Of a DNA stretch of 64,000 nt, positions 1 through 64,000 are shown piece by piece. A program made the position numbers and the translations under genes. The stretch's first letter is position 1; every line of letters starts with the position of its first letter. Source of the DNA: Amyelois transitella (Eukaryota; Arthropoda; Insecta; Lepidoptera; Pyralidae); contig NC_083515.1 of the NCBI RefSeq assembly GCF_032362555.1, positions 3,941,001 through 4,005,000 on the forward strand, read 5' to 3'. The notes under the pieces were generated by a model that was not told the origin of the DNA, ran no database searches, and was given only the letters and a program-made list of their open reading frames with translations.

Positions 1-969
1 CCCAACTTTAGGTAAATATGCATCCGAATATCCGATCTCTGGCGATAAGCTAGCAACATTTCACTTTTTGAATCTCAATTCTATGATTAAGCCAAATAGC
101 TGAACGTGGACTATCGGGCTTTTCAAGACTGTTGGCTCTGTCTTCCCCGCAAGGAATATAGACGTGATTATATGTTGTCTTAAAACAATATAGAAGTTAG
201 CCTCTAACCTGGCTTTTTATTACAATTTACATTATAAATACCATAATATTTACTACATTAGGTATAGGTAGGTAGTTACCAAATATAAAACGTTTTGTTT
301 AATAAAAAAAGACAAAGTTGTTTGACAAAAACTATGTACTTACTATTTTCTTGTTACTGTGTAAATTTCTATGCAATAAAGATATTACAAACAAACGAAG
401 ACACGACATGGAACTACAAGTATATTACTTTATTATTATCATTCAAATTTAGCTTAATGGATTCTTTTTATTCCCTGTGATTTTTCTTATCTAATAATCA
501 TAATTATTAAATGGATTCAAATAACATATACAATATATCATTATCTTAACTGATAATATTAGCTGTATTGACATCCAAAATTAACTCCGATAAGCATTTA
601 AGTAAATGGCTCTAATATGTAACAAATACATGCAAATGCGGCTCTATTACATACTTGTATATGTATAATTATTATGCCCTTTTTTAGAAAGGATAATAGT
701 AACAGAAAACTTAGATCATTTATTGTTAGTAACACAGAAAACTTAAAACCTAATGTAATAATATAGTATCTACCTACTATCTGCGTAAATTAAAAATATA
801 TAAATATCGAGTTTTCCTTTTTTCTTGTGACATTTTATGTGCACTGAAAAATGTAAACTTACTTTAGTAAGTAGTTTTCATTGAAAAATATTTGGCGGGA
901 TCAACTTCATAGGTAAAGTTTACTGGTAGTTAATTTAATGAGACAATAATACTTTTTCACACTTCACAG
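1..969 (+). other. Intron of the FAM20 gene (5' part outside window)
   Basis: AT-rich sequence ending in an acceptor (cttcacag) just before the first visible FAM20 exon. Bases 40-178 hold a truncated copy of the TATG-tailed repeat; nothing else was recognised. Confidence 0.75.
40..178 (+). repeat. TATG-tailed interspersed repeat, 5'-truncated copy
   Basis: Contains the family landmarks ctagcaac, gaatctcaattctat, aagccaaatagctgaacgtg, caagactgttggctctgtct and atatagacgtgat in the same order as the fuller copies at 49134 and 57615. It has lost the 5' third. Confidence 0.8.
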
Positions 970-3440
970 GATATTAGGATTCCGTCGCGCCATGCCGGTC
1001 GTGGGCAGGGTTCTCAACATGACCACGGAAATATATGACGTCACAGAAGGAGAAATCCTCAAGACATTCTTCGTGTCACCAGCCAACAACTTCTGCTTTC
1101 ATGGAAAATGCTCGTACTACTGTGACACGGGGCACGCGATTTGTGGCAACCCTGACATGTTGGAAGGGAGTTTCGCAGCGTTTCTACCCTCAAATGAAAT
1201 TGCTGAACGAAAGGTAAATACAGAACTATTCAGTGATTTTATTTGACAGCAGCTGAATCAGTTTGTTATTTTTTTTTTATTATTTTCATAGGTTTGGCGA
1301 CATCCCTGGAGAAGATCATATCACAAAAGAAGAAAAGCACAGTGGGAACTGCAGTCAGACTATTGTGAGACAGTGAGTATGAATCATGTACAAAATTCTT
1401 ATACAATTTTAAATTGATAGATTTTTTATAATTCATATAGTCACGTATGTCCCTTGCGGCGTAAACAGAGCCAGCAGTCTTGAAAGTCTGATAGGCCACG
1501 TTCAGCTGTTAAGCTTAATGATAGATGAGTCTGTCTTGTGCTAAATATCATTAAAATGAAGTCTTTCAGTTTATTTGTTCCAAAAAATTAACAAGACTGC
1601 AATATTTTATTCTATATTAGTATTTCTTATTCTCTGCTTTCTCTCGCCTTACTAATTCTATTTAAATTTGAAAAAGTATTTCGATTTCAATGATAAGTAT
1701 AGGGTGAGGAAAAAATACAAAATACAGTAAATTTCACGCACACTCAGTCACCAGGGAAAAATAACACATATTACCAGCCTGGATGATTGTTCAATCAAGA
1801 AATTAATAATACCAAAAGATGTACGACTGCAAGATTTAATTCAGCGGGAAGGTTAACTACCTTAGCTTAGTGTCCAGAATCAACTTTAGACAAATAAAAA
1901 TGAGGTTTCATTTTAAAATTCACATTAATTTTCTAGGTACGCACGACGCCACCCTACGACACCGGGCGGCGGTTGCTTGACCTTATGGACATGTCCATCT
2001 TTGATTTCCTCTCCGGGAACATGGACAGACATCATTACGAAACATTCAAGTTAGTCGTCTATATTATAGCTGTTATTATATTACCTGTTTGGAATATTAC
2101 AAAAAAGTGTAATCTTTTTTTATGAGCTTCAGCGCAGAACTTTTCTCTCGGAGGAATTTTCAGAAAAATAGTAGCCCATGTTATTTAATAAAGTTTTTCT
2201 ATCTCGATGCTAAATATCATCAAAATCGGTTCGGTAGTTTTGATTTTATTGATACTTACAAAAAAAAGGGAATGTATTTTATATGGATATGAGAGCTTTA
2301 AAGTCTAAAAGTGTAAAGAATATGTTGTTTAGGGCACAAAAATAGTAAAGGTAAGGTGCTTACAGTATTTTATATTGTAGAATGTTCGGGAATGAGACTT
2401 TCACGCTGCACCTGGACCAGGGCCGTGCCTTCGGGAAGGCCTTCCATGATGAGCTCAGCATCCTGGCTCCTCTGCTGCAGTGCTGCTTCGTACGGCACAC
2501 CACTTTAGCTACCTTACTTAAGTGAGTCTATCTTTGTGTCATCATTCTTTCTTGGTAACTTGAATGACCTTAATCTGCCTAATGGTAAGCAAGATGGCTA
2601 ATAAATATAAGATGTAGTATCGTCAGAGCCTGTGTGCGCCTGTGACCACGATTCTGAATTACGTAAGTCAGGTTTCTACACAATACGAAGCCCGTCTGAT
2701 CTTCCAATCCTTTCCTAGGGACCCTAATATATATACATACATATAATCACGTCTATATCAAAAGAAGAATCCCAAGTTTGTAAGCGTATCCCTTAGTCGC
2801 CTTTTACGACATCCATAGGAACGAGATGGAGTGGTCCTATTCTTTTTTTTATTGGTGCCGGGAACCACACACACTAATATATATTGCATCATGTTTATTT
2901 AGTTAATTGCTTTAATGTGTAGGTTAGTGTTGTTGATAAATAAAATCAGAAGAGCGTTTCAAATCAACGAGAGTATTTTCTCTCTTTCGCTAGGGTGCTG
3001 CTTTGTATGCTATTTAGCTACCTTACTCTAAAGAGTCTCTCTTAGTATTTGAACTCAATGTAAAAATAATCTTAGTTCCGTGGTGGAGAGAATTTTATTT
3101 CCTGCTATCCCAAATGACGTCCATCAGACAAAGAAGAAGAATTAAACAGGATAATGCCTAACCAATAGCGAACGATTTTATCTCCCATCAGCTTAGCCTC
3201 TGAGTAATAAGATCATAGTTGCGTTTGATAATCGACATTAATTAAATTACATATTTTAGGCATCATAACGAAGAGCCGCTTTCGAAAGTCTTGCGGGAAT
3301 CCCTGAAAGCCGATCCCTTAAACCCGGTGCTGTGGGAACCACACCTCGCCGCTCTAGACAGGCGGGTCGTCATTATACTTGACGCCATTAGAAAATGCTT
3401 GCACAAACAGGACACCATGGTAGAGCGAATGTGGGCATAG
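970..3440 (+). CDS. Fam20: FAM20-type extracellular protein kinase, C-terminal part (5' exons outside window)
   Basis: Five exons: 970-1213, 1292-1372, 1937-2049, 2381-2521 and 3260-3440 (TAG). All have GT/AG borders, and the phases join into one frame of about 252 residues. The protein closely follows the C-terminal kinase lobe of animal FAM20C: the [10 protein letters not shown] cysteine-rich stretch, [60 protein letters not shown] and [17 protein letters not shown]. The Asp in MDRHH and the Asp in HLDQG are 20 residues apart, as are the catalytic and metal-binding Asp pair (D458/D478) of human FAM20C. Both key residues are therefore present. Family knowledge: these kinases act in the Golgi lumen and phosphorylate secreted proteins, mainly at S-x-E sites; FAM20B relatives phosphorylate xylose. 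The signal-anchor and N-terminal exons must lie to the left, because exon 970 opens in mid-codon after a good acceptor. FAM20C rather than FAM20B is the better match, but this was judged by eye only. Confidence 0.94.
1431..1532 (-). repeat. TATG-tailed interspersed repeat, partial, reverse copy
   Basis: Lies in a FAM20 intron. It matches the 3' half of the family in reverse orientation (cccttgcggcgtaaacagag, gataggccacgttcagctgt). Confidence 0.75.
2628..2728 (+). repeat. Second dispersed repeat family, fragment in FAM20 intron
   Basis: tgaccacgattctgaattac, gtaagtcaggtttctacaca, cgaagcccgtctgatcttcc, agggaccctaat. Matches the core of the copies at 48178 and 58360. Confidence 0.6.
2731..2872 (-). 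repeat. TATG-tailed interspersed repeat with internal deletion
   Basis: A reverse copy in a FAM20 intron. It jumps from the tail-end motif tcacgtctatat directly to aagaagaatcccaag, so the middle of the unit is missing, then runs on to ggtgccgggaaccacac. Confidence 0.78.
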
Positions 3441-3760
3441 CAAGGAAAACAATAATTAAGTGAAAGAATGTGATATTTGGATGATTCAATAAGGGTTGTT
3501 GCAATCAGTGACATTGTGCTAGTCGACGCGTCTCGTGTTATCGTGTAGCGAGTAAGCTTGTGGTCTAAGTTTGACCCACAAAATTTTAGATAAGTGTGTT
3601 AAATTATGAAATAGTTACAATAACGTATGTTCGCAAGCTTTTCTATTGTTCCTGGCCCATTCTTTGGTGTGGTTGCTTTTGATTTTTTTAGTTTTTAGAG
3701 TTTTCTTTGTAGAAAGGTATTGTTAAACTTATAAAAAACCTTATCTAAAATAAAGTGGGT
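3441..3760 (+). other. 3' UTR of FAM20 gene with AATAAA
   Basis: Non-coding sequence after the TAG. The first canonical AATAAA is at 3749-3754. AT-rich DNA continues without coding signal to about 4950, so a longer UTR using later variant signals is possible. Confidence 0.5.
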
Positions 3761-6700
3761 CTGAAATGGCAGATCTTGTTCCATCAAATCAATGCAACAG
3801 ATCTTTGGTTCAGTGTAAGACTTTTAGACGTAAGTATATAAGTGCCAAAGATTGTCCAAATGAATTTCAAATACTGCGAGTAATTTTAGAACCATTCCAC
3901 TGAACGTAGCCGAAGGTGAGCCATTATATGCCAAATATAAAGGAACTATTGCCGGAATTTAGTTCCGCACATAGAAATGACAATTAGGCTCTCAAACTGT
4001 AACAGTATTGTATAAATGCGAAATTTTTTAAGATACTTTTTGTGTATATTTTGAGATAAAAAAATATGAGACTTATGTTGTAAGTGTAATGCAAGTACTG
4101 TACATAAATTAGAAATATACATATTTGATGTAATTTTAAGTGAACTATAAGATGTTAATAGATAATTTGTTATTGTATGTACGAAATATTCGCTATATCT
4201 TTAATAGCTGTGAACTGTTACCATAGCTCGAAGCTCAAGGAAACATATCATATTACTTTATGATAGTATTTACAGCCTTACAGAAAATATAACCGCTACA
4301 TTATAATTATTCCCAAATCGGAAAATAACCTTGACATCTATTATCATTGTAAGGTCAAAAGCCGAAAAATACTGATAGCTCAAATGTTTAAGAAAAAGAA
4401 AAAATTGTATTTAAAGTAGAAGAAAAATGTATGGGCAGCTGCATGTCAAAAAGGAGCCTCTATAAATAGTCTCTCTGATTTTGAATTAATTTTTTGACAT
4501 GATGAAACGGCTGAAAATCAAATGATTTTAAATAGGAAAAAAATGAAATCAGTTGGTTGTATAAAAATGTCTCCTTTTGATAATTATTATAAAGTTATAT
4601 GTTTGAGTACTGAACTTTACGAAAGAGCAAGAATTGACGCACGAAGCAGGAATTTTGTGCTACATTTATTTTTGAGGCTATAAATGTCTAATCATTATCG
4701 CAGTCTACTCAAATTACCAATTATAAAACACCCATTAAATGTTATTAAGATAGTGTCTTCAAAAGAATACTAACCTATTTATTTTACTAGAACATGTGAT
4801 CTCGAAAATGTGTCGTTTAGATTATTATATATTCATGTTTCTGAATTTGTTTTTTAAATATGTAATGTTTATCTTTATCCTTGGATTTTGTTTTGATATC
4901 ATGGATGTAATATAAAAATTATTATTAAAATCATACCTTGTGCTTGTAACCGCTACGGTTCACTAGCATTTTATACTAAACATATTGACGATTTTACCGA
5001 TTATGAAAAAAAATTCAATGACAGTAATAAGCGTCATATGAACCCTCTACAGAGAATTTGCTCATTAACGGTGAAGTATATTTGGTTCTTGGTAAAAATA
5101 TATTTTATTATTATTTGTTTATAAAATGTTGTTACCAATGAATGGTTGACTCGACCTGAATTCGTCACTAAATTTTTGACCTTTTTTATATCTATCAACA
5201 AATCAATCCTTTTCGAACTTTGTCTAAATTGAAATATGAGCCGGGATGAAAATAAAATTCTGGGTTTTCTCATAAACAAAATTATAATTAAATGCAACAA
5301 CTTTTAAACATTTCTTAACAAAACGGCAAATTAACACAACGGCAAAGCAAAACATTTTTTAATAAACGGCCAGTGAAAAGAGTGAAATAAGGTAGTGACT
5401 TAAAGGGCTTATGAGTAAATTTGGAGTGTTGTTAAGATAAAAAAGAAAACATTTTATTCTAAGAGTCAATAAACACTTTTATAATTAGTTGGTAAACGAA
5501 ACAACCATTCGAGTTTACGTATAGATAAGTTGAGTTTACCTTTTTTTAATATCTACTTAAGATTTATCTTTTTCAAATATGCCTCACCGTTGAACCTTTC
5601 ATTTTGTATTTAAGATATGTAAAGAAATAGTTGCTCATTATTCTGAACGATTGTTTGTTAGAGTCAACTTGCCAAAGACGTACAATCACCAGCATTAAGA
5701 TGTAATGTAATAAACATTTCCAAATTTCTTTAGTTACACATATTGCAGGTAATATGTGTAACTTCAGAATTATGTTATTGCTCGCGACTGTACCTACGAA
5801 TATAATGTAAAATGTGTTGTAAGTTGTGATGCTGAAATGCAATCTGTTGGTTGTTTGTAATTAAAGTTAATACAGACAGGGCATTAGACTTTTTATTTTC
5901 TTTTTTGTTTCGTTGATTATCTCACTCTCTACTAGGCCTTTTTAAATGTGGTAGTTGGACGCATTTCTACTAAAATACCTAATACAATACCAAAGAAACG
6001 GTTTATTCCGTAATTCCGGACACTAACGGCTCAGGCGCAATTTTAATTATCATATTTTTATTGATTAAACTTGTAAATAAGGATAGTTTATGGCAATATT
6101 CCAAATATTTTTAAGAACCTATATAGCCTCTTCTTTTTGTACCTTTACAGTCCTTCAAATCCATGGGAATTCAGCTAAAAATCGGAACAAATAAGAGATA
6201 AACAAACCAAATTATAGAGACGTAAAAGAGAACGAATTTCGTGGGTCAGTGTTCCTGTTGACGACGCCACATAAAGGTCGCATAAAACCCACGAAACACA
6301 AAGATATGTCCGTCCCCTATAAAAAGCGGAATATGAATAGTGCGGATATTCGCTGTAACATTTTATAGCTTTACGGCCTTTTTGTCGTATATTAAATATC
6401 TATAGACTTCCATGTTAGAAAAGGAACGTCGAAGAAACTTTATGTTGTAGCTGATTTTCTTTTAGAGAAAATGGGTATGGTAGTACCCGGTAAGGGTAAC
6501 TATCTTAACTAAAACTGATCATAAAATGAACTGCTACAAGAGTTACCTGGCTGGCTACAAGTGACCGCCGAGGACTCTATGTACCTAAATGTTACTTTTC
6601 ATGAGCTGAAGAGATTGCGTTCAAATTTGGTGGTTGAATGCTTGCCTCGCCATGGTTGTTATTGTTACACTATACCTACCATTCACAGTCTAGGATAAAA

Positions 6701-8643
6701 TGTACGAAATTCACGGAGTGAATTGGAATCCTATTTTACTCTACTGGAACTTACACAGCAAAGAAATCTGCATACCTACTATTTATTACTCTAATAATTT
6801 TTTTTGTCATGTTTTCATGCGCCTTTGTTTTAGTAAAAAACACAAACATTTCACTTTAGAAAATACGTTGTTATTTCTACTTCCTAGCCGGGATTCATAT
6901 AGCCAGATAGCGGGATTTTGTCGAAACAATTTTAGGCTGAATGTTGTTATTCTCTCACCGTATTTGGCAATCGCTAAAATTGTATATTCACGGCAACACG
7001 TTTGCTAGCGAGCACAGACATTCGATGAATAGCGAAACACCAAGTAGCCGTATACGAAAATATAACTTTCTTAATTTTGTTCTTCATCAACTTTACATTA
7101 AGGTGTAAACATAGCAACTATAATATTTTCTGCTACTTTATCAATTATTATTATACTCCGGGTATTAATTCGTATGCATCTCATATGTCTAAAGAGGAAT
7201 CCGGGCTCCGTCTGTAACGACGACCAATGGGCGAGTTAGCGGTTTTTTGGGAAACTAACCCATATTGGATCATGGTTAGGACATAGACCACGTCCAGTAA
7301 CATACTGTGCCGACTCTATGTTAAAAGTAGGAAAATGAAACAACAAAGAAGAAGAAGTAAGTAAACCAAATTCAACATTCTCGCCCTACCTTTTGAAATA
7401 ATGTTTGTCGTGGTTTAGGTTTGTTTGTTTGTTTGTTCTATATAACTCTAAGCTTATAATATCTACAATTCAATATTACCTTTATACTTTGAAGTCCTTT
7501 CTAGTTTACAACAAGAAATTACTCGTACAGGTAATAAAAAGTATGGGGACCATGCTGGCATATAATAATTGGATGCTTATTTTTAAGAAATAAATTTTAA
7601 TAGTCGTATATTTCAATAGTTTCGTTCTTTCCTATTAATGCGAGTATTTACAACATCGAGTATTTTGTCGTTTGGATTTATGATGTACTTTAGCAAATTA
7701 AAACGTTGTTCACGAGGCGAAACGAACGAAAATACCAAAGGTATATTTACAAATTTTCTTTGTCAGCTTGTTTTAATAAACGCTTTCTGTTTTAATAAAT
7801 CTGATTTTGTAATTAAGAACAACATTATCGTCAAGCATTTCTTAGCGAAAGAGCTGTATTAAAAGGAATATTTTAATAATTGAGAGTTGTCGCTGAAATA
7901 AGCTGAAGGGTTATTGTGTAAGGGAGTGAGGTGTTTATTACGGAGGAAAAGCCACCTGATATTTCTAAGTTAAAATTAAAAAAATAATTATAGTTGACTT
8001 TACAATTATGAACATAATGAACGTTAAAATAAGATCAAGCTTTTAAATATAATTGCTTTGTCACGTACAGCGAATTTGCCCAGAAATGGAATTACTAAAC
8101 ACGTTTCAATTATTTTTTTATTAAAGTATTTATAGCTCTGGTACCGTATTACCATAGTAGGTACCCCGCTTTTAATTAATTTCGCCACGTCGTATTGTTT
8201 ATCTTAAATAGAACTGGGGAAATTAATTAAATCAACAATGAAATTACAAAACTTGATCCCTTAAAAATAAATTATGCTATGATAGAGCGACTTTCAAATG
8301 TTCTTTTGGAAATATGGAGGTACTGGAACTGAAAGAATAATATCTACAAATATTACGTCTACATGAAATACTGAATATTATATGAAGTACAACTAATACA
8401 ACCTTGCCTTCATGAACACGGCGATAGGTTGTAAAACTGTTAGCAGCTGATTCTCCGGTGAATTTACATGTTGCCAACAATTGGTTTTGATAGGTATTTC
8501 AATACACTATCAGAACTTGCATGGATATTACTACTGCGATGAAAGTTTGTTGATACTGTGCGGCTAGTTATTTGTAAAAATTGTAAAATAATCCATGAAG
8601 TATTATTATGAAGAAATATTATTCAAATGTTAATATGTTTCTC

Positions 8644-8700
8644 ATCACAATTTTTATAGGTACCTAAATAACAATATTTGTTACCTATGAAAATTGTGAT
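8644..8700. repeat. Imperfect inverted repeat, 19-bp arms
   Basis: Left arm 8644-8662 and right arm 8682-8700 are reverse complements with one mismatch, separated by 19 bases. AT-rich; no protein lies between the arms. Confidence 0.85.
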
Positions 8701-11700
8701 TAAATTAAAACTATATTAAATTATAACCTATATATCAAGAATGATAGGTATTTTCAACATATTGTCAAAATATTTAGATATACTTCAAAAAATGATTAAG
8801 TTATTATAATATATTGATAATTTATTCTTCGGCCATGCTACCCAAAACTGAAAGCTAGTAAGTTCACATCCCGCGCTTCAAGATGATATACTCGCATGCT
8901 GTCCAAGTGTCCATACAACATGGTCGCGTTAGTAAACCGACTGATTTATGTATATCCGATGGTGGAGCGTTAGGCAGGCGCCTATGTGCTATTGTTTTTG
9001 GAGGATTTATCGCCGGTACACGAGGCGAACAATTCACTTGGACAACGCGGTATTGGCAGAGGCTGGTGCTATTGTCCTCATTCGTGTTGGTATAAATGAG
9101 GCATGCGTTAACAATGACGACCCGATACAAATTGCCGTGTGATGGTGACAGGAATGCGGTGTTGATCTAGCAGTATTGTTGATGGAGCAGTTGTGGTGTT
9201 ACTGATTCTTCACTGATCGGAGATTGTTTTCGTATTCAACAATTTAAAGTGAATTTATTGATTATGGCATTTCAGGTTTATTACTGTCTGTAATCAGTAA
9301 TAAAGATCTGAGAGTAGAGTACCCTACCTACGTCATTAATTTGTTAAAAAAACGATTTAGATATAGGCGTCATTGTAATGGTTTATGATACTTTTACGAG
9401 TAGACAATATATTAAATTGCTTATTCCAGCACGAGAATATACCGAAATCATGTTAACTTAGACACATATAAGTATTTTAATTCTGAAAAACCGCAATGTC
9501 AACGGAACCCGCATACATTACATATGAACCCAAGTAAAACTTCCGACAAGCAATAACTCCAACACGAATATCGGAGATCAAATTGAAGTTTGAAAATAAT
9601 TGCACCTGAAACGTAATTCGGGTGTGCTCACATAAAAATAATGTATGCGACCGTTTGCCCGGGGCCCATCCGTTCCCGCCAAGATACCGGCGCGCGACTT
9701 CGATAACCATAAATTGTAGAATGAACGTGGCCACTTTTGTCCAACCGAGTCTATGTACCAGCTAGAGATTTAATGCACCCTTCCTAATGCAAAATTGGCC
9801 TCATTATGGAATTAGATCTTTAGTTAATCAGATCAATTTGCAAAAATAAAGCATGGAACGTAAGTCCTATTTGCGTCCTTCCTTACCTCTCTGGAAAACC
9901 TGAAGTACAGACTCTCCGCAACCTTTGCTGGGGTAAAACCGTATTGGATTAGATCATGGATACATATGCCGTAAGAGCATCGGTTAGCAGACACACTAAT
10001 GAACATAACATAAATAAATTTGAACCTGTTCATTATGCTTTTTTTATTCAGATACATTTACCTTTCGAAAACTGACGTTCGCCGTTAATAATGAATAGTT
10101 TGAATATTTCACGTTCGGTGTTAAAATTATTTCGGTTTAGTTTTTTCGGACCATAAATAATTGTCTGCTCCATTTGTAGATTTATGGTTATTAAAGATGA
10201 GGACTGAGATACCACGCAACGCGACAAAATTCATTTGCATGGGAACGTGCCACCGATCAGTGTCCGATGTTAATATTCACCTAGTTAATTGTGTACATTA
10301 CTAAGTATTGAATATGAAAAGAAAATGTTACTAGGTATTTAGTATAGGTATAACATCTTGTAAACGTGACGAAAGTTTGAATAAAGTGCATTCAGTAGTT
10401 TCCGAGATTTTCACTTTAATGTGATTCTGCTAGGATAACATGTAAAACATTACGCCAGCAAAAAAAAATCTCAGAACCATATGAAAGTGTACTATATAAT
10501 TAGTATATATATATAATATATATTATTAGTATATATATTATATTAATTAGTATTGGATGGAAGGTAAATGTGTACATATGAATATATAAGATTAGTGCAT
10601 ATACTTCACGCATGATTCCTTGACAGTAAAATACAAAAACAACCATTTAAGTAATTGGAGCTGAATGGGACGGATGGCCAATTAAATCGACTCGTCCCAC
10701 GGGACCCTCAAACCGGGCACTTGCGGCCGAGATTATCAACCCACATTTATCTAACCTAATTGCTATTTACTATTACATTATAACAACTGCAGTTTTGTTT
10801 AGTAATTGGGCTATCAAGTCTGTTCGTACGGAGCTTCGGAAAATGGTCTGTACCGATGAAATCTTAATATTATTATCAATTAGATTTCTATGATAGTATC
10901 AGACATCTGAGGAGATCAAATCAACAGTCTTCCGATTGTAACAGTGGATGATCGTCAGCAAAGAGAAGCTTATAAAGAAGAATAGGTACTTCATGTTTAT
11001 TGTATGATTTGCTGTTATGATTGCTTTTGAATGATTTAATTTTTTTAGTAAGTCAATGTCAAGAAAATAAACGTGTTAAGTGAAATCGTGTAAGTAAATT
11101 GTGAAATCGTGATATGCGACGATCACGCATTTATAATGCCTAGCTACCCGTAGCACAGGTTCGCAAGACCCTATTTCAGGAACTAGCCTCTCCTCAAAGA
11201 TTGATGTAACATGCCAACTTACCTGAGTACTAGCATTAAGAAACCATGTTAAGTCTTTGTTAATTGAGGAAATAAACGATTTTATTATTATTATAATATG
11301 TATTTATTTATACACATTAATTTACATTGTATTGAATTGATAAGGTGTTTTCATTGTTCCACAATGTTAAGCAGAAAAAGCTATGGTCGTCAACATAATC
11401 TAGGTATATATAATCAATCTATACATTTGGAAACTTATCTAAATATTTCAAAGATTCCCAATGCAACCGCAATCCTACTCTGTCATGTACATAAATTCGA
11501 CATAGTATCAGAATTCAAAAGATTTAGATAATACATACTGTTGCATATAAATTGGGAACAATGCAACTGGAATTCTTGTCCGTCTTGGTGAATCCATTTT
11601 TCTATAAATGACAGATATGTTACAGTGTATAACCTCTTGCTGCATAACATTTTTCAAAAATTTAATCTTCTTTTTCGCTCTTATTTATTTCTCTCCCTCT

Positions 11701-11814
11701 CTTTTTCTCTCTTATTAACTAGAGTTCGCGATTGAATTCTCAGTTTCGGGCTTGTTCAGCATATATCCCAACTAATGTTATTAATGCGAAACTAAGTTTA
11801 TTTGTTTGTTAAAT

Positions 11815-12054
11815 TTACATACATACATATGTACATATGATCACGTCTTTATTCCTTACGGGGTAGACAGAGCCAACAGTCTTGAAAAGACTGATAGGCC
11901 ACGTTCAGCTGTTTGGCTTAATGATAGAATTGAGATTCAAATAGTGACGGGTTAATAGCCCATCGCCTAAAAGAAGAATCCCAAGTTTATAAGCCTATCC
12001 CTTAGTCGCCTTTTACGACATCCATGGGAACGAGATGGAGTGGTCCTATTATTT
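11815..12054 (-). repeat. TATG-tailed interspersed repeat, near-complete reverse copy
   Basis: Starts with a tacatacatacat tail and continues through gggtagacagagccaacagt, ggccacgttcagctgtttgg, gtcgccttttacgacatcca and gagatggagtggtcctatt. Confidence 0.88.
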
Positions 12055-12591
12055 ATGGAGTGGTGGCGCTAAATTCGCGCGTGTAGGTGGCGCTAAGTGC
12101 GATTCGCGTGGCCAAATTATCTTTAATCTATATAAGTAATATTATAAATGCAAAAGTTACTCTGTATCTGTTTGGCTGTTACGCTTTCAAACCATGGAAC
12201 CGATTTCAATGAAATTTTTAACAAAGATATAGTTGACCCTGAGAAAAAACGTATAATATAGCAACGTATATAGCGATAAAAGGAGGAGAAGTAGTTAAAA
12301 GAAGGGAATGAATGATTGTCAATGAACTTTTACGGCGAACGTAATCGCGGACAACAGCTAGCTTATCTATACCAATACAATAGTGGCCGTCAGAACTGTT
12401 CAGATTTCCATACATATTAATTTTGTAGCAGTGTATATCAGTGGTTTCATCTTTTATAGTCATTTATCAATAAATAGTGCCAATTGATGAATTGGTTTAA
12501 CTAGAAAAAATGTAGCAATGTAAGGCTGAATCAGCACGAGTAAAAAAATTTTGAGAAATAGCTTCTTAATTAATAAAGTCATCAAATTAGT

Positions 12592-12630
12592 AAAAAAAAG
12601 AGCTTCAAATAAATTGAAGCTCTTTTTTTT
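12592..12630. repeat. Perfect hairpin, 17-bp arms
   Basis: Arms 12592-12608 and 12614-12630 are exact reverse complements around a five-base loop (ataaa). The stem is an A8/T8 run plus gagcttcaa. Confidence 0.9.
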
Positions 12631-12926
12631 TATTATTTTTGTGTATGTTGATGTATATGGCTTGTCATGGGCTCTTTTTCGATGTCCCAGAAAATCCAGA
12701 AATATTACGATAATAATTTGTAGGCTTGAAGCCTATGATTTCAGTTACATATGAAAAAAAAGATCGCGATAAAAAGAAAATCGTGGTAATTAATTTGCAC
12801 TCTATAATATTAACATGATAACATGTGTTTTCTTCGTGTTAATAAAACAAACTTTACAGGTATTCTTGTGAAAATACATTAATAGCTTTTTTTTAAATTA
12901 ATAATTTACGTTACTATAAGTTAGGT

Positions 12927-13196
12927 TCTACATACATACATATGATCACGTTTATATCCCTTGTGGGGTAGACAGAGCCAACAGTCTTGAAAAGAGTGAT
13001 AGGCCACGCTCAGCTATTTATATTATATACTCATATATTTAGCTCAGTGATTCAAATAGTGACAGGTTGCTAGCCCAACTCCTAAAAAAAGAGTCCAAGT
13101 TTGTAAGCCTTTCCCTTAGTCGCCTTTTACGACATCCATAGGAAAGAGATGGAGTGGTCCTATTCTTTTTTGTACTAGTGCCGGGAACCAAACATC
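12927..13196 (-). repeat. TATG-tailed interspersed repeat, full-length reverse copy
   Basis: One of the most complete reverse copies. It runs from the acatacatacatatgatcac tail to gtgccgggaaccaaacatca at the 5' end of the unit. Confidence 0.9.
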
Positions 13197-13707
13197 ACAT
13201 GCAACGTTCTATTTAAAAAAAAAATCTAAGTTGCTAGTTTTAATCCGTTTTATGATTCCTATGCACCAAATTACCGATAGATTTTAACTAGTTATACTTA
13301 GTATATTTAATAGAAAACGTATGCAAGACCCCAAGTTGCCGATCGTCTGATCAAATATAGGTAACCTGTTCGTTTGCTTTCCATCCCCAAATGGAGTTGG
13401 GTTTGCGGTGTTTGCCTATACCTAGTGTCAGTACAATATTACTGATTGCATCCATATCTTGCTAATGAATTATGGATTCACTACATATTCTATTTCCCGT
13501 TTGAGTATATTACATTTAGAACGAACTGGCGTAAATTTTCTTAGAAATTTATTTCGTTTTTTAATTAAAAATTAGCTTAGTAATAATAAATAATTTTACT
13601 CATTTTAGCATGATACTTTACGAATGATTAGAATTGAACTTTTTCTGATTCGCTTGGATCTTGGATTTTTATTTATAAAATTATTTACTAAAAATTATAT
13701 GATCGTT

Positions 13708-13765
13708 GAGTTAGATATCAAGAGGCTAACTCAATTTGTGTAATTTGTGTCGTAAATTTATAGAG
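13708..13765 (+). mobile_element. SINE 3' fragment
   Basis: gagttagatatcaagaggct and aactcaatttgtgtaatttg match the 3' body of the SINE at 39680-39905. Confidence 0.5.
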
Positions 13766-15307
13766 AGAGCGAATTGTCATAAGATTTAAGGGCCGTTATT
13801 AGTTGGGATGGCTAAATGATCAATAACAATACAATTCCAAGATTAGGTAATAATAAATAAGATTCCAGGATAAAAACAGATTTCTAGCCCATCGCCTAAA
13901 AAAAGATTTCCCTACATTTCTACAAAATTTTGTTAAAATAACTACTATGAACAGAGAGTATATTTATGTTATAAACCAATTGACAAATTGGTCAAATCGT
14001 ACATGTAGGTACGTATTGTTCAAACTGTATTCAATATACATTTTATCTCGAAAGTGAGTACAAAAAAGAATGAAGCGTAGTTTAAATCGGATACAAACCA
14101 CTACAGGAAATCACTGTAACCTGAAAATATTGGTAGTATTGTCCTCACGTCGCGCTACCCGTCTGTGCCTCATGAATACTCGTATTTCACAAAGCTATAA
14201 ATGACAAATAACACAACACAAGTGGAAACATTTTATTATTTCAGGAGATACTTTTATCAGGACTTCAAACAGCATAATATCGTTTGATAACATGAAGGGG
14301 GTTAAAAAAGTTGCCAAAAAATGTTATCCTTTTTAACGTTCTTCCCTGTGATTCTCAGTACTTTAGAAACGGTGAGTTCGTAGTGGAGTAAGCGCAAAGA
14401 TGACGGAGATCAAATGGGAGTAGCGTTATCAAAATTCATAACTCTTAAGTAAAGATTCAACGGGAACAAAACGCAGGAAATAAAAATGAATGAATAAATT
14501 TATTTTTCAATAATTTAAGATCACTAACGTATTAATTTACTTTTGTGAGTTCCAGTGTTCGCCTTTTTACTTTTTTTAATGTTATTGTAGGTATTTCACG
14601 TCTTTTTAAAGTGTTGTGGATCTTAGACTACCATTCTAGCCTGATAGCGAACAAAACATAGTGCGTGCCAGCTGCTTTTTTCGCGTTGACAGTAAAAGTC
14701 AACCAAGGCGAAGATGTATAAGGTTTGAAATTCTCTTTCAGCCGATGAGCTAGCACCCCGTCACTATCTCTGAATCAGAATTTCATTAATGAGACATTAA
14801 ACTTACCTTGTACTTTTACCTACCAGCCTACGTATTCTTTTGACCATATTGCCTGTCTGTCTACCCCGTAAGAATCACGATGTAATATGTGTTTGTATCA
14901 TGAATGTTTTTCGCAAATAAGACCAATCACCCAAATTTTTCAATGACACACAAAAAATACGATTCACTTCAAAGGACAATTTAATCTAAACTACACAATT
15001 GGTCGATTTCTATTTCCTGCTAGAATAATGAATCAGATGAGCACAGATCGGCCGGCTGGTACCGTGTCAGTCTAATTGGTGCCGTCTGTCCGTCTGTCTG
15101 GGCCGAACACTGGCTATTTTCACTGCCATTAGCTAGCACACGTAGTTAATGTAACATTAGCGAAATCCATATTAATATTATATGTAAAAAAGATTTTTGT
15201 AACAAATAAACTCAAAAACTTCTGGATCAATTTTCATGATATTCGGCAGAGAGATATAATCGACTTTCAGGAGGTGCATACGAACACACTGAAATTACAT
15301 CTTTTTT

Positions 15308-15425
15308 ACAGGTAGACAGAGTTCAATGGTCAAAAGCCTTGAAGATTTATCAGCTGGATGGCTTAATGATGGAATTTATAATCGAAGAGAGCGACAGGTT
15401 GTTAGCCCATTGTCTAAAGAACAAT
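15308..15425 (-). repeat. TATG-tailed interspersed repeat, diverged reverse fragment
   Basis: ggtagacagag, a diverged ggcttaatgatgg and gcgacaggttgttagccca appear in the reverse order expected of the family. Confidence 0.6.
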
Positions 15426-15779
15426 AATTAGTTAATAGTCTACTAATATTGACATAGGCTATTTTCAATCCCAGAAAATTCTACGAAAGCAACACTGGAA
15501 ATAGTCTAGTTAATGAATATAACATTATATTTAAAGCTATCCATAGAAATATAAATATCTGTCTATATTTTAAAGACGTATCGAATGTTTTACTTAAAAG
15601 TTTTTCATCTTGCTTTTATGGATTCTGAAATAATAACAAACAAGGCTTTCTTTTACAAAAAGAAAAAATATAATATTAACTTTTTTCTGATTTTATTTGC
15701 ATTAATGTTTTACAACGAGGTTAGCAACTAAATCAAGTACCTATACCTGGTGTACCTCGGTCGAGCGATCTCGCTATCC

Positions 15780-15878
15780 CTTAATCTCAATATCATCATA
15801 AAGTCATTCAGCTAAACCTGATTATTTAGTCACGGGACCATTGGCTCTGTCCAGTCTACCCATGGTATAAAGACGTGT
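15780..15878 (+). repeat. TATG-tailed interspersed repeat, diverged 3' fragment
   Basis: Carries degraded forms of the landmarks: aatctcaat, catcataaag, attcagctaaac, ttggctctgtc and ataaagacgtg. Confidence 0.55.
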
Positions 15879-16908
15879 TAAGACGTGGGAAAAATAAAAT
15901 GCCAACAAAAACATTTCGGTGTAGTTTTATTTGATATTAAACAATGCAAATAAAACATCAGTAATACAGTACCTACAATACAAAACTTTGTTCGAAATAT
16001 TTATAAAGTGTAAATGTTATACAAATTGGGGAAAACATTGAACCACATTACAATTTTTAAACATTTAAAAATATTTAAGACTTTAATATCAAAGTATTTA
16101 GTACAGCGAGTATAACTTTATTTTTTATATAAAGATAATCTTAATATTTATTTATATATGAGAATATATAAAGTGAAACTTTGGTTCTGCTTTGTAGGCA
16201 TTATGGAAGGCACAGTCAATTGTAGAGGTAATATCTCTTTACTTTCTTCAAGCTTAAATTACATCAACACGTGCACCATTAACTATTTGTGTTTTATAAA
16301 AACCTATTCCATGTGTAACAAGTGTGGACTAGTATTATGGACATGGACAGACACATAGTAAAAAAATATAACGACTGAAGATATAAATTAGACCTTATAA
16401 ATAACTTAAATTAGGTACAGATTGCGAGACAGGTACATTGTCCTTAAGACTGTAGAAATAACTTATTTATAATTTTTAACTGTTTTATTAAATGAAGTGC
16501 TTTTGTTAATTATAAATCTTTCGTTAACAATTTGATATTTTCCAAAAAAAACTAGCAGTACTAATTTAAAAATTCGTAAAAGTGGACAGTTCGAAGAAGT
16601 GTTACGTTTGTATGTATACATGCAAACTTTTTAAACAGTAGGCAATTTTTTCCACAGGCTTTGAAAAACATGTGTAAAATACTAGTTTATAAGTAAATAC
16701 ATCATTTAAATGCCATCAAATAACTTGTTTTCAGAGTGGATAAGTTTTTTGTTCTACAACGTCGAAGCGTTACAGGAACAAAAGCTTAGGTTTTAAACAT
16801 TTATGTAGGAGTCACCAAACGAAAACTTAGAGTAAAAATATCAAAAACTGGGCTTGCTTCATAAAAGGTCTAATGTTCAAAAAGTCTACATGTGTTGGAG
16901 AAATATGT

Positions 16909-19900
16909 TTAGCCTCCACGCTGCGTCAGAACAGCGTCAATAAGCAGGACTGCTCCGTTGATGATGGCCAGCGAGGCCTTGGCCAAGTTTTTGTTGGTGT
17001 AGTCATTCTTGGAGGCGTGTTGGTATCTGGAATAATAAAAACAATGGTTCAATTCATAAATAGAAGATTGAAAGTTGTCTGGCAATATTAAGTACATTTT
17101 TTTGTTTTGATGGCCTCTTAGAGACAAAACACTACTCGTATGAGTACTTTTTTAAGTCAAAATAAAATTGTTCCGCATGTTTTAAAAAGAAAACCAAGAC
17201 TATAAAAATCTAGAGTTAAGTAAGTGGATAGATTTGATAGTTTGCAAAGGTTTATATGAAGTATCTGATCGTTAATTGGTTATTATATGACCAAAATAGG
17301 TATTTATGCAATTAAAAGTAAAAAATATAGTAAATTAATTTAACTAAATAAATGAGATTAGTAGCGTTACACGTTTTATGAATTAATTACTTTAATGTCG
17401 TAGGTAAGTTTGCATTGTAAATGTTCCTAGATAATTAATTCTCAATGTCAGGGTTAATAAACAAAAAGTTTACGATTCACAATGTTCTTTCAACTCTTCA
17501 AAAGTCCTTCACTGTAAAAATATATTTTAAACATCGAGATAGTACCTAGTAAGAAATAGTATAAATTATAACCGACATTTTATTTGATAAATCAAGTGAT
17601 AAGTGACTCTTAGTGACTAATATGCATAGCCATTTTTATTACATATTTCTAGAAAGTTGCAGAATTTCATTACGTTAAACATCTGGTGTTCATTCAAACG
17701 TTATCGAGTATGAATTAAATGTAGATAACATTTTTCACAAAAAATGTTGTTATTAAATTTTGTGAAAGTCGGGCCCCACCTGTTACTATTACATTAAAGG
17801 TCAAACGTGTTTTTTTATATATTTTATCATTGTTGTACGTGCAATGTGTTTCCTTTTAATTTAAATACCATTGAGTCATTGTATTAAGTACTTTTAGCAA
17901 TTTATATTCTTTTTACTCTAGCTTATATTATCTGTTAATAGTATTTTAAGTTCATTTGATCTTTCGTTATCCGATAGCAGTAATTAACGTTGTTGTATTT
18001 GTTATCTGCCATAATTTTCGGCCTCACATTATTTTATCCCAAATTGTGATTAATTTGTCGAGTAAAAACACGCGTTACATACCTGTCAATAATAATAGCT
18101 CCGCTGGCTACAAAGAGGGCGACTCCGACCAACGAGTAGAAAATGTCGATTCGCTTGTGCGATGGCGTCTGCATCACGTAACCTGAAATAATGTAAGTAG
18201 GTACAAAATGTTACAACAATAATATTTTTCAAGTAGATTTCACCAGACATTGGATATTAAAAATACTTTCTTGTAACCAATTGCGTTCTTATAAATATTT
18301 AGTCAGATGTGGCACCTTGTGGTTTCTCGCACGTTAGAATAAGAGCACTCCATTTATTTCTCGTTTTCTGTTAGTGCAACAACTTTTACCTAAGCCGGGT
18401 TAAGATCTTCTGTTAACAGAGTCGCAAAAAATGGCAGTTGTTCTGACCTAACTTACCCGCTTCTAGAATGTGATAAGACTTGGCCATGTCGTGATTATGG
18501 CATGATCAAAAGCAAAAAAGCTAAAACAGCGCGACCTTCCCATCAATAAGTTTTTATAACCAGATGGCTTATAGATCTATGAATTAGTGGAGGAATAGTA
18601 CTAAGAAGAATTTGGTGCAAACTCACCAGCCGCAGCACCAGCAAAGATGATGAGGTAGCCCACAAAGGTGCCGGTGACCAGCATGCCGATGTCAGCATCA
18701 GAATTGTAGCTGTGGTAGTGAAGCGCCACACACGAACATGTCAGCGCCTGGAATCAACAGGGATTTTACATTAGAAAATATATTCTTATGTCTTTTTTAT
18801 TTTAATTCCAAGATACGAGTACATAGGTTGGATCTATCATGTCCATTCCAGTAACCCAAAGAACACTGCGAATTCGGCCCTATTACGACGCCATCGCGCC
18901 ATAGAGTTAAATGAGGGGTAACTTGACTAGACCGATGACCCTTTTGTGATTTCCTTAGTTTGATTGCTAACTAATGCTTATGAGTGAAGGAAAAATCGTG
19001 AAGCAACCTACACATTAGGCAGTGGATTTTCCTCCATAGTAGGTACATAGTTTGTTGGTTAACTCTTAATTGCACATAAAAACAAATAAAACAAATTACA
19101 AAACAGTCAACGGATTGAGACGATTATGTATAATGACGGACTTATCCCATAAATTAGGTTTTTTGGAAATAATGTTCTCCTGTTTTTATTTAATTAATAA
19201 AGTTTATTGAGCCTTAAAGGTGGCAACAGGTGAACTTAATATTAAGAGCATTCTTCACCAGTCAACCTTAAGCAAATGGCAAATAGATAAGAAATTTATT
19301 GTACATTGAGAATGATTGATTTTCCTTGAATAAAATGTTTTCACCACTACGGGTTCCAATATAAACAATTCGTTTAATGTCATAGTGATAAGTTTGTTTG
19401 TGCCACTGACACGCTTCAGTCGCCACCCTGTGCCACCCATTACAATTTGTTTACCGCTCATATCCTCGTATCTGATGATTTCATATCTGAAGATATGAAT
19501 AAGAATGTCATAAAACTTTAATTTATATTCAAATTACTTTTTGTGTAATTGGTTCTAGATGAAACGTTTACTTGCAATCTTTTCTATATAATAGGTGCAT
19601 ATTTTATTTCATAATGAACACATCACGTCTTTATTTTTAACGGCGTAGACAGACTAAATAGTCATCAGCTAGTTGTATTAGTAATGGAATTAAGATTCAT
19701 AAGTAGCAGAATAAAAGACGACCATTTTATCTTTTACGCAGATAACATAAAAAATAACTTATACAATAACACAGAATCATTAATATAAATCATTAAAAAT
19801 CTATTTTTAACAGTTAGCTCAGAATGTGTAAAATAAATAGGTCTCTTTTATTTCGATTAACCAGTTTATCATCAACTACTACTATTAATAAATTTAATAT

Positions 19901-22900
19901 CAGTTTCGCTATATCATGGCTGCTTATGTTTGCATGTACCGATAACCATGTATCGATAACTGAATATGGTCGCACACCCATAATATTATTAGTTTTCTTT
20001 CATATTGTTCAGTAGTAAGTGATGTAGTAGCTAAACTATGAACAAAAATTTGAAATCAAATCTTGTTGTTTTTTATCTAAACCCAGGTGATTTGCCATTA
20101 GTTGATTTCAGAGTCCAAATGTGACCTGACTGGGTTACCAAAATGGAATAAACCAAACAAGTGACCGTGTTGCCAAGTCTGAATAAAACTTTTGAAGCAG
20201 TAAAAAAGAACAGTTTTCGCCGTGAAACCGCAACCCCGTTTTTAAAAAAAAATACCAAGCCTATTTTTTTTCTCACTTATTTAATTTAAATTTATTCCAT
20301 AAAGAATGGAACATGTAATTTGGCTTGCGGTCGCCAATGTACAGTCACGTAGGGAATTGAAGGAGACAGTGACGTCACTTTTGCTATATACTCATAGATG
20401 ACGTGTTGTGAGACTTGTTTGGCGAGGTGATGTCATGCTGAGCTATAGCTGGGTATAGACGATGTGCTGCCGAGGCCAACCAGTAAACAGACCTTGTGGA
20501 TGGACTGAAAATGGGTTAATTGCTTGTTTCACTCCGATACGGGAGCGATTGCTTATCGCATCCGAATTTCATAGGTATATCTATTTAACTGACAGACAGA
20601 CAGATATTATTTATTGTAACTTTTATCAAATCCCGTTTAAATTGCATCATGGATGTGGTGTAGTACATTATCGTTGTTGTTGTGAGATTTAGTGCCGATA
20701 AACTGTTGCAGGTTGATGTATAATCAAATGTATGAATGAGTTATTTTTTGAATGGCATGGCATATAAATAGGTTATGCAGTTTCAAACATTTTTTTTAAT
20801 TTGTTGGTATAAGAAATATGTAAAAGTAAATCAAAACCAATAACATACGTATAAATAAATATGTTTCGGGATATATCGAAGTCATGAAACTTGATATGAA
20901 AAATGAATATTGATAGAGTAAGCTCAAAACTAGTTAGGAGTCTCTAACCTAATATCAGTTTTCAGGCGTTTGTAAACACGGCCACACCTATTATTCTCAT
21001 CCATCTAAATAACGTCTTTGATAATATAATAGACATAATTATATCTTCATAGAACAAAAAAGCCTTACCATTAATGTGTGTGCCCTTTATTACATTACTT
21101 GGTACCGAATATCAGTTTTCGGGCGTAAATATACCGTCACACCTATATTTCCGCTTAACTTAATTAACAGAATTATATTCTATGTAGTAGGCTCTTTATC
21201 AAATATATATCTATAGTTATAAGTAGTGCAAAATTACATACACATGATCTTTTTCTAAAAGTTTATGTAGAAAATATGTGAAGTAAAAGCTTTAATAACA
21301 AGTTAGTTTAACCGCTTGTATGCGCATTGACCTTAGTTTTATGGTTATTTTAATATGTTATTGAAAATAATTAGGACTGGCGATGTCAAGGCAAAGGATA
21401 TAAAAATATGTAGGTATCAAAAAGTACAAATATCAATTGTAATTTTTAAAGATATGACATTTTTGGAATTTACACTAAACCTTTCTTAGACAGCTATAAT
21501 CATAATCGATTAATCTTAAACTCACAAACTTACAGATAACTGATATCTTTATTGAAATGTGTAAGTAAATAATGATCCAAGAATGTTACGCCTATTACGG
21601 TCATTGTCACGATAAGAAATTATTTCGAAAATGATAACCTAAAAAATACTAGAGTACAAACCTGTGTCCTCTTTTATTCCTGTAGAATTTAATAAAAACG
21701 AGAAGAAATAAATCAAATGTAAAATGATAGGAGACTAAGAGAAAGGCTAATAACCTTGAGATTCTTCTTGTAGGCGATGGGCTAGCAAACTGTTACTATT
21801 TCAGCCTTTTCAAGACTGTTGGCTCTGTCTGTCCCGCAAGGAACATAGACGTGATTATTATTTATCTATAGATGTATATATATATGAGTTATAACTCTCA
21901 TTCATTTTAGCATACTTGGTTACGTTTCATTTTCGCTTAAAAAGTGGTTGGTTACAGACAGCATGTAATACATTCCGCAAAATGCTGTGGATAAATTGAA
22001 GAAATAAAGTTGTGTTCTCTCTATATGGTCAAAAATTAAAGATTCATCGACAGTAATATGACTAACTAAAACTTCCCAAGTCAAATTAAAATATCAAACC
22101 TTTCAGTTGCTAATTGCTTGTACGTATTCTTCACACGTCAAAATCAATATGGACTTGAACATTCCTATTCATTACTCTAAGGAACACAGCATCAATCCTC
22201 AAGCGATCCATTATATTCTAATTAACATGGTAGCTCGAACTACCTACATGCTAGGTGAAGAAGTTTTAAACGAATCATTGTGAGGAATTGATGCATTGAT
22301 TCAATAAAGTCTCGTAATTAGGAATTTCTTTTGAAATAAGTAATACCTTTGTGCAAAATTTTCTGTAGATTTTAAGTTCTTATTTCATTTATATAATTGT
22401 ATTTAAAAGATGCAATATAAAAGTTAGTATAGTCAACTTTATTCATGAGACATTGATCGGAATAAGTAAAAAGAAATTCTTCCCATAAAAATTTTACAGA
22501 TTCAGAAAATGAGAAGATATTTTTTTTTAAATATCAAGTAAGTCCCAAGGGCTTATTTATAATTATGTGTTCAGGACACTATTACTACGGCTTATGTAAC
22601 ATCCTGTATATACATTCAATGATTTCGTTGTACAATTTTGTGACTTCATACTTTGCGTTCCTTTTCACGCAATGGTAAAGATAAGAGCCGGACTTTCTTT
22701 GATAACTGTGCACCTTAGCTGGCCGGAATAATTTTTAATGACTTCTCACATAACAATTTTGTATGTATGCTTATCACAGTTCGATGACTCCTCCAATTAC
22801 CAACTGGTTTTCCTTGTCACAAATCTAGTATATACTGAAAGTATATAACCCGGTAAAATATTGTTGTCGACCAGTTATAAAACTGGTCGACAACAATATT

Positions 22901-25801
22901 TTACCGGGCTTTGTTATCATAAGATAACAAAGCGTAGGTGGTTACTGTTATTGTGAGAAATATTTTATATTTTTTCCTGCTGACTGGCACAGCCATCACC
23001 CGCCTTTTTCTTGAAATAATCCAATCAAAGTAGCCAAAAGCTAAAATAAAGCCCAGCCTTAAAAAGCAGACGTTCTACTTTATTTTTACTTTGTAGTTTT
23101 TTAGCTATGGCAGCCCATAAGATGACTATCTTTGTTATGTCCCCATTAAATTTGGGCGTTAGTTCCTGTTTACCTTGGACGGAAACCGGTTTTGGAGAGC
23201 CCCGGGCCGGGAATCGCTTCTATTCCATGTTAAAGAAGTATGCCTACCTACGCTTTAACTGAATGGTCTTTTGTTCATTGGTCTTGACTTTAAGATGAGT
23301 TACAAACGCGCTCCCAAAAAGTTGCAAGGCGAACTTGTACTGTATGTTAACAATAACATCTGTATTATTTTTTCATAATTATCTTTATCAAGTAGAAGCA
23401 AGTGCATGGCCTGACATGCACTTTTTTGTATGGGGTTGCTCTTTCCGTGCCCATAATTAAGCAAAGTTGTTATTTTTATGTTTAGTATCGTGTTGTTATG
23501 AAAGTCCGAATTTCAATAATACTCACTCAATTGTAAAACCAGCGTGCAGTCGTCAATATGTTTATCATAACCGCAACATAACACAACTGGTTTTACTTAT
23601 GCAAATTGTATTTACATTTGTAATCGTATGTACAATTGTCTTGTACCGCGTGATCGCGTCTGAGGTATGTCAGTCATTCGGCAGAATCCAAAGTAGAATC
23701 GTAAATGGCGAGATTAAAGTTAATGGTCAGTGATGTAACCCAATGAGATAACGATTTAACCTTAGCCGTGTCTTAACTCAATGCGATGAGAGGTGGCCGC
23801 GAATCGCGGTCAACAGAAGGCGTTTAAAAGATGTAATTATATGTAAAGCAAACCATGGACCTTGCAAGATATGGTTAGTAATACGAGTATTATCAGATTA
23901 AATGTGCATGTTGAAAGCTCATATGTAAAGTAAACCTTTGCCTTGCAAAATTAAGTAAGTTGTATTAATAGAAAAAATATGAGCATGTATTTAATACTTC
24001 ATTGAAATATACAGCTTAGTACATTTCCTGGTAATTTGAGTTCATTTTAGACGATGTGCTATAAACCTGTTGCGGTTTTTGAATATTACTTCGATTATTT
24101 TTAACCATGCAGCTTAACTGGGCACTAGAATCTAGTGACTATTTGATATGATTACCCTCTATGGAAAAGGTGTCATAAGTTTGTGTAATACTTGTAACAA
24201 AGCTGAGATTAAAGAATTTAAATTAGCAAATTATCTCGTCCAATCGCTGATGGTGTCTCTACGTAGGTTTTCTTAATTTTTTTTATTATTTCAAAGAAAG
24301 TCCACTTAACCAAAATGTGAGGGGTCAATTAATACTCTAATTGTACTTCATGAACTGGAGTTGGCTATTACGTAACTAGAAGTAATGACCGTGGGAAGCA
24401 CGAATTTTTATAGTATTCCATCAAATATATATATTTTTATATACTTGTATATAATTTACAATCAGACATTTTTGATTTCTTACGGGGCTGTTCATACCGT
24501 GCTGTGCTACAGTTCTTACGAAGGTTGGCAATCATCAAGGCTAATTGCACATTCAGACTACTGAATCTGTTACTTTGATATCGGTTAGGGTTCCCTACAA
24601 AGGTTGCAGAGGTCAGATGAGAGTCACGGACAAAAAGGGCGCACCCGGGATCCTCTTCAGCTGAGGCGAGGCTGTAACCGGGACTTATGATAGGAGGAAG
24701 AATATTATTCATTCCTTGAGTGTTTACTTTGTATTCAATGAATGCAGCAACGATTTCACCCATTGCGACACACTATTAAAACTTACGGAACTGTTGTTTT
24801 ATAATCTGTGCACGTCTTTTTTATCCTTCCGTAGTCCATTAAGTCTTCCGTAGGTATCATTATCATAATAAACTTCCTAATTGGAAATAATTAGAAACAA
24901 GTTATACGCTTACTTCTAACTGCTTATGTTTGGCTCTTTCCAATATTCTTTAGTATTTAATATGCTCCTGCAAATCTTTATCTTGGCGGGAATATTACAA
25001 ATGTTTGCTACAAACTTCACCCTTTTCTAAATTGTATGTAGGTAATAAATATAAAACCACCTTAATGTTAATTTGGAATTAAACCAAAAACGAAGGTTAA
25101 TTGTAGGCTGGCATTTTGGGTTATGACGCCATGTCTTATGGTGTTGGTAAAATTATTTATGGTTCCCACATCCCCACGCGCTACGTTGTTAAAACTATTA
25201 ACTGTTGGATTCTTCCCATGCATAGTAATATTTATATTTTTTTATGATATGTGATTTTATCATGTTTATAAATTCCAGCCATTCTCAGTAGAAATTCCTC
25301 TTAATACTGTGTTTATCTTGACAAGCATCCAGTTTTAGAATGCAGATTAAAAATATTTTTAGACAATCGGGTCGTTTCTGGTTGGCGCTATAATAGTGGC
25401 CTATTGCTTCATAGTTAATCAAGAAATAAATAAATTTAGAAAATACATAAAGTTAAATGAAAATTCTATGAAACATAAATACTATTATAATATAGATTTA
25501 CTATAACCAAACGACAACCAATACGATATTAATTTAAATTTCTGTACAATAAAGACAAACCAACAAACGATTTACTAAAAGAAACACATGCACATATAAT
25601 AATAAAAACAAGACACCTTTTGAGAAAAAAGGTAAAAAGAAAGTTGTTGTCAGTATGAGCGGGACGCCACCGTATTGGTAAATAAAAGCAGGTGCGCGTA
25701 CGTTCCAACGCAACCATACGACTACAATACTGGTTGTATTTACATACAATTCGACTTACCAACTCCAAAAATTTAACAATTGACAATCTGCTGATAGCCA
25801 T
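16909..25801 (-). CDS. Snakeskin-like four-pass membrane protein (gene A)
   Basis: Four exons, in coding order: 25801-25760, 18747-18627, 18182-18083 and 17026-16909 (TAA). GT/AG borders and phases 0, 1 and 0 give a 126-residue protein. Exon 1 encodes MAISRLSIVKFLEL; this start was chosen because exon 2 opens in phase 0 on a membrane segment with no Met, and this short ATG exon ends in a consensus donor. Hydrophobic segments are at about residues 10-25, 34-55, 67-88 and 103-120. The layout resembles insect Snakeskin (Ssk), a small four-pass protein of smooth septate junctions: a charged N-terminus, an extracellular H-Y-x-S-Y/D loop, VTGTFVGYLI in TM2 (compare ASGVIVGYLI in Ssk), and LAIINGAVLLIDAVL in TM4 (compare LCVINGAIYLIDTAL). 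It is shorter than Ssk and is probably a paralogue rather than Ssk itself. Intron 1 is about 7 kb and carries repeats and hairpins. Confidence 0.85.
17027..18082 (-). other. Intron 3 of Ssk-like gene A
   Basis: AT-rich, with a donor at 18082-18081 (GT on the minus strand) and an acceptor CAG at 17029-17027. No feature was recognised inside. Confidence 0.8.
19620..19710 (-). repeat. TATG-tailed interspersed repeat, diverged reverse fragment
   Basis: Landmarks tcacgtctttat, gcgtagacagac, taatggaattaagattca. Confidence 0.6.
20370..20435. promoter_or_regulatory. Cluster of CRE/ATF-like sites in gene A intron 1
   Basis: A perfect TGACGTCA palindrome at 20370-20377, TGACGTGT at 20399-20406 and TGATGTCA at 20428-20435 all lie within 66 bases. 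These match the CREB/ATF bZIP consensus exactly or nearly so. A regulatory role is inferred. Confidence 0.35.
21755..21862 (+). repeat. TATG-tailed interspersed repeat with internal deletion
   Basis: Reads gattcttcttgtaggcgatg, then gggctagcaaactgttacta, then skips about 45 bases of the unit to ccttttcaagactgttggct and ends at catagacgtgatta. Confidence 0.8.
22834..22932. repeat. Three abutting hairpins including a perfect 60-bp palindrome
   Basis: Just before the palindrome is a small stem (tatatac, five-base loop, gtatata). 22849-22908 is a perfect inverted repeat with 28-bp arms around the loop ATAA. 22909-22932 follows with no gap and is another perfect inverted repeat: 10-bp arms (ctttgttatc / gataacaaag), again around ATAA. 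It lies in intron 1 of Ssk-like gene A. No ORF or known transposon end was recognised. Confidence 0.92.
24588..24690 (-). repeat. Second dispersed repeat family (cuticle-region type), reverse fragment
   Basis: ggttagggttccctacaaag, gttgcagaggtcagatgaga and gtcacgg match, in reverse, the family also seen at 37795, 47695, 48178 and 58360. A 108-codon open frame across it is therefore not taken as a gene. Confidence 0.6.
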
Positions 25802-25859
25802 TTTGATTCACTTCAAATTTCGAACTTTTTGTAAAAATTAAGGTGTGTTTACACTAGAA

Positions 25860-28800
25860 TCGCGGGCGTTCAGGGTGAGACGCTAACTGAGACTGCGCAT
25901 GGCGTGCACGTATTTCGTAACGCGCGAGTGAATAACAAACGATGAGATCATAGCTTGTCGTATCGTAATCGTAGCTTTGTCGTATAATACACCTACTCCA
26001 TCCTATTGTCGAAATAATATCAATCACGATTGTTTAAGTATTTATTTCTTTGTTGAAGAATTCATCTTAACTACATTTGTACAATTCATTTTTTTTTGTT
26101 TGTCCTTTAATTTTAATGTTTACTAAAACTAAACTAGGTGAAAAGCGTGAACTAATCTGATTATAAGGTCAAATTTTATTTTTACCGACATCACATTGTA
26201 GGTATGTTCCACACACACCTCTTTCCGGAGGACAGAGAGTTCCTACTGACACGTCGATTAAGGGTATTCGTAACCTCACCTTTCGCTAGAATGTATCCCA
26301 AATTGATTATTAAGCCTTCCCCTTCCAACGTCTCCATTTAAACCGTCTTTTATATTTCTTTATGCCTTGAAAAATTTCCTCTTCATGCAAATTATTACGT
26401 TTGGAGTCTAAGTTTCTCTTTAAAACTTAAACATAATAATAAAATTACTATACCCAATCAATATAATTAAGGAAGCTGAGTTTTGGTGACAAATATCTGC
26501 AATATTTACAAAGGTCGACCTATTGATAAGTCTGAATTACTAATGTACCTATTATACTTGGTACTTGTTGTGTACGTACTCTATGATGACGAATTATTTG
26601 GAATTATGAAGTCATCACGTTTAAATATCACCAATGTATCAGAAACTTATAATTATAATGACGTACCAACGGAATGTGGCCTTTATGTACTTTATTCTTC
26701 CTCTACCTTTTGACAGAGTTCAGGCCATGAGTATAGAGTACCGATAGATATAGAGAACCGCCAAGCTGGCATGAAGAGAATTATGAATGCGTATGAAGCG
26801 AAAGAATTATGCAGGGCTGTAAGTGAATATAGATTCTGCCTACCCCTGCGAGGAAAAAGCGTGATTTTCGTGTAAATAGATAATAACAATCATCAACTAA
26901 TACAATAGAACTCTTGGTTTCCCAAGTTGACAATAACCGAACAAAGTACCTACTGAGGATAGGAAAGTGAAATTTAGCACAGATGTTTATAGGGTGTATA
27001 GAGGAGAACCACAACATTGGGGGATGAAATGAATGGGGAATACTTTCCCCAAAATTTGAATTTCCCCAAAGAATGGGAAATACTTTCTCGTTGCCAGAGC
27101 TGCGGGCTCAAGCAAGTTGTTCATAATATGCAGAGAAATGATCTTAATGAATGAGGATTTCGTGTTTCGGAATCCAATCCAAACTGCTCTTTCTCTCTAG
27201 AGTCCGTTATTTTAGAAAAAAGAAATTCCATTGTACATACATACAAATAATCACGTCTTTATCCCTTACGAAGTAGACAGAGCCAACACCTAGCTAAGAT
27301 TGGAAGACCACGTTCAGCTCTTTAGCTCAATGACGGAATTACCATTCAAATAGTGACAGACTGCCTAAAAGAAGAATCCCAAGTTTATTAGCCTATCCCT
27401 TAATCACTTTTTACGACATTCATGGGAAAGAGATAACGTAGTGGTTCTATTCTACTGGTGTGTGGGCAAACAAACGGCTTTCGTTAATTCAGGAGACATT
27501 GAAATAAAACAAAAATAATTTACTGTGGGAAGACTTTGTAGGAAGGATTTAATGCCAAATCACTTTAGCATTATATGTATATTTAGGCAGACTAAGATGA
27601 TCCTGGCTCCATAATATAAGATTATTATTTCTAAATGTTTATACAGAATTTTCCTCGGATGACTGAATACTTAGATGATGATAACCCGGTATGACCTCAT
27701 TATAAACATACGATATAATTAATATTGATTTTATTCAGTTTTAAAAGTAGGTCTTGGCAAAAAAATATACACATGTATGTTTATTAAAAATGCAATCATA
27801 TGTAACGAACAATAATAATAATTTATATCAAAGAAATTTCATAGTACTCGACGTAGATAAACATTATTATTTTAATATTATATTTATGTAAAAAAAATGT
27901 AATAACTTGTTGACCTACAGCCTCCCAAGTTCTTGATTCGTAACATGAACTAAAATATCTCAAAAGCTTACGCAATACGCTAAACAATTTGTCCTTCGAG
28001 GTTTATATCAAATGTGTTGAAGCCAGCACAAGCCAAATGAGTTGTTTGCGAGTTAATTAACATGGATGTGACTTTGTTTTGACGATGTTTTTGTTAAAAC
28101 TTTTAATTTTTAATATTAAAGCGACGCATGAATAAAATCCTGACTGTTTAATTCTGCCCTCGCAGCATTGCTGTTTCGCTTTTTATTTTGACGTGAAACG
28201 GGACAGCGATAGTTATTCGCGCGATGCGAAGTGAGGTATTACCTAATTAATTTACGGTAGCCTTAAATAACAATCTGTCCCGGTGAGATTGTATCATATA
28301 ATCTTAGCTTTTCTTAAGTACATTATAATAAGTGGTACTCATTTTACTCCACCCCCACTTTATTTTTTTAATATTACTCACTCGGTTGACTAGTATAACG
28401 AAAATAAATTATTCCATAGAAATAGGGATAAAGAGTATATACATAAGTCATACATATATTTGTGTGTGTGTGTGTGCGAGTGAAATTTGTATCTGGTTAC
28501 CTATCAAAGATCAGCTACGAAGGGAAATGTTCAGGGTGTTGTAAAATTAAAGTGGTGAAACCTTAAGCTTTATGACGCCTTTTGATTTAAACTTGTCCCA
28601 TTTTATTAATATGATGTTGATCCCAGTAATCAAGACTATAATTTGCAACCTGTACCGAAGGCGAGGTTAATAAGGAAGCTGGAATGAGAGTATAATAGTT
28701 TTGAACTTGAGGTCATACTAGCGCCATTATTGAGTTATGATTTGTAAAAAAATCTTTATTATGACCCGATGTGAACTTTCACTTATTTTTAACCTTCATT

Positions 28801-29591
28801 GAACTTAACTCGTAATTTTGAAGATTTTTTTAATTGAAGTTTAACAAAATAGTATATAATTTATTCAACACTTGGAAAGTATTATATAAAAGAAAATATC
28901 TAGAATACTATATTATTTAATATCCAAAATAATTTACTATGCTCCCAATATTTATTTGAACATTCATAAAAAACAAACCTCTGTATAGCGCACCAACAAG
29001 CTTTTTGTTGAGCTCCATCTGTAGGCATTTTATAAAACAATTGCAACCGAGTGCTACGTAAAGCTCTACTTTTTCGTATCGCGCTTTTAGAACGTGCTTG
29101 AAAACGGTACGATATGATTGCACTTTGTATTCTTAGATGGCACGAATACAAGTTTTAAGAATGCAATGGCAGAGATAACCTTCTGGTTACACGAGCTGAA
29201 TCATGGCACAAGTGCGCTGCTCTCGCGTTCTCTCTCTCAGCTGTCTAGCAGCGCACCCTTTCTTGACTTCCTACAAAATCTTATTAGTGTCTTTAAGATG
29301 TGTGTTACTCACTCCCTATTCTAGGGGGGGTTGACGATACACGTTACGCCCGTGTAGCCATGCCATCGACGAATGGAGAAATAGCTGATAAATCTATAAA
29401 CTAATAACATTGTTAAATGTAAATGACAGCCTGTACACAGTAATACGCTAAATCGAATCCACTTGTAGATCGCTACAATTTATAGATCTATTATTAAAGT
29501 ACCCAAGTTTGGTACTACGCACTACCTGACAACAGATTATTCTGCAATGTCGAAATAAAAGACGAAGATAAGTTAATGAGTTATATTGTCA
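25860..29591. other. Intergenic region between the two Ssk-like genes
   Basis: No supported gene. It holds a reverse TATG-tailed repeat (27237-27465) and a short (GT)n tract near 28460-28476. 29118-29335 is less AT-rich and contains a pyrimidine run (ctctcgcgttctctctctca); it is unexplained. The likely 5' UTR and promoter of gene A lie just right of 25801, but no TATA box was convincing. Confidence 0.6.
27237..27465 (-). repeat. TATG-tailed interspersed repeat, near-complete reverse copy
   Basis: acatacatacaaataatcac, tagacagagccaaca, gaccacgttcagctctttag and aagaatcccaagtttattag occur in family order. The block before the 5' end is diverged. Confidence 0.85.
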
Positions 29592-29866
29592 TTACTGGTA
29601 CATTCGACCGCCACAGGGCTCCGGCTTTTCGCTGTCACTTGAATACTTGCGAGCGTTACAAAGAGATATTAGGGAATCTATACAGAATACTGCAGAAGCG
29701 GCTAGTGCACACACAGCGCAGGCGTGGGCGTAAAAGTATCTGTCTGAGGGGGGGACGTCTTTCCAGGAGAGGAGGGTGAGAGCGCCGCATGCGCCGAACA
29801 GCACGGCGCCGAACGCCGCCCACCAAGAGCTTACGTACGGGTCCGCTGCCGCTGAAACTGCTTCTC
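29592..29866 (-). CDS. Gene B alternative last exon 3b (TM3-TM4, Ser/Pro/Cys tail)
   Basis: The acceptor (attattacag) precedes 29866 and has the same phase as exon 3a. The frame reads GEAVSAAADPYVSSWW, TM3 (AAFGAVLFGACGALTLL), a loop with KDVPPSDRYFYAHA, TM4 (AVCALAASAVFCIDSLISLC), then a hydrophilic tail KYSSDSEKPEPCGGRMYQ. The FCIDSL at the end of TM4 corresponds to LLIDAVL of gene A. No separate TM1-TM2 exon for it was found between 29867 and 31493, so sharing the 31494-31617 exon is the simplest model. A third gene with distant 5' exons is the alternative. Confidence 0.72.
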
Positions 29867-32800
29867 CTGTAATAATGAATTATTTCTTCTATCGCATTTA
29901 TGGACTTCCTACGACAGCATTAATTAGTAAACTCAATCATGGACAAGTATTTTAATTCAATGGGATTTAATTATTTTTATATTTTCACGCTTACCAATTT
30001 TTAGGGTAAAATTATTGCATGACAGTACAAACTGTAGTAGAATATACCTACATATGACATATATAGATATAAGATAGATCGATAAAAACAGCAATGTTTC
30101 TAACAAGATTACAATGTCTTCATCTAAAATAATGTTATCTCTTCGATACTGATACCAAATGACAGAATAGGGATAAGCTCCACACTTATAAATTCGAAAG
30201 ATTTTAACTAAAATGATGAATTAATTAAACTATTTAAGTCAATATACTTGTTACTTCCAGCCGCATTTATACTATAACCTCCAACACTACAAACATTAAA
30301 ATTACACACTTCACATGCTCGGCGCTTCCTCATCAAACTCTTCCGAGTCCAGATACGCCAAACTCAGGTCGAAGAACATGATGATTCCCGTGGCGACCGA
30401 CACGGACCCACACACCATGGCTCCCAGGTGGTCTCCCGTCCTGGGACACGGGGACTTTCTTGTCCTTCCCGAAAGCACCATACTCCCGCTTGTTAGAAAC
30501 AAACCCACTCCGAGGATCCCGAAATACATGTCTTGTACAAGGTCTAATGGCGCGAATATCATTTCTCCTAAAATAAGGGAAATTTCAAATAGTATTCTAC
30601 ACATTTTTGTAGTAACGATAGTATAAATGCGACTGTCAAATGTAAAAAATGAAAATTATTAGTAATAGATAATGTAAATATTTTTTCAAAATCTGTTCTC
30701 CAACGACAGCAAGACCTTTTAAAAATTAAAATTACAGAGAGATAAAGGAACTGAAAATGTCAAGGTCTAAAATTATCTTAAGACTTTACACTAATTCAGG
30801 TAACGCACTTTGCAATTTGGCTATACTATCTGCATAATAACCTTTTTGTATTAAAAAGTGAATGGGAAACAGTCCAATATGTAAAATACCTAACTACATA
30901 ATTATTTAAGAAACAAGATGTCTTGTTTTACAAAAAATCTCCGAAAATCTTATAGTGCAGATTTTTGCCATTGATTCAATTGCCATGATACAAGCGAGAC
31001 TTATTAATATTTAAAAGTAGTTTCCGATATGTGCTCTCTCTATGCTGGTGCTCGTAAACTCAAAAGATAATACGCTAATTTAAGTACACGAGGTAGAGCA
31101 ATAAAGAAATTAGGTAGGTAACTACATATACTGCATATGAAGCTAGAGTTGGTCGCAAGTTTAAAAATAATTAGCTGTTTCAGACACATAAACATGGTTT
31201 CGTAAAGCGTGCCGATTGTAAAAGTCAATCAAGGGAGAAGCTTATAAACTTGGATCTTTCTTTTTAGGCTTTATGAGCTAGCAACCTGTCGCTATTTAAA
31301 TCTCAATTTCATAATTAAGCCACGCTGGTGAACGTGATTTTTAGTCTTTTCAATTCTGTGGGCTCTTTCCGGGATTCTCCCTTTCAGGGATAAAGACCTG
31401 ATTCTATATATGTATGTATGTAAACATGGATTTCCTTATAAATACTTGTCTCTTTTACAGAAGACATATACACTACCTACTCTTATAACTTACCAATAAT
31501 TTCTCCTGAGAGGACTATGATGAATCCCACATACGTTCCTGAACACAGCATAAATGTCGGCAGGTCTGTCAAGTCGTAGCTGTAGTTATGTAATGTGAGG
31601 CAGGCTATTGTTAATGTCTAAAAAATAAAAAATTACATTCTGTTATTTTTTCGCTGAATAACTCAACCAAATATATGCGCCGACGTGCCTCTTCAGTTTT
31701 TCAAGTTGAGCCTTGCGATATGCTTTGAGATCAAACCTACATGTCTACATAAAATCACGTCTATTATTCTAGAACATGAACTTTATCATTCATATCATTA
31801 TATTCAATCATCAGAATATCCTCTGTTTGATCAAAAATAAAAATGCTAGCTAAATATTGTACATTTTTTGTTAGGAAAGGAAAAATTGGCCTACCATACA
31901 GTTTGAAAAAAAAAACTGTTGGATAATTAAAAATACAGGACAAAGCGACGAACTTACTAATTCCATAAACTTTATTAAACAAGTCGGTATAAGCATTTTG
32001 CTATAATATTTAATTTGTTAACACCTAATAAATAAAATTACAGTCACAAAATCAGCACAATTTTACATTACATCCAAATATGCCAAACGCAATAAACTGT
32101 CAAATTATCAAAAACCAAAGACAAAATTGCAATAAAAAATACATCTATGGCGCCATTTATTTTGAATTAGCGAGCCCCAGTTTCGCAGGGGTAGCATTTA
32201 TTGGTTCAACAATATCTAATTGCCGTGTGGATCCCGGCACCAATACCAAAATAGATGTTGTAAAAGGCGACTAAGGGATAGGCTTACAAAATTGTAATTC
32301 TTTTCAGGCCATGGGCTAGCAACCTGTCACCATTTGAATCTCAATTCTATCATTAAGCCAAATAGCTGAACGTGGCCATTCAGTCTTATCAAGACTGTTG
32401 GCTCTGTCTACTCCTCAAGGGATATACATAGACGTGACCAAATGTATGTATGTATGATTGTATGTAGTTACAAGCTGACAATCGAATCTCAGGATCACGA
32501 AATCACAGCAACGTTTAAGGGTAAAACGTTTCTAAATTCTACACATTATAAAACACGGTGTAAATATATCCTATGCAAATGTATAAGATGCATCCGGGTT
32601 CCTGTAAAGAGATGAGAGGATATACATACATACATAAATATGGTCACGTTTATATCCTTTGCGCGGTAGACAGAGCCAATATATGAGAGGATATAACTAG
32701 GATTAAAGCTAGAAGGAGGACGATATATTCTAGAATTTAGATAGAAGCTATACTTATTCAAGTAAAAATTGGGAAACAATTTTACGATACTGCTAGAACC

Positions 32801-33104
32801 CTACAAATAATAAAAAATGATTTAATTTAATTATCATCTAATATGTTCTTACGTACCAATATATAAGTATATAAAGGGTGCGATGTGAACGGCAATATAA
32901 CAGTTTGATCAAAGTTAATTACTAAACTGAATAATTGTTTAAAGGCTACAAACTTTTTCAATTTGGGGCTAAATCATCAAAATATTAAGCAATGTGATCT
33001 TTGAGAAAATTTACCTCTTCTATATAGACAACTTGAACAAAGGAATTGATTACTTCATCTGCATCTATAAAGTTCAAGGAAGTTAATAGAAATATAAACC
33101 TCAT
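29592..33104 (-). CDS. Snakeskin-like four-pass membrane protein (gene B) with two alternative last exons
   Basis: The core exon 31617-31494 (41 codons plus one base) encodes TM1 and TM2: TLTIACLTLHNYSYD and CSGTYVGFIIVLSG. It aligns with exon 2 of gene A (ALTCSCVALHYHSYNSD and VTGTFVGYLIIFAG) and ends in the same phase. Two downstream exons fit this donor equally well: 30567-30311 (ends PSM, TGA) and 29866-29592 (ends MYQ, TAA). Each opens with GA completing a Gly codon, then a Glu, and each supplies TM3, TM4 and a tail. Only one can be used per transcript, because each carries its own stop codon. The N-terminal exon is uncertain; the best candidate is 33104-33015. By similarity to Ssk the protein should sit at epithelial junctions or membranes, but that is family inference. 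Lying next to gene A on the same strand suggests an old tandem duplication. Confidence 0.75.
30311..30567 (-). CDS. Gene B alternative last exon 3a (TM3-TM4, acidic tail)
   Basis: The acceptor (ttattttag) precedes 30567. The reading frame runs GEMIFAPLDLVQDMYFGILG, through hydrophobic TM3 (GVGLFLTSGSMVL), a basic Cys/Pro loop (SGRTRKSPCPRTGDH) and TM4 (GSVSVATGIIMFFDLSLAYL), to an acidic tail ending EEFDEEAPSM. In gene A the same part is split into two exons; here it is a single exon. An ATTAAA-type signal on the minus strand near 29967-29972 could end this transcript before exon 3b. Confidence 0.8.
31217..31424 (+). repeat. TATG-tailed interspersed repeat in gene B intron
   Basis: Forward copy antisense to gene B, with landmarks aagcttataaacttggatct, gagctagcaacctgtcgcta, aatctcaatttcataattaa and a tatgtatgtatg tail. 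Confidence 0.82.
31494..31617 (-). CDS. Gene B core exon (TM1-TM2)
   Basis: Acceptor tttttag before 31617 and donor GTAAGT after 31494, phases 0 in and 1 out. It encodes LTIACLTLHNYSYDLTDLP followed by a hydrophobic second helix with GTYVGFIIVLSGEII. Size, phase and motifs match exon 2 of gene A at 18627-18747. Confidence 0.85.
32222..32458 (+). repeat. TATG-tailed interspersed repeat, near-complete forward copy
   Basis: Starts gccgtgtggatcccggcacc, has a short gap before gttgtaaaaggcgactaagg, and ends gacgtgaccaaatgtatgta. It lies in intron 1 of gene B. Confidence 0.88.
32622..32682 (-). repeat. TATG-tailed interspersed repeat, tail fragment (reverse)
   Basis: tacatacatacataaatatg, tcacgtttatatcctttgcg and gtagacagagccaa are present; the rest is missing. 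Confidence 0.75.
33015..33104 (-). CDS. Candidate first exon of gene B
   Basis: On the minus strand, ATG at 33104-33102 opens 30 codons ending VQVVYIEE at a GTAAAT donor in phase 0, which fits the next exon. The end resembles the basic/acidic N-terminus of gene A (IVKFLEL) and would lead directly into TM1. The AG at about 33076 (aactttatag) is a good acceptor, so the coding part might instead start inside this stretch (DADEVINSF...) as an internal exon, with an undetected earlier exon. Confidence 0.4.
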
Positions 33105-34620
33105 AAGTAATTACTCAAATATTCCGATTTTTCTGTAACATTTATTTACCTACTGTTAATAACCGTAATTATTTTTTTATCATATCTTTGTATTTCATCA
33201 AATTCTAATATTTACAAACATCACGATTTTTCATTGTATTTCATGGGTTTTTTTCGAAGCGCTATACAGGCTATGAAATGAGAAATTACATTTTTAATTT
33301 TCCATTCTCCAGGCAGATTAAATTTGCCGCCAAAAGGGTATCAAGAGATCACAGTGGTGATTCTGTTTGCATGGAAGAGTGTGAAAGTACCTAAGTCGAT
33401 TTTTAAATATTCAAAATTTTCAAATGCGGGTTCTGCACAGGATATTCGTAGTGATAATTATTGTGTTGCGTACCCAAAGGGTACCCAATACCTATAGTCC
33501 TTTAACGAAACATTTAATTGAAAGGATGTTTAGTTTATGTCTTGTCATTTGTCGTTACTTTTTAACTTTTTAACCTTCTACATTCCCATGGAAGCAAATG
33601 CCTATTTAAAAAGCTAGTTTTGCATAAAACTATAATATCAATATATTTATATTCAAACCTCTTGTGTTACTAAGTGCCTGACAGACAATGTACAGTCAAA
33701 GTGAAACCAATTAATCCACGCTCTGACTTAGGAGGAGTAGGAGAGTATTATGAGAATCCTGGCTAAATTCCCAAGGGATGGAAAACGAATTTTTTTTTCA
33801 TTTACGCTGGTAGAGTTCCAAGCATAATCTAATGAAACGACGCTTATTAGGTCAAACCATACATTGGTCTAAGCCAAATTGTATAAGGTATTTGAACCGA
33901 AATCATACAGATCATGCAAATCTAAATCCGAAAAAGTAATCGCATAACCTATTTTCTCGACCCCGTATCGACGAACATCCCGAAACAATCAAATTTACAA
34001 GAAATTTCACGAGCTACGCGAAAGAATGAATAAAATTATCCAACATTTTTTTTCTGCTGATCGAATTTCGTTGATAACTTTCTTGATATAAATTCTTTTA
34101 CTTATTCTTTTGTTCATTTTAATTAGCAAATAACTTTACATTTATTTAATTAGTTAAAGTTTGTTTTAGAAAAATAATAGCGACTTCGCTGTGATGTAAG
34201 GCATGGTATGGATGATCAAATGCGACTGGAGGCATCCCGTTGGTTATGTAAATAATAGCAAAAAAACGCATTTAGCGTTATTGTTATCGGCAGTGTACGA
34301 CGAAAGTCGACCAAAGTCCATCAAATATTTCGAAGCCACAATGAAGTGAGAAAATTTTCTAAATTTTTTTCGATAAGATTTTATTAGAAGATTCGAAAGA
34401 TTTTGACCAAGTTATTATAACCAATTGCAGATACTGTGATCGAAAACGGGCTTTAATGACAGAGAAATAGAGAAAGAGCTATGCTTGATGATAAATCAAA
34501 GTACAAATGCATTAAGCCACAATCTACGGGAGCTTGCAATCCCATTGGAGTTCAAATCTGTGTTGATTGCTTTTCAAGCGATTTTCCTTTCGTTTACGGT
34601 CATTGGGTAAAATTACTTTT

Positions 34621-34690
34621 GATACATACATACATGTAATAACGTCTATATCGCTTGCGGGGTAGACAGAACAAACAGTTTTGAGAAGAT
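34621..34690 (-). repeat. TATG-tailed interspersed repeat, tail fragment (reverse)
   Basis: gatacatacatacatgtaat, aacgtctatatcgcttgcgg, ggtagacagaacaaacagtt. Confidence 0.75.
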
Positions 34691-35757
34691 ATAAGAAAAA
34701 AATTTATATCAAAAGGTAACATTTATATATTTATTATATATTTTTATCATGAATATTACATTAAATAAGTTGACTCAGCTATTTTGCGGCTTATTAACAT
34801 ATATTTTTTTCTAAATAAGAAAATCCTTTTTACTTGTAACATAGTGGGTGAAGAGTAAGGCCACAGCACCCTCTTAAGCTGGTACCTATCTGTTTCGTGA
34901 CAAAAGTGATCGTGATTTTCGTGTAATACGGATCATATCTAGGTATCTGGGTTCAGGGCCGCATTATATTGCCAACATTTAGGGCGGAGCGCTGTGGTGC
35001 AACAGAATTATATTGGAAACAGGCAATGAAACAACTTATTCCATCCTTCTCATTTGATTACGACCTAATTGAAAGGTTAGAAAAGATAAGGACCTCCATT
35101 ATCGATCATGATAAATGCCAGGCCAATAAATGCGGGTTCGTAAAATCTTTCTTCTGTAATATCGGCTGATATAGTCCTGTGTAATATTTTCTCCACCGAT
35201 AACATCAAGATCTTCAATCTAAAAATTCATCTTAAACTTATTAACAATGTTCGTCAATGATTTATCTATAGATTTCTGTTTATGAAATGATCATTCAAAT
35301 ATTCACGAATCTCTTATAAATTTCTGATTGGACTTTGATTTGTTACTATTTGAATCTCAATTCTATCAGATGTGTAAGATGAAAAAGAGAGAAAAGTCTT
35401 ACTCTCTAAAAAGGTTTAAGAAAATGACTTAACTGGTTTATATTAAAAATTATGTAATTTAACTAACATATCCCTGACCATTCAAAGTAGTACTAGTAGT
35501 ACCTAACTTTGGAAAAGTAAATCAAATTCCGAAGTAAAGTCACGAACAGCCCGACATTTGGAAGCAGCAGCCGGTCACGCCATCTACTGATGATTGGTCT
35601 ATTTGATTCCTAACATCACATCACATTACACTTTGTTTATCTTTTTTTATATTGTTTATGGTATTTAAAGTTTTTTATATACAATTTTATTTGCTGAAAT
35701 TGGTCTGTGAGAAATTTCGTTCTTTTTGTATGACATGCTCATGATATTATAAATACA

Positions 35758-36589
35758 CTAGCTGTGCCCGCGACTTCGTCCGCGTGGAATAGTTATTTTG
35801 GGCATCATATTTATTTTTGCAAACATCCTCCTCGGCTTTATCAATTATAGCTGCTAATTGTTATGGGACTTGGCGACGACTTGGCCCACATCATTACCCG
35901 CGAAGGAACGGAGACTGTATAGTGAGATGAGAGGCCTTTGCCCAGTAGTGGGATCTTACAGGCTGATACTTTACTTTACTTTGATTAGGCGGTCACGCGT
36001 ATTAGAAAGAACGCTGGTTCGCCGTATTAAATGTTTCGCTGCAAATTGCTTATAACGACTATATCTCAAAACCCATTTGTCTGATTTATATACTGTAAAT
36101 GGCAATTTTAGTCTACATGAAAAGCCGAAAGTAATAAACATATTTATTTGGATAAGGATTAATTCTGAATTAAAGAAAATTGGTTTCAAAATAACTTATG
36201 TTTATAATGAAAAAATAATCTTAAAAAATAAACATAAAAGTGGTTATTGTAAGTAAACCTTAAGAGATAGATATATACTCTCGCGGACTTTTTTGTGGCA
36301 AAAAATGAGTACTTCACATCTTTAGTACATTGTTTTACTATATCTTTGTTGGTTTGCGCAGCGTTCGCGTGGAAAGCTCGCAGATGGCCGACTCATTCAA
36401 CTTTCACCTGCATTGTTGACGTTTTCCGTAGGAAATCCGGGATAAAATGTAGCCTATAGCCTTCCTCGATAAATAGACTATCTAACAGTGAAAGAATTAT
36501 TCAAATCGGTTCAGTAGTTTCTGAGATTAGCGCGTTTAAACAAACAAACAAACAAAACAAACTCTTCAGCTTTATAATATTAGTATAGA
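35758..36589 (-). mobile_element. Helitron-like non-autonomous element with nested insertion
   Basis: Read on the minus strand it starts with TC (tctatactaatattataaag), has the gaagag(ttg)ttgtttgtttg stretch, and ends with CTAG after gaagtcgcgggcacag. It is flanked by A on the left and T on the right, as expected for Helitron insertion between A and T. A shorter relative is at 59965-60236. The middle (about 35860-35985) carries an unrelated LINE 3' end. It is a degraded copy with no Rep/helicase coding. Confidence 0.7.
35860..35985 (+). mobile_element. Non-LTR retrotransposon 3'-end fragment inside the Helitron-like element
   Basis: gacttggcgacgacttggcc, acatcattacccgcgaagga, gaggcctttgcccagtagtg and ggatcttacaggctgat resemble the end of ORF2 and the short 3' UTR common in lepidopteran LINE copies (…GGCCTTTGCCCAGCAGTGGGA…GGCTGATG). 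Severely 5'-truncated. Confidence 0.6.
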
Positions 36590-37794
36590 TAAATACACCA
36601 AATCTCTTCCCAGAAGGGGTTGAGAATGCCCACTCTATCTCCACTTGCCAGTGTTCACAAGTTTTTTTTTCCTTAATGCATATTTCGCGACTTCTTAATA
36701 GAAATTTAGGGACATTCTATTAAAAGTATTTTTTTAATGAAAAATTACAATTACGTAGGCCTCTTAGGCCATAAAATACATTTAGAGCAATGACACAAAA
36801 TCAAGCACCATCAAATAAACCCTTATGATATCTCTTTTACGACATTCGAGTTCATCACACGTGTCATATCAACGTAAGTACCATATTAAACGTTATTACA
36901 ATACTAAAGCTGTGACTTCGAAACAGACTTCCAAGTCAAAATAATTCCTCGACCCAAATGGATTAAATTACACCAAAGCTTTTTCGTATTTAGGACGATT
37001 TATTATCAGTAAAACTCGTATCATTTTGGTTTGGCACGTGTAAAGGGAAAACTTACATCATTGCTTCACTAACTTTTTCCACCACTTTGAAATGAAATTG
37101 AAGATATTCTGTCTTAAAATAAGGTCTCCAACCCTCCGAAAGGAACCTGTGTGTTTTTTATCATGCACCTCTCTACGACCATCTGTGTGTTGCCCACCAT
37201 ACTATTATAAGTTCAACATTGGCTGTTTTGCTCCTTTTTTAACATATAGTGTGCTCAAAACATTCTTTTTAACGAAAGTTTTAGCTAAATCAACAAAATT
37301 GCATGTTTTATTTCCAATCACTTAGGAGTAGGTTATTTACATTGATGATTCATTATAGAGATCCAAAGGCAAATACAATGTTTATCAAGTAAGACAACAT
37401 TTTAAAGAAATGCCTATAACTATTACAAAAATGTATGTAAATTTGGAAATTAAGACTATAAATTATTCTTAGTGTAAATTTAATTAGCTAATTATAAAGC
37501 TAGGTCCACCAAATAGCACAAAAGACAAACAGCATAAAATAAAATAAGTAGCACCTAGTGGCCGTGCTATAAAATGAATGGCTCTTGTTATTCTCCCCCA
37601 GAGTCCCACGTGGACACTTGACGTCGCTCTTTATTACTTACTTTGTTTCTTCTTGCTTCAAAAATATTTTTTTAAATTTACGTCACTGTATTATCCCATA
37701 TTTTTCAAAGGTTCAAAAATCTCTTTTGCGTTTTTCCAAACATTATTTTATTACTTTTTGTTTTATTATGGTTGGTTCTCACTTCCCTAGAGAA

Positions 37795-37945
37795 AAGAGC
37801 ACGCACTATTGAACCTAATTCTGGATCGGGAAAGTCAGGTTTTTACGCGAAGCGTCTCCCATCTGACCTCAGTAGACCTTGCAGGGGAGACCTTTACCCT
37901 TATTGGACTATGGATACAAATCTAGTCGCCCAAACTAATCTTCAT
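37795..37945 (+). repeat. Second dispersed repeat family, forward copy
   Basis: Shares ttctggatcgggaaagtcag, gtttttacgcgaagcg and cccatctgacctcag with the copies at 47695, 48178 and 58360. It explains the 96-codon open frame over it. Confidence 0.7.
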
Positions 37946-38969
37946 AAATCAGGAATAAGCATGAGTTATTGGTACATTACCATAGTAGAATTACTAAACA
38001 TCACGCTTTTTATCATTCAAAATCAATCTGCGTATAAATACAATAAAAATTATCTCATTTGAAATATATTTGATAAATGAAATACACAATACTCACCCAC
38101 GTATTTTTGTATTCCCTCATATGTATGTTCAGCTCTTTTGTTCCGCTAATTAAAAGTCATGTTGCTCGTGTCTCTTAAACATACAGCTTTTTATTTCAGA
38201 AAAAGGGAATGTGCTTCACCCGGAATTTAAGCAAATCATCCGCACAAATTACCTGCGTGATTAATTTTCAGGAACACGTTGAGAGATTTTATTAAGAAGG
38301 TATGGTTACTTGGCCACTGCAGGGTAATGTTTGTTGATAACTAACTTTTAAAAATTAAGTTTAAAGAATGAGCAAATCAAACCAAAATGAGAGAAGATCA
38401 TTGGCAGTAAATAAGGTGGTACCTTTCTCTCAAATTTTAAAGGTTTTCATCATACTTATATATTTACAAAATATCTTCTTAATTTAAGTGGCAATATAAA
38501 TTTAATTAACGCTATAAGTAATTTTAAAGGTGTGGATACACCTTCAAAATGAATTTTATTCAGCTAATACTATATGACAAATTTTTCTTAGTCTCTTAGT
38601 AATTTTATGAAGGATACATTTAATAAACGTTTAAATAAATAGCAAAGAAATGAATAGCAAATTACGTTATAAACTCTACTTAATGATGGATTGTGAGGCA
38701 GGTATCATTAAATTGGTCTTACGCAAAGGTGTGCGCCATTAGATCTATGTGTTACAAAAACTTTCATGTAAAATATAATAAATATTTTAGACTATAGAAA
38801 GATAAGTAAACATTTATTATCACTAAGAAAAAATTAAGATTAAAAAAAACACAAAAAGAGCAATTTCTATCAGTATTGGACTGATTTAATGGTAAAGGTT
38901 TAATTTTTCATTTCGGATAATTTGGTTTGCAACAACCGTATAAATGGACTATATGTATATAAATGTATA

Positions 38970-39008
38970 TTTGTAGACACATAACCAGATTACTTATGTG
39001 TCTACAAA
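38970..39008. repeat. Perfect hairpin, 15-bp arms
   Basis: Arms 38970-38984 (tttgtagacacataa) and 38994-39008 are exact reverse complements around nine bases. Confidence 0.9.
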
Positions 39009-39679
39009 AATTTTAAATAAATTATGTGACAGTAAAAAGTTATTGCTATAATTATTAAAATGCTACTTTGTAAATAAAAAATGGAGCATTACTTTAAAAT
39101 TACTTAGACTCACAAAAAATACTAGTATCAAACAAATTATCAGCAATCGTTCGTTTCGTAAGTGGAACCTAGGTCACATAGGTGAACTTCTTGTGGTACT
39201 AAGTGGTAAGAATCTAGTAATATTGCCAATATGTAAATCAATAAACCAAGTACATACATCAACTGTCAAAAGTAACCGCTAGATAGTAATTAAGTGGTGA
39301 TTAGTTACGTGTAGTTTATTATGTTAGTTGAAAACAAGAGAGAAAATTGAATTTACAAAATGATCAAAGTCTATGTGTCTCGCATATTCAAGAGGAACAG
39401 ATTTAAATAATGAAGTTATGCCAGCGATTTACTACATATCATTGTAATTTTTCGAATTCAAAGGTTTCATGTCTGACAATTCATTTCAACAGTAGATTTA
39501 GTATTCTGTAACCAAATATTCGACCTTTTACAAATAATTTTTATTGCCCTACTTAATTATTTCTCTTTAACAATGTTTAGTGCTTAGTTGACTTGATCGA
39601 TGCTTAAATGTTAAGATCGCAGGATTCCACTTGGTCATAATCACATAAATTAATATCATATAAAAAAAAATTCACGATT

Positions 39680-39905
39680 AATGCCTTTGTTGCGCAGCGG
39701 AAGTGCGGTGGATTGTGATACCGGGGGTCCCGGGTTCGAATTCTATCAGGGCATGATGAGAAACGAACTTTCTCCAAATTTCCTGGGTCTTGGATGTTTA
39801 TTTATTATAAAGTATAGTATCGTGAAGTTAGTATCACGTCATACAAATCTTGAAATTACTTCGCAGCTAACTCAATCTGTGTAATCTGCCCCGTATATAT
39901 TTATA
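39680..39905 (+). mobile_element. tRNA-derived SINE
   Basis: The head looks like a tRNA promoter: an A-box-like tgcgcagcggaagtgcggtg, then a good B box gggttcgaattc about 40 bases on. The body (tggatgtttatttattataa, gctaactcaatctgtgtaat, ctgccccgtatatatttat) is shared with a fragment at about 13708-13765. It is not a functional tRNA: no cloverleaf closes. Confidence 0.75.
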
Positions 39906-40078
39906 TTTATATCAGTATAACAACCTGACGTTAAACAATAATGAGTCCAAATGACTTCTGTTATTAGCTAAAGGAATTCCTATAACAAAACGTAAAGGCG
40001 TGGACGTTCGGATTCACTTGCCGATATTGGAAGAGCACGCACAAGGTGAAGCAACCGAGAAAGGGCAATCCGGAGCAA

Positions 40079-40108
40079 TATAAAACGGGGTACATCCTCG
40101 AGATCAGT
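40079..40108 (+). promoter_or_regulatory. Core promoter of cuticle gene 1 (TATA + initiator)
   Basis: TATAAAA at 40079-40085 and an arthropod-type initiator core TCAGT at 40104-40108. The TATA-to-initiator spacing is about 27 bases. The ATG is at 40171, giving a short 5' UTR. Confidence 0.8.
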
Positions 40109-40170
40109 ATTCCACAGACGGACGAACTAAGAGTTAGTTCAATTAGTACATAGTAATAATATTTTCAGTT

Positions 40171-42370
40171 ATGCTCGGTTTGGTAAGTTAAGGTTTAATT
40201 ATTAGTCGTAAATAATTATTGAAAAATTTCATCGCTGTACCCAAGATTTGTCTATACGTGATTGTGTTATAACTTTCGGTATTAGCATAAACATCAATTT
40301 AATAGATATATCATGCTTAGGATATGTAAACAATGAGAATAGTTTAACAAATTCCTTAAAAAACGTAAAAGCAACTCACGTGTCATAAATGATCAGTCTC
40401 TGGTTTTCAACTGAAAACAAACCCTAATTGGTTTCACATAATGTTCAGGTCACCGTGGTCTCCGCTCTCATAGCGATCAGCTCTTGCGGTCGCTTGGAGC
40501 CCCAATATCTTCCACCTCGACCGGGGGGTGGCGGCGGGGGCTATAGCGGATCAGGAGCTGGGGGGTCTTTCAGTGGGTCTGGTGGATCCGCTGGTGGTTT
40601 CGGAGCCGGAGGCAGCGGTGGGAGCGGGTTCAGCGGAGGATCTGGAGGAGCCAGTATCCCTATAACTAAGTTTGAAAACGTAAACAATGGTGACGGCACA
40701 TACCAATTTAGGTGGGAATACTTCTGTTATATCCTTTAGAACTGTTAATAATTCTATGACGCAATTCAGTGATACTGGTTGTTAATGTAAACTCAAAGTT
40801 CTGGACTTTCAGCAGCATTAGGATTATTCGTTAAAAAGAAATAATTGAATTTAGTTTAGTATGTATGAGTATATATAAAAAATATTCAATGATCAAGTGG
40901 AGGATTCGCTGCTCGAAATTTCCTTCGTAGAAATTAACACAATTTTAAATATTTCAGTTACGAGACTGGCAATGGCATATCAGCGCACGAAAGTGGCGCG
41001 CCCCGGGCCCAGGGTCCTGAAGGGCCAGCAGTGACCGCTGAAGGTGGATTCTCGTACCGTGCCCCCGACGGCCAGCAGATCGGCCTCACTTACACGGCGG
41101 ACGAGAACGGGTTCCATCCCGTGGGACCTCATCTCCCCACCCCGCCCCCAATACCAGAGGAGATCCTCCGGTCAATTGAGTTTAACAAGCGTAACCCGTC
41201 ATCGTAAGTATTATCTTAATTAAATCGGTCTTTCTCTTGTGTTGTCCCAATTCATAAATTTACTATATTTATACTTTAAGAAGGATTGGGATTGACGCCT
41301 ATTCTAGTTAAAAAATCCGTGAAAGTTTATCCTGGCAAATGGTGAGATCAAGGATACCCCTAGACGACGAGCTTGTAGCTTGCTTGGACCGTAGCAATGA
41401 GAAAGATTTAGTCGCTCTCTATCCTTTCCAGAAGGAAACGTTATTATATGAATGAATTTAAAAGTTTAATTATATTTTCTACATCATTATCGCAACCAGT
41501 GAGAATCTTATTACTTTTTGTTGCATTAGAAGATACAAGGATGCGATAAAAAAGTTGAATAACTGCCTATGTTGCAAATTTAAGCAATTTATAGAGTCTA
41601 ATTTTGAAGCACGTTTAATGCAACATTGCTTTTCAGATTAAATTTGTAAGTGCATGTTTGCAGTGAGGACTTACATTTTTAGAGGCAAATTTTAATTGTC
41701 ATTTGTCTTGTTCAAGTAATGCGCGTCTTAAAAATAATTTATTTATCCATTCCAAACTACTATTTATATCATATAAAATAAGTTTTGTTCTTTGTAACAA
41801 CCTCTTCACAGTTACAGCACTAAACCGTTCGTCATAAAATTAAAATACATAAGTAGACATAGTATAGAGTACGGAAATGGACATAGGGTACTTAAAACAC
41901 AGCCGGCGCCGCGGGTGAACGCTAGTGCACAATTAAGATTAATAAACACGATTAACAAACATCTAGCAATAGGTGTGTGTGGTACCTATTGCTTGATCAA
42001 TATGTTTATTAATCTTAATTGTGTAGGCAAAAATAGAAAAAAAAACTAGGACTACTCCATTTTTCCCACATGGATGTTGGTAAAACCGACTAAGAGATAG
42101 GGTTATAAACTTGGGATTCTTCTTTTAGGCGATGGTCTAGCAACCTGTAACTGTTTGAAGCTCAATTCTATTATTAACTCAAACAGCTGAACGTGGCCTT
42201 TTACTCTTTTCATGACTGTTTGCTCTGTCTACCCCGCATGGGATATAGATGGATGCACGGATATGTATGTATTTATCCAAAATTTCGTCTCTTTCAGCGA
42301 GGGCGCTTACAATGGCGGCGGTGGCTCCGGCGCTGGTGGTTCTGGAGGGGCCGGCGGTTACCGTTACTGA
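40171..42370 (+). CDS. RR-1-like cuticular protein, glycine-rich (cuticle gene 1)
   Basis: Exons 40171-40182, 40449-40711, 40958-41203 and 42298-42370 (TGA) join in phase to 197 residues. The tiny ATG exon (MLGL) followed by a signal-peptide exon ([14 protein letters not shown]) is the classic insect CPR gene layout. Residues 27-70 are a Gly/Ser-rich run. [11 protein letters not shown] leads into the Rebers-Riddiford chitin-binding region: about 93-158, with [38 protein letters not shown] and the aromatic positions in place. The C-terminus is Gly-rich, ending GGYRY. It is expected to be secreted and to bind chitin in soft (endo)cuticle. RR-1 rather than RR-2 is inferred from the lack of the longer RR-2 basic motif. 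Intron 3 contains a TATG-tailed repeat and a stem-loop. Poly(A) signals after the stop are only variants (AATATA near 42411). Confidence 0.95.
41928..42023. repeat. Nested inverted repeat in intron 3 of cuticle gene 1
   Basis: Outer arms 41928-41948 and 42003-42023 are perfect 21-bp reverse complements. Inside them a second pair (agcaataggt / acctattgct) forms a 10-bp stem around a GT-rich loop. Confidence 0.9.
42058..42272 (+). repeat. TATG-tailed interspersed repeat in intron 3 of cuticle gene 1
   Basis: Landmarks ttgggattcttcttttaggc, gatggtctagcaacctgtaa, acagctgaacgtggcctttt, tctgtctaccccgcatggga; ends about 25 bases before the last exon. Confidence 0.85.
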
Positions 42371-44198
42371 TCTCACTCATAAAAAAGCTCATCGGTAGAA
42401 TCATACAGAAATATAATAGAGATTAAGTTAAGAAATAAGTATTTGTCACTATGTCGTATGTTTTTGTGATTCCATACGCCCAATTGTCATTAAGATTCGG
42501 ACACAACAAAACTAGTTATAAATTTGAATTTATTTACATTTAAAATTGACTAGATTTTCTACGTAGTTCCATCAAGAAACCGCTAGAAATAACCCGACAT
42601 AATCTCCAATAGTTACAGAACAAATCAATTCTGTCAACGATTGGAAAATTATGTATACAAAAATAGAACCTATATCCAATACGAAAATATATATAATTAC
42701 GTATTTAAATCCGTGTAGATTCTAACAGTTCCAGAAATTCACCAAAACAAAATTTTACATGTTTTATTCTATTTATGGTTCGCAATTCCATTAACTACGT
42801 AGTTACCTAAAATATTACTGTCGCTTTAAGTTAAATACATAATGGCATTACAAGGTCTTTACTTGAATTCTCCAAAAATGTTTTAAGGCCAATCAACAGG
42901 GGATTATTTTTGTTAACGTTCCAAGAAATGACACTCCTGCAAATGTTACAATTTATTACAGAAGCACCTACTTACTTATTATTATTTTGATTGACTTTCC
43001 TTATTTTTAAGCTTAGAGCTTTCAGATGGTTCTATTGTTGAGCTGTGATTCTTCGGAAATAAGGACTGTGATACCACGATACGCAAATACGCACTTATTA
43101 ATTTATTTAAGCCTAATGCTAAGAAATGTACATAATAAAAATGCATGATAAATAAATACGTACTTTGATACCAATGACAAGTTTTCTTAAAACCCATTTT
43201 GAAAAATCTTGGAAAACATCTTTCAACATTCGCTCACAGACACTCACATCTCCTTATCCCTTCTATTTTCTAGGGATAAAAATTCCGCGCGTACAACACA
43301 CACACATGTCACGTCTCTATTTCTTACGAGATAACAGAGCCTCTATAAATCACGCATACCTACTAAATAATAAACAAATATTGAGAGGGATGTTGAAATT
43401 TGCTGGAAAACTAACTGTCCATTGCGATAATCATCAATAAATATTCAACTATTGAAATTAATGAAAGAAACACCATTATAACATTCCGTGCCATTTGACA
43501 GGCCCTGAAATATAATTATATCGGACATTTAATTAACGCAACGGAGTGGCGAGCCATCACGCGTCACGTTCAATTTTGTTCTAATATTGGAAATTATAGC
43601 GAAAGTCCCAATGAAAATACCGCATTGCTGTTTGAACAAATTAATTAGTATCTATTTTTAGTTTTTGGAAACAACCTTGCGTCTGTTGGTTATTTTCCTT
43701 GTATTAAATGCTATTTTTTCGGCAATAACTGTACCAGACAAGTTTCCGCTGCATGGAAACAAGATATACACAAATAAACAATAGGTTAAATGACGAAAAA
43801 GTCATGTAAACTTGTAAATAACATAATCAAATATCGTTCACTAAAAGGCGATATAGTATTTTTTTATGCACAGCTTATCTTCATAACCATATATTTGTTA
43901 CCACTTAATTAATGCTATAATACTATTATATAAATTTTTTATAATCTTGAGTGTTCTTTTACACTAGAATAAAATGAAAATCATAAAACTAGATCGATCC
44001 AATTTCGATTCTTTCAGTCTTTATGTACGAGTATGTTCTTTATCGATAGGCGTTTCTAAATAAGGCTTATATAATGGTCTGTAACCTTACATAAAGTAAT
44101 AGGTAGAAAATCCCGCCTACGCGGGTAAGGGGAATAATTAATACCAACGAAAAACTTTTGAAAAAATTTGCCGTTTCTTAATGGAGCGAGCTTGTTCA

Positions 44199-44330
44199 TC
44201 CTACTAATATTATAAATGCGAAAGTTTGTGAGTATGCCAGGATGTCAATATGGGTGTTTGTTACTCTTTCACGCAAAAACTACTGAACCGATTACGATGA
44301 AATGCGCAAAACTATTTTGTCGTCCTGACC
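44199..44330 (+). repeat. Interspersed repeat beginning 'tcctactaatattataaatg'
   Basis: Followed by gcgaaagtttgtgagtatg, actctttcacgcaaaaacta and ctgaaccgattacgatgaaa. A diverged relative is at about 12128-12240 (gtaatattataaatgcaaaa, accatggaaccgatttcaat). Open frames across it are not genes. Confidence 0.6.
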
Positions 44331-44657
44331 ATATTACAATCATAGTTCAAAGACTAAATTCATGCTTTATCCAAGTTTTGACCAAATGTGTTGTTTTTAC
44401 CAACTTATTACTCATGATAATGCTGGGCGCAATATAGACAGTTATTATTGCATTTTCTATGATGACAAAAACTAGACCACGTTTCTCCCGGCGTTACAGG
44501 TTCCGTCCTCCCTCTGGAGAAGTAAAACGGAGTCCATGTATGACCATTTAGGTGGATAAGTAAGCTTTATCTACTTTTCTAGATAATGCTTAAAATATGT
44601 AAGTACTACTATTTACCGACTAAAAAAGGTTTATTTCATAAATGCTCAATTTAAGAT

Positions 44658-44880
44658 TTAGATAGATAGATAAAACTCTTTATTGCACCATAAGAGTAAA
44701 ACATACAAAACAACACAAAGCAGATATAGATGGTACAAAGGCGGGCTTATCGCTAAAGCAATCTCTTCCAGTCAACCTTTGGGTGAAAAGAAACCAAACA
44801 GGAGATTGGCGTTGGCGCAGAGCAAGATAAATAAATGTTTGAACATAATAAAATACATACAGAATATATATCTATATATT
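44658..44880 (+). repeat. Interspersed repeat beginning 'gatagataaaactctttatt'
   Basis: Reads gatagataaaactctttatt, gcaccataagagtaaaacat and cagtcaacctttgggtg. A second copy starts at about 58914 (gatagatagactctttattg, caccatgag). Probably the 3' end of a retroelement; class not certain. Confidence 0.6.
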
Positions 44881-45806
44881 TAGGGACATTTTCTAAAAAA
44901 ATACAACGAAGTATCTACATGTTTTTGATTTCCATGGACAAAATCCAGGTTCACTTCTAAGTTAAACTTGTAAGCAAGTCCAAAAAATATAGTCTCTGCC
45001 TTAGGGTACCTTATGTATGCAAGTCTAAAAGTGGCTCTTAAAAAGAAATGATAAAATTTGGGGCATTAAAATTTCAAATGCTATTTGGGGAAAGGTAATG
45101 AATACATTGAAAATCGAGCAATCGAGCAGAATTCGAGATACAATTACGTTCACAGATGCAATCAGTTGCCCGCAGAAATACCTGAAGTAAATTTGCAGTA
45201 GGCGTGAGCAACGTGAACTATTAAGGTTTATCCATGTTCAATTTGCAGAAAAAGTACGTACATTTGCAGTCTTCAGACTGTGTTAAGGTTCTTAAGTATG
45301 AAGGCTTTTTTGTCTAAATTACATTAAAATGATACCCATACCGTTAATCGATTACGTACGGAAGTCATATAACTAATAGATAATAATTAACATTATGAGA
45401 AAATGATGACACGTGTACATGTTTTGTTTGTTGTTCCTGATTATGTATACAACTAAAGACTATTTCACGAATAATGCCAGGCAAATTTATTGCATAAAAT
45501 AATTAAACGCAATCAATGAATCTCCAAACCAAAATCTATTCATAGAATGTATTACATAAACTCAAATTCTTTATCTGAAGTTTTGAGAGGCACAGCGACA
45601 ACCTAGACCTTCAGGGGTAAAAGAGTGAAGCCACGGACGAATGCTAGTATACTGGAAAGGTGATCTTGCCAAATTCGTGGCGCACGCTACCAATCATCTC
45701 TCCACAGGGGGTGGCCGCGATGGAATGCTAAACACCATCTTTTCTGAACCCAAACTAATATCATCGATACCCTGAGTGATGTGTAGCGATGGGAGGGCAA
45801 CACTGA

Positions 45807-45840
45807 TATAAAAAGATTGCCCGCTTTACAGACATCATTC
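45807..45840 (+). promoter_or_regulatory. Core promoter of cuticle gene 2 (TATA + initiator)
   Basis: TATAAAA at 45807-45813 and TCATTC (fits TCAKTY) at 45835-45840. From the TATA start to the initiator A is 30 bases. The ATG is at 45876. Confidence 0.8.
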
Positions 45841-45875
45841 TTTCAACAGCTTTGTTCAATAGATCAGCATCCGAC

Positions 45876-47333
45876 ATGAGTTCTTTGACGGTATACTATT
45901 TTTAATTTGTATATTTTGAAGTATCTTTATCAATGCTTTTGTTTAATCACATTTTAATGAATATGGAATATTTCGTCTTCAAAACAATGAACTCATTTCA
46001 ATAGTCAGCAACATAATAGTTTTAGAATCTATGGTTTAAAAAAGGCCAAGACACAGTCATTTTTGGGAATTTTGTTGCTATAGGTAATATGCATTTACAT
46101 AGATTATTGCAAATTTAACATCATATAATTTGGGGTTAGAGGAATTACAGATATTTGTTTTTTTTATCAACAAGTTTTATATATTTTTTTCTATAGATTG
46201 TATCCAGCCTAGCCTTATTGGCAATCGTATCGGCCGGACAGTACCATTCGCAGTACAATGGCGGGTTCGGAAGCGGCGCAGGCGCAGGTTTTGGCGCCGG
46301 TTTCGGATATAGCGGCGGCGCTAACATTCCCATACTGCGGTATGAAAACGTGAACAACGGCGATGGCACTTATAGATACAAGTAAGGTTTAGGATTTTTC
46401 TTTATTAAGACTAAGAATTTTATGTAGAAAGAATCTACACAGCTAATTCAATCAAAAAGTGTTTTAATAACTAACATACTTACACATACATAAATCACTT
46501 CCATATCCCTTACGGGGTTGACAAAGCTAACAGCTAACAGGTATAGAGTGGTCCTATTACAAAATGCCGGGAACTACACGGACTTATCCTAGCCACAAAA
46601 AATACCCAATGATAAATACTAGAATTAAGCACCTGATTTACCCAATCCGGGATCATGGGATCATCACACCTAGTAATTAATATTAGTTAAGTTAAGCTTG
46701 TTATCTAATAACATTTATAACCCACAGTTACGAAACTGGCAATGGCATCTCAGCACATGAGAGTGGCGCGCCAAGGGCCCCGGGACCCGAGGGCCCCGCG
46801 GTGACAGCGGAGGGCGGATTCTCGTACCGCGCCCCCGACGGCCAGCAGATCTCACTCTCCTACACGGCGGACGAGAACGGCTTCCACCCAACAGGTTCCC
46901 ACATCCCCACTCCACCCCCCATCCCTGAGGCTATCCTTAGGTCCATCCAGTTCAACAGGCAAAACCCTTCATCGTAAGTAACATCGTATCTATATTTTTA
47001 CAAATTTAGGACTACAAATTAAATCGTCTACAATGGCTAATTATTTAAAAGCATTATAAAAAATTTAACAATTGTAATGGACTTATGTATTAATTCGCGG
47101 AAAAAAACAGTTTTTCTTTCTACATACGGTAACTTTACTTGCTCTTCTGTTATCACACAAATCGTTCTGAATCTGTAAATCAACAATCAAGGTTACATTC
47201 CAACATTCTCAGCTCTAAATTTATATCTTACGAACAATATTATCAAAATCAATATCACACGATAACATTGGTTTGTTTCAGCGGAGACGGGTATTACAAT
47301 GGTGGGAGATACAATGGAGGCTACCAGTATTGA
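45876..47333 (+). CDS. RR-1-like cuticular protein (cuticle gene 2)
   Basis: Exons 45876-45890, 46197-46381, 46728-46973 and 47282-47333 (TGA) give 165 residues. MSSLT plus [13 protein letters not shown] forms a signal peptide, with likely cleavage after VSA at residue 18. A Gly/Ala/Phe-rich linker and [12 protein letters not shown] precede the Rebers-Riddiford region at about 68-133: [38 protein letters not shown]. The C-terminus is Tyr/Gly/Asn-rich ([16 protein letters not shown]). Introns sit at the same codon positions and phases as in cuticle gene 1. AATAAA signals follow at 47374-47379 and near 47432. It is expected to be a secreted chitin-binding structural protein of the cuticle. Part of exon 3 is almost identical to cuticle gene 3 (see findings). 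Confidence 0.95.
46480..46580 (-). repeat. TATG-tailed interspersed repeat, both ends with the middle deleted
   Basis: In intron 2 of cuticle gene 2. The tail side (cttacacatacataaatcac, ccatatcccttacggggttg) is joined almost directly to the 5' side (tagagtggtcctatt, atgccgggaactacacgg). Confidence 0.75.
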
Positions 47334-47694
47334 GACCACGATCCCACATCAACGATAAGGACTGTGATAAACAAATAAATATATTTATTCCCTAGCAATG
47401 TCAGATGCATGTTATGTAAACTGTAAAAGGTTTAATAAACTAATATGACAATTACGAAGCATTTTATTTGATTTTCATATAATAAAGCCCAAACATTAAA
47501 AACCTTTTTCGAGGAAGTTTCGAAATTACAATACAAGTTTTAGTGGTTTTAATATAACTATGGATGTTATCTGGTACCTAGTTAACGTATGATCAAAATC
47601 ATATTAGTTATGTACATTACCAACAGAGCTAAAAGCTGATAATTTTTTTGTTTTTTTTAAAATTAACTTTAGCTTAATAGTAGTACTTACAATA

Positions 47695-47830
47695 TTTTTC
47701 ATATCTCTGCAAAGAAGCCCGGGGTATGCCTTTGACCATGGATCCTAGATTGGGTGAGTCAGGTTTTCACACGAAGCGACTCCCATCTGACCTCCGCAAC
47801 CTTTGCAGTTACCTAACCCGTTTATTTTAA
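47695..47830 (+). repeat. Second dispersed repeat family, copy
   Basis: ggatcctagattgggtgagt, caggttttcacacgaagcga, ctcccatctgacctccgcaa, cctttgcagttacctaaccc. Confidence 0.75.
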
Positions 47831-48177
47831 ATAAACGTATAAGTAAAGAATGAAGAGATATATATAATATGACTAACATTTCTATTGACAGGTTGTACTC
47901 AAACTGTTTCATTTCAACATAACGCGAAAAATTATGGGTTTTCATTGTGAACCATTTATATCTAAAATAAAGTAGATAATGCCACTGCTCAAAAATTGTG
48001 GTTTAAAAAAAATATTCTTCTTTCAATTAGAATATTTTTTTATCATTTGAAATAAATAAATATTTTCATGAAAGTAAATTTGTAGAGTAGAAAAAATGCA
48101 ACCTTAACTTAATTGCGTTATAATCAACAAAAATTCCTAAGAGTGTCCCATTCGGTAGCCTGTGTTCCTATTACTTA

Positions 48178-48420
48178 CTTTCTTCTTCTTCCTCCCTAGT
48201 CACGTTTACATGCTCGCCTCCCTGGAGAGGTTTAGGGAGGTGACTACCGCACCCCTGGCTCCTCAGTCCTAGGTAAGATTTTGACCACGATCCTCGATTG
48301 AGTAAGTAAGGTTTTTATACGAATCGACTCCTATATAACCCTAGGTTCCCTTAGAAAGGTTGCAACCAGGTTGCAAGGTTCGCAACCTTTCTAAGGGAAC
48401 CTAAATTACATACGGAATAT
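48178..48420 (+). repeat. Second dispersed repeat family, longest copy, ending in a foldback
   Basis: Starts in a pyrimidine run, then ctggagaggtttagggaggt, gactaccgcacccctggctc and cgattgagtaagtaaggttt. It ends in a perfect inverted repeat: arms 48342-48363 and 48382-48403, 22 bp each, around an 18-base spacer. The arm sequence itself belongs to the family (aggttccc...aaggttgc). Confidence 0.75.
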
Positions 48421-49133
48421 TGTTACATCTAGTTCCTGAATGTGCAGGATTCCCCACAGTGTTTACCCTCGCCGTATACCATTAAACATTTAAAAGATAC
48501 TAAATTAAAGTTAATTTAAAGTCAAATACTAATAAATCACGTCTACTTAGCGGAAATTATAGGTGTACAAATTAACCTGCTTTGAAGAAATTGTAAACAA
48601 AATGGTGTCAAAATGATTGACGTTAATATCACGGGAAAATTAATTTAATGTTCCACTATGTAACTTTGATAATAATTTCAGATTTCTCTTGTAACTTGTT
48701 GAACTAAGTTAGGCGAGCTTTAATAGTTTGGCGAATTTCTAAGGATTTATGTAGAACTTGCAAACGACTGCCCACGTAGTAACTAGTAAAATTAGGTGGG
48801 GACTAGGGAGGGATTGGTTACCGATAAAGTTATACCTGTTGCACGTTGTGAACAAGGTGTATTTAGATAAATTTAGCATAAAGACTTAGGGATATAGGAC
48901 CCACTTTATCATATTGTACACTGAGGGGCAAATTAATGGTCATCATCTCATCTTTAGTTTTATAACTTGTGTTATTTTAATTAAGTGGATACTCTAAGAA
49001 TCTGTGTCATACTTATTACCGTCAACTGTTTACATTATTAGTCACCTATCTATGGTGCAACTTTTAACTCTCACTTAATATTGCGTGTTAGTCATATGCA
49101 TGCATTTTTTTTCTTTCCATGTTATGGTTTAAT

Positions 49134-49382
49134 GCCGTGTGGTTCCCGGCACCAATACAAAAAAGAATAGGACCACTTCATCTCTTTCCCATGAATTTCG
49201 TAAAAGGCGACTAAGGGATAGGCTTACAAACTTCGGATTCATTTTTAGGCCAGCAACCTGTCACTAGTTGAATCTCAATTCTATAATTAAGCCAAATAGC
49301 TGAACGTGGCCATTCAGTCTTTCAAGACTGGTGGCTCTGTCTACCCCGCAAGGGATATAGACGTGACCATATGTATGTATGT
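49134..49382 (+). repeat. TATG-tailed interspersed repeat, full-length reference copy
   Basis: Complete unit: it begins gccgtgtggttcccggcacc, passes gtaaaaggcgactaaggga, gcaacctgtcactagttgaa, agctgaacgtggccattcag and ctctgtctaccccgcaaggg, and ends atatagacgtgaccatatgt in a TATG run. No ORF. The TATG tail and frequent 5' truncation suggest SINE-like or LINE-mobilised origin; I cannot name the family with certainty. Confidence 0.92.
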
Positions 49383-49505
49383 TGTGGTTTAATTCAGGGC
49401 TTCAAGTTCAAATGGAGACATGTATGATGAAACATTGACTTTAACGCTGAAGAATTTCAAACACATATTTACTTTTTTTGTACATGTATGGTTTTGTGTA
49501 ATTAT

Positions 49506-49660
49506 GATGTTTGCCATGTGGTTACCGACACTTCAGAAAAGAAACACTATATCTCTCGCATGAATGTCGTAAACGGTGGCTAAGGGATAGGCTTATAAAC
49601 TTGGAATTCCTTTTGTAGGCAATGGGCTAGCAGCCTGTGACTATTTGAATCTCAATTAAC
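49506..49660 (+). repeat. TATG-tailed interspersed repeat, 5' part
   Basis: Diverged copy: gccatgtggttaccgacact, ggctaagggataggcttata, gcaatgggctagcagcctgt, then ends within gaatctcaatt. Confidence 0.8.
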
Positions 49661-50272
49661 TCTCTCAATTCCACTCCATTAAATTTTTATGAGTATTTGT
49701 TAATCTAAGCACTTCAAACCACTCATTCCACCGATTGCCATTCTAATTCGGTTAAATTTAACTTTTTTATTCACACCTAAAATTAGAGACTTAAAACATA
49801 TTTGCGTCTTGATTAAGCGATAAGTACTTTATTCATCAGTAACTATTGACTTTATTACAGTAATAGTAAGAGAAACCTGTCATTGGCCTTATAATAGCAT
49901 AAGATTAATATTGTATTAATATTTAATGTATACGCTGTTGGTTTCTTTAATAAAATAAAATAAAAAAATAAAAAATTACATCATGAAGCCGTACAGCTGA
50001 ATGTGGTCTTTTCGAGACTGTTGGCTATATATTTTGTGTTAGTGGCATAATAAAGTTTTTTTTTTCTCATTGTATCTAACTCAGTTCCCTACTCTTTCAT
50101 AGGAACAGGTTCCTATGTCTGAATCATGTTGTTTGCCCGACCCTGAAGATCATCAAATATTGTCCCAGTAACAATTAAAAAAGCAGTTTAAAAGTACCTT
50201 TGATACCATGTACACGGCAGATATGTTGTTTAAAAAATAAAAATGAAATACGTATCTAACAATTCAATCACA

Positions 50273-50278
50273 TTTATT
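50273..50278 (-). terminator. Poly(A) signal of cuticle gene 3
   Basis: AATAAA on the minus strand (TTTATT on plus), about 100 bases after the stop codon at 50377-50379. Confidence 0.6.
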
Positions 50279-50376
50279 TGTAAGTTGCACAAAGATAAAT
50301 AAATAATAAATTATGAATGATCCATCGATATCACAGTCCTATTATGAGGTAAGCGCTTGGGCATATATAAGTGACT

Positions 50377-51974
50377 TCAGTAGCGATAAGCATTGTTACG
50401 ACCTCCGTTATAGGCACCATCATCTCTGTAATAAAAAAAATTAAAGAATAATGAATTAAGCATACAATAAATATACAATGAAAGAAATTAAATAGGTACC
50501 TACACGTAGTTGCAGGCACTTTAGAATAGAAGCACTCCATATCTCACTCATGGATGTCGTTAATGGTGACTAAGGGAATGACTAAAAAACTTGGGACGTT
50601 CCCTGTAGGCGATGGGCTAGCAACCTGTAACTATTCAACCGAATTTCGCCTTTCAGTCTTTTTAAAAATGTTGGCCCTGTCTACCCCGAAAGGATGTGGA
50701 CGTGATTCCGACGTAAACAGAATTATTCTTTGTTTTGAAGACCATCGGGGGTCAGGTTATAACAACGTTTGTGAATAGCCCTCCAAGATTCGAAAAGCAT
50801 ATCTTAGCCTATTCACGAACGTTGACACAAAGAAAAAAAAATTTAACGTTTATTTTAACGTATTAAAGTTTGCAGTTGCAAAAATTTAACTACTTACGAA
50901 GATGGATGCTGCCTGTTGTACTCTAAAGATCTGAGGATGGCCTCAGGGATGGGGGGTGGAGTGGGGATGTGGGAGCCTGTGGGGTGGAAGCCGTTCTCGT
51001 CCGCCGTGTAGGAGAGTGAGATCTGCTGGCCGTCGGGGGCGCGGTACGAGAATCCGCCCTCAGCTGTCACCGCTGGGCCTTCGGGACCCTGGGCTCTAGG
51101 GGCTCCACTCTCGCGTGCTGAGATACCAGTTGGAGTGTCGTAACTGGAAAACATTGTATACTTAAAAGTATGTTTCATACACAAACATCACGTCTTTTTC
51201 CTTAAGGGGTAGAAAGATATTGAGATTTGAACTGTGTCAGTTGCTACCATATCACCTAATAGAATCCCAAGTTGGTACGTATTCGTTTATTCTTTATTCT
51301 TAAAACTGACAATGTCTGGTAGAGAATACCTTATGGCATTAAGTCCACCTATGGTTCATTATTTCGGTTCGATAAAGTTTAAATAAATAAATAAATATCT
51401 TACAAAAACCAACCTATGAAGTTTGTATTTCCTGAACTCACGCAAAAACAAACCTTAGAAAGCTAATTTTGGTGATAACAAGAATAGAATATTTTTTGTA
51501 ATTACAGAGTACGTATAGGTCTAGTATGATGATATATGAAACTAAAAATAATAATAATGTTAAAAAATTAAATTCATTTCAATAGTCTAACCTGAAACGG
51601 TATGTGCCATCTCCATTATTAACGTTTTCATAATTAGAAGGAGGTCCGCTGAAAGCGCCTGCGCTGGCGCCGCTGTATCCTGGCGCGAGATGATCCAGGC
51701 GGCCGGCTGATGTCAGTGACATAATGGCGGTGAAACAAATGAGTATCTGAGAAAAGTAAAAGCATTTTCAGTAATACTGGAACGATAAAATAATAATATG
51801 AATAAATTGTATTGTAGATAAGGGCAACTAAATTAAAGGATATCTATAAAATATAAGTGGTATCCTTTTTTTTGTTTTTTTACAAAAGGAAGTCAAAATT
51901 TAGCGCAGCTATCAGCAATTCACAATACCAGGAGGTGAAACAATGGCTGTTCAGTTCCTTACCAGTTTCGACAT
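50377..51974 (-). CDS. RR-1-like cuticular protein (cuticle gene 3)
   Basis: Exons in coding order: 51974-51963, 51746-51592, 51143-50898 and 50425-50377 (TGA); 153 residues. Exon 1 is just ATG TCG AAA CTG before a GTAAGG donor, matching the tiny first exons of the two plus-strand neighbours. [18 protein letters not shown] is a signal peptide (cleavage expected after residue 18). A short linker and [14 protein letters not shown] lead to the Rebers-Riddiford region at about 57-122 ([38 protein letters not shown]). The tail is [15 protein letters not shown]. It has lost most of the glycine-rich linker seen in gene 1. It is convergent with cuticle gene 2. Expected role: secreted chitin-binding cuticle component. 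Confidence 0.95.
50500..50716 (+). repeat. TATG-tailed interspersed repeat in intron 3 of cuticle gene 3
   Basis: Diverged copy, antisense to the gene: cactccatatctcactcatg, gatgtcgttaatggtgacta, gcgatgggctagcaacctgt, ggccctgtctaccccgaaag. Confidence 0.8.
51180..51277 (-). repeat. TATG-tailed interspersed repeat fragment in intron 2 of cuticle gene 3
   Basis: catcacgtctttttccttaa, ggggtagaaag, then an internal gap to cacctaatagaatcccaagt. Confidence 0.6.
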
Positions 51975-52057
51975 AATGGTGCAGTGGAACAAGTCTTCAG
52001 ATCGTTTGATAACCGGCGCCGCCGATGGAATACGTACAGAAAGCAGGGATGTAGTGG

Positions 52058-52064
52058 TTTTATA
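52058..52064 (-). promoter_or_regulatory. TATA box of cuticle gene 3
   Basis: TATAAAA on the minus strand, about 84 bases before the ATG at 51974. The neighbouring cuticle genes also carry this heptamer, at similar distances. No clear initiator was seen at the expected place. Confidence 0.6.
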
Positions 52065-55000
52065 TCGGCATAGTCTGCCCTTTCGGAGGTTGCTTCACCT
52101 TGCTCGTATTGTTGATCTGTTTAGATGGGAGCTGGTGCAAAGTAAAGCGGAACTGTTACTTTACGCACATCGAATGAAAGTTTGGACAAGTAAGTTCGTA
52201 GGGGTAGACAGAGATCTTTCCGCCTCCATCCACATTCATAACTCTCTTTATAAAAGTTTTCCGTTAATTCGCCAGGACGTCCCCAATTTAATCAAAGTTC
52301 CCATACCCATTTCCCGTACCTACTCTCCTTGATAATTAAAATAATAATAATCGGTATCATCTATTTTGATGAGGGTTAATTACTTTACAAACAGAAAAAT
52401 ACAGAAATTTAAAACAAATACATATTAGTACATAACATTTCAGTTTTGTCGTAAAACGCTTCCTTCTACATCTTGGCCACACATATTTTCCTTGCAGGGT
52501 ACTGAGACGCCCCGCAGCGCTCCGCCCCCTGACTCTGCACACAAGGTGAGGATGTAAACCATGCTAACAGTGATAAATATTTTGTACCTACTAAATTTAA
52601 CCCGTGGCTTTGCATTTGAATTTAAGGTATAAATATTTTAAAGAACTTCCTAAAAATCACCTGAAGAATAAATAAAGTTCCCGGCTTGTACTTATTTCCT
52701 CGCCCTTTGAAAAAGTGAAAAAATAAACAGGGACAAGCGGGAAGCGACTAATGGCTAAACACGATCATAAAATAAGTACAGCATTTTCAATGACAATGAC
52801 ATACATCATTAAGCATTTTATTATTTAGAAAAATACGTAAACTTTTAAGAAGAAGCTATGTACTTATATAAAAATTCTGATATAGCAAAATAGTAAATGA
52901 CTGACGAAAGCAAGAAGCAAGCAGAAAAGCATTAACAACTACATATATGTCTTTACTTTAGATCTCGTTTTATACATGAAGTTTTAACCAAAAATACAGA
53001 AAGAGAACGATGGACGTCTCTTGTTCATGAACACCATAACTTCAAATTTTTCAAGTCTAGCAGGTAGGCGTTGCGTTGCTAGACAATAACTTACTGCTTT
53101 ATCTTACCAAATCTGTGTCGCCAAAAGTTCCATTATATGCAAGACAAAGTTATATTGTATAATGGAATCACACGCTCTTTATACAACCTAATTCGATGTA
53201 AAGTGTGATTTGACGAAAGATGGAAATCTGTAATGATACGTTTGTAAGACAATAGAAATGTGAGGCACGTTTATTGAAATATCAAAAGTTACAGAGTAAG
53301 TTAAAGAGTGATTGAAACAGAACAACGTTGCATTTTTATTTCATAACTTGATCTTTCTGAAGTCACATACAGTGTTAGGTGTTTAGCTTTTATTTTGTTT
53401 AAGAATAATAATACTATGTAATAAAATAAATGTAATAATAATATGTTTTCCCGCGATGGATATAGACGTGACTATATATATATATGTACATACATATGAA
53501 TAGAAAAATAACAATGATGTTGTTTGGTAATGTTAAAAGAAACATAGATAACGCGAGGTTTCGCTCCGAAAGAAAGTAGCTTTAATTTCTCTTGATTACT
53601 CCTGTCTATCTATGTCCCAAATGTGTTCACAATCGGTTTCGTAATTTTTGGATTTATTTGTTAAAATAATATTTTTGAAAAATTTCTCGGTAGCGCAACT
53701 TGAGCGAAGAGCTAATTCATAAGGACAAATCGAGTGAAATTATCGATAAATCTTCGTCTTCTATTGGGAGTATGTTATAGAAAGCAGACCACCGTCTAAC
53801 CCAGTTGAAATCTGATTCAATATGTGCATGCATAGTCTATTTTGCCATCATATACGAGTATGTAGATAGAAATAAATTTTCAATCTTTTCGAGATTATTG
53901 GCTCTGCCTAACAAAGGATACAGACATGTTTATTATGTATGTTATCAAATACATTCCCACACTGAGTCGAAGATGGAAAGATAACGTTAACGTAAAACAG
54001 ATAAATGAAACCACGCCTCAAAGCGAAATGCCAGCCAGGCTCATTTACCTAACTAGTGCTATTACAGGCGCCATCGTCTGACAAATTTACAAAAGATAGA
54101 CCGAAACATTCACTCTGAACACATTGCCCCCATTTTGGCATATTTGTGAGTAAAACAAAGATCGTTTACCTCCACCTAGCGGTCGTAATAAATATCTGGT
54201 GGAATCGAGAGGTGAATTTAAAGGCGATATTTATGCTATGGCCGTCTCGCTGCCAACTGCGAGTGTGGTTTGTGGTAGAATATTTGAAGTATAGTATTTT
54301 TATTTTCAGAAATTCTAAAAGTTTATTCAATACGTCATAACTATTATTAAATATATATTTTTTTAAAGTAAATTTCACCAATCGAACACACACACAGGGT
54401 AGAGCACAATAATTGCGTCTTGTAATTAAAATATTCGTCAGCTACTGAAAATAGCGGAAAATATATATTCTGGAATTGCGTCTTCGAAAGCTTTACCGTG
54501 TTTTTCCATTAATTTTCTTGTTTTCGTAAAAATCACCTCCGGAAAGCCCAAAGTCAATACACAAACAGATTCTGTTCCAATTGATTCTCGTTTATCAAAA
54601 TACGAATATTGAAGAGTCAATTTGTGTGAAATATAACACTGCGCATTTCGGAGGACATGATCTTGACCCAAATAAAGATGTTTGGGAGTATCTTCCTATT
54701 TATTTATACCGCCGAAGTATTTATTTACAGTCTTCATGTTATTACTACGTACGTGTGTTGACTAGAGGGACGTATCTACAGTACGTCTAGTATACGAGTA
54801 GTATATATTTGGAAATTAAGAGAAGAGATACGCTGTTCTCTTCTTTTAATTACGGCAAGCTGTTGCCGTCGCCATATATGATATACCTATGTGCCAATGG
54901 TCTTATACCTAACTGAAGCCGCAGTGGACCACATAAAGTGGAAAGGGAAAAAAATGACCCCATAGGCTCTCATCTTGGAACATGCCAAGATGTATAAGTA

Positions 55001-57614
55001 AATCAAAGTAGTATTTGTGGAAATTCCTGTACAGCTAAGAATCGAACAAAATTACGTTGCTGCCTGCTGCTGAAATTCAATGTTAAACAGTAAACATAGG
55101 ATATTTTTCGAAATAATATCCATGCATACCAAACAGTATGTATACTTGTAGCTTAAATCCGAGTCGAATACATAACATTCTAGACATTTCAATGCATCGT
55201 ATGCACCTCTGCCAACTATCCGTGTTCCGGAGTCAAACAATGACCATAGACACATTTTCCCTGAGATAAGCCACGATTTGTGCTTAGACCGCCAAAAAGA
55301 ATATAAATTTCAGTTGTATGGCTTTGATAGAATTGAGATACAAGTAGTTAGAGGTTTGTAGATTATAAATTGATTACTATTTAGCTGAAAATAGAGTACG
55401 CCCGCGGCACAGTCTACATTATAGACCAATCCGACTCATTTCTGTTCCCATGGGAATTTCGGGATATATTCTCTTAGTGCATATAATAATACCTAAATTC
55501 AAATTTCTTGAGCCAATTTGAACATTTTTTTATGTACGAGTATGTTTGTAAGTCAGATTTTGAAATTTTAATGTTTTGTAGCATATGTCAATAATTTTTT
55601 TAAGTTCCTAGGGTATCAAAATTGGTCAAGTAATTTTTGAGATATTCACAATTTCATGAAATATAAAAGTGTTCGCGAAGTATAAGTACCTACGCAGCGA
55701 ACACCTTTACGACGACGACAAATATTATTTATATTTCTATGAGTCATATGCATTAAACAATTGTAAGTATTTTCATATGTATCGGCTAAAGTTTACAAGA
55801 AGATATCTACTACATCCTTCCATCCCAAAAGTATTTTTTTATTTCTTTTGACATTATCATTTTTCACACAATGTCCATTTTGGTCCGCCCACGCTATCAT
55901 TATAGCACGCTTGGATTACCAAAGTAACGTTTTCTTCAGATTTCCTTGTACTTTGTAAACGTTAACATATTTTCTACTCGCATTTGACACCTTTCCATTC
56001 GTGAATGTCAGCCCGATGTTTTTCTACCTTTAAAAGAAAAAGATGAAACTGTCCTGTCCAACGATATTTCTTTTATGAATTTATGATGAAAATATGCGGA
56101 AGATAAAGAGACAGTGTAAAAAGGTTTCGTCTATTGAAACAATTGTTTCATTTTTCCTTTTTTTTGAATAAATGCTGTATTCTGTGCTTTAAACTGTAAT
56201 ATTTTAATAGTTCAAAAGTGTGTGTTAAGTTTTTTATTATAGGCTAAATTAATTAATCATGAGTGAGTGAGATTTATGATATCAAGATTATGCCGCAATA
56301 TTCTGCTCGCGCAAAACGTGACGTGAAGTTCTTTTAATTTACGTTCCGTTAAAAGTAACCCGCGACTTAGTCTGCCTAAAAATATCTCTAGATTTCAATG
56401 TTATTTCAATATCTAACCTGTATTAATTGCAGAGTTTCATAAAAGTCCGTTCAATGAATGAGTTATAAACGTCGACACATCCTTACGAACTTTCCAATTA
56501 AAAATTTTAGTAGGATCCAATTTTATATTTCTTCTTCTGTGAAAAATTCATATTGTACCTCTCAGTTTGTAGACGCAAGTAGCAGAAATTAAGAGTTTAT
56601 TCGTTCCGGCATTTTGCCAATTCTTCAGTACTATATCTACTAGCAAACCAATCTAAATGGCTACATAGTATGGAAGATTTCCTTCCAACATGCTCTGACG
56701 CACATGAGCATGTGTACTACGTCCAAACGAATGATATCGTTGTTATTGTATGTTTTATTACCTACCCATGTAAAGTACATTATACTTTTTGCGTATTTTA
56801 TACTGTTCGTCAAACTACATTATGAATGCTTTGTATTTTATTGTAGATCTATCTGAATAAATACTAACGTACATAACAGATTTTTCTACTGGAAAATCAA
56901 GCGTCAAGAAAGGTTGGAAAAAAGAGAATAAAAGGTTAGTATAATTCAGTGGTGATAGAAATTGAAATATTCTGTTCTTACTTCATATCGGCTCCTTTTC
57001 TTTTTCAGAAGCAAAATTGCAGTAATACGAAAAGCCTGTCAGTAGAAGAGAACACGTTTGTAGCGAGAAGCCTGACAGCAAGTTTATGAATAAACTATGT
57101 AGTTGCGCGCGACGCTTCGCTCCCGTGAAAAAAAGAGCTTATATAACTTCCGTAGGTGTATTCTATATCTGTGCTATTAGTGAAAATCAGTCCAGTAGTT
57201 TATTCATTACAAACATACAAAACTACAAATCTTTTTATTGTATCATTAATAAGGATGTTGATATTGTATTAGTAAATTCGTTTGGTTGCGGATAATTACC
57301 TCTTTATTGGATCTCGGCTAATTGGGCTGGACAAAGTGAAAAAGTTCTAAATATAAATACCTACTTATAAAGTTGTACATATTCATATACTATCAAAACC
57401 GACTATAGGCACATTCGGCAGATTGATTCAGTGCTGCTTTTACCATGATCCAACATGGGTGGGAGGCAGTTTTCACTTGGCGTGAAAATCTGCCTTGCTC
57501 AATTCAGAGAGGTGAAGATGTACTCGTAACCGGGATAATCACCAGGAGGATGAAAAATACTAACAAAACGTGGATAAAAGAGAAACTGAATATTAGGTTC
57601 TGAAGTATTTTTTC

Positions 57615-57866
57615 CGTGTGGTTCCCGGCACCAATACAAAAAAGAATTGGACTAGGTACTCCATCTCTTTCCCATGGATGTCGTAAAAGGCGACTAAAGG
57701 ATAGGCTTACAAACTTGGAACCTCTTTTAGGCGATGGGCTAGCAACCTGTCACTATTTGAATCTCAATTCTATCATAAAGCCAAATAGCTGAACGTGGCC
57801 TATCAGACTTTTCAAGACTGTTGGTTCTGTCTACCCTACAAGGGATATAGGTGATCATACAACAAT
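57615..57866 (+). repeat. TATG-tailed interspersed repeat, full-length forward copy
   Basis: Runs from ccgtgtggttcccggcacca through ggatgtcgtaaaaggcgact, gatgggctagcaacctgtca, aagccaaatagctgaacgtg and ttcaagactgttggttctgt to agggataggtgatcatac-like sequence at the tail. Confidence 0.9.
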
Positions 57867-58359
57867 GGAAACGTGTTTAAAAGGTATTCATAATTAACAA
57901 TTCAGTATGGCGGAAAGTGGTACGTTTAACTTTAAAATGAATAATAGTGTGCTGGAAGCCTAACCAGGGAGATAAACAACCGCCGACACGCTGTCCAGAC
58001 GCACCGATCGACGACCTTCGCTGAATTGATAACCGATAGATCTCGAATCTGTACCATCGACCCGAATCGATTCCTGGAACTGAATTTGATTGCAACGCAC
58101 AAAGTTTAGTGTTTCCATTATTTGATTCCGAAACTTAATTTATATGCAGCTACATATTGATAGTAAAGTCAACGATTTAAATCTTCTTCACTAATTTACC
58201 TGCTATTTTCTTCTTATGTGAAAGTTTAAATGTAGACACTATTTTTTGGTTGCTAAATGGATTTCAATTATTGATGTATCTTAATTGAACCTGTAATAAT
58301 AGGTACCTACCTATTACCTATTATATCATCACAAAAAATAGGTTCAGGGGCTATCATCG

Positions 58360-58530
58360 TTCTCCAAGTCCCTACTGCTTCCTCTCCCTAAGCAGTCTGT
58401 AACCACTACCCTTGATCGGGTAAGTTTGGTTACATGAAGTGACTCCCGTCTGATCCCTTCCACCTTTGCGAGAGAGCCTTATCTATATTGGATCAAGGTT
58501 ACACATCCAGTTGCCTTAATTTGGTATCAG
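58360..58530 (+). repeat. Second dispersed repeat family, copy
   Basis: gtaaccactacccttgatcg, ggtaagtttggttacatgaa, gtgactcccgtctgatccct, ttggatcaaggttacacatc. Confidence 0.7.
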
Positions 58531-59964
58531 TACCGACTAGAAACGAATTGGTCTAGAGGATTCGAGATTATAAAAATACCTACCTACTTCAGTTTTAAAA
58601 CTAAAAGTTTTACATTACCAAATTATTTATTGTTTAGCTATGTATATAATGAACAGACGAATTAGTCACGTGAGTACTTCAAAATTTTAACTTCAACTTC
58701 AAAGGCCAACATTAGCGTACATACTGCACAAAAGAGTACCATCTTTATGTGAATTGGGCTTTTGGCAACTCGCCAATAAAACAATCCAACCAACTGTTAC
58801 AAACACATGCAAAATTTATTTAAATTAAACCAGACTTGCCTTTTTATAATCAATTCTTAATTTATTTTGTGTAAACCACATGATTGTTTGTTTAGTTCGT
58901 AATTACCTACGTAGATAGATAGACTCTTTATTGCACCATGAGAAATAGAAAAACAGAAAAAAAACACACCTACTAGTGTACTGCGATCGGGATCAAAACA
59001 AGAGTTAGCAAGGGTTTCCTATTTTCCTATGACATCTCATACATACATACATATATTGAATAATTTAACGAAGCATATAGCCCATACGTATAAGCAGCTA
59101 CACTAATTTTCCGGGGTGTAAAAATATTGCCAATATTGAAAATCTTTTACGAAATATCAAAAAATTTTGGAGAACAAAGAACTGTGTGGTCACGTCCACC
59201 TTGACATTTTAACTTTTTAATTTGTTGGCGCCAAAGATGATATAACATTGCAATACGTTTCTTCACAAAGATGCATCCATTACTCCCTTACATTATCAAT
59301 CAGATTGATTGAGGTTCAAGCCACGCATAAATTATTTGTTTTTGTGTCGTGTGTATGAATTTTGGAAGATAAGCGTAAAGTTGTTTTTTGTTAAATGATA
59401 TATTTAAGTAGGTTAAGGTCTTTAGAGGCGTTGGTGAAATTTTATAAGTCAATGGCTTAACGGTGTAACAATAGCAATGACGACAAGGTCTTAAAAATAA
59501 AAAATTGTTAATATTATGTTATGAGAGAATACAAGTAGTTTATTTAAAACATCGTTTAGTTTTAAATTTGAAGCCATATTGTTATTATATTCGATCAAAT
59601 TTGACGGGAAAGTCCATTTTAAAAATTAACAAATGTCTAAAAATAGCAATGCTAATGAAAAAAAACTTTTATTAAGGACATCTTATCCATAACTGTGCTG
59701 CCAAACAAATATTTTATTTGTTGTTAAACTAAATAAACATCGAAACAAAAAATTGTCATCATGCTTATTTTTTTATTAACCACCCAAAAGAAATGAAGAT
59801 TCTGTGTATTAGTGATATGAAGTCCTATTGTAATTCAATACGTATGTTTTGAATCAAGAAAATACATTTATTAGCTGTGATCAATAGTTAGATCAATACA
59901 TATTTGTATAAGTAGGTACTGTAAAACAAAAGGCTGTAATTTCATTGTATCTATTTATTTTATA

Positions 59965-60236
59965 CTAGCTGTGCCTGCGACTTCGTCCGCGTGGAATAGT
60001 TATTTTGGACATTATTGAAGCTCTCAAGGATGCTCCTTCCCCGATTTTTTTCACATTTTTCATTACTTCTTCGCTCCTAATAGTTGCAGCTAGACGTTAT
60101 ATAGCCTAAAGCATTCCTCGATAAATGAAAAGAAAAAAAACACAAAAAGAATTTTTCAATTCGAACCAGTAGTTCTTGAGATTAGCGCATTCAAACAAAC
60201 AAACAAACTCTTCAGTTTTATAATATTAAGTATAGA
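59965..60236 (-). mobile_element. Helitron-like non-autonomous element, short copy
   Basis: On the minus strand it starts TC (tctatacttaatattataaa), includes the ttgtttgtttgtttgaatgc stretch, and ends CTAG after cgaagtcgcaggcacag. A/T flanks fit Helitron insertion. About 270 bases, with no coding capacity. It has the same ends as the longer copy at 35758-36589. Confidence 0.75.
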
Positions 60237-60369
60237 TTAATCTAAGTGCCTATTTATACTAAAAAAAATATTCTAATAGAATTATAACCAGAAATATGTA
60301 GGTACCTACAACTTACAAAAGAAAAAGAAATGAAAATAAAGTTGAAACGCCTGTGCAATACTATCTTGC

Positions 60370-60912
60370 CGTCGTCGGGTCTTCCCACACTCCCTTAGGG
60401 GAGTCGGAGTAGATTGGTCAGGGCTTTTGGCCCTCTTCAATGGCATCATCGCTGCCTACGACTGTAGGCAGGTCGATGGGGCGGCCGTGACGGCCTGGGT
60501 CTTCACGTCTTCATACACTGGGAGTTCCCATCGGCGGCGGCGTTGTCACTGGTCGACGACTTCTGCCGCAAGGCAGCGAGGGGAGGGTTTCACCCGACGG
60601 CCCGGAGGGCGGGCGTGGAGCGGCGAGATGCCGCGCAGGTGGCTGTGTGATGACGCGTCCCGCGTCTCGAATATCTATGTTCTCCCACTTCAGGTCCCTG
60701 AGGATCGTCGAGTTCCTCACGTAGCGCGGGGCTCCGACGACTGCTCTGAGACTTTGGTTCTCTTGGGCTCTGAGTCTTCTCCTGTTGGTCTCAGAGCAGT
60801 ATGCGTACCACGCCGGGGCCGCGAACGTGAGGCGGGATCTGACGTACGTTTGGTAGATCCCGAGCTTCGTCCTCAGGGGGAGGCTGGAAGAGAGAACTCC
60901 CCCTGGCTGCCT
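60370..60912 (-). pseudogene. Jockey-like non-LTR retrotransposon remnant (end of reverse transcriptase ORF plus 3' UTR)
   Basis: The minus strand from about 60905 reads TKLGIYQTYVRSRLTFAAPA, WYAYCSETNRRRLRAQENQ, SLRAVVGAPRYVRNSTILRD, LKWENID. This is the familiar C-terminal end of jockey/CR1-group reverse transcriptase ORFs (K..IY..YVRS.LTYAAPAW, ..Q...LR...GAPR.VRN..I..DL). The frame then loses similarity, and 60370-60510 is the 3' UTR-like part. The longest plus-strand frame (60427-60921) is its antisense shadow. 5'-truncated and not functional. Confidence 0.75.
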
Positions 60913-61399
60913 TGGTCATGAAGCTTGCGCTCGCCTCCTGCCCCTTTTATACCCTGCTTCCGCTAGCCGCGTCGAGCGCGGCAACTGTTACGCAAAAATA
61001 ATCCTTATAGCATGATTCAGTATTTACGCGCGATGGCTTGTTAGGGTATTTTATTTCATGTATAAGTTTGGTGTTTCTATACCGATTTCGATGATTCTTT
61101 TTTTATTGAATAGGTATTTATATTAATTTTTCAGAATTATGAATGAGTGTGAGTGTTATTGGTATTATAAACATCAGAGTAAAGAAATATAATCAGAAAT
61201 CTCCGAACTGCTAAGCTATTAGGAATTACATGTGTTATTGTGAGTCAACCATAAAAGATAGACTTATGCTGTCTTGGGATATTTTTTTCATAATTTTATG
61301 TAGAATATTTCCGTTATACATGGTTTTGCTGCATCTTTAACCATTAAGGCTGCACACGCGACGGAAGCTTAAAAAATCAAGTAGCTTCTCCCGTTTTCT

Positions 61400-61539
61400 C
61401 AACATTTCCTTTCACTGCTCTTCTCCTATTGATTGTAGCGTAATGAAAAGTATACTATAACCTGCTCAGGAGTATGAAGAATAACTGTACCAAGTTTCGT
61501 TAAAATCCGTCAAGTAGTTTTTGTTTCTATAAAGAACAT

Positions 61540-61588
<49 letters not shown>

Positions 61589-61705
61589 AATTTTACTGAT
61601 TGCATTTTTGGCATCAGTATCGATCACTAATCACCCCCTAATAGTTATTTTGAAAATATATTCCATGTACAGAATTGACCTCTCTACAGATTTATTATAA
61701 GTATA
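61400..61705 (+). repeat. Retroelement-like repeat with (CAGA)n tract
   Basis: aactgtaccaagtttcgtta, aaatccgtcaagtagttttt, then an uninterrupted CAGA run at 61541-61585, and an end 'ttattataagtatagat'. This structure is common in insect interspersed repeats; class not assigned. Confidence 0.6.
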
Positions 61706-62029
61706 GATTTTTGCCAATATGTGATTTATGTAGCAAACAAAACTTACTATAAGGTTAAAACGAATCATCGTGTTATTATTAACATTACAATTTTTTTTGG
61801 CCGAATATACATACGTAATCTGGGTTAACTAAAGGATTAAATGTACAGCTATATATCCTAGTATAAACAATAAAAGCTCAGTTATTTAACATTGCCTGAC
61901 CTTATTGCTTACTTATTAGTTACTTAGATCTATTACATAATATACAATTACATATTTTATGACATCTCCAAATCTAGTCTAAATCGCGCAAGCAAAGATT
62001 TCACTAATCGGATCATATACACAACCGCC

Positions 62030-62150
62030 GCCCCATCTACCTGCCTATAGCTGTAGGCAGCGAAGATTAATATTGAAGAGGGCCAAAAGCCCTGACCAAT
62101 CAACTCCAACTCCCCAAGGGGAGTATGGGAAGACCCGACGTCGAACATCG
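62030..62150 (+). mobile_element. LINE 3'-end copy, inverted relative to the one at 60370
   Basis: Its reverse complement matches 60370-60485 over about 115 bases with scattered differences: shared ggcagggcttttggccctcttcaat-type core (broken here: agggcttttggccctcttca), ggtcttcccatactcccctt, tagatggggcggc. No reverse transcriptase frame precedes it, so it is strongly 5'-truncated. Confidence 0.7.
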
Positions 62151-62654
62151 TCGGAGCCGCGGTTCCCCAGATATAAAACCTAACCTGGCGGAAGATCTTC
62201 CCTTAGTGGCGGTCTACCCCGAATCATCGCTCCCGCTACATCTCACTGGAACGTCATCAAAAATAAAAAGAGTACAATGATAAATAACATACTACGCACT
62301 CTTGGTACCCCCAATACGCTGTTTACAAACTTGTTCGTACTGGGTACCTATGGCAAAATATGTAGTTTTAATTCCATTTCTGTGTCGTAAGTCTGTTAAA
62401 AGACTTAAATAACAAGATTGGAGGAGTTAATATCATCGGTGGTAAATCCTTAAAAATATTGATTAAGTATTTTCTTTATTTATTTATCAGAAACATACAA
62501 ACCTTCATAGATAATATTCTGCGCTGAATTCTAGACCTTTCAATTCAATAAAAACTAAGAAGAATTATAAGTTATTGAGAATGTTTTAAGTACAGGTTAC
62601 AAGCAGAGTCAGTTTTATTGAATCGAAAGATCTAGATTTAACAAAGTTCGGAAT

Positions 62655-62860
62655 CAGATAACAGTTTCAATTACCATCTATGAGACAGACAGTCGAAACA
62701 GATAAAAATAATAAATAGTAAACAGGTTACTAGCCAATTGTGACATTCCGTCGGATTTTACCAGTAGGTTTACAAGAAACAAACTACACCGCGTTTCAAC
62801 ATGGAACAACTATGATGATGTGAGAAGAAATTAGTTGTTATATCATCAGCTTTGTTATAT
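62655..62860 (+). repeat. Direct repeat, copy 1
   Basis: Contains aataaatagtaaacaggtta, ctagccaa, tcggattttaccagtaggtt, ccgcgtttcaacatggaaca and agttgttatat. Copy 2 is at 63138-63345 in the same orientation. Confidence 0.85.
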
Positions 62861-63137
62861 AATTAATAGTTTCAATTAAATTAAATACATTCTTATATTA
62901 AGTAAAAACTTATTCATGAAAATTTAATTAAAACAAATTTTTATAATTCCATAATTGGTTTTGTTTGTAATAAAATTAAATTTCTCATTATATATATATC
63001 TAAGCCTCAAATCCACCATTCTTCTTAAGATAATTTCTAAAAGATAATTAGATTTAGATAGGTAGGTACTAATACTACGTGTTAACTACCTTATCTTTAC
63101 CTCTTCTTCCTATTTCTAATTATTTACTTTACAAAGT

Positions 63138-63345
63138 TAGTCACAGTTTCATTACCATCAATGCGACGGTCGAAACGTACAAAAAAATAATAAATAGTAA
63201 ACAGGTTACTAGCCAACATTGATATGACATCGGATTTTACCAGTAGGTTTACAAAAAACAAACCACACCGCGTTTCAACATGGAACAACGCCATCTAGTG
63301 TCGATATGAGAAGAAATGAGTTGTTATATGATAAGCTTTCTTACA
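63138..63345 (+). repeat. Direct repeat, copy 2
   Basis: Same blocks as 62655-62860 with small indels; it carries gccatctagtgtcgata where copy 1 has tatgatga. Offset between copies is about 485 bases. Confidence 0.85.
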
Positions 63346-63649
63346 TTGAAATGAAAATCAAATTCTGCCTGTACTGTAATCCATAACAAATAATAACATA
63401 AAGCTTCTTAATTCCAAAAACAACACGATTGCTCGCATTCGCATTGCAATTAAATTGTCTCTTATAGAGCTGTAACAAACTGTATGTATTCGGTACTGAG
63501 TAACGGGTGTGCGCTCTGGTACCGAGTAACGAAACGTTACTCTCGAATGTATTTCGTTAATCGCACGATTTCATATCTCGCATTTATTGTATAATGGGTT
63601 CATTTTACACAGGTAAGTGTGTTTGTTTGTTGTTGTTTTTGTTTAATGT

Positions 63650-63818
63650 TTTTATTTAATACGTCTAATTATAGTTTAAGAACAAAAGATTCTGTTGTTT
63701 AAAATATGATTTTATTTAATATGTTTAAATTCAGTTTTTAGAACAAAAGATTCTGTTGTTTAGAATATGTTTTTGTTTAATATGTCTAATTTCAGTTTAA
63801 AAATAAAAGATATTTGTT
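63650..63818 (+). repeat. Tandem repeat, ~60-bp unit, about 2.8 copies
   Basis: Units start near 63650, 63710 and 63770. Each has ttaatatgtctaatttcagt-like then aagaacaaaagattctgttg-like sequence; the third unit decays after ataaaaga. Confidence 0.85.
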
Positions 63819-64000
63819 CTCGAACTGTTTTTGTCATTAAATAAGTTGACAGCGTTGCTTTTTCATTATAATTTAGAGATTCTGTCAATACTAACTAACT
63901 ACTTCATTAAATTTGCAGTTCGACACGCGTATCAAACTATACAACATACGAATCGATGCGTTTTGTTGGATTATACTGAGGTATCAAAATTAACGAGTAA

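Follow-up and report, generated by a model that had tools for sequence, protein, structure and literature searches.

Two candidate tandem last exons in a small four-helix membrane protein gene of Amyelois transitella

Tandem duplicated exons that exchange the C-terminal region of a protein are an established kind of gene arrangement, as documented in a survey that counts 236 tandem duplicated exon substitution events in human, 77 of them C-terminal swaps, and 154 fly genes with tandem duplicated exon events (PMC9741552). For example, the survey describes tandem duplicated 3′ exons in the tropomyosin genes TPM1 of human, Tm1 and Tm2 of the fly and lev-11 of the worm. The gene considered here, termed gene A, resembles these events in that adjacent homologous last exons appear to exchange a C-terminal region. 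It differs in that the unit exchanged is half of a four-helix membrane protein, the two versions are identical at 18/82 positions, and the exchange is predicted from sequence.

A second system for comparison is claudin-18, whose forms CLDN18.1 and CLDN18.2 differ in their N-terminal 69 amino acids owing to two alternative first exons, according to PMC11464258. The likeness lies in a four-helix protein with one half exchanged by alternative terminal exons; these are first exons in claudin-18 and last exons in gene A, and no sequence relation is claimed.

Within the accessible portions of the literature surveyed on Snakeskin and septate junctions, MARVEL proteins, claudins, alternative last exons and tandem exon duplication, gene A is not described, and a half-swap of a four-helix protein by last exons was not met. 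Neither do the available parts of PMC7341793, PMC6296663 and PMC13072181 describe the gene, and literature searches gave no match for the term DUF7775 and none for Snakeskin four-transmembrane paralogs in insects. A first-pass annotation of this DNA had called the arrangement undescribed, which holds for this gene in the surveyed literature but goes too far for the kind, given PMC9741552.

The window, meaning the whole 64-kb stretch of DNA that was analysed (contig C11, 3941001-4005000), belongs to a genome of 327 Mb in 33 contigs, and both gene A and a paralogue, gene B, lie on its minus strand (Table 1).

Table 1. Predicted features of gene A and its tandem paralogue B (coordinates are those of the window)
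Feature	Position	Strand	Description
Gene A exon 1	31958..31996	-	start codon; MLIPTCLIKFMEL, the N-terminal part of TM1; donor GTAAGT, phase 0
Gene A exon 2	31494..31617	-	remaining TM1, first outer loop, TM2; entered in phase 0, left in phase 1
Gene A last exon 3a (alternative)	30311..30567	-	TM3-loop-TM4, acidic tail, stop TGA
Gene A last exon 3b (alternative)	29592..29866	-	TM3-loop-TM4, Ser/Pro/Cys tail, stop TAA
Two ATTAAA polyadenylation-like hexamers	29951..29971 (starts 29971, 29956)	-	between 3a and 3b
Gene B exon 1	25760..25801	-	MAISRLSIVKFLEL; donor GTAAGT, phase 0
Gene B exon 2	18627..18747	-	TM1 end, TM2; 43% identity (35 columns, E 2e-5) to exon 2 of gene A
Gene B exon 3	18083..18182	-	TM3; reading around tblastn match
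Gene B exon 4	16909..17026	-	TM4, stop; reading around tblastn match

Several other features occupy the same window. A dispersed short repeat family, SINE-like by eye, occurs in both orientations within gene A and close to it (27219-27419, 31216-31441, 32255-32473 and 34617-34691). Three insect cuticle protein exons form a small cluster (40959-41204 and 46729-46974 on the plus strand, 50897-51142 on the minus strand), with Chitin_bind_4 matches of 60.9, 62.5 and 58.2 bits, respectively, and translations that are much alike over their whole length. An exon at 971-1243 on the plus strand matches, at 73.7 bits, the beginning of the Fam20C Golgi casein kinase C-terminal domain. Finally, an open frame at 60514-60915 on the minus strand resembles, by eye, a fragment of a non-LTR retrotransposon reverse transcriptase and matches no Pfam family with an E of 1 or less.

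Gene A is probably a four-helix protein gene with two tandem, homologous and mutually exclusive last exons. Its exon 1 (MLIPTCLIKFMEL) resembles exon 1 of gene B (MAISRLSIVKFLEL), and because this short exon precedes exon 2 in phase 0, TM1 is divided between the two. The first-pass annotation had overlooked exon 1 and taken exon 2 for a whole TM1-TM2 unit, which has to be corrected, as TM1 straddles the junction. At its 3′ end, exon 2 reads AAATTATTG and is followed directly by gtaagt, in phase 1. Joined to 3a it gives a protein of 139 aa (A-a), and joined to 3b one of 145 aa (A-b); in either case the frame is intact, the splice sites are canonical, and four hydrophobic helices are seen in a Kyte-Doolittle analysis. 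The introns measure 340 bases between exons 1 and 2, 926 between exons 2 and 3a, and 1627 between exons 2 and 3b, with 444 bases separating 3a from 3b. Recomputation bore out what had been reported of the exons themselves, namely that 3a and 3b share their phase, a Gly-Glu opening and a pair of helices, that each has its own stop, and that their tails differ, the net charge being -6 for the acidic tail of 3a and +1 for the near-neutral tail of 3b. A single-sequence AlphaFold2 model of 3b places helices at 9-30 and 39-76 (mean pLDDT 66.2, pTM 0.38).

The signals around the two last exons were also compared. Both exons open with GAGAA, and the divided Gly codon and subsequent Glu are therefore completed identically. 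The acceptor sequence is cccttattttag ahead of 3a and ttcattattacag ahead of 3b. Counted by eye, pyrimidines make up 12 of the 15 bases before the AG for 3a and nine for 3b, and the acceptor of 3b is therefore usable yet weaker. As for polyadenylation, the gap between 3a and 3b holds no AATAAA, and ATTAAA and other variants are all that occur there, while downstream of 3b an AATATA lies directly past the stop and the first AATAAA about 635 bases away. A sigma-70 promoter scan of the same gap gave three matches against 3.5 expected, under a model that is inapplicable to an insect gene.

That the polyadenylation signals are variants, and that 3b has both the weaker acceptor and the weaker match to gene B, would be compatible with one of the last exons being a dead or dying relic, in which case the gene would make a single protein. 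This is improbable. Both 3a and 3b are open and G+C-rich, and both retain a splice signal, two helices and a tail. Open readings of 80 codons or more that follow an acceptor number 29 in the window (both strands, with overlapping readings counted separately), and at least two helices are found in three of these, which are 3b, 3a and an overlapping, longer version of 3a; random windows yielded 13.7 such readings each and 0.35 with two helices, in a first-order Markov null of 40 windows that does not keep local G+C. The G+C content is 0.53 in 3a and 0.57 in 3b; by comparison, the gap that separates them has 0.28, the intron preceding 3a has 0.31 and the sequence immediately after 3b has 0.40. 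GC3 is 0.65 and 0.58 in 3a and 3b, respectively. Neutral drift was simulated with 1000 runs per setting, at an AT-rich equilibrium base composition chosen by the analyst. On drifting to 60% identity, 3a stayed open in 148/1000 runs and 3b in 66/1000, with G+C of at least 0.52 in 1 and 66. At 45% identity the open copies fell to 66/1000 and 31/1000 (0 and 1 with G+C at or above 0.52), and at 30% identity to 16/1000 and 7/1000 (0 and 0). Since copies that drift far seldom stay open and G+C-rich, a long-unused copy of either exon is unlikely, and the last of these settings argues against an old relic in particular, the actual pair standing at 18/82 identity. A recent loss would leave few marks, as the copies still open at 60% identity show, and is less unlikely than an old one.

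Gene B, which was absent from the earlier reading, is a tandem paralogue of gene A that extends from 25801 to 16909 and begins about 3.8 kb beyond 3b. It was found by tblastn with gene A exon 2 (match 18747-18646), by reading around the matches and by an exon-1 motif scan. In BLASTP comparisons with B, A-a is identical at 36/118 positions (31%, E 3e-21) and A-b at 35/116 (30%, E 5e-19), and both alignments run through TM3 and TM4. In B these two helices are separated by an intron that neither 3a nor 3b possesses. A genome-wide search with B, at E up to 10, returned four matches, namely B exons 2, 3 and 4 and gene A exon 2; as the search used one query, exon by exon, and scored best candidates only, the four matches are no proof against further members in the genome. 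A PDB sequence search with B was uninformative (best E 0.083), and two scans for relatives in viral contigs gave 16 and 27 pattern matches, none of them confirmed, as expected.

The second half of B provides a third sequence against which 3a and 3b can be measured. Among these second halves, 3a and 3b share 18/82 identities, 3a and B 16/72, and 3b and B 15/72, with alignment scores of 46, 60 and 43, respectively, so that 3b matches B less well than 3a does. Shuffles that preserve hydropathy class reached the real score in 0/2000 cases for 3a and B, 3/2000 for 3b and B, and 0/2000 for 3a and 3b, and full shuffles in 0/2000, 0/2000 and 1/2000, respectively. Judged by these alignments, 3a and 3b are homologous exons, and they are arranged as tandem exons are, adjacent, in the same phase and each with an acceptor and a stop. 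The statement of the first-pass annotation that the two share almost no sequence was thus too strong, given their 18 identities and the shuffle counts.

The divergence between 3a and 3b is about that between A and B. Either the pair is therefore old, or 3b derives from a neighbour that has been lost, or one of the copies has been evolving faster; 3a, 3b and the second half of B are three sequences that form an unrootable set. It is rather doubtful, although conceivable, that the two exons arose long ago, perhaps as early as the A/B split, and have been kept across Lepidoptera. Capture of 3b from a lost neighbouring paralogue, in place of birth by exon duplication, is very improbable; it is a variant of origin within the best explanation, its odds being included there, and 3b would still serve as an alternative last exon today. 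The near-equal identities among the three sequences are in keeping with such a capture, as are the scores by which 3a is nearer to B (60) than to 3b (46). However, B's intron between TM3 and TM4 is missing from both 3a and 3b, and if that intron is ancestral, its absence from the pair is a shared loss.

Those same identities, which place 3b at no smaller distance from 3a than separates each of them from B, would also be consistent with 3b terminating a distinct gene that is interleaved with gene A and has its own first exons in another place, for instance a far-upstream duplicate spliced over gene A, and B itself shows that whole-gene duplication of this family has taken place at the locus. 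Such a gene would require upstream exons of its own. A tblastn search of the window with exon 2, at E up to 10, gave 12 rows: exon 2 itself, B exon 2 (2e-5) and 10 others at E of at least 0.55. A structural scan for exon 2 on both strands returned those of A and B and a frame at 780-651, which was taken as unrelated (0.3 expected per strand under the null). Matches to exon 1, sought with a narrow motif, were exon 1 of A, exon 1 of B and 60919-60848, the last of which was dropped as unrelated. The first-pass annotation had named a separate TM1-TM2 exon serving only 3b as one observation that would speak against its reading, and none was found in the 64 kb, by tblastn or by structural scan, apart from that of B. 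The B exons lie downstream of 3b and so are unable to precede it in one ordinary transcript. The genome-wide search with B, within its scope of one query and best candidates, likewise added nothing beyond B exons 2-4 and gene A exon 2. A separate gene is thus quite improbable; in one variant of it, the partner of 3b would be distant or very diverged. With the last exons as tblastn queries, 3a and 3b recovered one another at E 0.22 and 0.16, and B exon 3 at E 0.003 and 5.8, and the remaining rows, at E of at least 0.71, were dropped as chance instead of being taken as a third last exon.

Genes A and B likely belong to the DUF7775/MARVEL neighbourhood, a wider family link suggested by profile matches. 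Against Pfam DUF7775 (PF24985, cut-off 25 bits), B scores 27.5, above the cut-off, and A-a and A-b score 21.0 and 23.7, below it, with both A forms aligning along the profile. Against MARVEL (PF01284, cut-off 32.8 bits), B reaches 28.5, below the cut-off, and the A forms have no listed match. Taken by itself, 3a matched no Pfam family, and 3b matched unrelated families only, weakly (best E 0.028).

Snakeskin (Ssk) is a small four-helix protein of smooth septate junctions, and the first-pass annotation had called gene A Snakeskin-like. This is apt only in the sense of membership in the broad four-helix family, and Snakeskin itself is too specific a name for the gene. An approximate Ssk query passed the MARVEL cut-off at 37.3 bits, fell below that of DUF7775 at 22.7 and aligned to B with 33% identity over 102 aa (E 1e-12); the same approximate query gave no alignment with A-a and a weak one with A-b (19%, E 0.001). 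Moreover, the first loop of this approximate Ssk is longer and carries a conserved motif that A and B lack. As the likeness reaches the broad four-helix family level only, a role for gene A at junctions or in membrane domains is a guess from family.

The exchange of last exons in gene A remains the best explanation; the sequence tests mostly favour it, and the interpretation first put forward is partly supported overall. Everything up to and including TM2 (N-terminus, TM1, first outer loop) would come from exons 1 and 2. Splicing of exon 2 to 3a, with polyadenylation before 3b, would yield the 139-aa form with its acidic tail, and skipping of 3a, with splicing of exon 2 to 3b, would yield the 145-aa form, in which the TM3-loop-TM4 part differs and the tail is near neutral. 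The choice between an early and a late terminal exon could be made through splice-site strength or through the two ATTAAA signals. MARVEL-like proteins usually have both ends in the cytoplasm. With this topology, the swapped part of gene A would run from TM3 through the second outer loop and TM4 to the tail; the common first half would retain membrane insertion and partners, and the exchanged half would alter the second outer loop as well as the cytoplasmic tail.

If the exon pair is indeed ancient and kept across Lepidoptera, one gene would give rise to two four-pass proteins with a common first half and a wholly different second half, mirroring the arrangement of claudin-18, and each form might define its own kind of epithelial contact or membrane domain in insects. 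If both forms are made, a small gene exchanges half of a four-helix membrane protein through the choice of its last exon, and automatic annotation of such genes may overlook one of the forms. Finally, the pair would in that case serve as a natural test of whether the first or the second half determines the partners and the location of MARVEL-like proteins.
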